Shown one piece after another: positions 1 to 64,000 of a stretch of 64,000 nt of DNA; positions within the stretch are counted from its first letter, which is position 1, and the number at the start of each line of letters is the position of its first letter. This DNA comes from Maridesulfovibrio hydrothermalis AM13 = DSM 14728 (GTDB lineage: Bacteria; Desulfobacterota; Desulfovibrionia; Desulfovibrionales; Desulfovibrionaceae). A program made the position numbers and the translations under genes. The stretch is taken from contig NC_020055.1 in assembly GCF_000331025.1 (NCBI RefSeq), positions 3,133,370-3,197,369 on the forward strand, given 5' to 3'. The notes below the pieces were generated by a model, which was given only the letters and a program-made list of their open reading frames with translations, searched no databases and was not told the origin of the DNA.

Positions 1-522
1 CTTGGAAGGTTCGACAGAGTGAAAGGGCAGCGAGAACTTATTGAAGCAATTGCTGAAACCCGCATGAAGATCAAAGATAAGAGTATCAAACTCTTTTTGA
101 TCGGTTTCCCGACCGCTACAAGCAAGCATGAAGTGGACACATGGCTCAGCGACAACAATCTGACTGGCATTACCGCAATCAGTGGCAAGTGCGAAGATGT
201 CACCGCCTGTATTTCAGCGATAGATATCGGAGTAATCGCCTCGTTGTGGTCTGAGACAATTGCCCGGGCCGCCCTTGAAATTATGGCCTGCCAAAGACCG
301 CTTATTTCAACAACAGTTGGCGTAATGCCTGACCTGCTGCCGCAGGAGGCACTTGTTCCACCGGAAGATGTAACCCAGCTTTCCCTCAAACTGACCGAAG
401 TGATCAGTAATCCAGACCTGCGTCAAAAATTAATAGAAGAACATGCACTAACCATGTCTCAACTATCTGGAGAAGACTTTCTCAAACGGACGCTGACCCT
501 GTATCAAGGTGTTCTGGACTAA
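1..522 (+). CDS. Glycosyltransferase, GT4-like, C-terminal part (cut by left edge)
   Basis: The reading frame is open to the window edge, and the codons before the first GTG already encode LGRFDRVKGQ, the conserved start of the second Rossmann lobe in family-1/GT4 glycosyltransferases. The gene therefore begins upstream of the window and the GTG at 19 is not a real start. The E-x7-E motif that binds the nucleotide-sugar donor is visible as WSETIARAALE, followed by the usual PLISTTVG segment. It probably adds a sugar to a lipopolysaccharide core or a capsule at the inner face of the cytoplasmic membrane. Substrate cannot be told. A methyltransferase follows 35 bp downstream on the same strand. 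Confidence 0.85.
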   Translation, partial: LGRFDRVKGQRELIEAIAETRMKIKDKSIKLFLIGFPTATSKHEVDTWLSDNNLTGITAISGKCEDVTACISAIDIGVIASLWSETIARAALEIMACQRPLISTTVGVMPDLLPQEALVPPEDVTQLSLKLTEVISNPDLRQKLIEEHALTMSQLSGEDFLKRTLTLYQGVLD

Positions 523-557
523 TAAAATTTATGCTTTTTTAAAAACAGGAATCAGTC

Positions 558-1406
558 ATGGCATCAAAAGAGACAGAGTCCGCAGCGCACGATGACGTGT
601 ACACCCGGGTGTACAAGGATAGTGTCGCTGATCTTTATGCCGCTGACGGCATCGATTCTTATCTCAGAATTTTTGAAAGTACCAGAACCGCTCCATTCTT
701 TCAGGGCGGTAATACCAAAGGATACGTAAAACAACTGGCTTTCGCTAAACTGCTTGAGTCCGCAAAGAGAAAAAATATCCCTTTAAATAGAATCACCGTG
801 CTTGACGCCGGATGCGGTCAAGGAGAACTCTCGGTATACTTGGCTGCAAAGGGATTTAATGTCATCGGAGTTGATCTTTCAGCAGAAGCCTGCAAAACAG
901 CAGAATGCTTAGCAGATAAAGTCGGGGTTGGTTCGCAGTGCAGATTTGTTGCTGAAAGCCTTGAAAAAATCCCAGTACCTGACCGCTCTGTTGATTTTAT
1001 CATCGGCTTTGCTTCATTTCACCATTTCATTAAATACAAATGCGTAGCAAACGAACTGCACCGGATATTAAAAACTGGCGGTCAGAGCTTCTTTGCTGAC
1101 TCCTTCGGAGAAAATAAAGCCTATCACATCTTTCACGACAAAGAAAAAATGAAAAGACTTGGTGATGTTATTTTGACCAGCCAATTGATACAGGAATTTT
1201 TTGATGGAACTGGCAAGGTTGAGCTTTTTCCATCAGACTGGTTTGTAATGCTGGATAAACTTTTTTTATACTTTGCTCCGAAAGCAGAAAAAAGAGCACG
1301 AAAAATATCAAAACTGTGGTTTTTACTGGACCGAATGATTCCAAACACAAGGGCCACACTATTTTTAGCAGGGTCAGTGGTCACCAAGGTCACCAAAATT
1401 GACTGA
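558..1406 (+). CDS. SAM-dependent class I methyltransferase
   Basis: A 282-residue protein with a Methyltransf_11/25-type core. Motif I is VLDAGCGQGELSVYLA (about residues 85-100), the acidic residue after strand 2 is in VIGVDLS, and motif IV is FIIGFASFHHF. The C-terminal third is basic and hydrophobic, as in methyltransferases that modify lipid-linked or glycan substrates. It follows a glycosyltransferase on the same strand, so a role in modifying a surface polysaccharide is plausible but inferred. The start has an AGGA box about 8 bp upstream. Confidence 0.8.
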   Translation: MASKETESAAHDDVYTRVYKDSVADLYAADGIDSYLRIFESTRTAPFFQGGNTKGYVKQLAFAKLLESAKRKNIPLNRITVLDAGCGQGELSVYLAAKGFNVIGVDLSAEACKTAECLADKVGVGSQCRFVAESLEKIPVPDRSVDFIIGFASFHHFIKYKCVANELHRILKTGGQSFFADSFGENKAYHIFHDKEKMKRLGDVILTSQLIQEFFDGTGKVELFPSDWFVMLDKLFLYFAPKAEKRARKISKLWFLLDRMIPNTRATLFLAGSVVTKVTKID

Positions 1407-1458
1407 GAAAAAAGATCTTGAGTTCAATCTACTCCACATTTTTTTGTAGATAATTCAC

Positions 1459-2370
1459 TCAAGTCGGCCCAAAAGTTGAACGGATGCGGTCCAACTGTTT
1501 AGCAACCTCATAAATGGTGCGCGCGTACACCATAGAATGGTTGTAACGATAGATAACTTTCAGCTTCTTCGCCTTGCTGAGTGAATTCTTCCAGCCATGC
1601 TTTTTCATAAAATTAGCCATACTTACAAGAGCATCCTCACGCTTAAAAAGGTCTATCTGCCCGTCTTTATCACCATCAACAGCATAACTTAAAGCGGTAG
1701 TAGGCATAAACTGACAAATTCCGAATGCTCCGTATGGTGAACCGGGGATTTCCGCAGGATTAATTGAATTGGCTGACGAAAAAGTCAGTAAAGCTGCAAG
1801 CTCTCTATAAGCCCAGTCAGCTTTTTTCTTTGTCCTTTTCTTAAGCCACTTAAGATCATTATCTTCAAGCTTCTCATACCCGAGATCATCAAAAAACAGC
1901 AAAGGATCTGAGCTTGCTGCCATATTGGCAAGGTTGTTGAAAGCAGGGGCCTTACCAAGTGTAAAACCGAGTTTGGTCTCAACTAACAGCAAAGCAACAA
2001 CCACTGACGGGGCAACACCGTATTCTTTATCGATTTGTACCAAAATATCATAATGCTCACGCAAATAAGCATATGCCCCGGCAAGCAAAACAGGCCCTAC
2101 ATACCTTTCATCAAATTCCTTTTCGCGGGCAACTTTTTTGGCAGGAGGTTCAAATCTGCGTTTAAGCAGCACCCGCATCTTGCGGGCCATTATGTCAGAA
2201 TTATACTCAACAGAAGTAGCCGAAAAAATAGCCTCAACGTATTCAAGATTGAATCCATCCTTAACCAGCCTGTCCTTCAAAGGACTCCATCCTTCATGAC
2301 TGTCAGCGAGTGCAAGGCTGCTGCACATCATGAATATAGAGATATGAAAAATGATCAGCTTCCTGAGCAT
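1459..2370 (-). CDS. Lytic murein transglycosylase (MltB/SLT_2 type)
   Basis: A 303-residue protein that begins with a signal peptide (hydrophobic stretch ending SSLALADS) and continues as an SLT_2 domain. The likely catalytic glutamate lies in VALLLVETKLGF, and the family motif YGAFGICQFMPTTAL is followed by a DGDKDGQIDLF calcium-loop-like segment. Such enzymes cleave the MurNAc-GlcNAc bond of peptidoglycan in the periplasm, forming 1,6-anhydro-MurNAc. Length fits MltB-like enzymes without an extra binding domain. It starts 17 bp after the small dual-CxxC ORF and is probably co-transcribed with it. Confidence 0.88.
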   Translation of the reverse strand: MLRKLIIFHISIFMMCSSLALADSHEGWSPLKDRLVKDGFNLEYVEAIFSATSVEYNSDIMARKMRVLLKRRFEPPAKKVAREKEFDERYVGPVLLAGAYAYLREHYDILVQIDKEYGVAPSVVVALLLVETKLGFTLGKAPAFNNLANMAASSDPLLFFDDLGYEKLEDNDLKWLKKRTKKKADWAYRELAALLTFSSANSINPAEIPGSPYGAFGICQFMPTTALSYAVDGDKDGQIDLFKREDALVSMANFMKKHGWKNSLSKAKKLKVIYRYNHSMVYARTIYEVAKQLDRIRSTFGPT

Positions 2371-2387
2371 TTGTGCTACCCGCTCCG

Positions 2388-2618
2388 TTAAAGTCGATTC
2401 ATTGGTACGTTAGACATTTCTTCTTCAAAATCATCATCAATGAATTCGGAATAATCAGCTACATTAAAACACTTGCCGCAGGACCCGCAGCGCAAAAAAA
2501 CACCACTTCAACCACGATGGGTATAAAGATCACCACCGCAGGATTTGCAACGATTATCTGCACTGCCGCTTTCATCGCCTGCCCCTGTTTTATTAAAAAG
2601 GGATTTGCACTGAAACAT
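2388..2618 (-). CDS. Dual-CxxC small protein with in-frame TGA, candidate selenoprotein
   Basis: Ordinary ORF calling misses this gene because codon 37 (2508-2510) is TGA. Read through, the frame gives 76 residues from an ATG at 2618 with a GGAGG box 5 bp upstream. The order is CKSCGG (C24/C27), then HRG-U37-SG, then RCGSCGKC (C44, C47, C50), then an acidic tail FIDDDFEEE. Two CxxC pairs flank the TGA, as in a zinc-ribbon or redox fold. About 16 nt after the TGA a GC stem with a GGU-containing loop can form, as expected of a bacterial SECIS. I recall RefSeq using the name dual CXXC motif small (seleno)protein for such genes in sulfate reducers. The alternative is a small gene broken by a stop mutation. 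Confidence 0.68.
2475..2491 (-). promoter_or_regulatory. SECIS-like hairpin after the in-frame TGA
   Basis: On the minus strand the stem GCUGC/GCGGC (five pairs, one of them U-G) closes a seven-base loop GGGUCCU. It begins 16 nt after the TGA at 2508-2510. Bacterial SECIS elements are short hairpins just 3' of the UGA with a G-U or GGU in the apical loop, and the E. coli fdhF element has a GGUC loop at similar distance. Here the loop GGU starts 22 nt after the UGA. The stem is short, so it is suggestive only. Confidence 0.5.
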
Positions 2619-2671
2619 CAATTCCTCCGAATTATACTCTTCATAAATTTTATCTATGATAGATGTCTACA

Positions 2672-2710
2672 ATAAAAAAACAGCCGGATTCCTGTAACGA
2701 AACCCGGCTG
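2672..2710 (-). terminator. Rho-independent terminator of the TolC-family gene
   Basis: The stem CAGCCGG/CCGGCTG has a 16-base loop and is followed on the minus strand by seven T. It lies 22 bp after the stop codon of the TolC-family gene. Confidence 0.85.
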
Positions 2711-2731
2711 TAATACTGACCTTTATACTTA

Positions 2732-4162
2732 CTAGTTAGTCTTAAGTGAGGGGTTTTTGTAACCCATGGCAACATAAAGTTTTGCAAGTGAAACCTGATA
2801 GTCAGACAAAGCCTGAATCAACTGAGCTTCACTATCACTCAAACGGGACTGAGCATTAAGAACTTCGTTGTTTGTGCTGACCTGAGCCTGATAACGGGCC
2901 ATAGCCATTCTGTAACCTTCACGGCCTGCTTCAACAGATTTGCGGCCTACGCCGATACGGTCTGCGGCAGCCTTGAGGCTCAAGAGCTGGTCCTTGATTT
3001 CATAGGAGGCTTCAAGCTTAGTATTTTCGTAATCAGCCTTGATCTTTTTAACATTATCCTCTGCCCTTTTGGCATCGTAATATGTAGTACCCCAGCTGAA
3101 AAGCTCCCAGTTCACATTCGCGCCGACATTCCAAGAGTCCGGCCGATTGTTATTATTATATTTATTTTTACTCACGGAAGGATCACCGCCGGAGCTTTTG
3201 TAATTAAAATCAGCAGTAATATCCGGATAGAAAGAACTTTCGGAGATTGTCACATCTTTTTCAGCAATTTCGACAGACTTTCTGGCAATTCGCAGATCAG
3301 GACGGTCTTTATCAGCCTTGGCGATGCACTGGTCAAGAGTCATGGAAAAAGGAAGATAGGTAAGTTCGCCGGAGTAATTAACAGTCTTATCAATTGGCAG
3401 ATTAAGTAATGTATTCAATCTTGCTGCCCGTGAATCAACTGTATTCTGGGCGATAAGAAGATCCTGTTCAGCGTTTGCAAGTTCAACTTCCGCCTGCAGA
3501 ACATCCACTCTGGGACGCAGCCCTACCTGATAAAAAGCCTGAATAACCTGCAACTGTGACTTCAGTCTGGCAACAGAATCCTGCTTACTCTTAACTTCCA
3601 TGCGGCCCTGCAACAGGGTCAGAAATGAAGTCTGAATTTTACTGATCAGCGAAAGTTCAACATTGTACAGGCTGGCTTCAGTAGACTCTCTCTGGAGTTT
3701 TGTTTTCTGGTACTTTGAGAGAAGCTCAAAACCTTTAAAAACAGGCTGGCTTATATTAAGTGTAAAAGCCCACTTATCCTGATAGTCAGACTTTGCTCCG
3801 CTGGACATCGGCTGATCGCCGCTATGGGTATAGCCGTAAGTAGTGGTAACAGGAGCACCGAATGCACCGCGCTGTGACTTTACTCTGCTTTCAGAAGCAA
3901 GCAATTCTTTACGCGCTGAAACCATGGTAGGATTCTGTCTGATACCAAGGTTTACGCAATCTTCAAGAGTAAGGGTCAGATCAGCTTCTTTATCTTTCTC
4001 TGCAACAGCCTGCGGAACCTGAGTTGTAGCCTGCTCCATAGAAACAGGGGCCTCAGTTTCGCTTGGCCGGGAATCTTTGTCCGTCTGCTGGGCAAAGGCA
4101 AATGAGACAGATGCCAATATCATTATCAGAGCAAACAAAAAGGAAATATTGCGTTTCATCAT
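2732..4162 (-). CDS. TolC-family outer membrane efflux protein
   Basis: A protein of about 476 residues with a signal peptide (MMKRNISFLFALIMI onward, cleaved near FAFAQQ), an acidic linker, and two outer-membrane-efflux repeats. The first repeat starts at LTLEDCVNLGIRQNPTMVSA and the second at LDQCIAKADKDRPDLRIARK, each followed by long coiled-coil helices. This is the usual layout of trimeric TolC channels. It would provide the outer membrane exit for a tripartite pump or type I secretion system. No pump gene is adjacent; the nearest HlyD/ABC set is at 14561-17651. I chose the ATG at 4162 because an AGGAT box precedes it. Confidence 0.88.
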   Translation of the reverse strand: MMKRNISFLFALIMILASVSFAFAQQTDKDSRPSETEAPVSMEQATTQVPQAVAEKDKEADLTLTLEDCVNLGIRQNPTMVSARKELLASESRVKSQRGAFGAPVTTTYGYTHSGDQPMSSGAKSDYQDKWAFTLNISQPVFKGFELLSKYQKTKLQRESTEASLYNVELSLISKIQTSFLTLLQGRMEVKSKQDSVARLKSQLQVIQAFYQVGLRPRVDVLQAEVELANAEQDLLIAQNTVDSRAARLNTLLNLPIDKTVNYSGELTYLPFSMTLDQCIAKADKDRPDLRIARKSVEIAEKDVTISESSFYPDITADFNYKSSGGDPSVSKNKYNNNNRPDSWNVGANVNWELFSWGTTYYDAKRAEDNVKKIKADYENTKLEASYEIKDQLLSLKAAADRIGVGRKSVEAGREGYRMAMARYQAQVSTNNEVLNAQSRLSDSEAQLIQALSDYQVSLAKLYVAMGYKNPSLKTN

Positions 4163-4270
4163 AAACATCCTAACCACGTGAGTTATTATCATTAAAATTT
4201 TATATAAACAAAATTACAATCTCTATAGATGTTCCTGAGCCGAGAATCAAGGAACATTTTGCTTAAAAGA

Positions 4271-5053
4271 CTAAAGAACTATCGCACAATCGGATTTATC
4301 ACCCTGCAATTTATCAACCGTATGCCGCAGAGCAGGCAGAACCGCTTCCAGACTTTCTCTGACTGCTTTGGGGCTGCCCGGAAAATTTACAACAACACTG
4401 TCACCGATGGTTCCGGCCACAGCGCGGGAAATCATGGCATGTGGAGTTTTTTCAAGTCCGGCTGCGGTTATAGCTCTCTCAAAACCAGATAACCTTTTAT
4501 CGATGACTGCAAGAGTTGCTTCCGGTGATACATCACGAGGCCCAACCCCCGTGCCGCCGGTAGTAAGTATCATGTCAAAACAGCTTACATGGGCAAGATG
4601 ATTGAGCAATGCCTTCAAATCGTTGCACTCATCTGGAATAAGGTAGCCCTGAATAATGGATACTGGAAGTGCATTTTTTATCATTTCAGCGATTAACGGT
4701 CCGGCCTTGTCTTCCCTCTGTCCGGCAGCCCCCTTATCGCTAAGTGTCACGTAGGCAAGTGAATATCCCTCTTTTTTAATAGCAAGGTCCAGAATTTCGC
4801 AGTCCGGCAGCAAATCAAGAATTTCAGCCACCCAGACTTTAGCCCCGGGTACACCGTCAGCCCATGCACCTGAAACAATTCTGAGCAATGACCGCCCTTC
4901 GTTCACAAGTTCCATTCCGGATCGCAACCCCCGAAATCCACTCATAATTTCAACGGAAGCACAGCCGGCAGGCAAAGATTCACCGCCACCAAGCATAATT
5001 CTATCTCCGACACGTATATCTTTTATAGAAGAAAAGTTGCAACTTATCATCAT
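4271..5053 (-). CDS. MogA/MoaB-family molybdopterin adenylyltransferase with N-terminal extension
   Basis: A 260-residue protein. From about residue 98 it is a MoCF_biosynth domain: YSLAYVTLSDKGAAGQRED, then ILTTGGTGVGPRDVSPEAT, then VVNFPGSPKAV. These are the MPT-binding signatures of Mog/MoaB, which adenylylates molybdopterin before metal insertion in the cytoplasm. E. coli Mog has about 195 residues, so the first 95 residues are extra; they contain FRGLRSGMELV and KVWVAEI and may be a small beta-barrel domain that I do not recognise. An AAGGAG box supports the start. A DUF1614 gene lies 24 bp upstream on the same strand. Confidence 0.8.
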   Translation of the reverse strand: MMISCNFSSIKDIRVGDRIMLGGGESLPAGCASVEIMSGFRGLRSGMELVNEGRSLLRIVSGAWADGVPGAKVWVAEILDLLPDCEILDLAIKKEGYSLAYVTLSDKGAAGQREDKAGPLIAEMIKNALPVSIIQGYLIPDECNDLKALLNHLAHVSCFDMILTTGGTGVGPRDVSPEATLAVIDKRLSGFERAITAAGLEKTPHAMISRAVAGTIGDSVVVNFPGSPKAVRESLEAVLPALRHTVDKLQGDKSDCAIVL

Positions 5054-5077
5054 CCGTCTCCTTATAACATTGTGAAA

Positions 5078-5782
5078 TCAAGCCAAAAGTACTGCTAAAA
5101 TACCAGTGATGAAAATTCCGTCAAAAGTTCCGGCCCCTCCGATAGAAACAACAGGTGCATCCAAAACATTACGGGTTGCCGGAGTTGCCAGATGTAATAA
5201 ATCTGCTCCTATCAAAGTCCCGAGACTTCCTGCAACATAAGCAGCAATAGGTGCAATTTCGCCCTGAACGAAAATTAAAGCAGCAAAAGCAGTGATCAAA
5301 GGGGGTATAAGAACAGGGATGCCAATCCCCACCCCCGGAACAGGACGGGCAAGGGCGTAAGTAGCTGCACTGACAATTATTATACAAAGCAGTATTGATA
5401 AATTAAATCCACTGCGGGCCAGCAGAGTCATGGAGAGCAATACAGGGATAACACAACCGCCTATGTTGACCGCAACAATCTGTTTGGTGAGTGATTTGCT
5501 TTGACCGGAAAAAACAGCCTCGGTGTGAGGGTTAAACATACGAACTCTTCTAATGGTTACGTCAGGTACAAGACGTTCAGACCGGAAAACAGGAATATTA
5601 ATCCCGCTTCCGAATAATGTTGCTATAAGCAGCAGAAACCCCTGTCCGGCCGTCAGGCCTAGTTTGGAAAAAGCAACTGTAATCAAGCCAACCTGTACAA
5701 ATATAAACAAAAAGAATATGAGGACAAAAAATATAATTCCCAAAAAAAACACTGTGGGTAATGAAAACATAGGGCCACGCAT
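5078..5782 (-). CDS. DUF1614 family membrane protein
   Basis: A 234-residue protein with about six hydrophobic segments. It opens with a long transmembrane stretch (PTVFFLGIIFFVLIFFLFIFV). The segments LFGSGINIPVF, NIGGCVIPVLLS and the C-terminal VSIGGAGTFDGIFITGILA are typical of DUF1614 proteins. The function of the family is unknown. It is immediately upstream of the Mog-like gene and probably shares its transcript, so a link to molybdate or tungstate handling can be suggested but is not shown. Confidence 0.75.
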   Translation of the reverse strand: MRGPMFSLPTVFFLGIIFFVLIFFLFIFVQVGLITVAFSKLGLTAGQGFLLLIATLFGSGINIPVFRSERLVPDVTIRRVRMFNPHTEAVFSGQSKSLTKQIVAVNIGGCVIPVLLSMTLLARSGFNLSILLCIIIVSAATYALARPVPGVGIGIPVLIPPLITAFAALIFVQGEIAPIAAYVAGSLGTLIGADLLHLATPATRNVLDAPVVSIGGAGTFDGIFITGILAVLLA

Positions 5783-5919
5783 CTTCTCAGAACTCCTTTG
5801 TTTGCAAATCCATATATGAAATCAAGCTATTTAATGATATTAAAGCAGACACTTCAAGAATTTATTGTTAAATTCGCACCGAAATTAAAAATTACCACTG
5901 TAGAGAGGACTATATCATC

Positions 5920-6798
5920 ATGAAAGGCATCATCTTAGCCGGTGGATCTGGCACCAGACTTTATCCCCTGACAAGGGTGGTCAGCAAACAATTGCTGCCA
6001 GTATACGATAAACCTATGATCTATTACCCACTATCCATTCATATGATGTCCGGAATCAAGGATATCATGATCATATCAACCCCTGAAGACCTGCACCGGT
6101 TTGAAGATCTGCTCGGTGACGGGGCCAGCCTCGGCATCAATATCTCATACAAGGTTCAGCCGAAACCGGAAGGACTCGCTCAGGCTTTCATTATTGCAGA
6201 AGATTTTATAGGCGAAGACAACGTCAGCCTGATTCTTGGTGATAATATTTTTTATGGTCATGACCTGCCGCACATTCTGCAAAAAACAGCCGCAATGAAT
6301 GAAGGCGGAACTGTTTTCGCCTATGCCGTAAAAAATCCGAAACGATACGGGGTCGTAGAGTTTGACAAAAACCAGTCTGTCATAAGCATTGAAGAAAAAC
6401 CAGATATCCCCAAATCGAAATTTGCTGTGACCGGCCTTTACTTTTATGATAATTCAGTCATTGAAATAGCAAAAAAAATAAAACCATCCCCCAGAGGTGA
6501 ACTGGAAATTACTGATGTAAATAACGAATATCTCAAACAAGGCAAACTTAATGTCGAACTGCTAGGACGCGGTTATGCGTGGCTTGATATGGGAACACAT
6601 GAATCCCTGCTCCGGGCATCGGCTTATGTTGAGGCCATTCAGGAAAGACAGGGGGTCCTGTTAGCATGCCTCGAAGAAATAGCCTTCAAGATGGGATACA
6701 TTACCGCGCAAGAGCTGAAAGACCTTGCTGCAGACATGCTTAAAAACGACTACGGCAAATATATCATGGACATATACAATGAATCAAAGGCGGATTAA
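5920..6798 (+). CDS. rfbA: Glucose-1-phosphate thymidylyltransferase RfbA
   Basis: A 292-residue nucleotidyltransferase. The N-terminal signature [16 protein letters not shown] and the lysine-containing [18 protein letters not shown] match RfbA/RmlA almost residue for residue, and [11 protein letters not shown] supplies the metal-binding aspartate. The enzyme makes dTDP-glucose from dTTP and glucose-1-phosphate, the first step towards dTDP-rhamnose and related sugars. The other rfb genes (rfbB, C, D) are not in the window, which is unusual because they generally cluster. The following gene starts at the base after the rfbA stop. Confidence 0.93.
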
Positions 6799-7284
6799 AT
6801 GCGTTATTTTTTGTTTTTGACAGCCCTGATACTTCTAATTGCAAGCCCTGTAATCGCTGCCGAAAAGAAACCCGAACTGTCCACCCCCTTCGGAGAATTG
6901 TCAGAAGTCGAAGGGGCATTAAAAACCCTTAGTAAAAACATAGAAAAAGTATCAGGATCAGACACCCGTCCGGACAGAATCTACGCTTTGCAGGATATGG
7001 CTGCGATGTGCAAAACCAGTAAAATGCAGGTTCACAGCCTTAACTCACTGTTCTCGGTAGTAAAACTTGTTAAACGGGAAAAAAACTTTCAAAGCAAAGA
7101 AGCAGTCTTACTGAAGAAAAAAAGCAGCTATGCATTCAATGATTTTAATCGCAGAAAGGCTTTCATCACCAACATCATAATAAATGCTAAAGATCAAAAA
7201 CTAAGAGATCTGGCCCACATATTTAACGCCCAGCTCAGTATAATTTTAAAACAGCTGACAGCGATAAATAAACAGCTAAAGTAA
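6799..7284 (+). CDS. Secreted helical protein of unknown function
   Basis: A 161-residue protein with a clear signal peptide (MRYFLFLTALILLIASPVIA, cut before AEKKPE). The mature part is basic, lysine-rich and predicted helical (for example FGELSEVEGALKTLSKNIEKV). It starts exactly after the rfbA stop (TAA followed by ATG), so it is translationally coupled to rfbA. I do not recognise a family. A strong terminator follows. Confidence 0.65.
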   Translation: MRYFLFLTALILLIASPVIAAEKKPELSTPFGELSEVEGALKTLSKNIEKVSGSDTRPDRIYALQDMAAMCKTSKMQVHSLNSLFSVVKLVKREKNFQSKEAVLLKKKSSYAFNDFNRRKAFITNIIINAKDQKLRDLAHIFNAQLSIILKQLTAINKQLK

Positions 7285-7306
7285 CCTGCTTAATATTGTA
7301 TAGACC

Positions 7307-7337
7307 AAAAAAAACGGCGCAAATTGCGCCGTTTTTT
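7307..7337. terminator. Bidirectional terminator
   Basis: A perfect palindromic hairpin, AAAAAACGGCGCA against TGCGCCGTTTTTT, lies between the plus-strand secreted-protein gene and the minus-strand small membrane protein gene. Both strands carry a T run, so it can end both convergent transcripts. Confidence 0.9.
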
Positions 7338-7371
7338 ATTGAAAAGATGAGAACTCTTTTCGAAATTCTTT

Positions 7372-7515
7372 CTAATGATGACCTTCTTTCTTGCCTTCTT
7401 CGATTCTGACAAATGCCATGTACAGAATCCATGCAAGGTAAACAAAAATAAGGGAAACACCAACGAAGCCAGCAGTACTGCTGTGGCTCATGTTGCTAAT
7501 AAGTTCACCGATCAT
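7372..7515 (-). CDS. Small single-span membrane protein (47 aa)
   Basis: This gene is shorter than usual gene-calling limits. It has an ATG at 7515 with a GGAGG box 9 bp upstream and ends at a TAG. The product has a short N-terminal part (MIGELISNMSHSS), one transmembrane helix (GVSLIFVYLAWILYMAFV) and a charged, His-ended tail (RIEEGKKEGHH). Size and layout are those of small accessory subunits of membrane enzymes such as oxidases or transporters, but no partner is nearby. The function is unknown. A bidirectional terminator follows. Confidence 0.68.
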   Translation of the reverse strand: MIGELISNMSHSSTAGFVGVSLIFVYLAWILYMAFVRIEEGKKEGHH

Positions 7516-7734
7516 GCCCAAATACCTCCAAGTATTTAACCCGATTTATTACCAAAATGTGGGATATTCATCACCATTATTTCCAAAAAAGTCAAGCGCT
7601 AGTTTCAGTATAAATATTGACAAACAAAAGCAGTAAGATATTATGTAAGTATACAGGAATAATTTCTGTGAACAATCTTGAACTTTTGATTGATAAAAGT
7701 TCTTCATTCCAATAATCGGCAGCAAAGGGCAAGT

Positions 7735-8283
7735 ATGACTACTGACAAAACCAACTCTAATCTACTCAGTAAACTGAAAGTCAAGCTGGACAGAATGCTC
7801 GGACGGAAAAAATCTGAGCCACTTGACCTTACGTACAAGCCGCAAAAAAGCTGCCCGAGCGCACGCAAATCGTTTCGAATAGACGTGGATAACATGCACC
7901 TTATTTGTCGCTCACCAAGAATTAAGTGTCGCATTCTTGATATCAGTGCCACAGGCATTGGTTTTGTCAGTTCCAAGGAGTTCCCGCCCGGTGATGAGAT
8001 CGAGGCCATCATACTCTGGTCAGGCAAAGCCGTACTTAAAAATATCAAAATGAAAATCGTCCGGCATGAAGGCAAAATCATAGGATGTGAATTTCAAGAT
8101 CTCGAAAGAGTTCAAGACAAAATTATCAGCAAAATAGTGCTGGCTGCGCAGCAAAGGCAAATCGAAAAAAAACATAATGCCACAGGAAAAGATAAAATTG
8201 AGGCAGAAGTAGCCAAAGAGGCCGCCCGCATCGCAAAGATAGAACATGCGAAAAAAACTACTACAAAAAAAATCAAGCTCTGA
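7735..8283 (+). CDS. PilZ domain protein (c-di-GMP receptor)
   Basis: A protein of about 182 residues. The PilZ signature is intact: RKSFR supplies RxxxR, and ILDISATGIGF supplies DxSxxG about 35 residues later. These are the residues that bind c-di-GMP. The C-terminal 50 residues are lysine- and glutamate-rich and probably coiled-coil. I chose the ATG at 7735, with an AAGGG box, over an upstream TTG. The window also encodes a GGDEF-EAL enzyme (42412) and an MshEN-containing synthase (35307), so several c-di-GMP components are present. Confidence 0.85.
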   Translation: MTTDKTNSNLLSKLKVKLDRMLGRKKSEPLDLTYKPQKSCPSARKSFRIDVDNMHLICRSPRIKCRILDISATGIGFVSSKEFPPGDEIEAIILWSGKAVLKNIKMKIVRHEGKIIGCEFQDLERVQDKIISKIVLAAQQRQIEKKHNATGKDKIEAEVAKEAARIAKIEHAKKTTTKKIKL

Positions 8284-8317
8284 TCACTACGCTTGAATAT
8301 TTTAATAAGGAAACTCC

Positions 8318-9280
8318 ATGCAGATAGTTATTCTTGACGGATATACAGTCAACCCCGGCGACAATCCGTGGTCAGAGCTTGAAAAATTAGGTGAACTGAC
8401 TGTATATGACCGCACTCCTCAAGACCAAATAATCACACGGGCCTGCGATGCAGACATTGTTCTGACTAACAAAACACTGCTCACGGCTGAAACTATAAAC
8501 AAACTGCCCAGACTGAAATTTATATCCGTACTAGCTACCGGATACAATGTAGTTGACCTTGACGCAGCTTCTAAACGCGGCATCCCCGTATCAAATGTCC
8601 CCGGCTATTCCCCGCCTTCTGTTGCCCAGCATGTTTTTGCAATGCTGCTGAACTTTGCCAACAGAGTCAGCCTTCACGATCAGGCCGTAAAAAACGGAGA
8701 ATGGGCTATGCAGCAGGATTTCTGCTTTTGGAAAGAACCGCTATTTGAGCTGAAAGACAAAAAAATTGGAATAGTGGGATTCGGCGACATCGGCAAAAAA
8801 GTAGGAACCATTGCCAATGCATTCGGCATGGAAGTTATGGCATATGCCCCCAGACCTAAACCTGAGCCGGACTATTCACCGTTTAGCTTTGCTACACTTG
8901 AAGAAATTTTCTGCGAGTGTGATGTCGTAACTCTGCACTGTCCTCTCACAGATGAAAATGAAAGGTTCATCAACAAGGCCCTGCTTTCACGCATGAAAAA
9001 GAATGCCTACATCATCAATACCGCAAGAGGTCAGCTGATAGATGAAAATGATCTGGCCGAGGCATTAAAAAATAAAATTATAGCAGGGGCCGCGCTAGAC
9101 GTGGTGGATAAAGAACCCATGATGCAGAGCTGCGCACTTTGTGAAGCACCAAACCTCACAATCACGCCGCACATTGCATGGGCAACACTTGAAGCCCGTT
9201 CAAGACTGACCGAAGGCACTGTTTTGAACGTTGACTCTTTCCTGAAAGGATCACCCGCAAATGTAGTAAATTTGATTTAA
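8318..9280 (+). CDS. D-2-hydroxyacid dehydrogenase (glycerate dehydrogenase/hydroxypyruvate reductase-like)
   Basis: A 320-residue NAD-dependent dehydrogenase. The nucleotide-binding motif is IGIVGFGDIGKKVG (about residues 149-162). The catalytic residues lie in NTARGQLIDENDL (Arg), LDVVDKEP (Glu) and TPHIAWATLEAR (His). The HIAWAT form and the N-terminal sequence ILDGYTVNPGDNPWSEL are typical of HprA-like glycerate dehydrogenases. It would interconvert hydroxypyruvate or glyoxylate and the corresponding D-hydroxyacid in the cytoplasm. It is a single gene with its own AAGGA box. Confidence 0.87.
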   Translation: MQIVILDGYTVNPGDNPWSELEKLGELTVYDRTPQDQIITRACDADIVLTNKTLLTAETINKLPRLKFISVLATGYNVVDLDAASKRGIPVSNVPGYSPPSVAQHVFAMLLNFANRVSLHDQAVKNGEWAMQQDFCFWKEPLFELKDKKIGIVGFGDIGKKVGTIANAFGMEVMAYAPRPKPEPDYSPFSFATLEEIFCECDVVTLHCPLTDENERFINKALLSRMKKNAYIINTARGQLIDENDLAEALKNKIIAGAALDVVDKEPMMQSCALCEAPNLTITPHIAWATLEARSRLTEGTVLNVDSFLKGSPANVVNLI

Positions 9281-9316
9281 CTCATAATCCGGAAAAACAG
9301 GGGCGGTAAGAAGCCC

Positions 9317-9751
9317 CTAACTCCGGGTAAACCGGCGAACAACATCAATCAAATCGGCCTTTCTGACCGGCTTGGTCATAAAAAAGTCACATCCGGCATC
9401 ATAAGCCAGATCTTCATTCTCAGGCAGGGCGTGCGCCGTCACTGCTATGATAGGAGTCTTGGACAAATGGTTCTGCTGCTCATAAGAACGAATGCGACCG
9501 GTAGCCTCATACCCGTCAGTAAGAGGCATTTCGATATCCATCAGCACAATATCATAATTGCCATGCTTGAACTTATCCACAGCAATATCGCCATTTTCAG
9601 CAACATCAATGGAGTAAGGAAACTTCTTCAAGTACAATTGCACCAGAAGCACATTGTTTTCGCAGTCTTCAGCCAGTAAAATGTTCAAAGCCTTACCAGC
9701 TCCACTGCCTTTCTTTGGACAGGTAGTACTATTCTGATCGGTAGAATGCAT
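9317..9751 (-). CDS. Stand-alone receiver-domain response regulator
   Basis: A 144-residue protein consisting of a short N-terminal tail and one receiver domain. The acidic pocket is LLAEDCEN, the phosphorylated aspartate is in VLMDIEMPLTDGYEA, the threonine is in IIAVTAHAL, and the lysine is in FFMTKPVRKADL. There is no output domain, so it would act by protein contact or phosphotransfer, as many receivers of hybrid phosphorelays do. No kinase is adjacent. Confidence 0.88.
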   Translation of the reverse strand: MHSTDQNSTTCPKKGSGAGKALNILLAEDCENNVLLVQLYLKKFPYSIDVAENGDIAVDKFKHGNYDIVLMDIEMPLTDGYEATGRIRSYEQQNHLSKTPIIAVTAHALPENEDLAYDAGCDFFMTKPVRKADLIDVVRRFTRS

Positions 9752-9871
9752 TCAACACCCTTTATATACGTCAAAAAGCAGACGGTTATACCGCCGCTCC
9801 CCCCATTGACCCGCAGGGATCATTATCGCACCCCTGCACCAAAGGCAATCTATTTATTTAGAAAATAAAGA

Positions 9872-10246
9872 TTACCCCAAATCGCGTACCGTTGCAGCAA
9901 AAATTTCAAGATCATTATCATCACCCTCATTATAATCATCAGGGTACAAAAGTGCCGACATAAAAAAGACACTTCCAAATTCCAGCGACTTTGAAGCTGA
10001 CAAAGAAAACCTGTTAATGCGCTCCATTACAGACTCTTCATCCCGCCGATCAAGAGCTGCTGCAAATTCCGTTGCGTCCTCTGCAAGAGCCGCCAGCCGC
10101 AATGCCTTACTGCGCATAAAATCTCGATACAAGCCCTCGTCATTATCATCATGCAACGCCGCATAGGCTTTTTTTTCAATTACGCGAATCTCCTGAGCCT
10201 GAACATCAAGCCAGTCCGCTAAAATCTCATAGGGATTCTTGCTCAT
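9872..10246 (-). CDS. Helical acidic protein of unknown function (124 aa)
   Basis: The 124 residues are rich in Ala, Asp and Glu and predicted almost wholly helical (NPYEILADWLDVQAQEIRVI, then RDFMRSKALRLAALAEDATE). There is no signal peptide or transmembrane segment. An AAGGAG box precedes the ATG. I recognise no family. It stands alone between the receiver gene and a small Cys-rich gene on the same strand. Confidence 0.6.
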   Translation of the reverse strand: MSKNPYEILADWLDVQAQEIRVIEKKAYAALHDDNDEGLYRDFMRSKALRLAALAEDATEFAAALDRRDEESVMERINRFSLSASKSLEFGSVFFMSALLYPDDYNEGDDNDLEIFAATVRDLG

Positions 10247-10354
10247 CTGCTCTCCTTAAACTTTTAAATTCCACCTGCCCACATTAAGCACAGGCAGAAC
10301 CAAAAGCAAGGACAGCAAATGCCGGCAAAGTCTCATATGATTTAAGACAGGCTT

Positions 10355-10558
10355 CTAAAGTGAACCGCACATATGCTTGTAATTACCACATTCCTGCTTA
10401 TTAAAAAAAGGACAAGGCCCTTTCATAAACCACTTCTTACGCGGACACCAGAATCTATCCTTAAACGGCTCGTTACAACCGTCAGAAGTTAATTTTTTTC
10501 TACGCTGGTTGCCAATTATAATAAAATCGCCTTCGGTGCGTACATTCAAGAGAGTCAT
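10355..10558 (-). CDS. Small cysteine-rich protein (67 aa)
   Basis: The start is set at the ATG at 10558 by a GGAGG box 5 bp upstream. The protein is basic with five cysteines in the second half (DGCN, FWCPRKKW, GPCPFFN, QECGN, HMCGSL), which suggests a zinc or Fe-S site. No family is recognised. It is the only gene between the helical protein and the divergent rdgC-like gene. Confidence 0.55.
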   Translation of the reverse strand: MTLLNVRTEGDFIIIGNQRRKKLTSDGCNEPFKDRFWCPRKKWFMKGPCPFFNKQECGNYKHMCGSL

Positions 10559-10804
10559 AATGACCTCCACCAGCTTGCATCAGCCGGAGCTGACTAAATC
10601 CCCCTTAATAAATTACCTGATTTACGATATTCAACATACATAAAACATATTATGCACCTAATATGCCATATTTTCAGGATCATATATTTCTTTCTCTTTA
10701 CTTCTGAAAAAAATGGCCTTAATCATTACTATTTGTGTTCCACACACAGTTAAATCAATCCGGCAGCAGCGATCTTTTTAAGCAGCCGGTTCAAGGAGCA
10801 AGTT

Positions 10805-11422
10805 TTGCCAATACTTTCCGCCAGCGTCGGCCTTACCAGATACAGAGTTTTGGACGAAGTTTCAGACGATCTGATCAGGGAGATACCTGAACGATTGACT
10901 AAATTCGCCTTTAAGGACATCGACCATACTGCCGAGGAAAGATCTTTCGGCTGGGTAAATATGGACGACATGCTTGATGACAAATGGGCTGTATCCCCGC
11001 CGGAAAAAGCGCAGTACTTTACTTTTTCCCTGCGTTTAGACACCCGCAGAATTCAGCCCGCCGTTCTGAAAAAACACCTTCAGATATCGCTCAACCATGA
11101 AATGGCTGAAGCCAAAAAAGAAGGCAAAAATTTCATATCCAGAGACCGCAAACGAGAAATCAAGGAACAAGTTACCCTTAAGCTTCGCGCCAGAAGTCTG
11201 CCTATCCCGGCTGTTTTTGATGTGGTCTGGAACGTACCGGACAATAGATTATACCTCGCAGCAACCAACACTAAGGTCATGGATCTGTTCACTGATCATT
11301 TTTCTGACACTTTTGAACTGACTCTTGAACCGCTGACTCCCTTCTTTCTGGCCATGGAAATGCTCGGTGAAGAGGCCGTACAAAAACTCGAATCACTCGA
11401 TCCTACATATTTTGTAGGCTAG
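10805..11422 (+). CDS. rdgC: RdgC-like recombination-associated protein
   Basis: A 205-residue protein. The N-terminal half (TRYRVLDE, then FGWVNMDDMLDDKW, then QYFTFSLRLDTRRIQPAVLKKHL) and the segment EIKEQVTLKLRARSLPIPAVFDVVWN resemble the RdgC family. E. coli RdgC is a ring-shaped DNA-binding protein of 303 residues that limits RecA, so this is a shortened version. The TTG start at 10805 is supported by an AAGGAG box 6 bp upstream. A 177-residue unknown follows after 21 bp, so the two probably work together. Confidence 0.72.
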   Translation: MPILSASVGLTRYRVLDEVSDDLIREIPERLTKFAFKDIDHTAEERSFGWVNMDDMLDDKWAVSPPEKAQYFTFSLRLDTRRIQPAVLKKHLQISLNHEMAEAKKEGKNFISRDRKREIKEQVTLKLRARSLPIPAVFDVVWNVPDNRLYLAATNTKVMDLFTDHFSDTFELTLEPLTPFFLAMEMLGEEAVQKLESLDPTYFVG

Positions 11423-11443
11423 ACTTTACTCCAAGGAGACGAA

Positions 11444-11977
11444 ATGGACCTCTTAATGCTTGCCGAAAGGGAAAATAAACTTCTGGGTCAGGATTTTCTG
11501 ACCTGGCTGTGGTATAAAAGCGAAATCAATGACGGCATGTTCCAGCTAGAAAACGGTGAACGCTTTATGCTCTATATGGAACAACGCATGTCCGTTCAGG
11601 GCGGCGATGGTGAAAATATCGACACAGCGACAGTAAACTCTGCCAGCGGTGACATGACTGAAGTTCTCTACGGACTTAAAACCGGTAAAAAAGTTACCCG
11701 CGCTCAGTTGAAAATGGAAATTGACGAAAACCTCTGGCAGGTTCAGGTCAAAGCTGAAGATTTTACATTAAGCGGACTTAAGACCCCTAAAGTTGAAATG
11801 AAAGATGAAGAAGGCGATGATCCCGATGCTAAATTTCTGGAAAAGATTTTTCTCATCGAAAAATGCATCACACTCTTTGATGAAGTGTTCAAAGAATTCA
11901 TCACCATCCGTATTTCAAACGAATGGCAGGACGAAGTAGTTAAATTTCGCCACTGGTTAAAAAACGACGAAGGTTAG
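11444..11977 (+). CDS. Conserved-looking hypothetical downstream of rdgC
   Basis: A 177-residue acidic protein (MDLLMLAERENKLLGQDFL onward) with no signal peptide or membrane segment. It contains FLTWLWYKSE and a C-terminal helical region FLIEKCITLFDEVFKEFI. An AAGGAG box precedes the ATG. Its tight position between the RdgC-like gene and the esterase, both on the same strand, suggests co-expression. I do not recognise a domain. The WLWYKSE segment also occurs in other RdgC-neighbour proteins as I remember them, but I cannot verify this here. Confidence 0.62.
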   Translation: MDLLMLAERENKLLGQDFLTWLWYKSEINDGMFQLENGERFMLYMEQRMSVQGGDGENIDTATVNSASGDMTEVLYGLKTGKKVTRAQLKMEIDENLWQVQVKAEDFTLSGLKTPKVEMKDEEGDDPDAKFLEKIFLIEKCITLFDEVFKEFITIRISNEWQDEVVKFRHWLKNDEG

Positions 11978-11978
11978 C

Positions 11979-12536
11979 ATGGGCAAAATAACACTGGCAG
12001 CATTCGGTGACAGCCTTACCGAAGGATACGGACTCCCCGCATACAGCTCTTTTCCAGCCCAGCTGGAAAGGAAGCTGCTGGAGGAAGGGTATCATATAGA
12101 AATAATCAACTTCGGCATATCTGGAGATACTTCCGCCGACGGCCTTATACGCCTCGTAGATGTTATCGAAAGCAAGCCCGATGCTGTCTATGTTGAATTC
12201 GGAGCAAATGACTGCTTTCAGCTTATGGACCCTGAGCAGATAAAAATAAATATAACCAGCATGGTGGAGTCTTTTCAGGAAGCCGGAATCCCCGTTATTC
12301 TGCTGGGCTTCAAACCTATGAACTTTACTCCTCAGTCCTACGCCTCGGCTTTTAATGCAATTTTCCAGACAGTAAGCAAAGAATGCAGCATCCCCTTCTA
12401 TCCCAATATTACAGATGGAACAGGCGAAAATCCGGAATACTATCAGCCCGACGGAGTTCACCCCAACACAGAGGGCGTTGCTATTATGGTTGATAAAATT
12501 CTTCCGGCAATGAAAAATTTTCTGGATAATATCTGA
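11979..12536 (+). CDS. GDSL-type esterase (TesA/arylesterase-like)
   Basis: A 185-residue SGNH hydrolase. Block I is AAFGDSLTEGYGLP with the nucleophilic serine, block II is NFGISGDTSADGL, block III is FGANDCFQ, and block V is DGVHPNTEG with the catalytic Asp and His. This is the TesA/lysophospholipase subgroup, but without a signal peptide it would be cytoplasmic. It starts one base after the preceding stop and is followed by a patatin phospholipase, so two lipid-hydrolase genes stand in tandem. Confidence 0.88.
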   Translation: MGKITLAAFGDSLTEGYGLPAYSSFPAQLERKLLEEGYHIEIINFGISGDTSADGLIRLVDVIESKPDAVYVEFGANDCFQLMDPEQIKINITSMVESFQEAGIPVILLGFKPMNFTPQSYASAFNAIFQTVSKECSIPFYPNITDGTGENPEYYQPDGVHPNTEGVAIMVDKILPAMKNFLDNI

Positions 12537-12631
12537 TCCTGTTTTAAATACTGCCGGCATTCAATTATTTGATTAGTATTGTAATTTCCCAGTAGTAAAT
12601 GTATCTTTTCTACCAAATCACTGGAGAAAAG

Positions 12632-13765
12632 ATGGAAAAACGTACCAAACCGGAAACTAGGCAGCAGGAAACCGCTCCCGAAATTCCCGAAAGACCCTCT
12701 GTTGCTCTTATAATCGGCTCGGAAGGAATCAAATCTTTTTGCGCCCTGCCATTTATAGAATATCTGCAAGAGCAGCGGATCAAGATTGATCTGGTCATCG
12801 GAGTCAGTGGCGGCGCACTTCTGGCTGGATTTCTAGGAGCCGGTTACAACCTTCGGCAAATTCAGGACGTTTTCTCCAAAACCGTGGACCCCCGCTTTTT
12901 TACCGATGTTGATTACAGTTCTATTCTGGGAATCGCTAATACCGGAATAGGAAAATTCAATGCCGAATCCGGTATTTTAAAAACAGACAGTCTCCGCAAA
13001 ACATATGAATGCCTGTTCAAAAAAACCGACATATCAGACCTTTCTCCCAAAACACTGATTACCACCACCGATCTTGCAACCGGAAAACCGGTCATCCTTG
13101 ATAAAGGAAATCTGGCTAAAGCCATCTATGCCAGCAGTGCCATATACCCGCTCATGCCTCCGGGCAACATTGACGGGCAAAGGTTGATAGATGGGGCATT
13201 CTCCTCGCCTGTTCCAATAATGGAATGCGTTAAGCGCAAGATCGATATCATCATTGCCATATATTTTGACGATGCCTGCAACCCGGAACCGAAAAATTTC
13301 ATGGAAAGCTATTTTAATACCTCACGTATTTTCAAACGTTCCATCCTGACCAGCCAGCTCCCGCTTTCCATCGACATGCATCACCATGAAATAATACCTG
13401 TTTACATTAAACATTCCCGCCCTATCGAACTTTGGGAAATTAATAAACTTAATGAAATTGTTCATGCAGGAAAAGTCGCGTTTACCAACAAAAAAGCACA
13501 CTTTCAGGAAGCTGTAGTTGAATTTAAAAAGAAAATGCAACTGCGCCATGAAAAACAACAGAAACTAAAAGCTGAAAAAGAATTAAAAGAAACTGAAGCT
13601 GCGCGAGAGAAGAAAATGCAGGATAACGCCGTTGAAAAAATGAAAAATCCTGCAACAAAAGATGCAAAACTGTCTGACTCCCAGAAACAGCCACAAGTGG
13701 AAGAAAAAAAGAGAACCTTTAAAATCATCAAAAAACGGAAAAACAGAACGGGAAGCGGAGCATGA
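12632..13765 (+). CDS. Patatin-like phospholipase
   Basis: About 377 residues. The patatin core has the nucleophile elbow GVSGGALLAG (GxSxG) and the catalytic aspartate in LIDGAFSSPVP; the oxyanion segment is the less usual IGSEGIKSF. After the catalytic domain comes a lysine-rich coiled-coil tail (roughly residues 290-377), which may bind membranes or nucleic acids. The ATG at 12632 is chosen because of the GGAGA box 6 bp before it. The stop overlaps the ATG of a tiny secreted ORF by four bases. Confidence 0.82.
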   Translation: MEKRTKPETRQQETAPEIPERPSVALIIGSEGIKSFCALPFIEYLQEQRIKIDLVIGVSGGALLAGFLGAGYNLRQIQDVFSKTVDPRFFTDVDYSSILGIANTGIGKFNAESGILKTDSLRKTYECLFKKTDISDLSPKTLITTTDLATGKPVILDKGNLAKAIYASSAIYPLMPPGNIDGQRLIDGAFSSPVPIMECVKRKIDIIIAIYFDDACNPEPKNFMESYFNTSRIFKRSILTSQLPLSIDMHHHEIIPVYIKHSRPIELWEINKLNEIVHAGKVAFTNKKAHFQEAVVEFKKKMQLRHEKQQKLKAEKELKETEAAREKKMQDNAVEKMKNPATKDAKLSDSQKQPQVEEKKRTFKIIKKRKNRTGSGA

Positions 13766-13863
13766 TGAAAATCATTTCGACACTTATTATTCTGTTATGT
13801 TTTTGCACATCTGCTTCAGCCGGAACCTTTGTTCCGGGTACTCTTTTGCCCCCAAAGAAATAA
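13762..13863 (+). CDS. Tiny secreted peptide ORF (33 aa)
   Basis: The ATG overlaps the patatin stop (ATGA). The ORF encodes a convincing signal peptide (MMKIISTLIILLCFCTSASA) and then only 13 residues, GTFVPGTLLPPKK. It may be a real secreted micropeptide translated by coupling, or the remnant of a longer secreted protein gene. Nothing in the next 90 bp restores a longer frame. Confidence 0.4.
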   Translation: MMKIISTLIILLCFCTSASAGTFVPGTLLPPKK

Positions 13864-13953
13864 CACCTCAATTTTCAACCATCTCCTAATATGTTGACAT
13901 TACCTGCTCATCAAAGTTAATGTGAATTCACCTTCACCTATAAGGAGAATACT

Positions 13954-14559
13954 TTGAGTAAAAGAATGGATCGCATTTCACGGCGCGAACAGATCGCAGA
14001 AGAGGCATTAAAGCTTGCTGCCAAGGGAATTTCATCTATCACAATGGATAAGGTTTCCAAGGCATGCGGTATTGTGCCCTCCGCCCTGTATCGTCATTAT
14101 AAAAATAAAGATGAAATACTGGACGGTCTACGCGACTTGGTGCGCAATAAACTGCTCGAAAATGCCAAGCTTGCCACAGCTGAAGAGAACAGCCCGCTTT
14201 CAGCACTCAAAAATCTGGCTCTGCGCCATGCTGATCTTCTGTATAATCATCCCGGCATTCCCCGCTTGTTGTTTTCTGAAGCAGCTTTAGAAAAGAATTC
14301 CATCCGCCGCAAAACTATGCTTACTGTTATGAATGAATACCGTAGCGCCGCAGCCCGGATTGCCGGAAAAGGACAGGAGCTGGGAGAAATACGTAAAGAT
14401 GTAACTCCAGAAGATGTCGTTTTTATGCTCCTTGGAACGGTTGTTCCGCCCTCTTTTCTGTTTCATATTTCTAATGGAGAATTCGATCCGCGCGTTCAGG
14501 TAAAACGGAATCTTGTGTTATTTGAAGAAGCTGTAAAATTCAGAAACGAGGATGAATAA
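13954..14559 (+). CDS. TetR-family transcriptional regulator of the efflux operon
   Basis: A 201-residue regulator. The N-terminal helix-turn-helix is ISSITMDKVSKACGIVPSALYRHYKNKDEIL (positions about 27-60), typical of TetR/AcrR. The ligand-binding C-terminal domain is helical. The TTG start has an AAGGAG box 7 bp upstream. It is the first gene of a four-gene run with HlyD, ABC ATPase and ABC permease genes, each overlapping or abutting the next, so it most likely represses its own operon. Confidence 0.88.
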   Translation: MSKRMDRISRREQIAEEALKLAAKGISSITMDKVSKACGIVPSALYRHYKNKDEILDGLRDLVRNKLLENAKLATAEENSPLSALKNLALRHADLLYNHPGIPRLLFSEAALEKNSIRRKTMLTVMNEYRSAAARIAGKGQELGEIRKDVTPEDVVFMLLGTVVPPSFLFHISNGEFDPRVQVKRNLVLFEEAVKFRNEDE

Positions 14560-14560
14560 A

Positions 14561-15598
14561 ATGAAACGCTTTTTAACGAACATAACTCTTTTTACAGTTA
14601 TTTTGATCTCCGGCCTCCTGCTAAGCGGATGTGTCGATGAAGAACTAAAACTCTGGCAGGGATATGTGGAAGGCGAATTTGTTTATGTTTCTTCGCCGCT
14701 GGGCGGTCAGCTTGATGAAATATCTGTGAAAAAAGGACAGACTGTAAGCCGCGGTGAGCCGCTTTTTGCTCTTGAACGTGAATTTGAAAAAGCTGGAGTT
14801 GATGAAGCTTCAGAGAACTTAGACAAAGCCCTCAATAATCTGGCGGATAAAAGAAAAGGACGCAGACCTTCTGAAATTGCTTCCATAACTGCAAGGCTCA
14901 AAAAAGCAAAAGCGGCTGAGAAACTAGCTGCCAGAGAATATAAACGTCGTGCTGATCTTTACCGCTCACGCACTATTTCCGAAGAGGAACGCGATAAAGC
15001 CCGCACGGATTATGAACAATCCACCCAGCAGGTTCATGAGATCAGTTCTGAACTGAAAACCGCCACTCTGGGTTCCCGCTCTGATGAAATCAAGGGTGCA
15101 CAATCCGCAGTTGAAGCAGCAAAAGCAAGACTGGTTCAAGCTAAGTGGAATTACGACCAGAAAGCTCAAACTGCGCCCAGATCCGGCCTTGTGTTCGATA
15201 CCATCCGCTACAAAGGCGAATGGGTTCCGGCCGGTAAACCGGTCCTGTCCATCCTGCCGCCGGAAAACCGTAAGGTCCGTTTTTATGTTCCTGAAACCAT
15301 AGTAGGCAGCTTCCATGTGGGAGAAGAACTGCTGCTGAATTATGACGGACTGGCAGATCCTGTTAAAATTAAGCTCACCTACATTTCACCTCAAGCTGAA
15401 TTTACACCGCCGGTAATCTATTCCAGCCAATCCCGGGCCAAACTTGTTTTCATGCTTGAAGCCTACCCCGCGCAGGATCAGGCTCTTCTGCTGAAACCGG
15501 GCCAGCCAGTAGACGTCAGTCGCTCAGCTGAAGACTTTCTATCAGACAACGGTTTTATTTCCAGACTGAAAGCATACTTCAGGAGCAACGAAGGATGA
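14561..15598 (+). CDS. HlyD-family periplasmic adaptor lipoprotein
   Basis: About 345 residues. The N terminus has a lipobox, LLLSGC, so it is probably anchored to a membrane by a lipid. It continues with a biotinyl-lipoyl half (YVSSPLGGQLDEISVKKGQ), a long coiled coil (about residues 65-190) and the second lipoyl half (TAPRSGLVFDTIRYKGEWV). It would bridge the inner membrane ABC pump to an outer membrane TolC channel, as in YbhG-YbhFSR. An ATG at 14552 is an alternative start that overlaps the regulator. Confidence 0.87.
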   Translation: MKRFLTNITLFTVILISGLLLSGCVDEELKLWQGYVEGEFVYVSSPLGGQLDEISVKKGQTVSRGEPLFALEREFEKAGVDEASENLDKALNNLADKRKGRRPSEIASITARLKKAKAAEKLAAREYKRRADLYRSRTISEEERDKARTDYEQSTQQVHEISSELKTATLGSRSDEIKGAQSAVEAAKARLVQAKWNYDQKAQTAPRSGLVFDTIRYKGEWVPAGKPVLSILPPENRKVRFYVPETIVGSFHVGEELLLNYDGLADPVKIKLTYISPQAEFTPPVIYSSQSRAKLVFMLEAYPAQDQALLLKPGQPVDVSRSAEDFLSDNGFISRLKAYFRSNEG

Positions 15599-16512
15599 CT
15601 GCTGCTCAAACTGTCATAGACGTTACCGGTGTGACCAAATCTTTCGGTGAAAAGACCGTGGTTAACGGGCTGGATATGCAGGTACGCAAAGGCGAGATTT
15701 TCGGTTTCCTAGGTCCTAACGGGTCCGGCAAGACCACCTTTATAAGAATGCTTTGCGGACTGCTCAGCCCTGATGCAGGATCAGGCACCTGCCTCGGTTA
15801 TGACATCATCCGTGAAGCGGATATGATTAAGCCTAACGTGGGCTATATGGCTCAAAAATTCAGCCTTTACGGCGACCTGACGGTTAAAGAAAACCTTGAT
15901 TTCCTTGCCAAGGCTTACCAGCTCCCCAACCGCCGCAAACTTGTCGATGATGCTATTGAACGTATGGACCTCGGCAGATTTTCCAACCAGCTCGCCGGAA
16001 GCCTGTCCGGAGGCTGGAAGCAGCGCCTTGCCTTAACCGGGTGTACACTGCACAGCCCGAAACTGCTGCTGCTTGATGAACCGACTGCAGGAGTCGATCC
16101 TTCTGCGCGTCGCGATTTCTGGGATGAGGTGCACAACCTCGCAGATCAAGGAATCACGGCATTGATCAGCACTCATTACATGGACGAAGCAGAACGATGT
16201 CACCGCCTTGCATATATTGCCTATGGCGATTTACTGGCCAAGGGCACTCTTGAGGAGCTTATCCATGATTCCGGATTACACACATGGACTCTTAAAGGGC
16301 CTGATTTAGGAGAACTTACCAAAAAACTGCGCGCCACCGAAGGAATCGATCAGGTCGTTGCTTTCGGCAACACCCTGCATATCAGCGGCCGTGACAACAC
16401 CGTGATTGAAGAGTCACTACGGAATTTATCCGGCGCAGCGAACAGTTTTGAACCGTCAGAAACCAGCCTTGAGGAGGTCTTTATTGATCTCATGCGGGGA
16501 ATGAATCCATGA
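15595..16512 (+). CDS. ABC exporter ATP-binding protein
   Basis: A 305-residue ATPase. Walker A is GPNGSGKTT (about residues 39-47), the signature is LSGGWKQRL, Walker B is LLLLDEPTAGVD, and the switch histidine is in ISTHYMDEA. It belongs to the drug/DrrA-YbhF class. The start overlaps the adaptor stop by four bases (ATGA) and the stop overlaps the permease start by four bases. It powers the export of an unknown, probably hydrophobic compound. Confidence 0.92.
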   Translation: MTAAQTVIDVTGVTKSFGEKTVVNGLDMQVRKGEIFGFLGPNGSGKTTFIRMLCGLLSPDAGSGTCLGYDIIREADMIKPNVGYMAQKFSLYGDLTVKENLDFLAKAYQLPNRRKLVDDAIERMDLGRFSNQLAGSLSGGWKQRLALTGCTLHSPKLLLLDEPTAGVDPSARRDFWDEVHNLADQGITALISTHYMDEAERCHRLAYIAYGDLLAKGTLEELIHDSGLHTWTLKGPDLGELTKKLRATEGIDQVVAFGNTLHISGRDNTVIEESLRNLSGAANSFEPSETSLEEVFIDLMRGMNP

Positions 16513-17651
16513 AAAATTTACGGCTTTTTTCATTCGGCAGATTCATGGCTATGGCAGGAAAAGAGTTTGTGCAAATGCGGAGAGACAGGCTTACCTTTGC
16601 CATGATGATCGGTATTCCGCTTATTCAGCTGATTCTGTTCGGCTACGCAATTAATTCCGATCCGCGCAAATTACCTCTGGCAATACTTTCCGGCGACAAC
16701 ACCCGCTATTCAAGAGCAATCGTTGCCGGAATGCAGGCCAGCACATATTTCAAGGTAGACCGTTTCATCAATTCAAGAGCTGAGGCAAACCGCCTGCTGG
16801 AACTTGGAGACACTCAATTTGTACTGACCATACCAGAACTTTTCGGACAGAAAATTGAGCGCGGAGAACGGCCTGTACTGCTTCTGGAAGCTGATGCAAC
16901 AGATCCCATGGCAACAGGCAACGCTGTAAATTCCATGCGTGAAATAGTGAATCGCGCCCTTGCACGGGAGCTTAAAGGATCGCTTGAATATCTTGTACCG
17001 GCGGAAAGTGCAGTGGATCTACGTATCCACGCCGACTACAACCCCGAAGCCGTCAGCCAGTACAATATAGTACCCGGCCTGATGGGAGTGATTTTAACCC
17101 TCACACTGTCAATGATAACCTCTCTGGCAATCACAAGAGAAACCGAACGCGGGACCATGGAAAACCTTCTGACCACTCCGGTACGTCCGCTTGAAGTAAT
17201 GCTTGGTAAGATCATGCCCTACGTCATGGTCGGATACATCCAGATAATGCTGATCATGGTTGCGTCTATTTTTCTTTTCCATATCCCCATCAACGGCAAC
17301 CCGTTCATCATTTTCACTTACTCAGCAATTTTTATCGCCGCCAACCTGACAGTAGGGGTAACTATATCCACTATTGCCCGCAACCAGTTGCAGGCAGTGC
17401 AGATGTCCATCTTTTTTTTCCTGCCCTCGTTACTTCTTTCAGGTTTCATGTTTCCATTCCGGGGAATGCCTGAATGGGCACAGACAATGGGATCAGTGCT
17501 GCCTTTAACCCATTACCTGCGTTTAGTGCGCGGGGTGCTTCTAAAAGGTACAGGATGGGAAGAATCCTTGTATCATCTATGGCCGATAGCATTGTTCTGG
17601 CTGGTAATGATTATCATAGGACTCAAAAGATACCGGCAGACTTTGGATTAG
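16509..17651 (+). CDS. ABC-2 type exporter permease
   Basis: A 380-residue inner membrane protein of the ABC2_membrane_3 type. One transmembrane helix near the N terminus (FAMMIGIPLIQLILFGYAI) is followed by a periplasmic domain of about 140 residues, then five C-terminal helices. The family sequence ITRETERGTMENLLTTPVRP lies at the membrane boundary. One permease gene is present where YbhFSR has two, so it may act as a homodimer. Confidence 0.9.
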   Translation: MKNLRLFSFGRFMAMAGKEFVQMRRDRLTFAMMIGIPLIQLILFGYAINSDPRKLPLAILSGDNTRYSRAIVAGMQASTYFKVDRFINSRAEANRLLELGDTQFVLTIPELFGQKIERGERPVLLLEADATDPMATGNAVNSMREIVNRALARELKGSLEYLVPAESAVDLRIHADYNPEAVSQYNIVPGLMGVILTLTLSMITSLAITRETERGTMENLLTTPVRPLEVMLGKIMPYVMVGYIQIMLIMVASIFLFHIPINGNPFIIFTYSAIFIAANLTVGVTISTIARNQLQAVQMSIFFFLPSLLLSGFMFPFRGMPEWAQTMGSVLPLTHYLRLVRGVLLKGTGWEESLYHLWPIALFWLVMIIIGLKRYRQTLD

Positions 17652-17963
17652 CGGATAAATTTTTCATCGGCAAAATTTCCCCCTCCCTATCAAAATAGAA
17701 AGTATAATCTGCATTACACGCCGTAACAAAAATTATATTTTCTATTCCGAGTTATGACGTCCTTTTTTCAAATATTTATCGTCTGCTTCAAGACCGTGAC
17801 GAATCCCCTCTTTAAAATGACTCAAAAAAACAATGCACTTGGCCTCCACACTCACACCTTTTTGTCTCATATTTATTTATTTTTAATTTTAATATTGACA
17901 CATTAATTTTAAATAAGTAGCACAACCTCATTACCAATCAAAAAACATTAACCAGAGGTAGTG
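17652..17963. other. AT-rich intergenic region before the DUF4198 gene
   Basis: No ORF of note. A TTGACA hexamer at 17895-17900 could be a -35 box for the gene at 17964, but I see no good -10 hexamer at 16-18 bp from it. No clear terminator follows the permease gene. Confidence 0.4.
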
Positions 17964-18743
17964 ATGAACAAAATCAAATTTTCTGCTCTCGCATTGACTT
18001 TCGTTCTTGCGGTTTTGTCTTGCGGTTCAGCATTTGCCCATGAATTTATTATTAAACCTGTGCAGCTGACCACGCAAAAAGATCATGTCGTACCTTTCAG
18101 CGTCATATCTGCGCATGCATTTATGATAAGTGAGGAAATGGAACCATTGAATCAAGTCGAAGCGCAGCTTATTCAAAACGGTAAAGTAACAAAACTTACC
18201 CTCGCTGAAAATGAAATGCTGATGACTTTGGACGGTCAGGCTAAATTTGCAAAAGAAGGGACCGCAATTATCGCAGGTCACCGTAATGGTATGATCTGGA
18301 CTCAGACCACTAAAGGCTGGAAACAGCAGTCTAAGAAAGGTCTTAAAGGAGTCATCAAAAGCGGCAAATATGAAAAATTCTGCAAGACTCTGATTACTGT
18401 CGGCAAACCGGACGGCAGCTTCAACAAAGTAGTGGGCCACAAACTTGAAATTGTACCTGTGACCGACCCGACTCAGGCCAAAGTCGGAGATGAAATTGAA
18501 ATCAAAATCCTGCTTGATGGCAAACCGGTTACAGTCGAAAACGTACTTGCCACTTACGCCGGATTTTCCACAAACAACAATACATACGCATACTTCACCG
18601 AACCATATGGTAACGGCCTTGCCAAAGTGAAAATATCCGCCCCCGGCACTTGGATGGTTCGCGTGCAGTACAAAAACGCACAGCCCACCGCTGACTATGA
18701 CAGCCATGTCATGCGAGCAGTGCTGGTCTTTGAAGTAAAATAA
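17964..18743 (+). CDS. Periplasmic DUF4198 protein (NikM/metal-uptake-like)
   Basis: About 259 residues with a signal peptide (hydrophobic run ending GSAFA, then HEFIIKP). The mature N-terminal histidine, the VSAH-like VISAHAFM motif and the long beta-rich body match DUF4198, a family often found with nickel, cobalt or copper transport genes. An AGAGG box supports the ATG at 17964. The next gene, three bases downstream, encodes a second His-start secreted protein, so they form a pair. No permease or ATPase is nearby. Confidence 0.8.
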   Translation: MNKIKFSALALTFVLAVLSCGSAFAHEFIIKPVQLTTQKDHVVPFSVISAHAFMISEEMEPLNQVEAQLIQNGKVTKLTLAENEMLMTLDGQAKFAKEGTAIIAGHRNGMIWTQTTKGWKQQSKKGLKGVIKSGKYEKFCKTLITVGKPDGSFNKVVGHKLEIVPVTDPTQAKVGDEIEIKILLDGKPVTVENVLATYAGFSTNNNTYAYFTEPYGNGLAKVKISAPGTWMVRVQYKNAQPTADYDSHVMRAVLVFEVK

Positions 18744-18746
18744 TCG

Positions 18747-19232
18747 ATGTCTGGAAGGATTATCCCTGCCGCAATTTTAATTTTGGCGGGACTCATTTTC
18801 TATGGCGGATCTGCGTTCGCACACGGAGTTTCATACGAAATGGTCGACACCTCACCGACCATTACATTTAAGTCCGTTTTTTCATCGGGCGACTCCATCG
18901 CTTACGGAGAAGTTCTGATCTACTCACCAGGCAACAGTGAAGTGGAATACCAGAACGGCAGGACAGACAAAAATGGAGTATTCTCCTTTCTGCCTGACAA
19001 AACCGGAATATGGAAAGTGGAAGTGGATGGAGGACTGGGGCACAAATTAATGTTTGATGTAAATGTCAGCAGTCCCGATAAAAAAGACCTTACCCCCGAC
19101 AATAAACATGTAAACCAGCTGCAACAATCACGGCCGATACTTGCAGCTTTTGGTATAAGTCTGATTTTTAATTTGGCCCTTGCCCCCCTGTACTATATGG
19201 CAAGGAAAAAAATAAAAATCGAAAAAGACTAA
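18747..19232 (+). CDS. Membrane-anchored Ig-like periplasmic protein (NikL-like)
   Basis: 161 residues: a signal peptide ending GSAFA and a mature start HGVSYEM, a beta-sandwich domain (YGEVLIYSPGNSEVEYQNGRTDKNGVF) of the carboxypeptidase-regulatory or NikL type, and a C-terminal transmembrane helix (ILAAFGISLIFNLALAPLYYM) with a lysine-rich tail in the cytoplasm. An N-terminal histidine after cleavage is a known metal-binding feature of such periplasmic subunits. It is translated with the preceding DUF4198 gene; no strong ribosome site is visible, which suggests coupling. Confidence 0.68.
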   Translation: MSGRIIPAAILILAGLIFYGGSAFAHGVSYEMVDTSPTITFKSVFSSGDSIAYGEVLIYSPGNSEVEYQNGRTDKNGVFSFLPDKTGIWKVEVDGGLGHKLMFDVNVSSPDKKDLTPDNKHVNQLQQSRPILAAFGISLIFNLALAPLYYMARKKIKIEKD

Positions 19233-19915
19233 ATCAGAAAGCAACCGGGAAAAGAATAGATCCCGTTTGCCTGCATCCAAAACCCCTGCTTGCCGTTTTT
19301 ACTTTCGTAAAGTCTACTTAGACCCGAACGGATGTAAACTACCTCCCCGCCGGCAAGCAGGGCGTTTAACTCATCCAGTCGATCCTGCTTAACATATTCA
19401 AGAGCCGCAGCATGAAAATGCAAATCAGAAATAGGAGTATACCGATATGTATCTCCGGCCAAGTCAGTAAACCCGATCCGGATTTTTTGTTCCTCCCCGC
19501 AGTCAACAACGGAAAGGTTAAGAGACAACGGTTCAACCCTGATTGTTTTTATGGATTGCTGACAGGGTGAATCAGCAGGCACACATCTATTCTTGGATGT
19601 AATCTTACCTTCAAATGCCTGCGCGACTGAATCCACGGCACTGCGTTCCAGTACGTCTTTAAAATTTTCCTCATCCAACCGGTCAAGCCAGATTTCATTT
19701 TCAAAAGTACAGTCTTCAATATGCGGTGAGGAAGCATTTTCATGAGCAGTAACAGCCGCATCGACAATCATACCGGGAAGTAATTTTTTTTCAGCAACAA
19801 AAGCCCGGGTTGCGTAAGGAAGCGGACGATAGCATGTGCAATCATTTTCATCGAGCAAAGCCATACACACATTGTCGTTATCTTTAAATCTAGTTAAATC
19901 AGTAAGCACCAGCAT
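19229..19915 (-). CDS. Dual OB (DuOB) domain protein
   Basis: About 228 residues. The N-terminal LVLTDLTRFKDNDNVCMALLD, the middle RIGFTDLAGDTYRYTPISDL and the C-terminal VYIRSGLSRLYESKNGKQ plus GFWMQANGIYSFPGCF match the pattern I recall for dual-OB proteins, a family found among prokaryotic conflict and nucleotide-processing systems. The function is unknown. I chose the ATG at 19915 because AAGGA lies 8 bp before it; an upstream TTG is possible. It converges on the NikL-like gene with a four-base overlap and stands just downstream of the phage remnant on the same strand. Confidence 0.6.
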   Translation of the reverse strand: MLVLTDLTRFKDNDNVCMALLDENDCTCYRPLPYATRAFVAEKKLLPGMIVDAAVTAHENASSPHIEDCTFENEIWLDRLDEENFKDVLERSAVDSVAQAFEGKITSKNRCVPADSPCQQSIKTIRVEPLSLNLSVVDCGEEQKIRIGFTDLAGDTYRYTPISDLHFHAAALEYVKQDRLDELNALLAGGEVVYIRSGLSRLYESKNGKQGFWMQANGIYSFPGCFLI

Positions 19916-20236
19916 TAAAAAGTCCTTATAAGGCAAAGTTTTCTTAAGACAGAATTAGGGCTGTAAATTCGAAAGACAACAACCATGTGCAGAACGCAGA
20001 CAATAATACATTACACCCTGACAAGAATAAGACTTATAATCTAAAAAACATAAGAATAGCAATGGGTCAAGAAGCCCCGCCCTGAAACTTTGCACCTTGA
20101 CAACTACTTAAGTTGCCCTCCCCTCCAACCAGTTACAGACCACTCTAAAAACAGATTAGTATAATTGCAATAAAAAGATGCGGAGCCGAAATCGGCCCCG
20201 CAGAAATTAAAAATCATGAATAGTTATCAACTAATG
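19916..20236. other. Intergenic region between DuOB gene and phage cluster
   Basis: No ORF with a ribosome site is visible on either strand. It holds the terminator of the portal gene at its right end (20171-20203). The minus-strand part between this terminator and 19915 should contain the DuOB promoter, but no clear hexamers stand out. Confidence 0.5.
20171..20203 (-). terminator. Terminator of the phage cluster
   Basis: On the minus strand the hairpin GCGGgGCCGA/TCGGCtCCGC, with a two-base loop and one mismatch, is followed by TCTTTTTATT. It lies 34 bp after the portal stop, so the phage-derived transcript ends here. Confidence 0.8.
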
Positions 20237-21907
20237 TTAAATATCACCTAACAATTGGCCGGCCTGACTCACCACCCCCTGCATTTCTGCGCCGTTCATC
20301 CCCAAATCAGACAGATCTTTAATTATCCCGGTTCCTTTTGAAACAGCTTCCAGACTTTGCTGCAATTGCTGCTGCTCAAATATTCTCTGCTTACGGGAAT
20401 TACGAAGCTTTTCCACTTCATCATCAGAACGGACAATTCCATTAGGAACCCCGAGAAGCTCGGCATAATCATCAACGGCGCGATCCATATCGACTTTATC
20501 AAGCACTTCAGGATTAGCTCCTGCAAGCCTGCTTACAAAATCAGCAAGAGACTGAATAGACTGTGTTCCGACCATTTTCTGGGCCTGTGCCAGCACTGAA
20601 ATATAATCAATCTTGATATCTTCCCCGTCAAGAACAGACGGAGCTTCCGGAAGCTGCCCGCTGCGGTAGAGAATGCCGAAAACTCTGTCTATAAGCGGGT
20701 CCAGCAACTCAGTATGCTGCCTCTCAATGACAGGACCAAGCTGAATAATTTTCTCTTCATGACGTTCAGCAACTTCGGCTGCGGTGATGGTTTTACGGTT
20801 CGAGCCAGCCATCATCATAAAAACATCATTGTAAAAGCCTTCACGGATGGCCGTGCGCACGTCCTGAATCTTATTGCTGACTCCGGCGAGATCCGGCCTG
20901 ACCTGATAAAGCGGTGCAACAGAATCCTGTTGATTCTGTTCTACCGGATTCTGCCCGCCTGGCAACAGGTTGAGCCGCCTTGAATACATGGACGGCACTT
21001 TCATCGGCGGACGCAGAGTCAAATGCACGGCCTGAATCTGACTTTTGCTCATTTCCATAAGCATTTTTACATCAGCCAGCACATCCATAGCCGGAGAACG
21101 TCCGTAAACATCCATTGCAGCGGTATCCCAACGGGGAACCATGTATGGATTTTCCATAAATCCACTCTCAGAGAGAATTGCCCCGCCTTTACCGCTAAGT
21201 AAAAAAACCGACTCAAACGGCATATTATGCTTATCTATCTTCTGCGAATCAAATTCATCACGAGGCTGAACAACATGCAAAACATCAAACCAGTGATCCC
21301 GATTAACGCTTAAACTGGTACGTACCGAAGCGGGTAACGCATCAATACCAAAACGTTTTTCAAGCTGACGCACAGTCATTTTAAATTCGCGATAAACAGT
21401 ATCCACCCGTCCCTGCGCATCAGTGGCCAGTGAATATTCCCCCACAGTCAGGGTGCGAAAACGAATTCCACGCTCCACGTCCGGTTCACAATAAAGTATT
21501 CCCGTTCCGAACCCTGCAAGTTCAGTATATAATGAATGAATGCAGGAATAAAAATTACTGCGGGCCAAGGCGCGATACATAATCTTTTCTACTTTGGAAA
21601 TCCATTCACGCACAGATTTATGTCTGGTAATATCCCTATCGGATATCCCTAAACGAAACCACGGGCGAGCAGGTGAAGTAAGACCTCCCTGAAGTCCCGC
21701 GGCCAGAATACGTAACCCCCTTGTTGCGGTGGAATCAATTATCTTGCCGCCTTTCATACGTCCGTCATTAGGCTGCTGTCCGTCATAAATGCCTTTACGG
21801 GGCAGGATATAATCACTGATCTCCTGCCAGTGCCCCTCCCATGAGCGACGCTCCTGACGCAAGGTCTGAAGTCGGGAAGTATATCTGCTTTTATCTAAAT
21901 CTTTCAT
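20237..21907 (-). CDS. Phage portal (head-to-tail connector) protein, podovirus type
   Basis: A 556-residue protein of the T7-like head-tail connector family. The start (RYTSRLQTLRQERRSWEGHW, then ISDYILPRKG) and the motifs IIDSTATRGLRILAAGLQGG, TSPARPWFRLG and TAAEVAERHEEKI are characteristic of this family. Twelve copies form the ring through which DNA enters the capsid. Length is normal and no frameshift is seen. It is the last gene of the cluster; the scaffold and capsid genes expected next are missing, and a terminator follows at once. Confidence 0.88.
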   Translation of the reverse strand: MKDLDKSRYTSRLQTLRQERRSWEGHWQEISDYILPRKGIYDGQQPNDGRMKGGKIIDSTATRGLRILAAGLQGGLTSPARPWFRLGISDRDITRHKSVREWISKVEKIMYRALARSNFYSCIHSLYTELAGFGTGILYCEPDVERGIRFRTLTVGEYSLATDAQGRVDTVYREFKMTVRQLEKRFGIDALPASVRTSLSVNRDHWFDVLHVVQPRDEFDSQKIDKHNMPFESVFLLSGKGGAILSESGFMENPYMVPRWDTAAMDVYGRSPAMDVLADVKMLMEMSKSQIQAVHLTLRPPMKVPSMYSRRLNLLPGGQNPVEQNQQDSVAPLYQVRPDLAGVSNKIQDVRTAIREGFYNDVFMMMAGSNRKTITAAEVAERHEEKIIQLGPVIERQHTELLDPLIDRVFGILYRSGQLPEAPSVLDGEDIKIDYISVLAQAQKMVGTQSIQSLADFVSRLAGANPEVLDKVDMDRAVDDYAELLGVPNGIVRSDDEVEKLRNSRKQRIFEQQQLQQSLEAVSKGTGIIKDLSDLGMNGAEMQGVVSQAGQLLGDI

Positions 21908-21928
21908 ACCTTACCTGATTTATTTAAA

Positions 21929-21961
21929 GGGGTTCCAGATTAATAATTCATCTGGAACCCC
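21929..21961 (-). repeat. Perfect 12-bp hairpin between Com-like and portal genes
   Basis: GGGGTTCCAGAT and its exact complement ATCTGGAACCCC are separated by nine bases. On the minus strand it is followed by TTTAAATAAAT. It lies 10 bp after the stop of the Com-like gene and 21 bp before the portal ATG. It could be an internal attenuator, an mRNA-processing site or a protein-binding hairpin. Confidence 0.75.
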
Positions 21962-21971
21962 TTAATTCTAC

Positions 21972-22091
21972 TTAATCATCCTCAGCAATGAGTTTGATAA
22001 GTTTTTTACATTTAGGACATTTAACCTGAACCTCAACCACTTTTCCTTTCATAAGCAAACGCCTGCAGACAGGACAGCGATGTTCCATCAT
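21972..22091 (-). CDS. Com-like zinc-finger protein (39 aa)
   Basis: This gene is below usual length limits. The ATG at 22091 follows the stop of the upstream gene directly and has an AAGGAG box 8 bp away. The product has two CxxC pairs, HRCPVCRRLL and VKCPKCKKLIKL, separated by a hydrophobic strand. Order and spacing match the Com family of phage Mu, a zinc-binding translational activator that binds the mom mRNA. No mom gene is present here; the nearest downstream gene is the portal, behind a hairpin. Confidence 0.75.
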   Translation of the reverse strand: MMEHRCPVCRRLLMKGKVVEVQVKCPKCKKLIKLIAEDD

Positions 22092-22568
22092 TTAAATAGC
22101 TCCTTTCGAGTTATGCAGAATCTCTTTCTTAACCATTGCCACGCCGGCTGCCCCTTTTGAACCGGTCAAAATCATTTTCTCACGTCCGGCGGCGCGGATA
22201 TTTCTGAACCGCTCCTCACTGACCCGCCTTGCAGCAATCTTGATATCCAGCTCAGCATTCTGCTTATCAACTTCACGCTGGCGAATATCATTTGGGTGCA
22301 GCCACTGGCCGTCAGTTAAGTTATAGCCGGCATTATTCATCTCCGCGGGAGTATACCAATAGCCGGTGTTCTGCGAAAAAGCCCAGTCATCCGGAGCTTC
22401 CCAATGCGCTGGAGCATTCAAACCACCGACATTCAACGAAGGAGCTGATCCGTAGGTGGACATATGCCATTTATAATATCCGTTATATCCGGGCGAATTC
22501 TCATCGAACCAGATAGAAGAACTCCCGGGTTTCGCCTTGGGCAACTCCGGTCTGTTGTACATGTACAT
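22092..22568 (-). CDS. Phage-derived hypothetical protein (158 aa)
   Basis: The N-terminal part is rich in Pro, Gly, Tyr and Trp (PAHWEAPDDWAFSQN, then GYWYTPAEMNNAGYN) and the C-terminal part is helical and charged (REVDKQNAELDIKIAARRV). It lies between the small Gly/Pro-rich gene and the Com-like gene on one transcript. I do not recognise a family; a minor structural or packaging-associated role is an inference from position. Confidence 0.6.
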   Translation of the reverse strand: MYMYNRPELPKAKPGSSSIWFDENSPGYNGYYKWHMSTYGSAPSLNVGGLNAPAHWEAPDDWAFSQNTGYWYTPAEMNNAGYNLTDGQWLHPNDIRQREVDKQNAELDIKIAARRVSEERFRNIRAAGREKMILTGSKGAAGVAMVKKEILHNSKGAI

Positions 22569-22577
22569 ACGCCCGCC

Positions 22578-22841
22578 CTATTGACCAAGTCTGGTTTTCT
22601 GGGCCTGCAATGTCTTGCTTTCTGTTTCAAGCTGTCCGCGAACTCCCTGCCCTCCTGTTAACACAGTAGCACTGCGGCCCTTTTTCATTCTGCTCATTTC
22701 GCGCATTTTTCTCGCCTTGACCTTTTCTTCGCTCTTTGCAACTTCATCCATCTTCGGCGGCTCAGGTGCCGGAGCTACCGGCGGCGCCGGTGGTGGTGAT
22801 ACTGGTGTTGCTGAAGGTGCTTTTCCTCCTCCGCCTCCCAT
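22578..22841 (-). CDS. Small Gly/Pro-rich phage protein (87 aa)
   Basis: It opens with MGGGGGKAPS, continues with a Pro/Ala linker (about residues 12-30) and ends in a basic helix with RMKKGRSATVLTGGQGVRG. Short proteins with a Gly-rich start and an ATVLTG segment are common next to portal or terminase genes in podoviruses as I recall, although their function is unknown. An AAGGAG box is 7 bp upstream. Confidence 0.65.
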   Translation of the reverse strand: MGGGGGKAPSATPVSPPPAPPVAPAPEPPKMDEVAKSEEKVKARKMREMSRMKKGRSATVLTGGQGVRGQLETESKTLQAQKTRLGQ

Positions 22842-22880
22842 AATATTTCTCCTTATTTAAAATTTTAATATGCCAAGTCC

Positions 22881-23447
22881 CTATTCGGAAACCTTAACCT
22901 CGTTATTTCTCACCGCACAAAAAATTGCGGCATCTACGCTTTTGTCTTCCGCCGCCAGATAAACGGCTTTTTGGATAACCCCTGCTTTTTCAAATCCCGA
23001 CCTCTGTGCCATGCGGCAGGCCAGCGAATTCATCACCGGAATCAAACCCTTTACACAATCAAGAATATAACTCCCCGACACGTCAGTGACTGACAGTAAA
23101 TGACGCAACACCCCCCGTCCCATCTGCAAAGCTGCTTTGCCGTGAAAATCAGGAATAATAGTCAGATGCACAAAGCAGGACCGTTGAGTAAATCCATTCA
23201 ACCAGAACATTCCGGCAGGTCGGCCATCCTTGAATCCCAGAAAAAAATGCTGATCTTTTAATTTTGCCAGCTTCTTGAAATCCTCAAAAGACTCAACAGA
23301 TCCATCATAAAAGACTACTGAAATCTGTCCGGCCTTTCCCATCTTTTCCCAGAACCATTTCAAATGATCATCACTAAGACTTAACGAACCATCAAAATCT
23401 CTAAATTTATAGAAAGTAAATCCGCCCTCAATCTCAAATCCGTACAT
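22881..23447 (-). CDS. GNAT-like acetyltransferase-fold protein of the phage cluster
   Basis: 188 residues. The region HFFLGFKDGRPAGMFWLNGF, then SCFVHLTIIPDFHGKAALQMGRGVLRHLL has the beta4-beta5-alpha3 pattern of GNAT N-acetyltransferases, and MNSLACRMAQRSGFEKAGV resembles the C-terminal part of the fold. The acetyl-CoA loop (normally Q/RxxGxG/A) is only roughly present as FHGKAALQMGRG. Such genes occur in podovirus structural modules. Its start overlaps the terminase stop. Confidence 0.62.
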   Translation of the reverse strand: MYGFEIEGGFTFYKFRDFDGSLSLSDDHLKWFWEKMGKAGQISVVFYDGSVESFEDFKKLAKLKDQHFFLGFKDGRPAGMFWLNGFTQRSCFVHLTIIPDFHGKAALQMGRGVLRHLLSVTDVSGSYILDCVKGLIPVMNSLACRMAQRSGFEKAGVIQKAVYLAAEDKSVDAAIFCAVRNNEVKVSE

Positions 23448-24988
23448 CAGCGTCCTCCACTGAAAACATCATAATCCATAAGCCCCTGCATTGACTCCTG
23501 CTGCTCAAACACACTAACTGCCTGCGGAAAAACAGCTCCAAGAGCCGGATCAAGTATTCGGGCCATACAATCCAGCATGTCATCATGAGGAGCCACCGGA
23601 AATGCAAGGTATTCATCATCAATAAACTCCCGCACAAGATCACGCTGCCGTCCCTGATGATCCATGAACCTTGCCCGCCACGGCAGATAAAAACGGGATT
23701 GCTCAAACAGCGGAACGAGTTTGCGGATACGGTCAGTCTTAGGGATATTCCCGCCCAGAGGATCTATGGAAAAACGATAATTCTGCTCGCCCATGACATA
23801 CTGCATGTGCTCCACGTCCGCCTGTTGGCCATACTTTTCATAACCAACAGCCAGCGGCGAATAATTTCTGTGCAGCCGGAACAAAGCTCTGGCACGTTCC
23901 GTAAGATTCAAGCGGTCACGAATACCGTCGATCAAATAATAATTGCGGTCCGGACCAAGCCCTATAACCAGCATCACTGTAAAATCACTGCCGGCTTTTT
24001 TCTCACTTGCCGGATCTACCAGCAGATAACGGTTAAACTGCTGCCAGCGCGGTCTACCGTTATTATCAGCAGGCTCCCAGCGGCTGAGCCATTCTTCACG
24101 AAAGCCCTGCACATCATCTGCGCGCGGGTCCTGCATCATCTGGCAGCCAAAAACATAAGGCCCCATTTCACGCCGTTTCGTTTCAAGCTGCTGCCGGGTT
24201 AAAAGAACAGGCTCACCTTCAAAAGTACCATCCGAAGTTGCTGGATAAATTCTGGGAATGGCTGCCTGCCTTTTCAAAATATCACGGTAGGTATCATTAA
24301 AATGATAGCGGGTTCCGATATACCGTTTTATCCCTTCACGTGTTCCAAGGTTGATGGACAACGCCCAAGCCTCGGTAGTTTTAAAAATCATATCCGGCGA
24401 AGAAACCGATTCACGGGTCACAACATCATCATAAATAAGCCGGGAAAAATGCTTACCGGTGGGCTGGCCGTCTACCAGCCCCCACGCCTCAACCGTGCCT
24501 TCTTTAGGATTGGATTTTCGCTTAACGATAATCCCGTCCTCTTCCGACCATTTAGGGGATTCCTTTTTCGGACTTGCCCAAAGCACATCGGGATAGCATT
24601 GTTTTAAAAGCTCGTTACGTTCAAATTCCTGTTTAATCTGACGCAGAAACCCCTTGGCAACCGGACGGGTATGGCTAAAAATGCCGACAGTAACTTCCGG
24701 ATCACGTAAAATATCCTGAACAGTAAGAGCGAAGGTAATAATAGTAGATTTATAATGCTCACGGCTCCACAGATCGAGATGACCGTCAGGGCCTGCCTGC
24801 ACATCTCTGCATCTTTGAAATACCCATTCGCAATTTGCATCAGCCCGGCCCAGCAAACGAGTCAGCAGAAAAAAGAGATCACTGCGCCCCAGCTCCGCCA
24901 TGACCTGCAAAGCCTGACTTTGCTTCTCTGCCTCGCGCAAAAGTTGCGCATACCATTTATTGGCACTGTCCAGATCCGTAAACTTCAT
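23447..24988 (-). CDS. Phage terminase large subunit
   Basis: About 513 residues. The ATPase part has the Walker-A-like SREHYKSTIITFA and Walker B SRLIYDDVV. The nuclease part has the acidic residues in YLLVDPASEKKAGSDFTV, VGYEKYGQQADV and APHDDMLDCMARIL, spaced as in RNase H-like terminase nucleases. It would pump DNA into the capsid and cut concatemers. All catalytic parts seem intact. The ATG at 24988 has GGGAG upstream and the gene overlaps its presumed small subunit by about 32 bases. Confidence 0.88.
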   Translation of the reverse strand: MKFTDLDSANKWYAQLLREAEKQSQALQVMAELGRSDLFFLLTRLLGRADANCEWVFQRCRDVQAGPDGHLDLWSREHYKSTIITFALTVQDILRDPEVTVGIFSHTRPVAKGFLRQIKQEFERNELLKQCYPDVLWASPKKESPKWSEEDGIIVKRKSNPKEGTVEAWGLVDGQPTGKHFSRLIYDDVVTRESVSSPDMIFKTTEAWALSINLGTREGIKRYIGTRYHFNDTYRDILKRQAAIPRIYPATSDGTFEGEPVLLTRQQLETKRREMGPYVFGCQMMQDPRADDVQGFREEWLSRWEPADNNGRPRWQQFNRYLLVDPASEKKAGSDFTVMLVIGLGPDRNYYLIDGIRDRLNLTERARALFRLHRNYSPLAVGYEKYGQQADVEHMQYVMGEQNYRFSIDPLGGNIPKTDRIRKLVPLFEQSRFYLPWRARFMDHQGRQRDLVREFIDDEYLAFPVAPHDDMLDCMARILDPALGAVFPQAVSVFEQQESMQGLMDYDVFSGGR

Positions 24989-25247
24989 CAAGTTTCTCCC
25001 TTAACTCCGGACTGATTGTACGGCTTTTCGATTTCTTTTTTGCTGCGCTGGCATCCTTTTTTGTTTCATCAATTCCCCATGCCTTGCGCTCCATGTCGTG
25101 ACGTTTGTGCATAATATCAAGCTTGGCTTTGAGATCTTTAACCATATCTGAATCATCACCTTCTACAGCCAGAGCAAAAACCTCCCGAAACCGGTCAAGT
25201 TCCTCTTTCTGTTTTTTTACGACCTCACTTTTCGTCATCTTTTTCAC
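24957..25247 (-). CDS. Probable terminase small subunit
   Basis: A 96-residue, highly charged, predicted coiled-coil protein (KKQKEELDRFREVFALAVEG, then DMVKDLKAKLDIMHKRHDME) with a basic C terminus (KKKSKSRTISPELREKL). Position directly before, and overlapping, the terminase large gene, plus size and charge, point to the small subunit that recognises pac DNA. There is no sequence motif that proves it. Its start overlaps the previous stop by four bases. Confidence 0.6.
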   Translation of the reverse strand: MKKMTKSEVVKKQKEELDRFREVFALAVEGDDSDMVKDLKAKLDIMHKRHDMERKAWGIDETKKDASAAKKKSKSRTISPELREKLDEVYGSGQCQ

Positions 25248-25474
25248 TCCAGACCAACCTTTAATTCATAATTAAACCCGTGCAGAGCACTCCGGGCCTT
25301 TGCCATGCAGTGAGTGCAAAGCCGAGCCTTACGAGTAACTTTCTGTCCATCAAAACCAGCTTTAACCCAAAAGGACTCAAGGACATCAATCTTCCCGCAA
25401 CTATCACAACGTTCACCGTCTCCAGCTGCACCAATCCATGCCACAGCCTCTGATAAAAAAGCCGAAACAATCAT
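25244..25474 (-). CDS. Small zinc-ribbon phage protein (76 aa)
   Basis: Two CxxC pairs, RCDSCGK and LCTHCMAK, about 30 residues apart form a likely zinc ribbon. The rest is not recognised. Both ends overlap neighbouring genes by four bases (ATGA), so it is embedded in the lysis-packaging transcript. It could bind nucleic acid. Confidence 0.62.
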   Translation of the reverse strand: MIVSAFLSEAVAWIGAAGDGERCDSCGKIDVLESFWVKAGFDGQKVTRKARLCTHCMAKARSALHGFNYELKVGLE

Positions 25475-25680
25475 TTGAAAGCCTCATAAGCGACCCGCGT
25501 AGCAACTCCAGCCACAACGGCAGCGGTTCCCCAGACAGCCCGTTCCAGATTGCGGAATTTTTCCGCATGGGTATGGCAGCGTCTGGCTCCGTTAATTTCT
25601 GAAATATCCTCCTGAATTGACTTAACCCGCTCATCTATACGGATGAGCAAATCCTGCAACTGCCGATCATCATCACTCAC
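25471..25680 (-). CDS. XhlA-like membrane-associated lysis protein (69 aa)
   Basis: The GTG at 25680 with a GGAGG box is chosen. The product begins with a helical, charged region (DDRQLQDLLIRIDERVKSIQ) and ends in one hydrophobic helix (AVWGTAAVVAGVATRVAYEAF). This layout is that of XhlA/haemolysin-type proteins encoded next to holins. It overlaps the holin stop by eight bases. Confidence 0.58.
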   Translation of the reverse strand: MSDDDRQLQDLLIRIDERVKSIQEDISEINGARRCHTHAEKFRNLERAVWGTAAVVAGVATRVAYEAFK

Positions 25681-26062
25681 TTTTATTCCTCCATGTTTTT
25701 GCAACCTTCTCCGCACTGCGCCCGACCACATATCCACCAAGCCCCAGCTCCATCAGAGACCAAAGCTGACCCGGCAATTCCAAATGAGGAGCCTTGGCCC
25801 AGAACAAAGCCAGATACGGATAAAGAAGGTAGTTATTTGCAACGATTGCAATAATGGTCAGCATCAAGACAGGCCGCCATGAACGCTGCAACCAATTGCC
25901 GTTCATTTCAGCCAGCATGACTTTAACCCGTGATTCCAACTCTACAAGCTGTCCCTGATTATGCAGCTCCATCAGCCGGACTTTAGCTTTCTCACGGTCT
26001 CCGGCATCAGGCCATATTTTATCGATTATGGTCGAACCCAGTTCCAGAATTGAACCGATCAT
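25673..26062 (-). CDS. Three-TM holin (GTA/phage holin family)
   Basis: 129 residues. The N-terminal IIDKIWPDAGDREKAKVRLM, then VELESRVKVMLAEMNGNWLQRSWRPVLML and the following hydrophobic segments are typical of the three-transmembrane holin family that includes gene-transfer-agent holins. It would make inner membrane pores for lysis. No endolysin gene is seen beside it. Confidence 0.82.
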   Translation of the reverse strand: MIGSILELGSTIIDKIWPDAGDREKAKVRLMELHNQGQLVELESRVKVMLAEMNGNWLQRSWRPVLMLTIIAIVANNYLLYPYLALFWAKAPHLELPGQLWSLMELGLGGYVVGRSAEKVAKTWRNKSE

Positions 26063-26268
26063 TTATCCCCCGAATGGCCACAAATACTCTTCGGCGGTAT
26101 ACTTGAGGAATATTCCGGTATAACTTTCGTCCCCTTGTAATCGAGAAACGAATATCCGAATTCATGCCAATCCAGATTTTCCTCAATAAATAAGGCATAG
26201 TTTCTAAGAGTCCGCTTGCTCTCAAAAGGATACAAAGCGGTCAGGGTTTCAGTTGAAATTTCAAACAT
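26059..26268 (-). CDS. First gene of the phage cluster, unknown (69 aa)
   Basis: The ATG at 26268 has a GGAGG box 8 bp upstream. The sequence (MFEISTETLTALYPFESKRT, then FIEENLDWHEFGYSFLDYKG) has no family I recognise. It overlaps the holin start by four bases and is preceded by a strong hairpin at 26307-26340, so it is the first gene of the transcript as it now stands. Confidence 0.55.
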   Translation of the reverse strand: MFEISTETLTALYPFESKRTLRNYALFIEENLDWHEFGYSFLDYKGTKVIPEYSSSIPPKSICGHSGDK

Positions 26269-26306
26269 TTTAAAATCCTCCGTTTTTTTATTTGTGCTAA
26301 TTGTCA

Positions 26307-26340
26307 AACCGGACCTGAACTAGGTGGTTCAGGTCCGGTT
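26307..26340. repeat. Perfect 14-bp inverted repeat upstream of phage cluster
   Basis: AACCGGACCTGAAC and its exact complement are separated by six bases. On the plus strand it is followed by AAAGGATTTTTTGATTTTT. It may be a terminator for a gene that no longer exists on the minus side, or an operator for the phage cluster promoter. Confidence 0.75.
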
Positions 26341-26397
26341 AAAGGATTTTTTGATTTTTATTACGAATTAACCACCGTCTGCGTAGACTCGTCCAAA

Positions 26398-26443
26398 AAC
26401 AATAAATCCCCTGCTGAACAAATTCAGCAGGGGATTTATTGTT
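26398..26443. terminator. Perfect 21-bp palindromic hairpin
   Basis: The arms 26398-26418 and 26423-26443 are exact complements with a four-base loop (CAAA). The GC core CCCCTGCTGAA is flanked by AATAAAT/ATTTATT, so either strand can give a hairpin plus U-rich end. It is the likely terminator of the TVP38-family gene (minus strand, ends at 26513) and isolates the phage cluster. Confidence 0.82.
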
Positions 26444-26512
26444 AGTTTATGCGCTAACGGGAAAAACAGAGGAAATGCCCACTGTAAGAAGAAACTTATG
26501 TATCAAGAAAAA

Positions 26513-27190
26513 TTAACTGTTTTCAAGACTCTTGCGTACGGCTCTGCTCAAAAAAAAGATCAACAATCCTGCTCCGGACAGAACTGCGAACATTTCCCAG
26601 TTTAACGTTCCCTTGACCACTCCGGTAGAAAGTATATGGCCTCCGGCAGTCATAAAAACAGTTTCAGGAATCAGGCAAACGATGCTCATAATTAAATAAG
26701 GTATGTATTTTACATCTGTCACCGACCATAAATAATTTGCAATAGAATATGGTACAACTGGAACAATTCGGCTCAGTGCCAGCACTTTAACAGGGTGACT
26801 CTCGCTCAGCATTCTTATTTTTTTAAAGTTAGGATCATCTCCAAACTTTTTCAAAATCCTGTCCCTGAAAACAAATCTGCCTAGAAAAAAAGACAGAGAA
26901 CTACCAATTGCCATACTTATAAGACAGACAGCAGCCCCCTTGATTGCACCAAAAAGAACGCCGGCAACCGCTGTAAATAAGGTCAACGGTAACGCAAGGA
27001 CCATCCCCAGCACATTAATCAATATAAACACTACCGGAGCAAAATTTCCGCTGGACTCAATCCATGTAATCAGTTCATTGATATGCCCCTCGCCATAATG
27101 CTCAGCAACAAAAGTAAGAACACCGACAAACAACAAAATTATAATGCCGTGCAGAAAATTCTTGTTATTCTTTGATCTTTTTATAAACAT
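26513..27190 (-). CDS. TVP38/TMEM64 (DedA-like) membrane protein
   Basis: About 225 residues. It has several transmembrane segments and the family core FTAVAGVLFGAIKGAAVCLISMAIGSSL (in parts), GRFVFRDRI, then LSRIVPVVPYSIANYLWSVT, which is the SNARE-associated (VTT) domain. Homologues are membrane scramblases or polyprenyl-phosphate translocases; the exact role here is unknown. The ATG at 27190, with GGGGA 5 bp upstream, is preferred over a GTG 15 bp earlier. Confidence 0.84.
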   Translation of the reverse strand: MFIKRSKNNKNFLHGIIILLFVGVLTFVAEHYGEGHINELITWIESSGNFAPVVFILINVLGMVLALPLTLFTAVAGVLFGAIKGAAVCLISMAIGSSLSFFLGRFVFRDRILKKFGDDPNFKKIRMLSESHPVKVLALSRIVPVVPYSIANYLWSVTDVKYIPYLIMSIVCLIPETVFMTAGGHILSTGVVKGTLNWEMFAVLSGAGLLIFFLSRAVRKSLENS

Positions 27191-27392
27191 GTTTCCCCAC
27201 TTCACTTGCGAAAAGAAATACCCTACCCTTAAAGTAGGAACTTGCAGATAATATCGGTATCAACCTTATTATAATTAAGAAGTGTTGCTGTGCAACATTG
27301 TTTTACTTAAATTTTTTAGATCAAAAACTCAGACTGTCCCGCAAAACAGAATATATAATACTTTTGCCAGTCCAAGAACACAGGGGATCAAT

Positions 27393-29090
27393 ATGCGTTA
27401 TGAACTGAAACTTATGGACACTCTTTCAGGAACAGGCTGCTTTGCGGCTTTTCCCGGCCCGAACCTGAGCTTCTCAGAAGTTCTGGATCATCTGGAAAAT
27501 CACCCTTTTGATGAATTCATGCATCGCCACATGCTTGACATGCTCGGGAAACACCGTACTCGCAAAATCCAAAAAATGATCAAAGAAATCAAGGGAGATC
27601 CTGATAAAAAAGTTCTTGCCGCGCTTATTTATGAAGCATGCCAGACCCATCCCAGACTTGCTGCCTTGAAAGCTGACGTAGAAAAAGATTTCGATCCTGA
27701 AGAGCTGAAAGGATACAGCCCGACCCTGCATCTGCGCTCCCATCTGCTTGAAGACCAACCTCTTCATAATAAATGGACCTTGATATTTTCCAATAATATG
27801 GAAGAGCAAGCTACGCTGCCAACGCCCGAAGAGGCTGGAATTCCTGAGCTTTACAGCAAAGAGGATTTGCCATCAAAAGATTTTACCAACGCAGCAGCTG
27901 TCAGAGAAAAACTTGAAAAAGAAGACAGGATTCCACCAGCAAAACAGCGCGCTCCAATGGAAGAAGTCACAGCTAACGCCAACAAACAGCTTGACGCAAT
28001 CGATGTTTTCATGGGGCCTCAAATGCGCCAGAAAGGCTGTTTGTCACCGTTTGCAGTGCTCCATCACTGGATGGTTGAAAACCGCACAGAGAATGGATCT
28101 TTAAGTAACTCACTGCGTGCCATGCAGACCAGCTACGGCCGCGGATTCACGTACGAGCAGGCTTGTGTATCCTGCTCTATGGAAGTTGCCGAGAGGGTCA
28201 GCTCCTACGGCAGCATCGGGAAGGCGGGAGTGTTGGGACGTACAAACAGTCTGCCTTTAATTCAAGGTTCCTATGAAGAAATATCCAGAGACAGAATTGC
28301 TGTAGATCCTTCCACATTTACTCTGGAAGCACCTTACGAAGGTCAGCCACTATGGTGGATGCAGTCAGATAAATTTGATGGAAATGAATATGTGGAGGCA
28401 TGGCTTCCGGTGCAACACGTTTTTCTTTTCTGCAATCTTGATGAGCAGAACTTATTCAGCGGACTAAGCTCCACAGGACTTGCTTCAGGCAACACCTTCG
28501 CCGAAGCGCAGCTCAGTGGATTGCTGGAAGTTCTAGAGCGCGATTCTGACTCAACTATTCCTTTTGATATCAGTAAATGCTTCACAATAGAAACAGATGA
28601 TGCAGATGTTCAAAAGCACCTTAACAACCTGAAAGACTGTGGAATCCACGTCTGGTTTCAGGATATGACCTCAGAGTTTGGAATCCCCTGCTACAAAGCA
28701 TTTGCAGTCGGCAGACTCGGTGATATCAACAAAGGCGGGGGATGTTCATTAAATGGCAAAAGCGCACTCCTCTCAGCCCTGACTGAAGTTCCATACCCAT
28801 TCCCCGGCCCGCCCACTTCGGCAGCACCTGAAGGACTGCCTGTGCGCAAACTCGAAGATCTACCCGATCTTTCTACCGGAAGTGTGGAAGGAGATGTCAT
28901 GGTTATCGAAAATACACTGACCACAAATAATTTCTACCCGCACTACGTGGATCTGACCCGCAAAGATCTCGGAATCCCCGTAACACGGGCAATTATCCCG
29001 GGACTGGAGATCGTATCAGACCTCGACAAATTCTCAAGAATCAACAAAAGACTCTACAGGAACTATCTCGACATTAAAAATCTTCTGTAA
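27393..29090 (+). CDS. YcaO-family protein, stand-alone
   Basis: About 565 residues. An N-terminal region of 240 residues without a recognised fold is followed by a YcaO domain. ATP-binding motifs are YEQACVSCSMEVAERVSSYG (SxxxEVxER form), FAEAQLSGLLEVLERDS and the later SALTEV. YcaO enzymes use ATP to cyclise or thioamidate peptide backbones, or help methylthiolate ribosomal protein S12. No precursor peptide, TfuA or dehydrogenase gene is adjacent. The ATG at 27393 has AGGGGA before it; an earlier start at 27282 has no ribosome site. Confidence 0.83.
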   Translation: MRYELKLMDTLSGTGCFAAFPGPNLSFSEVLDHLENHPFDEFMHRHMLDMLGKHRTRKIQKMIKEIKGDPDKKVLAALIYEACQTHPRLAALKADVEKDFDPEELKGYSPTLHLRSHLLEDQPLHNKWTLIFSNNMEEQATLPTPEEAGIPELYSKEDLPSKDFTNAAAVREKLEKEDRIPPAKQRAPMEEVTANANKQLDAIDVFMGPQMRQKGCLSPFAVLHHWMVENRTENGSLSNSLRAMQTSYGRGFTYEQACVSCSMEVAERVSSYGSIGKAGVLGRTNSLPLIQGSYEEISRDRIAVDPSTFTLEAPYEGQPLWWMQSDKFDGNEYVEAWLPVQHVFLFCNLDEQNLFSGLSSTGLASGNTFAEAQLSGLLEVLERDSDSTIPFDISKCFTIETDDADVQKHLNNLKDCGIHVWFQDMTSEFGIPCYKAFAVGRLGDINKGGGCSLNGKSALLSALTEVPYPFPGPPTSAAPEGLPVRKLEDLPDLSTGSVEGDVMVIENTLTTNNFYPHYVDLTRKDLGIPVTRAIIPGLEIVSDLDKFSRINKRLYRNYLDIKNLL

Positions 29091-29148
29091 TATAATGCCA
29101 ATATACTTGACTATGTAAAAGACAAAGTATATCAACCATTACTTCCGT

Positions 29149-29235
29149 GCCCGGATGGCGGAATTGGTAGACGCAAGGGACTTAAAATCCCTCGAGCTTC
29201 GGCTTGTGCGGGTTCAAGTCCCGCTCTGGGTACCA
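29149..29235 (+). tRNA. tRNA-Leu (anticodon TAA)
   Basis: 87 bases including the encoded CCA. Acceptor stem GCCCGGA/TCTGGGT, D loop GGTAGACGC, anticodon stem GGGA/TCCC with loop CTTAAAA (anticodon TAA), a long variable arm CGAGCTTCGGCTTG and T arm GCGGG-TTCAAGT-CCCGC. The long variable arm confirms the class II tRNA-Leu type. Confidence 0.96.
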
Positions 29236-29400
29236 CAGGAAAATCAAGGGCTTACATGCAATTTTTGGGTTGTGCGTGAGTCCTTTTTTTATGGGCAAAT
29301 TTGATTTTGTCCCCACTCTGTTCCCACTTAAACGGCTATGAAGAGTGATTTTCCGTGATAATTTGTGAGTTTGAGCAGGGCAGTAAAACACGCTAGAAGC
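29236..29400. other. Possible integration scar 3' of tRNA-Leu
   Basis: The sequence after the tRNA contains TGTCCCCACTCTGTTCCCACT (two related CCCACT units, 29307-29328) and no intact ORF. The 3' ends of tRNA-Leu genes are common integrase targets, and stop-rich stretches of this kind are often left by lost elements. No integrase gene remains. An antisense frame across the tRNA is a shadow. Confidence 0.35.
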
Positions 29401-29436
29401 CTCTTTTTTCCTGTTTTAAGCAAAATTATCGACCAC

Positions 29437-29474
29437 ATAAAAAATACCGCACTGTTTACCAACAGTACGGTATT
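29437..29474 (-). terminator. Terminator of the Fic gene
   Basis: The stem AATACCGTACTGTT/AACAGTGCGGTATT (one mismatch) on the minus strand is followed by TTTTTTATG. It lies 38 bp after the Fic stop. Confidence 0.88.
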
Positions 29475-29511
29475 ATGAAATTCTTTCAGAGCTTTAAAAC
29501 ATCTTTCACGA

Positions 29512-30261
29512 CTATACCCCTTCTTCACTCAACCCCAGCGCAAACCAGTACGGCTTAAAACTGTCCACAACCAGCCTCTCAGTCATTTCTAGAAACGAAT
29601 CATAGTCAGACTTCACACAAGCAGCTTCCAAAGCTTCATAATAAGCCAACCGCTCAGAATTCTGAAAGACAACTGGCGGGAATCCACCTTTCATAAGCTC
29701 AAGGTTCATCAATAACCGTGAAGTACGTCCATTACCATCAGCAAAGGGATGGATCTTCACGAAATCTACGTGAACACGGGCAGCACGCTCAACAACATGC
29801 AAATCAGCTCCGTCACCATTATACCAAGCCATGAATCCGTCTACCTCATCCGTCAGATTCAAAAAGTCCGGCGGTACATGCTCAGCACCGGAAATGGTCA
29901 CGTTCACAGTGCGGAATACCCCGGCATTACGATCATCAATGCCCTTCAGGATAAGGCTATGAATCTCTTTGAGAGTGCGCACATCCAACGGATCACCCTG
30001 CTCAACCAAAGCGTAGACAAAATTGATAGCATGGGCATGGTTGGTAGCTTCAAGGTGCTCGGCAATGGACTTACCGCCAACGGCCACGCCTTCAAGCACG
30101 ACCTTGGTCTCCTGAAGCGTCAACGTGTTCCCCTCAATGGCGTTGGAGTTGTAGGTCCAGCGCAGTGCGAGGTCTTCACGCAGGTTCTTAACGACTTCGG
30201 GCGGAAGTGGCCTGTACGCATCTAAACGGGATTTTAGGAGATCAAGGTTTTGTGTGTTCAT
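29512..30261 (-). CDS. Fic-domain AMP-transferase with N-terminal inhibitory motif
   Basis: 249 residues. The Fic motif HPFADGNGRTSRLLMN (about residues 172-187) is complete. Near the N terminus TYNSNAIEGNTLTLQET contains the S-x3-E-G inhibitory helix motif of class II Fic proteins, so the enzyme should be self-inhibited. The beta-hairpin flap is around VNVTISGAEHVPP. It would AMPylate, or de-AMPylate, an unknown protein. No Shine-Dalgarno site is evident before the ATG. It stands alone next to a tRNA, a typical place for acquired genes. Confidence 0.85.
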   Translation of the reverse strand: MNTQNLDLLKSRLDAYRPLPPEVVKNLREDLALRWTYNSNAIEGNTLTLQETKVVLEGVAVGGKSIAEHLEATNHAHAINFVYALVEQGDPLDVRTLKEIHSLILKGIDDRNAGVFRTVNVTISGAEHVPPDFLNLTDEVDGFMAWYNGDGADLHVVERAARVHVDFVKIHPFADGNGRTSRLLMNLELMKGGFPPVVFQNSERLAYYEALEAACVKSDYDSFLEMTERLVVDSFKPYWFALGLSEEGV

Positions 30262-30287
30262 AATTATATCATAACCATATTTACAGC

Positions 30288-30455
30288 TTAATCAGTGGAA
30301 GCTTGATGTTCATCATTAATCTCTTCATCTGTACCCTTTGATTTATCCGAATCCAGTTCGTCGTCAATCTCTTTAGAAACTCCACCAGTATAATCTTTCA
30401 CAAGGCTTCACATTTCTTTCATCTTCCGCTTAAGAGAGTCAACCTCATCACTCAA
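30288..30455 (-). pseudogene. Short charged ORF interrupted by an in-frame TGA
   Basis: From a TTG at 30455 (AGGA box before it) the frame reads LSDEVDSLKRKMKEM, then TGA at 30408-30410, then 39 more residues (SLVKDYTGGVSKEIDDELDS onward) to a TAA. The second part is too ordered and acidic to be random. The most likely reading is a small gene with a nonsense mutation. The region 30262-30609 holds nothing else recognisable. Confidence 0.4.
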
Positions 30456-30609
30456 AGCTTAATCCTGCCACATTTTTGCGGACACTTTACGGACAGGTCC
30501 TTCTCACAAGGCCCGAAGCTTAAACTAAACTGACAATTTCGGTCCCAGCAAAAAGGCGGGCTGTCAGATCAAGTATGAACCATTACTACTTACTAAAAGC
30601 ACTATGATC

Positions 30610-31602
30610 TCATCCATCAGTATCAAGCATTTTTCTAAGTAAGTGTTCAGCCTCAGGACCTCCTAAGGGGCTCATATACTCAGCCACGCTAAAAAGGATT
30701 ACACCGTCAGGAGCGTACGGAAGCTCTGCTGCCAATTGCCTTTTAATTCGCTTTGCAGAAGCTGGAACAGCTTTAAATTCAGGCCCATCCAGTTTTTCAA
30801 AAATCTCAACAACAGGTTGAACAATGCAAGTCGTATCTTTTAACTTATTTTGAATATTTTGAAGGTAGAGTACAGCTTCATCAATAGTCAGTTTTTCCAC
30901 TCCCACCCCGTCCTGAAAAAGCACCCTGTCGAGACCAGAGCGTTGCGCAACATCCTTCCAGAACAGCCCTAGTGTCTCCGGCGAAGCCCAGCCGTTACTA
31001 AATGCCGAAATAGATATCGGCTTTCCAGCGACAAAGGAATTTAACTCATCATAGATGTTGCTGATAAAAGAACAAAGTAATGCTTTTTGACTTTCACCAA
31101 GCCATGTGCGGTCATCAATCTCCTGCGCAATATACCAGCCTGCAAAGGCGCTGCTTTTATTTAAAAGAGGGGCAAGCTCCTGCATAGCTAAAGAAGTCCC
31201 GTAGCGAATCCTCTTTAGGTGAACTTTTATCAAGTCAGGTTGCGATTTAATCCTTTCCCAGTATGAATCCAGAAACATGCAGCCCAGTGTAATCTTCATA
31301 TTATACTTTTCAGCATAATATAGTGCTTTTTTGATTACTGACGGATCATATTTACCCCCCTCTCCCGCGCGATCAAGATAAAACTCACTATAAACAAGCC
31401 ACTGGACAATAACCTCTTTAATGCCAAGCTGTTCGTAAGTTTCAAAAACAGTTTCCCATGTATCTTCATCCCAATTTTTAACAAGACCGGTCGGCTGTAA
31501 AAAAGTTCCCGCAACCCCGTTATCGGCAAAACACGGTGTAGCCGGATTCAGTAAAACAACGGAAATTATTATGGTGAAAATCTTTTTAAATATATATTTC
31601 AT
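30610..31602 (-). CDS. Secreted DUF4434 protein (glycosidase-like)
   Basis: 330 residues with a signal peptide (IFTIIISVVLLNPATPCFADNG). The domain starts at GTFLQPTGLVKNWDEDTW, followed by YEQLGIKEVIVQWLVYSEFYL and FAGWYIAQEIDDRTW, the pattern of DUF4434, a TIM-barrel family related to glycoside hydrolases. It is the last gene of the minus-strand run wecB-nfrB-nfrA, so it may trim or process the exported polysaccharide in the periplasm. The catalytic residues cannot be confirmed; the acidic pair in AQEIDDR is a candidate. Confidence 0.72.
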   Translation of the reverse strand: MKYIFKKIFTIIISVVLLNPATPCFADNGVAGTFLQPTGLVKNWDEDTWETVFETYEQLGIKEVIVQWLVYSEFYLDRAGEGGKYDPSVIKKALYYAEKYNMKITLGCMFLDSYWERIKSQPDLIKVHLKRIRYGTSLAMQELAPLLNKSSAFAGWYIAQEIDDRTWLGESQKALLCSFISNIYDELNSFVAGKPISISAFSNGWASPETLGLFWKDVAQRSGLDRVLFQDGVGVEKLTIDEAVLYLQNIQNKLKDTTCIVQPVVEIFEKLDGPEFKAVPASAKRIKRQLAAELPYAPDGVILFSVAEYMSPLGGPEAEHLLRKMLDTDG

Positions 31603-31672
31603 ATGTATCTTTGTTTACTTTAAAGAAGGAATCACAAGCGTTTAATGGACTTTAAAAACATTATGAACACCT

Positions 31673-34600
31673 TTAAAAACTAAATCGCAAACTCCCGCTT
31701 AAACCATTAAAACTGCTTTTTGTTCCTTCCAAGTATGATCCGAAACTATAACGCAGCAAAAATTCCCATTCACGCTCATATGAAATATATTTACTCTCCC
31801 CTTCCAGAAAACGAATCGAAAGCCCCGGGCCAGCTTCAAAATAACTGGTTTTATCCCGGTCAGGAGTTATGTACTTATATGTCGCATAGGCATGCGGAGT
31901 TATAAGCCATTGATCGTCAATATTCCAAGTCCACCCCTGACGACCGTGGAGAATGAACACAGCACGCTGGTAACCTTCAAGGTAATAATCCGCTTCACCA
32001 AAAACAAACGAATAATTCCAACTGGACTCTGCAGGCTTCATAGCCCAGCCGTCATCCCATGAAGCCATTACACGGAGCAAAGTATTATCTTCAGCTTTAT
32101 TGCCCAGCTTAATTAATCTTTCGACCCCGACAGCCGCATTTATTTGACTAAATGGTTTGTACCTGACACCAAATGCCCCCTGCAAACTATCCGTATCAAA
32201 ACTAAATGCATTATCTTTTGTTTTGCCTATAGTAACTCTGCCGATAAACTGAAATATTTTACCATTTCTGAAACCGAATTCTTCTGGAGTATACCCGAGT
32301 TCTACTCCTGCGGAGTTATCAAGAATCCCCGCCCTGACATCTTGAGAATCTGTTGTCGCTGCAACACCATTTTCAGAATAGGAATAAAATGCTGTCAAAT
32401 CGAAACGGTTGGTCAGGGAGCGAAGCTCGTCCTTAAATCCATATATCTTTTTCCGTAAAGAAGCCGGCGTTTCATCAAAATAAAATGGTTTGTTATCTAT
32501 GGCTACTTTAAACCAATCAATAGAGTCTTCATTTCGATAAAGTTTTTTTGTTATGTATGCTAAATCTTCAGGCAGTTTGATGTAATCGTTGTCGCGGCTA
32601 TAAACATCTTCAAAAAGAGGAACTGTTTTTTCAAAATCACCCTTATTGTAATATGCATAACCGAGAGAAACGGCGTATACGTCATAAGGATTTTCCTTTA
32701 AGGCCCTCTGGTAACAGTCTATTGCTTTATCCAGATTGCCGACTTTACCTTCGGCCTGCCCTTGCAAATACAACCGCTCCGAAGATGGCTTTTCATTCCC
32801 TGCTTTTGAAAAATAATTTATTGCTTGAGCATAATCTTTCTCATAGCTGTTAATCCGGCCCATTTCTTCATAGAACTGCGCTCTGTTGCTTATAGAAAGT
32901 TCTTCCGGAGAAACAGAAGCAAAAGCCTGTCTGGCTGAAGGCATATCCTGAAGCAGTCGTTGCGATCTTCCAAGGCCGTAACTGCGAAGCGAACTCTGCT
33001 TTATAGCCAGACTTTTTTCATAATATTCAACGGCCTTTCGATAACTCTCTTCGCTCATGCACAAATATGCAAGTTGATCAAACAGAGCCAGCCGTTGCAA
33101 CTCAGAATTATTAGCAGAACATTTTTCTGCCAGAGTCATATAGTGCAGAGCGAGACCGGGTTTATTCAGTTTATCATAGCAGAATGAAATCCCAGTATAC
33201 ACCTGTTCAGGCATCTCAGAGGATTCAGCCTTCTTAAATTCAGCAAGGGCTTCGGTGTATTTTCCCAGCTTATACAAAGCTTCAGCTATGTCTAAGCGGA
33301 CTTTAAAATTTTCATCGCTGAATTTCATGGCTTTACGCAAAAATTCAATGCCTTCAGAATTTCTCCCCTGCCGCAACTTGATATAGCCGATATTAACCAA
33401 TATTCTATACCGCTGCTTATCACTTAGCCGGGAATCGTTTAAGGCATCCATGTAATTTTCGCCAGCCTCATCAAATAAATCCTGCTCTAAAAAACTCGCA
33501 CCGACCAGTCGATAGGCTTCAAAACAATATTTTGAGTCAGGCTTGGAAAAATATGCTTTTAATGCCTGTATTGTCTTACTTAATTCATTTGCAGAAAAAT
33601 AAGCTTCGCCAGCCCGCAGCAAAAGCTCTGTATCTTTATTTTTCGCAAGAGCGTAAGCTTTTTCATACAAAATTCCAGCTTTAGAAAAATTGTCTCCTAA
33701 GCTTTCAAGCATGCCAGCACGTTCAAGAACAGATGCAAGTGCATCTCCCTTCACATAATTTGTATTAATTACTGAATAATACTCTTCTAAAGCTTTGTTC
33801 TGCTGTCCACTTTTTTCGTAGGCCTCCGCAATAAGCATCATGGTCTCGTAATTTTTGGACGCACCGTTCACCTTAAGAAAACTGGATAGAGCCAAATCAT
33901 ATTTACCCAGTTTAAGCTGCGTTCTTCCTAAGGCCAGCTGATTTTTCTGATTAAAAGAAAATTTTTCAGCTATTTTTTGAAATGTCTGTTCGGCAGAAAG
34001 AAATTCGCCAGAGTTATATTCAAGAAAACCAAGTTGTGACAAAGCATAATGTTCATCATCAGAAGATAGTTTACCGGAATTTACCGCCTCTCTTAAAGCT
34101 TCAATAGCTTGCTTATCCTTTCCACATTCCATCAAAGCAACAGCAAGTTGAACTCTGTCTTCAGGAGAATCATAGCTTTGCAGTATTAACTTATAAGTTT
34201 CTACAGTTTCATCCCATTTACCTTGGGCACTGTAAACCATAGCCAGAGATCTCATTGTTGCAACATCTGACTTAAGAGCCAAAGCATTCCTAAAAGACTC
34301 TTCGGCTGTTTTCAACTGCCCATAAGAATTAGAAATATTACCTTTATGCACATAAAGTTGAGCCTTCTCGATATTTGAATCAGACTTGGTAATTAACTCA
34401 TCAAAAATATTTAAGGCTGAACCGGGCTGGTTCAGCTTGGAAAGAATGAATGCTTTAAGCAGATAAACATTTTTATTGTCTTCAAGTTGCAGCGATCTGT
34501 CTGCCCATTTAAGAGCCTGATCATAATGTCCTGTCTTGTACTCAAGATCCGCCATTCTTGATGAAATAGAGCTTAAATATGAGTTAAGCTTATAGGCCTC

Positions 34601-35317
34601 GAGCAAATATGTCCGCGCTTCCTGAAAATTACCTTCGTCCATTTCAAGATCGGCTAAATCACTTAAAGAAATGATACGGTCTTGTGCTTCTATTTTGTCT
34701 AAGAGAGCAGATTTATATGCAGCTTTGGCTTCAGCAGGCCGACCTGAATTTTTATATACTACTGCTTGAATATAATTTTTTTTCCCAGAACTGAAAGATG
34801 TCGGCTCTTCCTTTAATAACTTATAGGCTTTAGCGTAATCATGCTGATTCAGTAATAAATTAACCAGACTGGTTGTTATTTTTTTTCTTACCCCCGGATC
34901 AAAGCGGCCCTTTTCGAGTGCGGAGGCAAGAGTCTTTACGGCCTCGCTGTGATTACCACATTTTTGAAGAGCTTCGGACCTTAATAGAACGGCATGATCA
35001 TCATCAGGATTTATTGTAATTATCTTTGCAGCCTGCTGAGCTGCTTCCTCATATTTCTGCGAAGAAAAAAGAGCTTGAGCGTAATCCATGCGGAGAACGG
35101 TATCGGAATTGTCAAGATTAAGAGCTTTGGCAAACTCTGCGGCAGCCTGTTGCGGTTTGCCCTGCTGCAAAAAGCGATAGGCTCTATCCTTAAACGGGAA
35201 AATTTGTATTTCTAAAAGTTGTTTATCCACCCATCCTTTCTGCTTCACAGGCTGCTGCCCGTAGCTTACTGAAGGAAACAGCAAAAAAACTGCACAAATT
35301 ATAATTTTATACACCAC
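31673..35317 (-). CDS. nfrA: NfrA-like TPR / outer membrane beta-barrel protein
   Basis: 1214 residues: signal peptide (IIICAVFLLFPSVSYGQQ), about 25 tetratricopeptide repeats across residues 45-930 (for example AYRFLQQGKPQQAAAEFAKA and YLQGQAEGKVGNLDKAIDCY), and from about residue 980 a beta-strand-rich domain ending in the aromatic SLRFSF, typical of outer membrane barrels. The C-terminal part matches the NfrA_C pattern of the phage N4 adsorption protein. In E. coli NfrA exports the NfrB-made polysaccharide. The start overlaps the nfrB-like stop by 11 bases, so the two are coupled. Confidence 0.8.
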   Translation of the reverse strand: MVYKIIICAVFLLFPSVSYGQQPVKQKGWVDKQLLEIQIFPFKDRAYRFLQQGKPQQAAAEFAKALNLDNSDTVLRMDYAQALFSSQKYEEAAQQAAKIITINPDDDHAVLLRSEALQKCGNHSEAVKTLASALEKGRFDPGVRKKITTSLVNLLLNQHDYAKAYKLLKEEPTSFSSGKKNYIQAVVYKNSGRPAEAKAAYKSALLDKIEAQDRIISLSDLADLEMDEGNFQEARTYLLEAYKLNSYLSSISSRMADLEYKTGHYDQALKWADRSLQLEDNKNVYLLKAFILSKLNQPGSALNIFDELITKSDSNIEKAQLYVHKGNISNSYGQLKTAEESFRNALALKSDVATMRSLAMVYSAQGKWDETVETYKLILQSYDSPEDRVQLAVALMECGKDKQAIEALREAVNSGKLSSDDEHYALSQLGFLEYNSGEFLSAEQTFQKIAEKFSFNQKNQLALGRTQLKLGKYDLALSSFLKVNGASKNYETMMLIAEAYEKSGQQNKALEEYYSVINTNYVKGDALASVLERAGMLESLGDNFSKAGILYEKAYALAKNKDTELLLRAGEAYFSANELSKTIQALKAYFSKPDSKYCFEAYRLVGASFLEQDLFDEAGENYMDALNDSRLSDKQRYRILVNIGYIKLRQGRNSEGIEFLRKAMKFSDENFKVRLDIAEALYKLGKYTEALAEFKKAESSEMPEQVYTGISFCYDKLNKPGLALHYMTLAEKCSANNSELQRLALFDQLAYLCMSEESYRKAVEYYEKSLAIKQSSLRSYGLGRSQRLLQDMPSARQAFASVSPEELSISNRAQFYEEMGRINSYEKDYAQAINYFSKAGNEKPSSERLYLQGQAEGKVGNLDKAIDCYQRALKENPYDVYAVSLGYAYYNKGDFEKTVPLFEDVYSRDNDYIKLPEDLAYITKKLYRNEDSIDWFKVAIDNKPFYFDETPASLRKKIYGFKDELRSLTNRFDLTAFYSYSENGVAATTDSQDVRAGILDNSAGVELGYTPEEFGFRNGKIFQFIGRVTIGKTKDNAFSFDTDSLQGAFGVRYKPFSQINAAVGVERLIKLGNKAEDNTLLRVMASWDDGWAMKPAESSWNYSFVFGEADYYLEGYQRAVFILHGRQGWTWNIDDQWLITPHAYATYKYITPDRDKTSYFEAGPGLSIRFLEGESKYISYEREWEFLLRYSFGSYLEGTKSSFNGLSGSLRFSF

Positions 35318-37571
35318 GGTAATCAGAGTCCTTAGATTCTTTAATGATTTTAAGAAGCTGTTCTTCGGATATAGCGTTTTCTTTCACCAGAATTTCTCCC
35401 AAAGTAAGGCTGTCATCCTTTTGAACTTTTAAACCGCGCTGAAGCTGCGCAGAGTCAATGGCCCCTTTAGAAATTAAAAAGTCCCCGATACGGGCAGTAG
35501 ATTTTTGTTGAATAAAATCCCTTTTCAACTCTTCAAAAGAATCTTCATCTATGACCTTCTGATCGATAAGCACCTCTCCAAGAGGTCTATATTGTCTTCG
35601 CTGAGTCTGTAGAGCCTTTTGCAAAACTTCATTTGTTACAAGACCGCTCTCTACAAGTCTCTGCCCGAGAGGAATATTTTTTACAGGGCAAGATAAACGT
35701 TCATATCCCCTTCTAATAGCAAATGAAATATCACTTTTAACAGAAAGTCTTAAAGAAACGGAATGACCTATTTCCTGTTCCAGTTCATGCAAACTTTTCT
35801 CATCCAGCATATCTGAGCTGGCAATTATAAGCTCTCCGTTTTCCATCGCTATAGGAAAAATCGAATACTTAACTGCAACTTTTTGCGGCACGAGCTGTAA
35901 AAGTTCAAACGGAGTGACATATGGATCTATTTCCTGTGTTTCAACTTTAAATTGAACCCCAAGAGTCTGAACCAGTTGATCTTCGGAAATAAAGTTCATA
36001 TCCAGCAGAATCTGACCGAGCTTTTTATTTGAACCTCGTTTGGCTGCAAGCGCAGAGTCAAGCTGCTCGATTGTAAGAAATCTTTTATCGAGTAGCAAAT
36101 CACCGAGCTTACGCCTGTATGCACGTAATTCCTCTTCCGAAGGGTAGACATGGCTGGTTTTATCCCATGCAGCTTTTTCCCCGGTGATTACAGACTTTGT
36201 ATAAAAATAAATTGCCCGGTTAGTTGCCACAAAATTAATAATATTAGCCCAGAATAAACGGGGAATAGCCTGTAACGCCTGCGAAATATTATATGTTTTA
36301 AAAACAAATAAAAACCGCATCAAAATTCTCCAAACCAGAAAAAATAAACACAAAGAAACTAACGTTCTTGCCTCCGGACTGTCCCCGACCATAGGTGGAA
36401 GCCGGTAACTGTCTGTAAACATATTATAAGTAGAAATACTTATGATAGCTACAACCAGAGCATTTCCAGTTAGATTGGCCATATTTGTTATCAGCGACTT
36501 GCGGTCACGCAGCAACATATAGCGGGATGCAAACCCTCCACGCCACCCGAGAGTTGTCCATCCTTGAAGTGCAATCCCCATAACCCATCTGGTTTTTTGG
36601 CGCACAGCAGTATTAAACGTATTTGGGAAAAATTCCTTAATGGAAATATACTCTCTAACCTGTATCTGTTTAGGCTTTCCCCAAAAACTTTTTACGACTT
36701 TATTCCTCAAAACCCACTGCCGTACAAACGCCTGCTTTAGTCCAAACTCTTTTATTTTTAATCCAAAATCATAATCTTCTGTCAGTGAATTAATATCAAA
36801 AAGCTGATGCGACCTTGCCTGAGAGATTGTTTTTAAAGCCTTGCGGCTAAAGCCGGTCCCGACCCCCGCAGAAGGGACAGCACCAGTGAGCATCTCACGC
36901 ACGATCAGGTCTCTGGTGTGATTCTCCGCAAACTCATCAATATAATGATTGCCTGTAAACTCAGTCCATTTTCTTACCATGGGGTGTACAGGCAGTTGGA
37001 TCATGTCCAGTTTGGGGATAACGTAATTGCACAGTTTTAGGAGTAAGGGGTGAATTATATCCTCAGAGTCGTCCATAAGAAAGATATCAAAGACTTTATT
37101 ATTATCCTTTTCAAAAAGCTGAATCCCCTCATAAAGCCAGTTCAAACAGTCAGCCTTACTGGTCGGGCCGTCTTTAGGGCAGACAATACGCTCAACATTA
37201 CCAAACTTCTGCCGGACAAGCTCAACCTCTCGATGAGTTGCGGGGTCGTTGGGGTAGGTTCCTACAAAAATAGTATAATTTGAATACGTAACCGTTTTAA
37301 GGGTGTTCTCTAACATGCGCCGGATCACGGCAGATTCATCCCAGCAGGGAATCATCATCGCAATAGACTGCTCCGGCTTGGCAAGTAACATTTCCTCGGT
37401 AAGAGGCTTATGACGTGGAAGAATAAAAAGACGACGATACAACGCTCGCCCAAAATAACAGGCATCGATAAAAAGTTCATCAATTCCGCTAATTACAAAA
37501 ACAAGTGCAACCAGAAGAAATGTAAGCTTTAATCCTAAAAAAAGAAAAAGAAAAACTTGATCAAACATCAT
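35307..37571 (-). CDS. nfrB: NfrB-like glycosyltransferase with three MshEN-type c-di-GMP modules
   Basis: About 754 residues. One N-terminal transmembrane helix is followed by a GT2 synthase domain: MIPCWDESAVIRRML, the DxD segment FLMDDSEDI, TEDYDFGLKI and RQKTRWVMG. Two or three transmembrane helices follow. From residue about 490 the protein has an MshEN module (RKLGDLLLDKRFLTIEQLDSA and KKLGQILLDMNFISEDQL), a T2SSE_N-like part, then two more LGxxL repeat pairs (LGQRLVESGLV/LGEVLIDQKVI and IGDFLISKGAI/LGEILVKENAI). MshEN binds c-di-GMP. Start uncertain; an ATG at 37571 is used. Confidence 0.83.
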   Translation of the reverse strand: MMFDQVFLFLFLGLKLTFLLVALVFVISGIDELFIDACYFGRALYRRLFILPRHKPLTEEMLLAKPEQSIAMMIPCWDESAVIRRMLENTLKTVTYSNYTIFVGTYPNDPATHREVELVRQKFGNVERIVCPKDGPTSKADCLNWLYEGIQLFEKDNNKVFDIFLMDDSEDIIHPLLLKLCNYVIPKLDMIQLPVHPMVRKWTEFTGNHYIDEFAENHTRDLIVREMLTGAVPSAGVGTGFSRKALKTISQARSHQLFDINSLTEDYDFGLKIKEFGLKQAFVRQWVLRNKVVKSFWGKPKQIQVREYISIKEFFPNTFNTAVRQKTRWVMGIALQGWTTLGWRGGFASRYMLLRDRKSLITNMANLTGNALVVAIISISTYNMFTDSYRLPPMVGDSPEARTLVSLCLFFLVWRILMRFLFVFKTYNISQALQAIPRLFWANIINFVATNRAIYFYTKSVITGEKAAWDKTSHVYPSEEELRAYRRKLGDLLLDKRFLTIEQLDSALAAKRGSNKKLGQILLDMNFISEDQLVQTLGVQFKVETQEIDPYVTPFELLQLVPQKVAVKYSIFPIAMENGELIIASSDMLDEKSLHELEQEIGHSVSLRLSVKSDISFAIRRGYERLSCPVKNIPLGQRLVESGLVTNEVLQKALQTQRRQYRPLGEVLIDQKVIDEDSFEELKRDFIQQKSTARIGDFLISKGAIDSAQLQRGLKVQKDDSLTLGEILVKENAISEEQLLKIIKESKDSDYRGV

Positions 37572-37610
37572 CACCAAGAACTTACTGTTACGGGCATTCT
37601 TTTATCTTTT

Positions 37611-38798
37611 TTAATTCGAAATTTGCGAAATATTATAGTTACTGCTGAAAACTTCATACTCTGCAAGAAGCGGCATCCGGCCTTGCTTCCATGCAATCAC
37701 AGCATCTACAATTCGTTTTGATGCAAACCCGTCGCCGAACGGATTACCCGCTATAAGACCGCTTTTATCCAGTGTCCCATTCAAGAATTCTTGTGCATGT
37801 TCAACGATGGAGTCACTTTCGGTCCCTACAAGCTTCAATGCTCCTGATTCCAGAGCTTCAGGACGTTCTGTGGTGTTACGCATAATCAAAACAGAAACTC
37901 CGAATGACGGCGCCTCCTCCTGAACTCCTCCTGAATCACTGAGTATTAAAGAGGACTGCTTCATCACTGAAATAAAATCAAAATAATCAAGAGGTTCAAT
38001 CAGGTGAACACGATCAATATCAGAAAGTATACTGAAAACGGTTTCCCTTACTTTGGGATTTTTATGTACAGGAAAAATTATTTCCACATCAGCATACTGC
38101 TTAGCTATTCTTTCAATTGCCCCGCATATATTTTCCAAAGGCTTTCCAAGTGATTCACGGCGATGAGCGGTCACTAAAATTATCCGTTTATCTGAATCAA
38201 CCACCTTAGCAATATGGCTTGGAAGAGCATTTACTTTACCGGAGATACTATGGAGAGCATCTACCACTGTGTTACCGGTCACTAAAATTTTTTCAGAAGC
38301 AACCCCCTCATCAAGAAGCTTGCGTTTAGCAATTTCAGTCGGCGCAAAATTGAGAGTAGCAAAAACACTGACCATACGGCGGTTTGCTTCTTCTGGGTAA
38401 GGATTCATAATATTCCCGCTTCGCAGACCGGCTTCTACGTGACCAACTGGAATCTGGCGGTTAAAGGCTGCCAAAGCGCCGACAAAGGCTGTTGTTGTAT
38501 CACCCTGAACTAATAAAAAGTCTGGATTAATATCATCAAGCAGGGCATCAACCCCTAAAAGGGCATTTGCTGTCAACTCATTTAAATTCTTAACAGTACT
38601 CATTAAATTTAAGTCAACATCGGCAGCTATATTAAAGTAGGAAAAAACTTGATCAAGTTGAGAACGATGCTGCCCTGTAGAAATCAACTTTGTCTCTACT
38701 CCGTCTCTATCAGTGAGATGCTGGATTAACGGAGCCATCTTGATCGCTTCAGGACGAGTCCCTACTACAGCAGCTATTTTTATATTAGAATCAGCCAT
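37611..38798 (-). CDS. wecB: UDP-GlcNAc 2-epimerase (non-hydrolysing)
   Basis: About 395 residues. The start KIAAVVGTRPEAIKMAPLI, the motif FLLVQGDTTTAFVGALAAF, then VGHVEAGLRSGN, and SLILSDSGGVQEEAPSFGVSV match WecB throughout. It makes UDP-ManNAc, the substrate that E. coli NfrB pathway strains need. It is the first gene of the wecB-nfrB-nfrA-DUF4434 run, 39 bp before the nfrB-like gene. A GGTGG-type box precedes the ATG at 38798. Confidence 0.93.
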   Translation of the reverse strand: MADSNIKIAAVVGTRPEAIKMAPLIQHLTDRDGVETKLISTGQHRSQLDQVFSYFNIAADVDLNLMSTVKNLNELTANALLGVDALLDDINPDFLLVQGDTTTAFVGALAAFNRQIPVGHVEAGLRSGNIMNPYPEEANRRMVSVFATLNFAPTEIAKRKLLDEGVASEKILVTGNTVVDALHSISGKVNALPSHIAKVVDSDKRIILVTAHRRESLGKPLENICGAIERIAKQYADVEIIFPVHKNPKVRETVFSILSDIDRVHLIEPLDYFDFISVMKQSSLILSDSGGVQEEAPSFGVSVLIMRNTTERPEALESGALKLVGTESDSIVEHAQEFLNGTLDKSGLIAGNPFGDGFASKRIVDAVIAWKQGRMPLLAEYEVFSSNYNISQISN

Positions 38799-39175
38799 TA
38801 ACACCCCACCACCCTTATAATTATTCTAAACTTGCGGAAGCTACGAAACTAATAAAAATCTGTCAACACAAAAAAAATAATGCTTACTAATTTAAATAGT
38901 TAAGAATAGCTATGATGAATTTTACATAAGGGATAAGCAGCCTTAGCTAAAAATGAGGCAAAAATAATGTAATTAGAAAGTGAGAACGGGTTTACGTTCT
39001 TTCTGGATTAATCTTCAAATATGAAATAAGAAACAAAGTAAATAAAAAAGGTAATTATACAAACTGAGTAGGAGGGAAAAATTCAATTTTACAGGCAGGA
39101 ATGGTCAGGCTAAAAACAGCATCCTTATCCATAAGAAATATGACTCAAAAATCACTTAAACTAAAAGTCTTTTCG
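38799..39175. other. Intergenic region between wecB and kinase genes
   Basis: AT-rich, about 377 bp. It should hold the wecB promoter on the minus strand. I see no clear hairpin terminator for the kinase gene and no ORF with a ribosome site; a plus-strand frame crossing 39101 is a shadow of the kinase gene. Confidence 0.45.
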
Positions 39176-40867
39176 TCAACTGCAATTATCATCATGCTGG
39201 CAATCACAGGTCGAAGGCAGCCTGATAATGACCTTCATCCCTTTTCCATAGCTGGTTTCAATAACAAAAGTACCGTTGTGCTTCTGGGTCACAATAAAGT
39301 ACGAAACAAAGAGTCCAAGCCCGGTCCCTTCACCGGCAGCCTTAGTTGTAAAGAAAGGTTCCAGTGCATTTTTACGTGTTTCAGCATCCATTCCGGGGCC
39401 GTTATCTTCAATTTCAAGCCGCACAAAACCCTTTTCAGGTTTGAGCCGTACGACAATCCGGCCAAGCCGGCCTTCTACGCGCTTCGGATCGGATAATATC
39501 GCCTGAACAGAATTTTTTATCAGATTGATCATAACCTGTTCAATCTCTGATGGAGAACACAAAATATCTGGAATCGAACGGTCCAGCTCCCGGATAATTT
39601 CGACCCCATCATCTCCTGACTTATGGTAAAGATCATAACCGCTAAACGACAACTCGATAGCGGCCTCAACTACCTGCGCAATATCGGCGCAAACTTTCTC
39701 CCCACCGGACTGACGGCTGAATTGCAGCATGTTTGAAACAATCCGCGCAGAACGTTCACCAAGCTGCTGGATAGATTCAAGCTTAGGGATAATTCCACGC
39801 TTCTCACAATATTCATGAATACTTTCAAACGGAATTCCAACCTCTTCTGCAACGGTATGGTTCTTTTTCAGGTCACTGGAAATTCGGCGCAATACATTTT
39901 GCGTACCCTGAAGAATTCCCCCCAGAGGGTTATTGATTTCATGAGCCATTCCCGCGGCAAGTCCCCCGACTGTCATCATTTTTTCAGTCTGGACCATAAC
40001 TTCTTCCATGCGGGTTCGGGCAGTAATATCGTCCACTCTGATAACCGCACCGGATTCATCTTCATTTATAAACGGAAAGACAACTATTTCAAAAAAAGTA
40101 GTTCCCTGACCACGTTCCACATGGAAGATCTCAGTTCCTCCACCCTGTCTGCCCTGAATAGTGCGGGAAATAAGATTTTCAAATCTCCTGAGTTCGGGCA
40201 TCACTTCAAAAATAAATCGCCCTTGAGCATATTCTGCTGAGATTCCCGTTTCTTCTGCCGCATGTGCGTTCCAAAGAACAACATTAGCACTTCCGTCTAC
40301 CCCGACCAGCGTGGACTGCATGGAATCAATCACGTTTCCGAGATAATTGCGGGTCCGGCGAAGCTCCCTCTGATCTGCAAGTCTGCGCCGGACATCACGG
40401 GCAACCATTACTATGTAAAGACGGCCTCCAACAAAATGAACTTTCAGCGTCATTTCAACAGGGATTTTAGAGCCGCCCTTGCCCAGCAGTTCTGTAGTGG
40501 AAACATCTTCTTTTTCCCATGATGAATAAACTTCATCATCGATCAACACCTCATGCAGCAAAAAACAGGTGTCTTCGGGAAAAACCAGCTCAGGAGGACT
40601 GTCTAAAAGCTCCTCTCTGGTATAATCGGTTTTTTTAAGGGCCGTCCTGTTTACATCGGCAAAGCTCCATGAAAAAGCATCCAGCACAAATAAGGCATCA
40701 TTAGCGTACTCCACCAAAGCTCTAAAGCGTTCAAGCTCATTAAGCCTCTCTTTGAGTTCAGGATAATAGCTTTTTCGCATCGAGTTTTCGCCAAGCCCGA
40801 TCAACTTATTGCGAACACTCTCTTTTTTAGTGTCATCAGAACGCCGCTTCATAAATTCTCTCAACAT
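39176..40867 (-). CDS. PAS-PAS sensor histidine kinase (ErcS-like)
   Basis: 563 residues without transmembrane segments, so probably cytoplasmic. Two PAS domains (about residues 50-165 and 175-290) precede a HisKA/HATPase core: the H-box GMAHEINNPLGGILQGTQ, N-box EQVMINLIKNSVQAIL, G1 IEDNGPGMDAE and G2 GEGTGLGLFVSY. It overlaps the ErcA-like dehydrogenase gene by about 30 bases. In Pseudomonas an ErcA-type dehydrogenase works with ErcS-type kinases in ethanol-oxidation control, so this pair is likely a sensor unit. No response regulator is adjacent. Start uncertain (40867 or 40852). Confidence 0.83.
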   Translation of the reverse strand: MLREFMKRRSDDTKKESVRNKLIGLGENSMRKSYYPELKERLNELERFRALVEYANDALFVLDAFSWSFADVNRTALKKTDYTREELLDSPPELVFPEDTCFLLHEVLIDDEVYSSWEKEDVSTTELLGKGGSKIPVEMTLKVHFVGGRLYIVMVARDVRRRLADQRELRRTRNYLGNVIDSMQSTLVGVDGSANVVLWNAHAAEETGISAEYAQGRFIFEVMPELRRFENLISRTIQGRQGGGTEIFHVERGQGTTFFEIVVFPFINEDESGAVIRVDDITARTRMEEVMVQTEKMMTVGGLAAGMAHEINNPLGGILQGTQNVLRRISSDLKKNHTVAEEVGIPFESIHEYCEKRGIIPKLESIQQLGERSARIVSNMLQFSRQSGGEKVCADIAQVVEAAIELSFSGYDLYHKSGDDGVEIIRELDRSIPDILCSPSEIEQVMINLIKNSVQAILSDPKRVEGRLGRIVVRLKPEKGFVRLEIEDNGPGMDAETRKNALEPFFTTKAAGEGTGLGLFVSYFIVTQKHNGTFVIETSYGKGMKVIIRLPSTCDCQHDDNCS

Positions 40868-41996
40868 CTTCCTGTGAAAAATCTACGGGGTTAGTCACCA
40901 TACAAGCATCATTCAAAGCCAGTTTTGCAAGTTTAGGTATTTCACTTTGAGTAAGCCCAAAATCCCTTAACGACTTAGTAATCCCTACAGATTTTCGGAG
41001 TTCTACAATTTTATCAACAAGCATTTCACACACTTCTTCAGAGGATTTCCCAGCAACATCAACGCCCATTGCTTCAGCAATTCTAATATACCTTCCAATG
41101 GCAAAAGGGAAGTTGGCCTTGATGACATAGGGAAGAAGGATCGCGTTGCACTCACCATGAGGAAGATCAAGAAGCCCCCCCAGACTGTGAGCCATAGCGT
41201 GAACTGCGCCGAGAATAGCATTAGAAAAAGCCAGTCCGGCTTCCATACTACCCAGCATGACATGACCACGTGCATCAATATCATCAGGGTCTTCTATCAC
41301 GGCCACAAGGTAGCTGCTGATAAGCTTAATTGCATCAAGAGCAAACAAATCCGTCAGGGCGGAGTTTGCATTGGAAACATAAGCTTCAATCGCATGGGTC
41401 AATGCATCCAGTCCGGTTGCAGCAGTAAGCTGCACATTCATAGTTACAGTGAGCTCGGGGTCGATAAGAGCGGCATCAGGAACCATTGCTTTGCTGACAA
41501 TGCTTATTTTAACATTACGTTTGGTATCAGTGATAATTGCAAACTGGGAAACATCGGCAGAACTCCCGGCAGTGGAAGGTACACAAATAAGAGGCGGTCC
41601 GGGAGACTCGACCATATCAACCCCCTCAAAGGATAAGATATGGGCTTTATTTGTTGTAACAATACCAATTCCTTTAGCACAATCCATCGGACTTCCGCCG
41701 CCGACGGCTATAATACTATCGCATCCTTTCTCAATATAGAGATCAGCTCCCTTCATAACCTCAACATCACGAGGATTTTCTGAAACATCGCTGAAGACAA
41801 CGGTTTCCACCCCTGATTTATGAAGACTCTCCTGAACAGCTGCAACCCAGGGGCAGTCGGCTATCCCGGGGTCTGTTACGATTAAAGCTTTATTCACCCC
41901 GAAGTTTTCCGCATACTGTCCGGCAAGCTTAGAAGAGCCGACTCCGAAGATAAGCTCAGGGGCCACAAATTTACGCATCGCAATAACTTCTTTCAC
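40836..41996 (-). CDS. ercA: Iron-containing alcohol dehydrogenase, ErcA-like
   Basis: 386 residues of the group III Fe-ADH family. NAD-binding is in IIAVGGGSPMDCAKG, and the metal ligands lie in TGLDALTHAIEAY, MAHSLGGLLDLPHGECNAILL (His residues). The N terminus KFVAPELIFGVGSSKLAGQYA is close to ErcA proteins, which regulate alcohol oxidation together with a kinase. The stop region overlaps the kinase start, strong evidence of joint function. Catalytic residues look intact, so it may be an active alcohol dehydrogenase rather than a pure regulator. GTG start with GGGGGAG upstream. Confidence 0.82.
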   Translation of the reverse strand: MKEVIAMRKFVAPELIFGVGSSKLAGQYAENFGVNKALIVTDPGIADCPWVAAVQESLHKSGVETVVFSDVSENPRDVEVMKGADLYIEKGCDSIIAVGGGSPMDCAKGIGIVTTNKAHILSFEGVDMVESPGPPLICVPSTAGSSADVSQFAIITDTKRNVKISIVSKAMVPDAALIDPELTVTMNVQLTAATGLDALTHAIEAYVSNANSALTDLFALDAIKLISSYLVAVIEDPDDIDARGHVMLGSMEAGLAFSNAILGAVHAMAHSLGGLLDLPHGECNAILLPYVIKANFPFAIGRYIRIAEAMGVDVAGKSSEEVCEMLVDKIVELRKSVGITKSLRDFGLTQSEIPKLAKLALNDACMVTNPVDFSQEDVERIYEAAF

Positions 41997-42411
41997 GGCT
42001 CTCCCCCGCTATTTAAAATTATCTCCCTCTATAAGCAGGAAACACCCGTCTTACAGAGCCAACTATAAACATATCATTTATAACATTTTTTTCCCACACC
42101 CAGCAAATACAATATTAAATTGTTTCAAATCGAAATAAAATCCCTTCTATTCATAAATAGAACACAAACACACTGTGAGCACAAGCCGTGATCATAATTT
42201 CACCGAACGAAATACACCCATCTCCCATCTTTTAACTTGCAATAATCAATATAAACTATACTCCTTAAAAACACCTCACAACTCGTGATACTGTTTTTTT
42301 ATAATTATCTGATCGCACCCAAAAAATACTACTTATTTACTCCGAATTACTATACTCTATAGACTATTATTTTCCAAACATTACCGCCAGCAAACAGACA
42401 TAAATACCACC
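41997..42411. other. Divergent AT-rich region between ercA and GGDEF-EAL genes
   Basis: 415 bp with no ORF, very rich in A and T. It must contain the promoters of both divergent genes. I see no long inverted repeat. Confidence 0.5.
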
Positions 42412-45273
42412 ATGCCGTTAGACAAAATTTTATCATCATTACGAATCAGAACCCGCCTGATTTATACATTTTCACTGCTGACTGTTTTTTCGCTTATTTT
42501 ATGCGGATCTACAATCTACCCTCTAGTACGCAGCGCGGTTCAAGAAAATATTGAAAAAGAACTGACCAATACCACTCGCGCTATGGTCAATATGGTGCAG
42601 GCCGCAGTTGACGTTTCTGTGCGTAATCACCTTCGCGCCGTTGCTGAGAAAAATCTGGAAATAATCACAACTCTCTACAACCAGTATAAATCTGGTGAGA
42701 TAAGTGAAGAAACGGCTAAAGACACAGCCAAAAAACTTTTACTGGGGCAAAAGATAGGCAATACAGGGTACATCTATTGTTTAAACAGTGCCGGTGAAAT
42801 TGTTGTGCACCCAAAAAACAGTTTAATCGGAACTGATGTTACAAACTTTGAATTTGTCCGTAAACAGCTTGAAAATAAAACTGGATATATCGAATACGAC
42901 TGGGCCAATCCCGGTGAAAACGAAATACAGCCCAAAGCCCTTTTCATGTCCTATTTTGAACCCTGGGATTGGATTATTTCAGCGTCATCTTATCGTAATG
43001 AATTTGATTCACTGGTTAAAGCTGAAGACTTCAGGGAAAGAATTTCAGCAATATCACTGGGTAAGACCGGCTATGTTTTTATTCTCGGCCCCGGCGGCGA
43101 AACGGTAGTTCACCCCTGGGTGACTGAACCGGTGGATAATTATTCAGATATCCTCGGGCAGCGTTTTCTTAAGGATATATACAATAAAAAAACAGGTAAA
43201 ATTACTTATCAATGGAAAGATAAAGACAGCAATAAAAGCCGCGAAAAAATTGCTGTTTTTCAAGACCTTCCTGAAATGAACTGGGTCGTTGCTGCTTCCA
43301 TGTATACTGATGAAGTATACGAACCTCTGGACAGCATTATATATTTTGTACTTTTTTCTATCATTGTCGCCCTGCTGCTTTCAATCCCGCTTAGCGCGTA
43401 CATAAGCAACAGCATTACCATTCCGGTCGACCGCCTAGTAAATAACTTTGCACAAGTTGCTATGGGACACCTTGAAACTCGTTCCAAAAATCAATCCCCT
43501 GATGAAATAGGAATCTTATCACGCCGCTTCAACGAATTTATGGATGAGTTGCAAGGTATAAAATGCAACCTCAATACAGAAGTAGCAATCCGGCAAAAGT
43601 CAGAATATCAGCGCCGTCTCTTTGAAGAGGTTTTCAATAACGCTCTTGAAGGAATCACAATCACAGATCTTAACGGGGTCATCATTAATGCCAATCCGGC
43701 TTTCACAACCATCACCGGATATGATGTTAAAGAAGTTATCGGCAAGAACCCCAGTGTGCTCAAATCAGAAAAGCACAGCAAAGAATTCTACAAGAATATG
43801 TGGAAAGATATTCGCGAAAAAGGACACTGGGTTGGAGAAATATGGAACCGCCGTAAAAACGGCGAGTCATACCCGGAGCTTTTAAGCATCAGTGCAATTC
43901 ACGGAGCTTCCGGGGAAACGACTCATTATGTCGCAGTTTTTCATGACATTACCGAGATGAAAAGCAAGGAAGAGCAACTTAAATATCAGGCTCATCACGA
44001 TGCTCTGACCGGACTGCCTAACCGCATCCTGCTCCATGACCGTATTTCCATGGCGATATCCCGTGCCAAACGCATGGAGAAGAAACTGGCTCTGTTCTAT
44101 ATCGACTTGGATAATTTCAAAACGATCAATGACTCTCTGGGCCATGCACTGGGCGACAAACTTCTGCAAAAAGCCACCGCCCGCATATCCAGAATCTTAC
44201 GCAGTCAAGACACCCTCGCAAGGCTGGGCGGGGATGAATTCGTAATCATGGTGGAGGATATTAGCGATGAATTCCATCTGATCGCTCAAGCTGAAAGACT
44301 TCTTACCGCATTTTCATCACCGTTCGAACTTGACGGACATGAGCTTCATGTCACCACCAGCATAGGCATAACCCTGTTTCCTGACGATGGCGAAGACTCC
44401 GGAACTCTGATCAAAAATGCAGACATGGCCATGTATCAAGCCAAAGCGGAAGGACGCAACGACTATCACATGTTCAGGCAGGAAATGCATGACCGCGTGG
44501 AACGCAGGCTGAAAATTGAAACCGCACTGCGTCAGGCGGTTACAAGAGATGAATTCGTTGTCTTTTATCAGCCAAAAGTTGATATAAAATCAGGCAGAAT
44601 ATACGGACTGGAAGCTCTGATCCGCTGGATGCGCCCCGGCAATGAAATAGTTTCGCCAGCAGAATTTATCCCGCTGGCAGAAGAAACCGGACTGATTATA
44701 GACATCGGCCGGTACGTCATTGAAACAGCGTGCATAAACCGCAAAACCATCAATGATGAAACAGGACAAGACCTTATCATCTCCATAAATGTATCCGGCC
44801 GTCAGCTAAAAGAACCGGAACTGCTGAAAGACATTAAGGACATTGTAGCAACTTCCGGCTGCATCCCTGAAAAGATGGAGCTTGAAATAACTGAATCCAT
44901 GCTCATGGAGGATGTAGAGGCAACTGTTGCCACCTTAGACGAAATAGCTGCACTTGGCTTTGCCTTGTCCATTGATGATTTCGGTACGGGTTACTCCTCT
45001 CTGGCTTATTTAAAGAAATTTCCCATCAACACTCTTAAAATTGACCGCTCATTCATAATGGATATTACTGACGACAAAGAAGATGCACGAATAGTGCAGA
45101 CCATCATCGATATGAGCAAAAACTTAGGGCTGGAAGTTGTGGCGGAAGGAGTAGAAACAATAGAGCAGTCCCAGATGCTTAAAAAAGCCGGATGTACAAA
45201 AATTCAAGGTTACCTGTATGCCAAACCTATGCCGTTAGATGAACTGATTCCATTTCTTAAAAACTGGAAATAA
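42412..45273 (+). CDS. Cache-HAMP-PAS-GGDEF-EAL c-di-GMP enzyme
   Basis: 953 residues. Transmembrane helix 1 (residues about 14-36), a periplasmic sensor with two Cache-like repeats (TGYIYCLNSAGEIVVHPK and TGYVFILGPGGETVVHPW), transmembrane helix 2 (about 306-327), HAMP, PAS (about 400-510), GGDEF with an intact LGGDEFVIM (about 605), and EAL with intact LEALIRW (about 734), DDFGTGYSSLAYL and AEGVETIEQ. Both cyclase and phosphodiesterase sites look active, so it may switch. It would set c-di-GMP for the PilZ protein and perhaps the NfrB-like synthase. Confidence 0.9.
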   Translation: MPLDKILSSLRIRTRLIYTFSLLTVFSLILCGSTIYPLVRSAVQENIEKELTNTTRAMVNMVQAAVDVSVRNHLRAVAEKNLEIITTLYNQYKSGEISEETAKDTAKKLLLGQKIGNTGYIYCLNSAGEIVVHPKNSLIGTDVTNFEFVRKQLENKTGYIEYDWANPGENEIQPKALFMSYFEPWDWIISASSYRNEFDSLVKAEDFRERISAISLGKTGYVFILGPGGETVVHPWVTEPVDNYSDILGQRFLKDIYNKKTGKITYQWKDKDSNKSREKIAVFQDLPEMNWVVAASMYTDEVYEPLDSIIYFVLFSIIVALLLSIPLSAYISNSITIPVDRLVNNFAQVAMGHLETRSKNQSPDEIGILSRRFNEFMDELQGIKCNLNTEVAIRQKSEYQRRLFEEVFNNALEGITITDLNGVIINANPAFTTITGYDVKEVIGKNPSVLKSEKHSKEFYKNMWKDIREKGHWVGEIWNRRKNGESYPELLSISAIHGASGETTHYVAVFHDITEMKSKEEQLKYQAHHDALTGLPNRILLHDRISMAISRAKRMEKKLALFYIDLDNFKTINDSLGHALGDKLLQKATARISRILRSQDTLARLGGDEFVIMVEDISDEFHLIAQAERLLTAFSSPFELDGHELHVTTSIGITLFPDDGEDSGTLIKNADMAMYQAKAEGRNDYHMFRQEMHDRVERRLKIETALRQAVTRDEFVVFYQPKVDIKSGRIYGLEALIRWMRPGNEIVSPAEFIPLAEETGLIIDIGRYVIETACINRKTINDETGQDLIISINVSGRQLKEPELLKDIKDIVATSGCIPEKMELEITESMLMEDVEATVATLDEIAALGFALSIDDFGTGYSSLAYLKKFPINTLKIDRSFIMDITDDKEDARIVQTIIDMSKNLGLEVVAEGVETIEQSQMLKKAGCTKIQGYLYAKPMPLDELIPFLKNWK

Positions 45274-45319
45274 TTTATTTTACCCAGTGTGTTACGGCGG
45301 TCAGGGAACCTGTTTGATT

Positions 45320-45360
45320 AGCCGTGCCTTGAGGATCACGCCAAGGCACAGCTATTTTTT
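45320..45360 (+). terminator. Terminator of the GGDEF-EAL gene
   Basis: The stem AGCcGTGCCTTG/CAAGGCACaGCT, with one mismatch and a 10-base loop, is followed by ATTTTTT on the plus strand. It lies about 45 bp after the stop. Confidence 0.86.
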
Positions 45361-45473
45361 CCAACACCTGAGCTTATGGTTCTACACCCTCTGCATGGTG
45401 AATTTATCTGACCGGACTAAACAAACATGTACAACCAGCCAGAACCGGAATCCATATATCCAGAAATAAAATA

Positions 45474-46676
45474 TTATAGATTAAAAGGCCTTATAACCCT
45501 ATCCAGAACTCCCTGAACTTTTGATATGGCAACGCCGTAATTGGTTATAGGAACTCCCCTGCGGTTGCATTCCTTTATACGCCGGACCATCTCACTGCGA
45601 TTCAGCATGCAACCACCGCAGTGGATCACAAGCTTGAACCGTTCAAGATCTTCTGGAAAATCATGCCCTGCAAAAACTTCAAACTCTAAATCCTTTCCTG
45701 TATATTTCTTGAGCCATGCCGGAATCTTGACCCGCCCGATATCATCCTCTTCAACGTGATGAGAACAAGCTTCACCGATAAGAATCGCGTCACCATCTTC
45801 AAGTGAATCTATCATCTGCGCTCCGCTGAAAAGTCTCGGCAGATCCCCTTTGTAACGGGCAAAAAGAGTTGAAAAAGTAGTCAGGGGTATACGGTCGTCA
45901 ACTTCAGCTGCGACTTTTTTGACAACCTGAGAATCAGTGATAACCAATGCAGGATCGCTTTTAAGGTTCGCCAAAGTCTTTCTGATCTCATGTTCCTTAA
46001 TAGTCACCCCGACACCATTATTGTCTAAAATATCACGTAAGACCTGCACCTGTGGCAGAATTAGCCTTCCTTTGGGAGCGGATAAATCAATAGGTACGAC
46101 ACAGACAACCCACTCGCCAGCTTCAAAAAGGTCGCCGGCCAAAAGAGGATCAGCTTTCATTTCTTCCGGAGCCAGTTCAATAATAGAATCCTTAAGCCCA
46201 CCGATACAGCTCTGCTCCAAGGTACTCACTTTCCGGTAACTGATTTTATTATCCTGACAGTAGTCCACATCAACTGCCGCAGGCTCGCACAAATCATTCT
46301 TATTAAACACAACCAGAAAAGGAATCTCAAGATCACGGAGTCTGGTGATTATCTCTTTTTCATAATCAGTGATTCCGTCCTCGCCAACCACCACAAGAGC
46401 TAAGTCGGTCCGCAGCAGAATCTTCTGCGCAGCCTTAACCCGCAGCTCTCCGACTTCACCGATGTCATCAAGTCCGGCGGTATCATAAAAAGTGACCGGA
46501 CCAAGAGGCAGCAATTCATAATGCTTGGCAACAGGATCAGTAGTTGTTCCGGGCTGGTTGGATACAATAGCAACAGCCTGTCCGGTAATGGCATTAATGA
46601 GTGAAGATTTTCCGACATTACGTCTTCCGACAAGAGTAATTACAAGGCGTATTCCGCGTGGAGCTTTATTTGACAT
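45474..46676 (-). CDS. hydF: [FeFe] hydrogenase maturation GTPase HydF
   Basis: About 400 residues. GTPase motifs: P-loop GRRNVGKSSLIN, G3 YDTAGLDD, G4 VFNKNDL. The C-terminal Fe-S site has the CxH in EACSHHVEED and the HCxxC in VIHCGGCMLNR. HydF is the scaffold on which the 2Fe subcluster is assembled and from which it is delivered to HydA. The ATG at 46676 has AGAGG 7 bp upstream; earlier in-frame starts lie inside hydE. It overlaps hydE by 11 bases. Confidence 0.94.
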   Translation of the reverse strand: MSNKAPRGIRLVITLVGRRNVGKSSLINAITGQAVAIVSNQPGTTTDPVAKHYELLPLGPVTFYDTAGLDDIGEVGELRVKAAQKILLRTDLALVVVGEDGITDYEKEIITRLRDLEIPFLVVFNKNDLCEPAAVDVDYCQDNKISYRKVSTLEQSCIGGLKDSIIELAPEEMKADPLLAGDLFEAGEWVVCVVPIDLSAPKGRLILPQVQVLRDILDNNGVGVTIKEHEIRKTLANLKSDPALVITDSQVVKKVAAEVDDRIPLTTFSTLFARYKGDLPRLFSGAQMIDSLEDGDAILIGEACSHHVEEDDIGRVKIPAWLKKYTGKDLEFEVFAGHDFPEDLERFKLVIHCGGCMLNRSEMVRRIKECNRRGVPITNYGVAISKVQGVLDRVIRPFNL

Positions 46677-47673
46677 TACGTTTCCTCTTTGATGAACCTT
46701 TGGTGACAGAAGGGACAAAATTTAATGACCTGATCAAATTTTCAGCATTGGTAATTGAATCCGTCACATCTACGGAAACAGAATTCTTACCGGGATAAAT
46801 GTTGTAATCCGCACGATTGGCGGAAGGAGTCACCGAAGGCATGATTACATTGCAACCCCGTCTAAGCCCCGTCTCCCGACCTTTGGAATCAAAGGAATCA
46901 AGAGCCGATGTTGCCGGGATATTTGTCTGTGGATTCAATAAACGAAGTAAAGCTGTGAATCTGTAAGAAATATCAATATTGCCGGTTTCAACGTCAGAGT
47001 AAGGTGTATCAGGGTGAGGAATAAACGGCCCTGCGGCAACCATATCAAGTTCAAGATCAGTCAGAAACAGAAGATCAGCCACCAGCTGCTGTATACTATA
47101 CCCCGGAAGTCCTACAATAATCCCCGAACCGACTTCATAACCGGTTTCCTGCAACGCTTTCACAAGCTTAAGTCGATCTTTCAGAGACTCGCCGCATCTG
47201 ATATCATTATAGATTCGAGAATCAGTCGTTTCAAGTTTGATCAAAGTACGGTCCGCGCCGCACTCAAACCAGTAAGCATATTCTTCAGCACTTCTATCGC
47301 CTAACGACAAAGTAACCGCCACATCATGACGGCTCTTAATTTCACGGACAATTTCACCAACCATATTAGATGAATAGCTAAAGTCATCACCTGACTGCAA
47401 AACAATCGTCTTTGCACCATTGACTGCCGCAAGCTCTGCAACATCCAGAATCTCAGTCTTTTTCAAACGGTAACGATTGATAGATGAATTCGGCGCACGC
47501 AGACCGCAATATTTGCACTTTTTGTTGCAGACATTGGAAAACTCAACAATTGCACGCAGGTAAACCTCATCCCCGAAGTTTTCCTGCCGGACCTGATCTG
47601 CACGGGTATAGAGTTCCTGATCGTTGCCGCCATTTAAATAAAATTCTATTTCCTGAGCATTTAATAAATACAT
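46666..47673 (-). CDS. hydE: [FeFe] hydrogenase maturase HydE (radical SAM)
   Basis: 335 residues. The radical-SAM cluster motif is SNVCNKKCKYCGLRAPN (CxxxCxxC, about residue 50), followed by the SAM-binding GAKTIVLQSGDD and a TIM-barrel body with GSGIIVGLPGYS. HydE acts with HydG and HydF to make the dithiomethylamine-bridged 2Fe site. The C-terminal tail is basic. No strong ribosome site precedes the ATG, so it may be coupled to the unknown gene that ends 15 bp upstream. Confidence 0.94.
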   Translation of the reverse strand: MYLLNAQEIEFYLNGGNDQELYTRADQVRQENFGDEVYLRAIVEFSNVCNKKCKYCGLRAPNSSINRYRLKKTEILDVAELAAVNGAKTIVLQSGDDFSYSSNMVGEIVREIKSRHDVAVTLSLGDRSAEEYAYWFECGADRTLIKLETTDSRIYNDIRCGESLKDRLKLVKALQETGYEVGSGIIVGLPGYSIQQLVADLLFLTDLELDMVAAGPFIPHPDTPYSDVETGNIDISYRFTALLRLLNPQTNIPATSALDSFDSKGRETGLRRGCNVIMPSVTPSANRADYNIYPGKNSVSVDVTDSITNAENLIRSLNFVPSVTKGSSKRKRNVK

Positions 47674-47688
47674 AATTAATCTGCTGTA

Positions 47689-48267
47689 TTACGCACTTTT
47701 GAAAGATGATTTGCCCCACCGAGCACATTCGCTGACCAATCGGTAGGCAGCCAGTTCTACGGCTGTTGCATCTTGCGGTGCACCACCTTCTTCCGCCCAT
47801 TCAAGAAGTTTCCCAACATCAGCTTCCACCATTGCCCAAAACCCGACAGGAGCCGGTACATCAGCATAGGCATACTGTCCGAAGCATATTATATCATCGA
47901 CAATGACAATGGGCTGAAACGGCTGCTCCTGCAAATAATGGATATTCACTTTTACAGGATGCTTAACGGCCAGATCATTTAGAAAGTCCTGAGACTCACG
48001 CAACTCCTGTTCGATATTCTCCTTGAAAACACCGGGCCGCAACACTTGCAAAAAAAGCTCAGCCCAGCCGGACTGTTTATCCGGCTGGAGAGCTATAATA
48101 TCAAGTTGTTTAAAAACAGGATTTGAAAGAGCCTCGGCCAACGCCTCGCAATGAGCTTCTGATCTGGCAAAAGGCCCGTAAATTGCGGCATGGAGAATAA
48201 TCCTGCGCTTTGCAGTTCTGAAAAGAACGGGTAGATCAAGTGCATCCACCCCGGCGACTATTTTCAT
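47689..48267 (-). CDS. Unknown protein inside the hyd maturation operon (192 aa)
   Basis: 192 residues, no signal peptide or membrane helix. It reads as an alpha/beta protein: LPVLFRTAKRRIILHAAIYG, a helical middle, then KVNIHYLQEQPFQPIVIVDDIICFGQYAYAD, and a C-terminal helical part. The strand-then-VDD pattern faintly recalls a phospholipase-D-like half but there is no HxK motif. It lies between hydG and hydE on the same strand, with gaps of 15 and 45 bp. Other genomes place aspartase there. Position suggests a role in H-cluster assembly or hydrogenase use, but this is an inference. Confidence 0.75.
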   Translation of the reverse strand: MKIVAGVDALDLPVLFRTAKRRIILHAAIYGPFARSEAHCEALAEALSNPVFKQLDIIALQPDKQSGWAELFLQVLRPGVFKENIEQELRESQDFLNDLAVKHPVKVNIHYLQEQPFQPIVIVDDIICFGQYAYADVPAPVGFWAMVEADVGKLLEWAEEGGAPQDATAVELAAYRLVSECARWGKSSFKSA

Positions 48268-48312
48268 ATTATTCCTTCACCTGCACACAATATTTTAAAG
48301 GAAGTCTGGATA

Positions 48313-49737
48313 TTATAAATATAAATCCCGCTCGCCTTTTTCCATTCGGGCAAGGCGGTCTGTCAAAAGATTACGCCGTTCCGGATCAGAGTAATTAGCA
48401 AGTTCTTTGCGAATCAACTCTTCCCCGACCTTTTTTGTCTCTTCAGTGCCGTAATCTTCAAGATATTCCTTGAAAGTCAGCAAACCGTTTGGCAGGCAGA
48501 ATTTCTGGATAAATCCGGTCTTGGCAAGCTCCATAAAATGTTCGCCGGTACGCCCTAAACGGTAACAAGCTGTACACCATGAAGGTACGTATCCATGTTC
48601 ACCGACAATGGAGCGGATTGTTTCATCAAGGCTGCGACTGTCACCTACACAGAACTGCTGCACATCAGGCCGGTCAAACTCAGGATCGCTGTACGCTCCG
48701 GGGTATGTTCTGGAGCCGGCGGAGAGCTGTGAAACCCCGACCTTAATGAGTTCCTTTCGAAAATCTGCGTTTTCTCTAGTGGTCAAAATCAGACCGGTAT
48801 AAGGAACAGCCAGACGGAGCACGGCCACTATTTTTTTAAAATCGTGATCAGAGGCGAGATAAGGAGGACTGAACGCAATATCCGATCCCTGTGCAGGCTC
48901 AAGTCTGGGAAAAGAAATAGTGTGCGGACCGACACCATGATCCATCTCAAGCTGCATGGCATGGTAAAGCAATCCCATAACTTCAAAGACCGGATCAAAA
49001 AGTCCGAAAAGTGCGCCCATACCGACATCATCAATACCGGCTTCCATAGCGCGATGCATGGCATGCAACCGCCATAGATAATCTTTTTTCCGGCCGGCAG
49101 TGTGGTATTTATCGTAAGATGCGCGATGGTATGTTTCGTGAAAACACTGATAAGTGCCGATGCCGACTTCATGCAATTTTTTAAACCCCTCAACATCAAG
49201 AGGCGCACAGTTAACATTCACCCTGCGGATTTCGCCGCTTTTGGAGGATGTGACCGAGTAGACATCGCGTACGGTCTGCGCAATCCAGTCTGCACCATGC
49301 TTAGGATGTTCGCCATACACAAGCAGCAGCCGCTTGTGCCCGATATCCTCAAGCACTTCCACTTCTTTATGGATTTCCTCAGCAGTCAAGGTGCGGCGTT
49401 CCAGCTCTTTGTTACGGGCGTTAAACCCGCAATATTCACACTGGTTGGCGCATTCATTGGTTATATAAAGGGGAGCAAAAAGGACCAGCCGGTTGCCGTA
49501 AATTCCCTTTTTGACTTTCATGGCGGTTTCGAAAATTTCATTATCCATTTCAAGGTCAGTGTTTTTGAGCAACACCGCCGCTTCAAAGGGAGTCAGGCCT
49601 TTGCGTTCTCCTGCCTTGGCAAGAACCTCACGTACCAAAGAAGGATCTGGATTTATAGCCTTATCAATTTCCGACCAGATAAGCTCTTCATCTATAAATG
49701 ATTCAAGTCCATTTTCAAGAGTGCTGTCCTGTTTCAT
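48313..49737 (-). CDS. hydG: [FeFe] hydrogenase maturase HydG (tyrosine lyase)
   Basis: About 474 residues. The radical-SAM motif is ITNECANQCEYCGFN, and the C-terminal second cluster has CTACYRLGRTGEHFMEL and a later cysteine in QKFCLPNGL, as expected for HydG. It splits tyrosine to give CO and cyanide for the H-cluster iron. It begins 18 bp after the TM1266-type regulator. The ATG at 49737 is preferred because of an AAGGAT box. Confidence 0.95.
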   Translation of the reverse strand: MKQDSTLENGLESFIDEELIWSEIDKAINPDPSLVREVLAKAGERKGLTPFEAAVLLKNTDLEMDNEIFETAMKVKKGIYGNRLVLFAPLYITNECANQCEYCGFNARNKELERRTLTAEEIHKEVEVLEDIGHKRLLLVYGEHPKHGADWIAQTVRDVYSVTSSKSGEIRRVNVNCAPLDVEGFKKLHEVGIGTYQCFHETYHRASYDKYHTAGRKKDYLWRLHAMHRAMEAGIDDVGMGALFGLFDPVFEVMGLLYHAMQLEMDHGVGPHTISFPRLEPAQGSDIAFSPPYLASDHDFKKIVAVLRLAVPYTGLILTTRENADFRKELIKVGVSQLSAGSRTYPGAYSDPEFDRPDVQQFCVGDSRSLDETIRSIVGEHGYVPSWCTACYRLGRTGEHFMELAKTGFIQKFCLPNGLLTFKEYLEDYGTEETKKVGEELIRKELANYSDPERRNLLTDRLARMEKGERDLYL

Positions 49738-49755
49738 AACCATATCCTTAAAATC

Positions 49756-49998
49756 CTATACAAGAAGTGATTTAACTTTCACACCCTCAAGCATACCAAG
49801 CTGTCCTGTCAACGCCCCTACCTGATCAGTTGTGGCCTCGACAAATATCCCGATAACGTTAACGCCCTTGTCACGAAAAGGAAGCCCCATGCGGCCCACG
49901 ATTATTTCGCCATGATTGCTTAAGGTTTGATTAACCTTAGGTGCGGATTTAAATCTGTCTTGTATTGTTATCCCGATGATACCTAAACGCTTATCCAT
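49756..49998 (-). CDS. TM1266-family iron-only hydrogenase system regulator
   Basis: An 80-residue ACT-like protein: KRLGIIGITIQDRFKSAPKVN, then RMGLPFRDKGVNVIGIFVEA and a C-terminal LEGVKVKSLLV. This family is found with hyd maturation genes and is regarded as a putative regulator. It is the first gene of the maturation run. A CGGAG box precedes its ATG. Confidence 0.88.
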   Translation of the reverse strand: MDKRLGIIGITIQDRFKSAPKVNQTLSNHGEIIVGRMGLPFRDKGVNVIGIFVEATTDQVGALTGQLGMLEGVKVKSLLV

Positions 49999-50039
49999 GC
50001 AGATGCTCCGATAGCAGTATTAAAAACAAAAAAACAAGA

Positions 50040-50240
50040 AGCAATCTACATGAAAAATAAACGCTTCCGGGTCTTACCGGAAAATCCCAGCCGGAATCAG
50101 GACACTCCCTATCCAGTGATGAAAAGCCGATAAAGAAATTTATTAAGAAATGCCGCCCTGCCATCAGGCAGCCCCCGCTGTTATTCAGTAACGGGCTTTA
50201 AAGCAAACGTCGGCCCTTGGATCAGATTTACTCCTAACCG
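50040..50240 (-). promoter_or_regulatory. Structured leader / attenuator candidate between hydB and the maturation genes
   Basis: Within the 262 bp between hydB and the regulator gene, the minus strand has several hairpins. The last is TTCCGG-TAAGAC-CCGGAA (50065-50082) followed by GCGTTTATTTTTC, a terminator-like end. A second copy of TTCCGG lies upstream (50091-50096) and could pair with the same CCGGAA arm. Two exclusive pairings are the layout of an attenuator; a simple hydBA terminator is the alternative. No known riboswitch core was recognised. Confidence 0.5.
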
Positions 50241-50260
50241 CAGGTTGACGCCGTGTTATT

Positions 50261-50599
50261 TTAAATATTCAGTTCAATACCCTTTTCTTTCAGGGCCTTG
50301 AGCTTTTCACTGCGATCAATGTAGTGAGTATGCAAAAGTTCATGAGACTCATGACCACACGGACCATCATGCAGAAAACCATTCTCAGGATCATAGATCT
50401 TAGTGATCATAGGATTATTCTGAGATTTCCTGTATTTATAAACTTCAGGATTTGCGTCTGCCGCATAAACAGATTCCTGACGACGGGCAACAAAACCCAT
50501 AACATCTGCCACTGCTTCCTTGGCAATATTCATACTCAGAACCGCATATCCGGTCATAATGCCTGCGGCTTTGATGAAACTGCGTCTGCTAATATTCAT
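50261..50599 (-). CDS. hydB: [FeFe] hydrogenase small subunit HydB
   Basis: 112 residues. A Tat signal (ISRRSFIKAAGIMTGYAVL) starts the protein, so the complex is exported folded to the periplasm. The mature part (VYKYRKSQNNPMITKIY, then GPCGHESHELLHTHYIDR) matches the iron-hydrogenase small-subunit family, which wraps around HydA. It lies 11 bp after hydA. Confidence 0.92.
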   Translation of the reverse strand: MNISRRSFIKAAGIMTGYAVLSMNIAKEAVADVMGFVARRQESVYAADANPEVYKYRKSQNNPMITKIYDPENGFLHDGPCGHESHELLHTHYIDRSEKLKALKEKGIELNI

Positions 50600-50610
50600 T
50601 CAGCTTCTCC

Positions 50611-51942
50611 TTATGCCTTGATTTTGCGGGTTCTGAAACGTTTATTAATCTGGGCCACGGTTGACCTGAACAGAGATGCCTGAATTTCAGGATCAAGAGG
50701 CTGCCCGCCGCCGTTAACACAACCGCCGGGGCAGGTCATGATTTCGATGAAATGGTAAGGAGATTTACCCGCCCTGACTTCATCACAAAGCTTAGCTGCG
50801 TTAGCCAGTCCGCTGGCAACGGCAACTTTCACTGTGCCAAAATTGGGAACATTGATATCTGCTGTTTTGATACCTTCATGAGTACGCACAACTTTGATAT
50901 CAGGGTTCTGAAGCTTCTGACCGGACAACTCTTCATAGGCAAGCCTAAGAGCAGCTTCCATCACACCACCGCTGTTCCCGAAAATGGTTGCAGCACCGGT
51001 TGATTCGCCAAGAACAGGATCAGCATCCTCATCAGGCAGAGAATTGAAATCTATTCCGGCCTTCTTGATCATGTAAGCAAGTTCACGGGTATTGATAGTT
51101 GCATCAATATCCCTGTAACCACTGTCATCCAGCTCAGCACGCACACCTTCGAACTTCTTGGCAATACAGGGCATAATAGAAACGGTGTAGACTTTCTTAG
51201 GATCGGTACCGGTTTCTTTTGCTCCGTAGGTTTTGCATAACGGGCCAAGCATTGCGATAGGTGATTTACAAGTGGAAAGATGTGGAATCAGATCGGGATA
51301 AAATGTTTCAGTAAACTTAATCCATCCCGGACAACAGGAGGTAAACTGCGGCAGAGGCAGAGTCCCCTTTTTACCCTGATCCTTCACCCGCTGGATAAGC
51401 TCGGTTCCCTCTTCCATGATGGTAAGGTCCGCTGCAAATTCAGTGTCCCAAATGTAGTCAAACCCGAGCTTGCGGAGCGCAGAGTGCATCTTGCCGCCCA
51501 CATAAGTTCCGGTAGCTGCGCCAAAACATTCGCCCAGTCCGTAACGCACTGCCGGAGCAGGCATGGACACGACAACTGTATCGGGATCTTTAAGTTTTTC
51601 CAGAAGCTCATCCACAAAGGAAACACCCTCGTAAATGGCCCCGTAAGGACAGTTGGTGAGACACTGACCGCAATTCATACAGGCGACAGGATCAACAACC
51701 TGATGAATCCCGTCATCATTAATCTGCTGAATTGCCCCGCTGGCACAGAACTCTTCACAGGCTCCGCAAGCTTCACACTTTGCCTCATCCACTCGAACAA
51801 AAGCAATGGTATCGGAATCGACTCCGACGGGGGGAGCATACATACTGTACTCCACACCTTCCATGCGTTTTGTGTTTTCATTCACAGCTGGCTGAACAGC
51901 AATAGTTCCAACAGGCCGTGACTTCGGCGCACATCCTGACAT
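50611..51942 (-). CDS. hydA: [FeFe] hydrogenase large subunit HydA
   Basis: About 443 residues. A two-[4Fe-4S] ferredoxin domain (CEACGACEEFC and CMNCGQCLTNC) is followed by the H-cluster domain with all three signatures: FTSCCPGWIKF, SIMPCIAKKFE and IMTCPGGCVNGGGQP. It reversibly makes or oxidises H2. There is no signal peptide on this subunit; the Tat signal is on HydB, which suggests co-export as in Desulfovibrio. The ATG at 51942 is chosen because AAGGAGG lies 6 bp before it. N-terminal residues before the ferredoxin domain are longer than usual. Confidence 0.95.
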   Translation of the reverse strand: MSGCAPKSRPVGTIAVQPAVNENTKRMEGVEYSMYAPPVGVDSDTIAFVRVDEAKCEACGACEEFCASGAIQQINDDGIHQVVDPVACMNCGQCLTNCPYGAIYEGVSFVDELLEKLKDPDTVVVSMPAPAVRYGLGECFGAATGTYVGGKMHSALRKLGFDYIWDTEFAADLTIMEEGTELIQRVKDQGKKGTLPLPQFTSCCPGWIKFTETFYPDLIPHLSTCKSPIAMLGPLCKTYGAKETGTDPKKVYTVSIMPCIAKKFEGVRAELDDSGYRDIDATINTRELAYMIKKAGIDFNSLPDEDADPVLGESTGAATIFGNSGGVMEAALRLAYEELSGQKLQNPDIKVVRTHEGIKTADINVPNFGTVKVAVASGLANAAKLCDEVRAGKSPYHFIEIMTCPGGCVNGGGQPLDPEIQASLFRSTVAQINKRFRTRKIKA

Positions 51943-52003
51943 GTACATCCTCCTTGTTAACACCATTTAAGTACGCATTCGACCGACTAAACACACTATA
52001 CTA

Positions 52004-52029
52004 AATAGTAGCACGAAAGAACTACTATT
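52004..52029. promoter_or_regulatory. Palindromic operator candidate at the hydA promoter
   Basis: AATAGTAG and CTACTATT, exact complements, lie 10 bp apart, centred about 75 bp before the hydA ATG. A minus-strand TTGACA (52046-52051) is placed so that its -10 region falls on the palindrome. A dimeric repressor binding here would block hydA transcription. It does not match Rex or FNR consensus. Confidence 0.6.
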
Positions 52030-52045
52030 ACATAATTAATACCTC

Positions 52046-52051
52046 TGTCAA
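52046..52051 (-). promoter_or_regulatory. -35 box of the hydA promoter (candidate)
   Basis: A perfect TTGACA on the minus strand. A -10 at 15-18 bp is only weak (TAATAG or ATAGTA), which would suit an activated or regulated promoter. Confidence 0.45.
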
Positions 52052-52224
52052 TTCCTTAGCTGATCTTATTTCAGGAACTCTAATTGACAGGGTATTGATT
52101 AGTTTTTTGGATAGGTAATTAAAAGTAAAGCTGATGTAAAGTGATTATGAAATTCGCTGTAAAAGTCGATTAATCAGGCGGAAACAAATAGATTTTTTCG
52201 ATCGAAGGTCATTATTTACAACCG

Positions 52225-52274
52225 CAAAAAAAATAGTCGGAACTCAATGTATCGCTACAAAATGAGTTCCGACT
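52225..52274 (-). terminator. Terminator of the DUF4301 gene
   Basis: The perfect 12-bp stem AGTCGGAACTCA/TGAGTTCCGACT with a 16-base loop is followed on the minus strand by ATTTTTTTT. Confidence 0.88.
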
Positions 52275-52358
52275 TTCCCCTGAAACGCTCACCATCCTGC
52301 GGCAGGTCAGGATGAACTGTATGACAGTGCCCAATTACAGTTTAATTAAGTACCGGAA

Positions 52359-53906
52359 CTACATCCGGTGATCTTCTTTCAACAAATCATTAACGGTTTT
52401 GACCGGAGAAAAAGTGCTGAGCGGCACTTCAACAAAAACAGTGATCCAGTCAGCCATAGAACCGTTCCAGAGTCCGGGCAGCTCCATTGCTTTAAGCTTA
52501 CGCCCGTCCTTTGATTTCTCAGAGATAAATCCTGTTTCAGGATCAGTAAAATTCATAAGCGAAAAGCGTTCTCCGCGATGATTACGCACTCCGCAAACAA
52601 GATCCACCGGATTGAAATGGGTAGCTGAGTTCAAAATCTCGACCTGCTCAGGATCATTCATATCAACCTGACTCTTTTCCACAATCTGCGGAGTGGGAAA
52701 ATCGTCAGGGCCATTCACCCAGAAAGGGCCACCCCCCGGTTCACCTTCATTCTTGACCATGCCGCAAACACGTACAGGCTTGGAAAGGTGAGAAAGAAGC
52801 AAAGTAGACTTATCAACAATACTTAGTTCAGCGAAGTTGTCAGGCAGCTTGACCTGCAAACGGGATACAACGAAGATTGCAACCGCTGCAACTTCAAAGT
52901 CACTGCGGTTATGATTCTCAAGCATATTGATGCATTCAAAAATATCCGCCTGAAGCTGGACCAGCAACCCGCCAAGCAGTTTTTTATATTCAAATGTATC
53001 AGTTTTGGCTTTATCTGGCACAACGTTGTCGATATTTTTCAAGAAAACCAGATCACCCCGCATATTATGCAAATTTGTCAACAAAGCACCATGCCCTGCA
53101 GGACGGAACAGAATCTTATTATCATCAGTGCGGAAGACCTCATTATTCATATCAACCGCAACTGTATCTGATTTTCTGCTCTGCTCAGAAAAAGTAATAT
53201 CAAATCTATAATCAGGGTATTTTGCAACAACTTCATCAACATGAGCGCGGATTGCATCTTTATGTTTAGGAGTAACAGTGAAATGAAGTTTAATCTTACC
53301 CTGATTATCTTTGATGTACTCTACAGACTCGGCAATATGCTCTTCAAAAGGAGTACGGTACTTACTGCCATAATTGTGAAACGGAATAAGTCCCTTGGGA
53401 AGTGATGCATAGTTTAGCCCTTTATCAGTAAGCAAGTACTCAAGAATAACAGTATAATCCTGTGCAGCATAGCTTTCCTCAAGATCAGCTCCATCGTCTG
53501 CCATAACTTTTTGCAGGTCGGCATAAAACGGGAATACAGGCAGCAGAGCCATAAAGGTATCCACAAGCTCAGCGTCCTTCTCTTCAAGCTCTCCACCACA
53601 GCGTTCACAATTGAGCTTGGCAAGAAGATGTTTGAACATACGGGTAGCTGCACCGGAAGCAGGGACAAACTTGGCAAAACGTCCTTCGCGGGCTGCCTCT
53701 TCGAACATATCGATAAGCTCTTCCTTGTCTTCGGGCTTAATACGGTAGATACCGTCTCCCAAAGTGCAAGCCCGTTCAAGTTTCGTTGCGGGAAATCCGA
53801 TTCTGAACCGCTGAACCTGCTTTGCCAGAGCAGTAGAAGGAAGACCGCCATCAATAATATCTTTAAGGCCATTCTCAATTTCGCGAATTTCGTTTTCAGT
53901 AGTCAT
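52359..53906 (-). CDS. DUF4301 family protein
   Basis: About 515 residues. The N-terminal part has KFVPASGAATRMFKHL, a nucleotidyl-sugar-like glycine-rich segment, and later FHNYGSKYRTPFEEHI, LFRPAGHGALLTNLHN and GEPGGGPFWVNGPD. These are strongly conserved in DUF4301. The pattern (PASGAATRM, PAGHGALL, GEPGGGPF) recalls nucleotidyltransferases, so a sugar-nucleotide or similar transfer is possible but unproven. The ATG at 53906 has a GGGAAGG box. It is a single gene with its own terminator. Confidence 0.82.
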   Translation of the reverse strand: MTTENEIREIENGLKDIIDGGLPSTALAKQVQRFRIGFPATKLERACTLGDGIYRIKPEDKEELIDMFEEAAREGRFAKFVPASGAATRMFKHLLAKLNCERCGGELEEKDAELVDTFMALLPVFPFYADLQKVMADDGADLEESYAAQDYTVILEYLLTDKGLNYASLPKGLIPFHNYGSKYRTPFEEHIAESVEYIKDNQGKIKLHFTVTPKHKDAIRAHVDEVVAKYPDYRFDITFSEQSRKSDTVAVDMNNEVFRTDDNKILFRPAGHGALLTNLHNMRGDLVFLKNIDNVVPDKAKTDTFEYKKLLGGLLVQLQADIFECINMLENHNRSDFEVAAVAIFVVSRLQVKLPDNFAELSIVDKSTLLLSHLSKPVRVCGMVKNEGEPGGGPFWVNGPDDFPTPQIVEKSQVDMNDPEQVEILNSATHFNPVDLVCGVRNHRGERFSLMNFTDPETGFISEKSKDGRKLKAMELPGLWNGSMADWITVFVEVPLSTFSPVKTVNDLLKEDHRM

Positions 53907-54113
53907 ATGTACCTTCCCGTTATTCATAGCTGCAAAACTCTATCAAAACAGCTAATTAAGAAAATATTATCCCACCCCGTAAACGCAAGAGAGACAACTA
54001 GATACCTACCCCTTAGCATAGTTTTATGGCTATGTTTAGTCTGTAAACAAACTTATTTGCAACTTTTTTGCTTTGTTCTGAAATGCCGAAGACTTACGCT
54101 AATACGCTGAAAT

Positions 54114-54134
54114 AATGTAATAATTTATTACATT
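54114..54134. promoter_or_regulatory. Perfect 21-bp palindrome, candidate operator
   Basis: AATGTAATAA and TTATTACATT flank a central T without mismatch. It lies about 210 bp upstream of the DUF4301 start. AT-rich perfect palindromes of this size are typical for dimeric regulators; the regulator is unknown. Confidence 0.5.
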
Positions 54135-54242
54135 TCATTGTAAACGGTCAGGATAGTGTAAAAAATAAAACAGGAAGGTTGATGAGGTTTACAGATAATC
54201 AGTGAGACGAAATTCCAGCTTGAACTTTTATAGCTGTGCACG

Positions 54243-54285
54243 ATGAAATGCGGGTGACTTGATAATCAAGTCACCCGCATTTCAT
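54243..54285. terminator. Perfect 20-bp inverted repeat after the HsdR_N gene
   Basis: Arms 54243-54262 and 54266-54285 are exact complements with a three-base loop. It follows the HsdR_N-like gene on the minus strand by 75 bp. There is no T run after it, so it is either a terminator without U tract or an RNA-stabilising hairpin. Confidence 0.6.
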
Positions 54286-54360
54286 ACTATCTTTAAGGCC
54301 TAGATCAGCTTAGGCAAAATCTGATTTCAGAAGCGATCACAAAAGCCATAAAAAGTGCTT

Positions 54361-54924
54361 TTACTTTCCGGTCGGCAGAGAACAGGATTCGCTACAGCAT
54401 GTTCCCTGTAAAAATCCAGTATAGGTATAAAAAATACGCTCTATTTTGGCACGTCTTTCAGCAGGCAGCGGTTCACGCACATATCCATCAACCATTTTGA
54501 GAAGCTCTTTATGATCGGGAATAGATTTCAAGCCACGTGCCAAAGTTTTACCGGACACAGCATCAAGCAGAAATGCGTCCATTGAATCGGAGATTACGAC
54601 ATAAGGGACCGGTCCGCCCTGAAACAGTTTGCCGGCGCATACAGCTTCACGTTCGTAACTGCCAACGTCACCTGCGCAAAACATTACCATCAATATCGGT
54701 TTATCTTCTTTGTCGTAGATAACCAGATCAATGGTACGGCACATCTCTTCACCATCAATATTAAAGCAAAGATCCACCTTGGCTTTAAGTGATTCTTTTG
54801 GATATCCTAATTCTTCAACCAGCAACTTTGCCAGCACCTGACGAAACTCTTCGTAAGTCGTTTCTTCTATAACTTCGCCACTTAAATAATCGCGCAATGT
54901 CCCACCCAAACTGACTTCATGCAT
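54361..54924 (-). CDS. HsdR N-terminal-like (PD-D/ExK fold) protein, probably inactive
   Basis: About 187 residues. The region TYEEFRQVLAKLLVEELGYP, then VDLCFNIDGEEMCRTIDLVIYDKEDKPILMVM matches the HSDR_N_2 domain of type I restriction R subunits. The expected E-x-K after the Asp strand is replaced by MVMFCAG, so catalytic residues are lost. A cysteine cluster CCSESC ends the protein. No hsdM or hsdS gene is near. Such stand-alone proteins are common in sulfate reducers as I recall and have no known role. The ATG at 54924 has a GGAG box. Confidence 0.72.
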   Translation of the reverse strand: MHEVSLGGTLRDYLSGEVIEETTYEEFRQVLAKLLVEELGYPKESLKAKVDLCFNIDGEEMCRTIDLVIYDKEDKPILMVMFCAGDVGSYEREAVCAGKLFQGGPVPYVVISDSMDAFLLDAVSGKTLARGLKSIPDHKELLKMVDGYVREPLPAERRAKIERIFYTYTGFLQGTCCSESCSLPTGK

Positions 54925-55072
54925 ATTATGACTCCGGCAGCCCCACAGGGCTTTTGCCTCCGGCGGCACCACGGATTTTCAATCAGGGCCGTCAGAAGAT
55001 TAATTTTTTGTCTTGCTTAAATATATAAGCATATTGAATTGTTGTGCAAGGGGAAGAATCAAATTTACAACA

Positions 55073-55110
55073 AGAAAAGGGCTGAAACCAATACAGATTT
55101 CAACCCTTTA
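55073..55110 (-). terminator. Terminator of the aminotransferase gene
   Basis: The stem AAAGGGtTGAAA/TTTCAgCCCTTT with one mismatch and a 10-base loop is followed on the minus strand by TTCTTGTTG. It lies 23 bp after the stop. Confidence 0.8.
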
Positions 55111-55132
55111 AAGTTTATGCTTTTATTAATTG

Positions 55133-55978
55133 CTAACAGGCGGCTTTGCGGGCTTCCTCAATATACACATCATTGAGACGTTTACTGATCGGCCCCGGTA
55201 CGCCGTTATTGATTGCTGCGCCGTCAATTTCCACAACAGGGCAAACAAAAATCGTTGCGGCTGTGATAAAAGCCTCTGCCGCGTCCTGTGCCTCTGCGAT
55301 AGTAAATGGACGTTCTTCAATTTCCATATCCAGTTCAGCCGCCAGACGAAGAACCGCAGCACGGGTGATTCCATGCAAAATTGAATTAGATAGGTTGCGG
55401 GTGATTATTTTCCCATTTTTGGTAACGATGTAGGCATTATTTGAAGTTCCTTCAGTAACAAAACCGTCTTCGACCATCCAAGCATCATCTTTGCCCTCAG
55501 CTTTAGCCATCATTTTTCCCATGGACGGAGCAAGCAGCTGTACTGTTTTGATATCTCTGCGGCCCCAGCGAATATCGGGAATTGAAATTACTTTAATGCC
55601 TGCTTTTTCGGATGTAAGATCTTTAGCCTGCGTAAAAAGGACCAAAGTCTGAGTGGCTTCTTTGGGAAAAACAAAATCACGATCAGCAGCTCCGCGAGTT
55701 ACCTGCAAGTAGATTGCTCCCTCCTGAAGGTTGTTGCGCTTAATCAGTTCATGATGAATTGCAAGCAATTCATCACTGTCAACAGGCATACTCATCCCCA
55801 GTTCGCCAAGAGAACGCTTCAAACGTGCAACGTGACCTTCAAACTCCGCAATTTTCCCATCCAGAACGGCAGTAACTTCATAAACGCCATCTGCAAACAG
55901 AAATCCACGATCAAAGACAGAAACCTTTGCTTCTTCTTCAGGCACATAAGCACCATTTAAATATACTGTACGACTCAT
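55133..55978 (-). CDS. D-amino-acid aminotransferase-like class IV PLP enzyme
   Basis: 281 residues. RTVYLNGAYVPEEEAKVSVFD and RGFLFADGVYEVTAV open the family; the PLP lysine is in RRDIKTVQLLAPSM (about residue 144), and EDGFVTEGTSNNAYIV plus GITRAAVLRLA complete the fold. It would transfer amino groups between D-amino acids, for example D-alanine and 2-oxoglutarate to D-glutamate. It is on the same strand as, and 65 bp after, the dipeptide-epimerase-like gene. Confidence 0.87.
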   Translation of the reverse strand: MSRTVYLNGAYVPEEEAKVSVFDRGFLFADGVYEVTAVLDGKIAEFEGHVARLKRSLGELGMSMPVDSDELLAIHHELIKRNNLQEGAIYLQVTRGAADRDFVFPKEATQTLVLFTQAKDLTSEKAGIKVISIPDIRWGRRDIKTVQLLAPSMGKMMAKAEGKDDAWMVEDGFVTEGTSNNAYIVTKNGKIITRNLSNSILHGITRAAVLRLAAELDMEIEERPFTIAEAQDAAEAFITAATIFVCPVVEIDGAAINNGVPGPISKRLNDVYIEEARKAAC

Positions 55979-56043
55979 TTTAATCCTTCAACTTTTTTTA
56001 AACCCAGATCTAGCGAGGTGGATAATTTATATAGATATAAAAG

Positions 56044-57009
56044 CTAACCCCAGAGTTCTTTTACCGGAGGATATGCTTTTTCGTCATCATATTTCAGACC
56101 ATGCGGTCTATCTGTAGCAAGAAGCAATGGTCCATCAAGATCGACCACCGCAGTATTCTGGGCCACAAGCATTGCCGGCGCCATGGCAAGTGAAGAACCG
56201 ACCATGCAACCGACCATGATTTTATAACCGGCATCTGCGGCCTGTTTTTTTAAGGCCAGAGCTTCGGTCAGGCCGCCTGTTTTATCGAGCTTAATGTTAA
56301 CCATATCGTACTTGCCTTTCAAGCCTAGAAGCGACGAGCAGTCATGGCAGGATTCATCAGCGCAGACAGGCAGAATCCGTTCAATTTCAAGCAAGGCATC
56401 ATCTTCACCGGCAGGCAATGGCTGCTCGACCATCTCAACCCCTAGACGCACCAGTACCGGAGCCATCTCTTTGTAGACTTCAGGAGTCCAGCCCTCATTC
56501 GCATCAACTATGATACGTGCATCAGGTGCACCCCGGCGGACGGCTTCAATACGGGCGATATCACCTTCACCGCCCAGCTTAGTCTTAAGCAGCGGGCGGT
56601 AAGAATTTTCTGCGGCCTGCTCCTGCATTTTTTCAGGAGTATCCAGCGAAAGAGTATAAGCCGTAACTTCAGGACCGGGTTCCTCCAGTCCGGCAAGCTG
56701 CCAGACAGGAATCCCTTTCTGCTTTGCCTCAAGATCCCACAATGCGCAATCAACCGCATTTCGAGCCGCTCCGGCAGGCAGTGCGTTCTGAAGAGTTTTA
56801 CGGCTCAGGGGAAGTTCAAGACCCTCAATCTGGGCAATAACGCTTTCGACTGTTTCATCGTAGCGGGCATATGGAACGCATTCCCCCTGCCCTGTATAGC
56901 CGTCCTGCTCTATTTCGACCCTCAACACGACAGCTTCAGTTCGCGATCCCCTCGCAATGGTGAAAACCCGCGCCATCGGAAACACATCTTTTTCTACCGA
57001 AATTTTCAT
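56044..57009 (-). CDS. dgcA: Enolase-superfamily dipeptide epimerase / DgcA-like racemase
   Basis: 321 residues. The K-x-K acid-base pair is in LLKTKLGGEGD, the metal ligands are in IIVDANEGWTP, VEQPLPAGEDD and CADESCHD, and the second catalytic lysine is in NIKLDKTGGLTEAL. This is the L-Ala-D/L-Glu epimerase branch. It overlaps the DUF1611/DgcN gene by four bases; that pair has been described as a D-glutamate catabolic route in which DgcN acetylates D-Glu and DgcA epimerises N-acetylglutamate. A peptidoglycan dipeptide role is the alternative. Confidence 0.83.
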   Translation of the reverse strand: MKISVEKDVFPMARVFTIARGSRTEAVVLRVEIEQDGYTGQGECVPYARYDETVESVIAQIEGLELPLSRKTLQNALPAGAARNAVDCALWDLEAKQKGIPVWQLAGLEEPGPEVTAYTLSLDTPEKMQEQAAENSYRPLLKTKLGGEGDIARIEAVRRGAPDARIIVDANEGWTPEVYKEMAPVLVRLGVEMVEQPLPAGEDDALLEIERILPVCADESCHDCSSLLGLKGKYDMVNIKLDKTGGLTEALALKKQAADAGYKIMVGCMVGSSLAMAPAMLVAQNTAVVDLDGPLLLATDRPHGLKYDDEKAYPPVKELWG

Positions 57010-58010
57010 ACAAGAGCCTCTACAAGACGAGCTGCCCCCTGCCTGAAAGGATCAACGGTTGGAAGCCCCATTTTCTTCTCAACTTCATCAAGATATTTCA
57101 AGGCGGCCGGCTCATCCATATGCTGGGTGTTGATAGAAATAGCTACGGCTTTACATTCAGGATTAACAATCTGAGCAAGTTTAAGTGCTATCTCACGCAA
57201 ATCTTCGATGGAAGGTAAAGTATAATCCGGCAGGCCGCGCATAAATTCACGGGTCGGTTCATGACAAAGAATTAACGCATCAGGCTGCCCGCCATGAATA
57301 AGAGCCATGGTCACGCCGGAATAAGAAGCATGAAACAGACTCCCCTGCCCTTCGATGAAATCCCAGTGATCAGGATCATTGTCAGGAGTCAGCCATTCAA
57401 CTGATCCAGCCATGAAATCTGCAACAACAGCGTCAAGAGGAACCCCGTTTCCTTCAATCAGAATTCCGGTCTGCCCTGTCGGGCGAAAGGTTGATTTCAA
57501 TCCCCGTTTTTTCATTTCACGATCCATAGCAAGAGTGGTGTACATCTTACCTACAGAGCAATCAGTGCCGACAGCAAGACATCTTTTACCTGTGCGCTTT
57601 TTTCCGCTGGCGATAGGATATTGAACAGAAGGAATACGCACATCATGCAAAGTTCTGCCATTTTCCTGTGCAGCTTTAACCAGATCATCCTCATCCCGAA
57701 GCAGGTTATGCAGACCGGAAGCTATGTCCATGCCGGATTCAAGTGCTTCAACCAAAATAGACTTCCAGTTCTCACCTATAACTCCGCCACGGTTGACCAC
57801 TCCGATAACTAAAGTTTTAACTCCGGCTGCAGCAGCCTCCTTGATAGAAAGATCTTTTATTCCCAGATCGGCATTACATCCTTCCATACGAATCTGCCCC
57901 GCAACGGCTTCCGGTCTCCAATCATAAATCCCCTGAGCCATTTTAGCGGCTAAACCGTCAGGTGCATCTCCCAGAAAAAGTAAATATGGTGCTTCAAACA
58001 TTGCTTGCAT
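57006..58010 (-). CDS. dgcN: DUF1611 protein, DgcN-like D-glutamate N-acetyltransferase
   Basis: 334 residues. A P-loop-like motif GTDCSVGKMYTTLAMDREM (about residue 147), FRPTGQTGILIEGNG and later EGQGSLFHASYSG and LCHEPTREFMRGLPDY are typical of DUF1611. Members named DgcN N-acetylate D-glutamate. Upstream of DgcA on one transcript (ATGA overlap) and with a D-amino-acid aminotransferase beyond, this suggests a three-gene D-amino-acid module. Confidence 0.8.
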   Translation of the reverse strand: MQAMFEAPYLLFLGDAPDGLAAKMAQGIYDWRPEAVAGQIRMEGCNADLGIKDLSIKEAAAAGVKTLVIGVVNRGGVIGENWKSILVEALESGMDIASGLHNLLRDEDDLVKAAQENGRTLHDVRIPSVQYPIASGKKRTGKRCLAVGTDCSVGKMYTTLAMDREMKKRGLKSTFRPTGQTGILIEGNGVPLDAVVADFMAGSVEWLTPDNDPDHWDFIEGQGSLFHASYSGVTMALIHGGQPDALILCHEPTREFMRGLPDYTLPSIEDLREIALKLAQIVNPECKAVAISINTQHMDEPAALKYLDEVEKKMGLPTVDPFRQGAARLVEALV

Positions 58011-58880
58011 CTCCGTAATGGTCAGTGATTTTTATTGCATACACTGATTAATTATATTTGTAATTTTAGTCAGGATATATGGACTTACTCCACCACTCAG
58101 TCAGGCCGAAATGAAAATATCTGCAATGATATGCCACAAGATGACTATTTTGGATATGCACATTAAATTCAAGATGTTGAAAGGATAAATGATTAAAATT
58201 TAATATAAAATTCAACTTACCATTTTCTCCATCCGTATAAAATTTTACAAATAAGAGGTTTTGCAAATTATAATTCATAACTATGCGAAATTATCGAACA
58301 AAAATTCTTATTAATTAACATATTTCCCAATAAACCACTTGTTATTTCAACTGAACAACAAAAAAAGCCCCGGTTACTGATATCAGGTATATGCTTTAAC
58401 ATGCCGTAATTAAAACATAGTTCACACCAGAATTATTTCGTCTGGTTTTGCCCTGAAAGGATGGGCCTCCATGACTCAACAATGATAAAAGTACAAAAAA
58501 GTACAAATTTGTTTCAAATATAAAATTCATAAAACTGGACAATGAAAATCGTTGTAACTATCAGCCAGACCGCAACTCCTTAATACTGCTTTCGAAACAC
58601 AAACTCAATTTCATACTTATTTTATCCAAAATATCTCAGTTTACTATTGACGGTCTCATTTTTCTAATATAGCCCTGTAATTGATTTTGACTTTCAACCT
58701 CTAATAGGTTGTTTTTCATTTCAATCAAACATTGAACTGACTTTTCATAATCCCTATGCACCACCTTAGTGTACTTAATCTAAGTGGTGTTAGTGGTGTT
58801 AAGCGTATTTTATGTCCGGCTGCGCCAGCCGCCTTCTTTAGCAACAGTTATTATGGCACATTACTGCCACGGGGTTGAAA
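58011..58880. other. Long intergenic region upstream of feoA
   Basis: 870 bp, mostly AT-rich. A 70-codon minus-strand frame at 58066-58278 has no ribosome site or recognisable product and is probably not a gene. The part 58428-58475 has two short hairpins (CCAGAATTATTTCGTCTGG and GCCC-TGAAAGGAT-GGGC). At 58759-58801 are an inverted and a tandem repeat near feoA. Confidence 0.5.
58759..58801. promoter_or_regulatory. Repeat cluster upstream of feoA, candidate operator
   Basis: CACCACCTTAG (58759-58769) and CTAAGTGGTG (58780-58789) form a near-perfect inverted repeat. GTGGTGTTA is repeated exactly in tandem at 58784-58792 and 58793-58801. It is about 80 bp before the feoA ATG, a fitting place for an iron-dependent regulator, but it does not look like a classical Fur box. 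Confidence 0.45.
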
Positions 58881-59117
58881 ATGACTACCAACATCAATCT
58901 TTCTAACGTTTGTGTGGGTCGATCTTACTGCATACTCGGTTACGAACTTGAAACTTCTGAATACGCGCAGAAACTGCGCAAAATGGGTTTTGTGGAAGGA
59001 ACGCCCATTGAGCTTGCACCTATCAAAATTTCAGATCCAATGATTTTTCAAATTCGCGGCAGCCGGGTTGCTCTCAGAAAGATAGAAGCAAAACAAATCA
59101 AGGTTGGAGAGCTTTAA
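58881..59117 (+). CDS. feoA: Ferrous iron transport protein FeoA
   Basis: 78 residues. The SH3-like FeoA core is visible: CVGRSYCILGYELETSEYAQ, KLRKMGFVEGTPIELAPI, and the end FQIRGSRVALRKIEAKQI. FeoA is a cytosolic partner of FeoB. The ATG at 58881 has GGGG 6 bp upstream; a TTG two codons earlier is less likely. The stop is one base before the feoB start. Confidence 0.9.
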   Translation: MTTNINLSNVCVGRSYCILGYELETSEYAQKLRKMGFVEGTPIELAPIKISDPMIFQIRGSRVALRKIEAKQIKVGEL

Positions 59118-59118
59118 A

Positions 59119-61239
59119 ATGCATGAAATAAAAAGAATAGCCATTGCCGGCGTACCGAACAGTGGCAAAACGACTCTTTTTAACGCCCTGACCGGCGCCA
59201 CTCAGAAAGTGGGGAACTGGCCCGGTGTTACAGTAGAAAAGATTGAAGGTAAGTTCTCACTCAAAGGCAGCACTGTTGAACTCGTTGATCTTCCCGGAAC
59301 GTACAACCTAAGCCCGGACACAGAGGACCAGAAAGTTGCTGAACGGGTTATCCGCGATGGTGAATATGATCTGATAATTAATGTTGTTGATGCTACCAAC
59401 CTTTCCAGAAACCTTTTTCTGACGATGGATCTCAAAGAGCGCACAGACCAGATTATTGTGCTGCTGAATATGCTTGACGTTGCTGAGAACGAAGGACTTG
59501 AAATAAGCATAGATAAATTAAGTAAAGAAATCGGCCTGCCCGTTATTCCTGTCATCGCAGTCGATAAAGGTTCCGTGGCGGCAGCAGTAAAAAGTATCGA
59601 AATTACAGCTGACAACCTGCCTCCCCATAATTCCCATGCTACCAAGCAGGAGGTTATGGATACTGTTAAAAAATATGCCTTTATTGACTCCATTTACGGT
59701 AAAGTTGTCAAAGAGAAAAAAGACCGCAGTCAGAACTTCACTAACAGGGTTGACAATCTTGTGATGAACCGCTTTGCGGCAATTCCTATATTTCTGGCTT
59801 CTATGTTTTTTACCTTTTGGTTCGCCATCGGTCTTGGTTCTGTTTTCATCGATTTCTTCGATATTATGGCAGGTCTCATCTTTGTAGATATCCCAAGCGA
59901 GTTGCTTGCAAGTATAAACGCTCCTGAATTGATTACCGTAATTCTTGCCGGTGGTATTGGTGCAGGTATTCAGACCGTTGCCACCTTTGTTCCGGTAGTA
60001 TTTTTCATGTTTCTTGCCCTCGCAATCCTTGAAGACTTCGGCTACATGGCGCGCGTCGCCGTGGTGGCTGACCGCTTCATGCGTAAAATAGGCCTCCCCG
60101 GCTCTGCCTTCATCCCTATGGTTGTAGGATTCGGCTGTACGGTTCCCGCTGTAATGGCAGCGAGAACACTGACCTCCAAACGAGACCGCTTCATGACTAT
60201 TTTCATGGCTCCTTTCATGTCCTGCGGTGCTCGCCTGCCGGTTTACGCTCTTTTCTGCGTAGCATTGTTCGGTGCATATTCCGGCCTTGCAGTATTCCTT
60301 ATCTACCTGTCAGGACTGGTCATGGCTATTTTCACTGGATTCCTGCTCAAAAATACTCTGTTCAAAGGAACACCATCCCACTTTGTGATGGACCTGCCGC
60401 TCTACCATATCCCCAGAATCAGCGCGGTATTTAAAAGTGCATGGCTGCGCCTCAAAGGTTTTATCAAACGTGCCGGTATTATTGTAGTCAGCGCAGTATT
60501 CGTACTCAGCATGCTTAACACCATCGGCCTGGAAAACGGCGAAATATCTTTCGGCAATGAAGATTCACAGGCATCAATCCTAGCCCATGCCGGTAAAACC
60601 ATCTCCCCCATTTTCAAACCCATGGGAATCAGCGAGGAAAACTGGCCTGCATCTGTTGCCCTGTTCACCGGACTTTTTGCCAAGGAAGCAATCGTCGGCA
60701 CTGTCAACTCCCTCTATTCAACTATGGATATGCAGGAAACACCAGCCGATCCTGCCGCAGGTGAAGAAGCAGAAGGACTCGATATAGGCGGGACAGTTAA
60801 CGAAGCCTTTACGACTGTTTATGAAGGATTGATCGGTGTAGTAACCTCAGTTGATTTGCTCGGAATCGGACTGGTGACTGAAGACAGCGCAACTGTATCT
60901 GAAGAGATCGGCGCAGATGCAACAGTATACAAACATCTTGCAGCGAATTTCACAGTGTTTTCAGCCTTTGCCTACCTGCTTTTCGTGCTTATGTACTTCC
61001 CCTGTCTGGCCGTCATAGGAGCAACCAGACAGGAAATGGGGGGATTCTATTCAGGCGTAATGGCCGTGTACTGCACAGGACTTGGCTGGTCGGTAGCGAC
61101 CCTTTTCTACCAGATAACCGAAGGTAGAAACCTGTTCTACATAGCACTGTCTCTGGCTATCCTCGCGGGCATTTACGCCACTTTGAAATATATCGGCAAT
61201 AAAGAAGTAGAACAGACACCTCAACTACAGCCTTTATAG
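59119..61239 (+). CDS. feoB: Ferrous iron transporter FeoB
   Basis: About 706 residues. The N-terminal G domain has GVPNSGKTTLFNAL (G1), WPGVTVEKIEG (G2/switch I), VDLPGTYNLSP (G3) and LLNMLDV (G4). The membrane part has two Gate halves, with VGFGCTVPAVMAARTL and the later VALFTGLFAKEAIVGT. It takes up Fe2+ across the inner membrane. GGAG lies 8 bp before the ATG. Iron demand for Fe-S enzymes such as the hydrogenase fits. Confidence 0.94.
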   Translation: MHEIKRIAIAGVPNSGKTTLFNALTGATQKVGNWPGVTVEKIEGKFSLKGSTVELVDLPGTYNLSPDTEDQKVAERVIRDGEYDLIINVVDATNLSRNLFLTMDLKERTDQIIVLLNMLDVAENEGLEISIDKLSKEIGLPVIPVIAVDKGSVAAAVKSIEITADNLPPHNSHATKQEVMDTVKKYAFIDSIYGKVVKEKKDRSQNFTNRVDNLVMNRFAAIPIFLASMFFTFWFAIGLGSVFIDFFDIMAGLIFVDIPSELLASINAPELITVILAGGIGAGIQTVATFVPVVFFMFLALAILEDFGYMARVAVVADRFMRKIGLPGSAFIPMVVGFGCTVPAVMAARTLTSKRDRFMTIFMAPFMSCGARLPVYALFCVALFGAYSGLAVFLIYLSGLVMAIFTGFLLKNTLFKGTPSHFVMDLPLYHIPRISAVFKSAWLRLKGFIKRAGIIVVSAVFVLSMLNTIGLENGEISFGNEDSQASILAHAGKTISPIFKPMGISEENWPASVALFTGLFAKEAIVGTVNSLYSTMDMQETPADPAAGEEAEGLDIGGTVNEAFTTVYEGLIGVVTSVDLLGIGLVTEDSATVSEEIGADATVYKHLAANFTVFSAFAYLLFVLMYFPCLAVIGATRQEMGGFYSGVMAVYCTGLGWSVATLFYQITEGRNLFYIALSLAILAGIYATLKYIGNKEVEQTPQLQPL

Positions 61240-61387
61240 CTTACAAAAAAAACTCCGGCCACTTCCTTCGGGAAATGTCCAGAGGCAATAAAAAACTTTT
61301 TGCAGGACTGCCCCCCTTGTTCACAAACCAGTTTGCAAAAATAGCACCTTACCTCCTTCCTTTAAACCAGTAACGCAATTAACAGCT

Positions 61388-61429
61388 AAAAAGGGCGGGC
61401 GGCTTGATAGTCAAGCTGCCCGCCCTTTT
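61388..61429. terminator. Bidirectional terminator between feoB and nuoN
   Basis: AAAAGGGCGGGCGGCTTGA and its complement with one G-U pair are separated by TAG. T runs lie on both sides, so it can serve both feoB (plus) and nuoN (minus). Confidence 0.88.
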
Positions 61430-61506
61430 CAATTGTCTTTTAAATACAACCTTTTCAAATTACGCGTCTATGTTCCAGTCCATCAAAAGCCTCAAGGAAA
61501 GTCCTT

Positions 61507-62928
61507 CTAAGGCATTATACCACCGACCTGCAAAGCAAAGTCAAAGATATCAGAAGGCATAAGGCCGAGTCCTAATACCAGTATTGATAAAAAAGCTGCG
61601 CCGACATAACTGAAAGTTGAGGTATCCGGCATAGGCACTTCATCACTTGCATCGTTGGTATAGGCATGACGCACCAGTCCTAAATAGTAGTATATAGAAA
61701 TGGCTGTGTTAATACCGGCAATAATAATCAGCCAGTTGTAACCATGATTCCAGCCTGCTGAGAAAAGAAACAGCTTGCCCATGAATCCAGCCATCGGCGG
61801 CAGGCCTACCAGCGCAAAGGCCCCAACAGCCAAGGCGAATGCCAAAGCAGGAGCACGTTTGTGCAGCCCGTCCAGATCGCTTAATTGCAGATTACGACCA
61901 TCTACAGCTACACGGCTGACTACCCAGAAGCAGGTCAGGTTCATGGCAACATAAGCAAGTGCGTAAAAGCTTGCTGCCGCAAGCCCTTCAGGCGTGCCGG
62001 AAACCAGCCCGATCATGATATAACCTGCATGAGCTACGGATGAATAGCCGAGAATGCGTTTAACATCGGTCTGAGCAAGTGCGGCAAGGTTGCCGAAAGT
62101 CATAGACAATGCACCTAAGACCGCTAGCAAAGTCGTAATATCGTAACCGGGCTTGAACATAGCTGCCAGCCTGATCAGGATTACAACTGCGCCGAGCTTG
62201 GGCAGGGTTGCCACAAAAGCTGCTGTCTCGTTGCTCGCTCCTTCATATACATCCGGACACCAGAAATGGAATGGGAAGAGTGCCAGCTTGTAAAACATTC
62301 CGGCAAGGAAGAGAGCCATTCCGGTAACCGCCATAGGTGCTGCTTCAAAGGTCCATGTCTTCTGAACCAGTTCAGCAAGATAGGTGGTGTGCATACCTGC
62401 AAGGATATAAGAAAATCCATACAGGGCAAGGGCTGTGGCCACTGCTCCGAAAAGGATATACTTAATTGCCGCTTCGGCTGCACCTTTACTATCGGCACGC
62501 AGCGCAATGACGGCGTACAGGGAGTAGGATGAAAGTTCCAGCGCAAGGTACATGGTGATCAATTCCACTGACGATGCCAGCAGCATGAGGCCCCATGCAC
62601 TAAGAGCAAGGAACAGAAAATAGTCTGATGATTTTTCCTTATCCAGTGTGGGCTGACGGGTAGCATTCAGTACTGTCACAAAAAAGCCTACAGCGATAGC
62701 GGCCTTGAAAAATTGTGACAACGGATCAATGCGGTAGGCGGCGTTGAAAACAAGCCCTTCCTGCCCCACAGAAACAACCGCTACCAGCACACCGACTGCT
62801 GATGCAATCGGAAGCCAGACACCGACTTTTTCCTGCATCTGTTCACTGCCCACAGTTTGTACAAACAGCAGGGCAATAATCAGAAACTGAAAGAGTTCCG
62901 GTAAGAAAAGATATGGATTTACATTCAC
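61507..62928 (-). CDS. nuoN: NADH-quinone oxidoreductase subunit N
   Basis: 473 residues with about 14 transmembrane helices. The proton-channel residues are in YLALELSSYSLYAVIAL (Glu), AIKYILFGAVATALALYG (Lys) and the discontinuous helix region SVAHAGYIMIGLV and KLALFPFHFWCPDVYEGA. It is an antiporter-like proton pump subunit of complex I or of a related Fpo/Nuo complex. It is 18 bp after nuoM and ends the operon before a strong terminator. Confidence 0.93.
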   Translation of the reverse strand: MNVNPYLFLPELFQFLIIALLFVQTVGSEQMQEKVGVWLPIASAVGVLVAVVSVGQEGLVFNAAYRIDPLSQFFKAAIAVGFFVTVLNATRQPTLDKEKSSDYFLFLALSAWGLMLLASSVELITMYLALELSSYSLYAVIALRADSKGAAEAAIKYILFGAVATALALYGFSYILAGMHTTYLAELVQKTWTFEAAPMAVTGMALFLAGMFYKLALFPFHFWCPDVYEGASNETAAFVATLPKLGAVVILIRLAAMFKPGYDITTLLAVLGALSMTFGNLAALAQTDVKRILGYSSVAHAGYIMIGLVSGTPEGLAAASFYALAYVAMNLTCFWVVSRVAVDGRNLQLSDLDGLHKRAPALAFALAVGAFALVGLPPMAGFMGKLFLFSAGWNHGYNWLIIIAGINTAISIYYYLGLVRHAYTNDASDEVPMPDTSTFSYVGAAFLSILVLGLGLMPSDIFDFALQVGGIMP

Positions 62929-62946
62929 TTCAGTCTCTCCGGTTGT

Positions 62947-64000
62947 TTATTTCACAATATTCTTGAGGGAGTTCCAGGCCATTTCCATAGGTCTTTCATC
63001 CTCAATGCTAACCAGCTTGGACTTGGTCTGAACATCATTTGACAACTTGGCCAGAGATGCGTCCATAACCTTGAAACAGAGGCCCGGCGCCAGTCCGATG
63101 TAAAGAACAAACACTGCTGGAACAAGAAGGTAAGTCCATTCACGCAGATTTATATCGCTCCAGTTGTTCCAAGTAGATGGTCTGCCCCATGCCAGCTTGA
63201 GTGAGATACGCAGCATGTAGGCTGCGGCAACCATCGCGCCGGGCACCATCAGTGCTCCAACCCAGGGGTTATGCTCAAATGCGCCGACAAAAACCAGAAT
63301 CTCGCCCACAAAACTGTTGGTCCCCGGAAAACCGAAGGACGACAAAGCAAACAGCCCCCAGAAGAACATGTATCCGGGCATATACTTGCCAAGTCCCAGA
63401 TTATCATTGATATCGCGGCTATGGCTGCGTTCGTAGATAACCCCGATCAACATAAACAGACCACCGGTAGTGATACCGTGGTTAAGCATCTGGAAAAGAG
63501 CACCCTCAAGACCGCGCATATTAAAAAGGAATATACCAAGAGTAACGAACCCCATGTGCCCTACCGAGGAATAGGCAATAACCTTTTTAACATCATCCTG
63601 CCCGAGAGCTACGACCCCGCCGTATATTATACCCGCTATGGAAATCGCGATCATTGCCGGAGCAAAATATTCGCTGGCAGCGGGAGTAAGCGGCAGGTTG
63701 AATCTTAAGAATCCATAAGTACCCATTTTAAGCAGCACGGATGCCAGAATAACTGAACCGGCTGTAGGTGCTTGAACGTGAGCTGCCGGAAGCCATGTAT
63801 GAAACGGGAACATGGGAACCTTGATGGCAAAAGCCAGAGCAAGAGCCAGAAATGCCCAGAACTGAAATCCGAAGGAAAATGTCTTTTCCATCAATTCAGG
63901 TATGGCAAATGTTCCGCCGGCGACTCTAAATGCAACAATTGCAACCAGAAGAAGTGCTGAACCTGCAAGTGTGTAGAGGAAGAACTTAAGAGATGCATAT
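62947..64000 (-). CDS. nuoM: NADH-quinone oxidoreductase subunit M, C-terminal part (cut by right edge)
   Basis: The frame is open to the right edge: upstream of the first ATG it continues with YASLKFFLYTLAGSALLL, the conserved NuoM segment before KVPMFPFHTWLPAAHVQAP. So the gene begins outside the window. Visible parts include AYSSVGHMGFVTLGIFLF, FQMLNHGITTGGLFMLIG and FPGTNSFVGEILVF. About 350 of some 500 residues are inside. It is a proton-pumping antiporter-like subunit co-transcribed with nuoN. Confidence 0.93.
   Translation of the reverse strand, partial: YASLKFFLYTLAGSALLLVAIVAFRVAGGTFAIPELMEKTFSFGFQFWAFLALALAFAIKVPMFPFHTWLPAAHVQAPTAGSVILASVLLKMGTYGFLRFNLPLTPAASEYFAPAMIAISIAGIIYGGVVALGQDDVKKVIAYSSVGHMGFVTLGIFLFNMRGLEGALFQMLNHGITTGGLFMLIGVIYERSHSRDINDNLGLGKYMPGYMFFWGLFALSSFGFPGTNSFVGEILVFVGAFEHNPWVGALMVPGAMVAAAYMLRISLKLAWGRPSTWNNWSDINLREWTYLLVPAVFVLYIGLAPGLCFKVMDASLAKLSNDVQTKSKLVSIEDERPMEMAWNSLKNIVK

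Follow-up and report, generated by a model that had tools for sequence, protein, structure and literature searches.

The closest described relatives of the gene reported here belong to a protein family for which NCBIfam holds a model, NF041197, and which a table in the available portion of PMC13188914 equates with OS_HP3, giving its motif as RxU. In that same portion, OS_HP3 and "hypothetical protein DW" are named separately and share this one model. The available text of PMC9312934 lists OS_HP3 without a domain, and in that of PMC12013277 the authors of deep-Sep report one OS_HP3 gene that their method missed; in the portions of the three papers at hand, no function is given for OS_HP3 or NF041197. 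Two further points in the accessible part of PMC13188914 bear on what follows. The bacterial selenocysteine insertion sequence (SECIS) is modeled there as a small apical loop, with a G in one of its first two positions, lying 16-37 nt from the UGA, and documented changes from selenocysteine (Sec) to Cys are described as rare, mainly affecting FdhA and SelD.

The gene we describe lies at 2388..2618 on the minus strand of the window, by which we mean the whole 64,000-nucleotide stretch of the Maridesulfovibrio hydrothermalis genome that was analyzed. The original prediction of a 76-codon frame preceded by a GGAGG box is borne out: the frame runs from an ATG at 2618-2616 to a TAA at 2390-2388, and the box, read directly from the sequence, occupies 2624..2628 on the same strand, with 5 nt between it and the ATG. 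The original prediction named no strand; read on the plus strand, 2388-2618 gives an unrelated translation. As had also been stated, codon 37 is a TGA (2508..2510, minus strand) flanked by CKSCGG and RCGSCGKC, and the frame closes 17 nt before the ATG of a co-directional gene. Translated with the TGA as a residue, the protein has 76 residues and carries C24-K-S-C27 (2538..2549, minus strand), R35-G-U37, and C44-G-S-C47 (2478..2489, minus strand); the two CxxC pairs are probable zinc knuckles. The name "dual CXXC motif small (seleno)protein," given in the original prediction, proves to be that of a real family, NF041197, which the protein matches over positions 1-53 of the 53-position profile with 78.4 bits, about twice the cut-off of 40. 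The family's features, two CxxC pairs with R-x-U between them, are all present and are kept in the alignment of homologues. No Pfam model exceeds its cut-off on the protein, and the two matches from an Rfam search around the gene fall well short of their gathering scores. The protein is thus a new member of a known and already listed family; a short frame split by a stop codon makes for an easily overlooked gene.

The gene downstream (1459..2370, minus strand) encodes an MltB-like lytic transglycosylase with an SLT_2 domain; PF13406 scores 180.9 bits, over its cut-off, and TIGR02282 scores 134.9 bits, below its cut-off of 281.4. Upstream, a gene for a TolC-type outer membrane efflux protein (PF02321, 235.2 bits) occupies 2732..4192 on the minus strand. 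Between this gene and the selenoprotein gene, a consensus scan places a hairpin of 13 pairs with a T tail, resembling an intrinsic terminator, at 2680..2711 on the minus strand. The scan found three terminator-like sites in 2300-2800, one of them the predicted SECIS stem itself, against 0.3 in shuffled sequence; a scan of the locus for promoter-like sites on the gene's strand found none. Because the terminator-like hairpin at 2711-2680 follows the TolC-type gene, the selenoprotein and MltB-like genes probably form a transcription unit of their own, and the layout predicts that the two are probably co-transcribed.

A search of 98 genomes, the window's own included, found a match in 73, among them all 17 genomes of the genus. 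The gene takes the TGA form in 45 of the 73 and a form without the stop in 28; two genomes counted as TGA (G075 and G091) each hold, in addition, a weak stop-free match in a long frame of 766 or 778 codons. Seventy-six loci were taken, with six match rows omitted (two each in G075 and G091, one each in G057 and G025; E values 4.3e-5 to 9.9e-4), and four of these loci were duplicates over the last 60 residues, leaving 72 distinct sequences. A protein alignment of 70 members, from which L009 and L069 were omitted and in which the window's own sequence takes the place of L015, contains no member that fails to match NF041197 at an E value of 0.001 or better. Across the phylum, the model finds a match in 116 of 394 sampled genomes, 89 of them over the cut-off, and in none of 14 control genomes.

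What codon 37 aligns with in these homologues was one of the checks proposed for the prediction. The 72 distinct sequences were aligned with U masked as X, and every U nevertheless falls in a single column, which holds 42 U, 30 Cys, and no other residue; the position is therefore TGA or Cys in 72 of 72, although the homologues are related and such counts are not independent events. In the same alignment, C24, C44, and C47 are present in 72 of 72 sequences and C27 in 71; the final Arg is also found in 71, the one gap being L069, which is cut at a contig end. The claim that coding character continues smoothly across the TGA is likewise upheld. In the segment that an ordinary stop would leave untranslated, comparisons of the window's gene with 12 relatives of the same genus (nine TGA, three Cys) give dN values of 0.08-0.22, well below dS, which is at least 0.89 and often saturated.

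The machinery for Sec insertion, whose presence had been set as a further check, is complete in the window's genome: selA (601.6 bits), selB (389.7), tRNA-Sec, the product of selC (83.3), and selD (330.8) all score over their cut-offs. The selD gene of this genome (L048, G000:C2:575466-576386) is itself a TGA-containing gene for a putative selenoprotein, and it too folds into a hairpin with G as the first loop base, the loop lying 20 nt past the TGA. For the comparison among genomes, we set our own tRNA-Sec threshold of 73 bits or more, since the best scores listed fall into groups of at least 73 and at most 53, and 93 of the 98 genomes would clear the 47-bit cut-off set for the family. By this measure, all 45 TGA-form genomes have tRNA-Sec and 8 of the 53 others lack it (P 0.007); two of the eight are among the 28 Cys-form genomes and six among the 25 with no match, and some of the eight are incomplete assemblies. 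No selB over the cut-off was found in 1 of 45 TGA-form, 3 of 28 Cys-form, and 6 of 25 no-match genomes, and the one TGA-form case, G092, is a genome that is 53% complete and in which tRNA-Sec is present.

A hairpin at SECIS distance from the TGA had been noted in the original prediction, and it is there, at 2475..2491 on the minus strand (GCUGCGGGUCCUGCGGC). It has 7 bp and a folded loop of GUC (2484-2482) closed by a G-C pair, 23 nt after the UGA, and the published SECIS model, applied by hand, describes it. From the 42 TGA genes, RNAalifold predicts a single 7-pair hairpin (−9.21 kcal/mol) whose loop lies 23 nt past the UGA; from the 30 Cys genes, it predicts none. All seven pairs form in 34 of 42 TGA genes versus 2 of 30 Cys genes. 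In the TGA genes 96.5% of cells are paired versus 92.2% in shuffles, and 15 cells are changed on both sides versus a shuffle mean of 3.4 (0 of 500 shuffles as high in either case), numbers that lean towards the structure because it was derived from these same, related sequences. Counted by pair instead of by cell, changes on both sides occur in 3 pairs, a value that does not exceed the shuffles, 121 of 500 of which reach it. When the partner strand is slid by 1-3 columns, 29-61% of cells in the TGA genes are paired, and a slide of −1 also gives 15 both-side changes. The Cys genes show 65.2% of cells paired, with no measure above shuffles, and 20-49% in slid registers; the two Cys codons common to both sets would by themselves account for the higher pairing in the unslid register. 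The absence of the hairpin from the Cys genes is, for us, a better control than the pair counts of the TGA genes.

Other features of the TGA genes point in the same direction. All 42 have G as the first base of the loop, compared with 14 of the 30 Cys genes (P 3.5e-8). Where the loop codon (+8) of a TGA gene encodes Arg, it is AGG in 20 of 21 cases; at other positions of these genes, AGG makes up 29 of 225 Arg codons. Most of the stem consists of the codons of the second CxxC, so that the predicted SECIS is carved from the second of the probable zinc knuckles, a point that we believe to be fresh. The cutting of a SECIS from these codons would account for the residue after C44, which is R, G, or K in 40 of 42 TGA genes; in the Cys genes P is commonest there (13 of 30). 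Taken alone, the window's hairpin stretch is not stabler than shuffled sequence (z 0.58), and an energy test by synonymous recoding separates the two sets weakly (mean z −0.71 for TGA versus −0.28 for Cys genes, P 0.03). Since energy tests separate the sets poorly and the helix is short, we used pair-by-pair tests instead, and the window's predicted hairpin is convincing by comparison between species only.

Taken together, the exchange of Sec and Cys at one position, the sel genes, the selection on the downstream half, and the SECIS comparison indicate that codon 37 very probably specifies Sec, as the original prediction had inferred, and each proposed check within reach of sequence analysis agreed with that prediction; we hold this reading of a member of the NF041197 family, drawn from comparative sequence analysis, with high confidence. 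The UGA would be decoded by SelB and tRNA-Sec, guided by the hairpin around the second CxxC. Were the TGA an ordinary stop, the gene would encode a 36-residue peptide and its second half would be a remnant or a separate small ORF. A frame called under table 11 does end at the TGA, and a 35-residue ORF can start at a TTG behind it, but protein-level selection continues past the TGA, 30 of 72 homologues run through the position in frame with a Cys, and the TGA is common to 14 of the 17 genus genomes, our own included; we consider an ordinary stop extremely improbable. The TGA is also one base away from both TGC and TGT, as would be expected of a Cys gene that had been misread in sequencing or had lately acquired a nonsense mutation. 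Such an accident can hardly account for a TGA that recurs in 13 other genomes of the genus and in 45 of the 98 genomes of the search, the window's among them, or for a predicted hairpin shared by 42 distinct TGA genes, and we give it almost no credence.

Nor do we favor readthrough of the UGA as another residue, whether Trp or, by near-cognate reading, Cys. The Cys found at the position in 30 of 72 homologues would suit the latter, but Trp occurs there in none of the 72, the hairpin is predicted from the TGA genes only, and tRNA-Sec is present in 45 of 45 TGA-form genomes; insertion of a residue other than Sec seems very unlikely to us.

If codon 37 does specify Sec, the genus offers a view of its exchange with Cys, since 14 of the 17 genomes carry the TGA form and 3 the Cys form. 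On a midpoint-rooted tree of 27 loci, built from fragments of the TolC-type and MltB-like genes and weakly supported at several nodes, three changes are required if the ancestor of the genus had Sec and five if it had Cys; over the whole tree, the two starting points need five each. One Cys gene of the genus (L016 1618-1620, minus strand, in genome G011) keeps all seven pairs and the GUC loop. When this gene is recoded at random with synonymous codons, an equally good hairpin arises in 1.9% of trials, and the corresponding figures for two TGA genes, the window's and L018, are similar at 1.7 and 2.9%. An intact hairpin that is so rare under recoding makes L016 look like a gene that has recently changed from Sec to Cys. 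The loop of L044, the other Cys gene with all seven pairs, begins with C. Reversals from Sec to Cys within the genus, one of them with an intact SECIS-like hairpin, thus seem likely on this comparison of sequences; the point is, we believe, a fresh one, and because documented changes of this kind are rare, such reversals would extend a short list. A pattern search for Cys codons followed by a SECIS-like stem, run over 288 genomes of the taxonomic family, found matches in four, and the reversed control pattern likewise found four, so that the search carries no weight. Its four matches are the Cys gene of G011 and L123, L124, and L125 (in G512, G560, and G565); the last three, from three genomes of one other genus, are one identical sequence that fits the pattern and may well do so by chance. 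The genus provides a matched set, in which TGA and Cys genes encode one short protein among the same neighbors, and the set lets the cost of a SECIS within coding sequence and the direction of Sec/Cys change be measured.

Neighboring genes were sought with the window's proteins as queries at an E value of 1e-4, in flanks that were mostly 1.5-2 kb and on some contigs shorter. In these flanks, a TolC-type gene lies upstream in 29 of 72 loci, and an MltB-like gene lies downstream on the same strand in 31, with one more on the other strand; both neighbors are present in 17 of 17 genomes of the genus. By clustering, the next gene in 9 of the 72 loci is PcnB, poly(A) polymerase, an identity that rests on a TIGR01942 score of 350.6 bits over 400 residues of one of the nine. 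These loci (L036, L038, L054, L058, L060, L066, L070, L073, and L075) belong to other families of the order, and in them PcnB replaces the MltB-like gene. We considered deriving a function from the TolC-type and MltB-like setting and rejected it, since the neighbors change between lineages and a setting that does so is uninformative on function.

No signal peptide is apparent by eye in the 76 residues, and the protein is probably cytoplasmic. An AlphaFold2 model, weak by its own measures (pLDDT 61.5, pTM 0.35), has strands at 30-36 and 39-44, so that residue 37 falls at the turn that separates the CxxC knuckles. A profile search matches 2jrp (E 2.2e-4) and HypA (E 2.1e-3). Foldseek against the PDB returned 239 matches at E values up to 10, none at 0.001 or better and the best at 0.097; several of these weak matches are proteins that we take to be zinc ribbons or zinc fingers. 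With a poor model and no Foldseek match at 0.001, both the zinc ribbon and the placement of Sec37 are weakly supported. On balance, we think it probable, from the profiles and the modeled fold, that the protein is a zinc ribbon, in which C24/C27 and C44/C47 would together hold one zinc ion. Sec37 would then stand alone at the tip of the hairpin between the knuckles, next to the conserved Arg of R-x-U; the protein ends in a conserved acidic tail, in most sequences finishing (D/N)R(L/I).

We suggest, tentatively, that the likeliest chemistry at Sec37 would be that of a redox switch. A single selenol, oxidized and reduced by a partner protein, could serve as such a switch or as a thiol-exchange site; it would not work as a dithiol of the CxxU type. 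A different role is about as probable: Sec37 might bind metal or play a structural part, in a zinc ribbon that handles metal or binds nucleic acid or protein. The weak profile and fold likeness to HypA, to small subunits of RNA polymerase, to ribosomal proteins, and to IF2-beta would fit such a protein, as would the absence of any Cys or Sec within two residues of U37, which leaves neither a CxxU nor a UxxC. Against it, position 37 holds only Cys or Sec in 72 of 72 homologues, and positions limited to these two residues are a general feature of redox-active sites; Sec as a metal ligand is rarer outside the hydrogenases and formate dehydrogenases, which we also count against a metal-binding or structural Sec37. 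A further-reaching reading combines a zinc ribbon bearing a lone Sec at the tip of its hairpin, a SECIS formed from the codons of the second knuckle, repeated change from Sec to Cys, and at least one intact SECIS-like fossil in a Cys gene. As a combination it is conjectural, and we hold it to be less likely than not.

How the locus stands beside the described systems can now be stated. The window's protein shares with NF041197 / OS_HP3 the whole length of the family profile, at twice the cut-off, and its R-x-U matches the motif listed in the available table of PMC13188914; 23 residues precede the profile match, and we saw nothing that would exclude membership. The predicted SECIS resembles that of E. 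coli fdhF (K-12) in reading UGCRGGUC into a loop that begins with G. The loop lies 18 nt after the UGA in the E. coli fdhF fold and 23 nt after it in the window's gene. The two differ in that the window's stem would have 7 contiguous pairs whereas the fdhF fold has a longer, interrupted stem and a 4-nt loop. Among the small zinc ribbons, 2jrp, 2jne/YfgJ, the zinc domain of HypA, and LysW are profile matches to the window's family with E values from 2.2e-4 to 0.14; the LysW model scores 12.6 bits on the window's protein versus its cut-off of 75. These proteins have two CxxC pairs with a strand, a turn, and a strand between them, as does the model of the window's protein, and none of the four is known to carry Sec at the turn. 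If our reading is correct, a zinc ribbon with a lone Sec would represent a use of the residue unlike that of the thioredoxin-like CxxU proteins.
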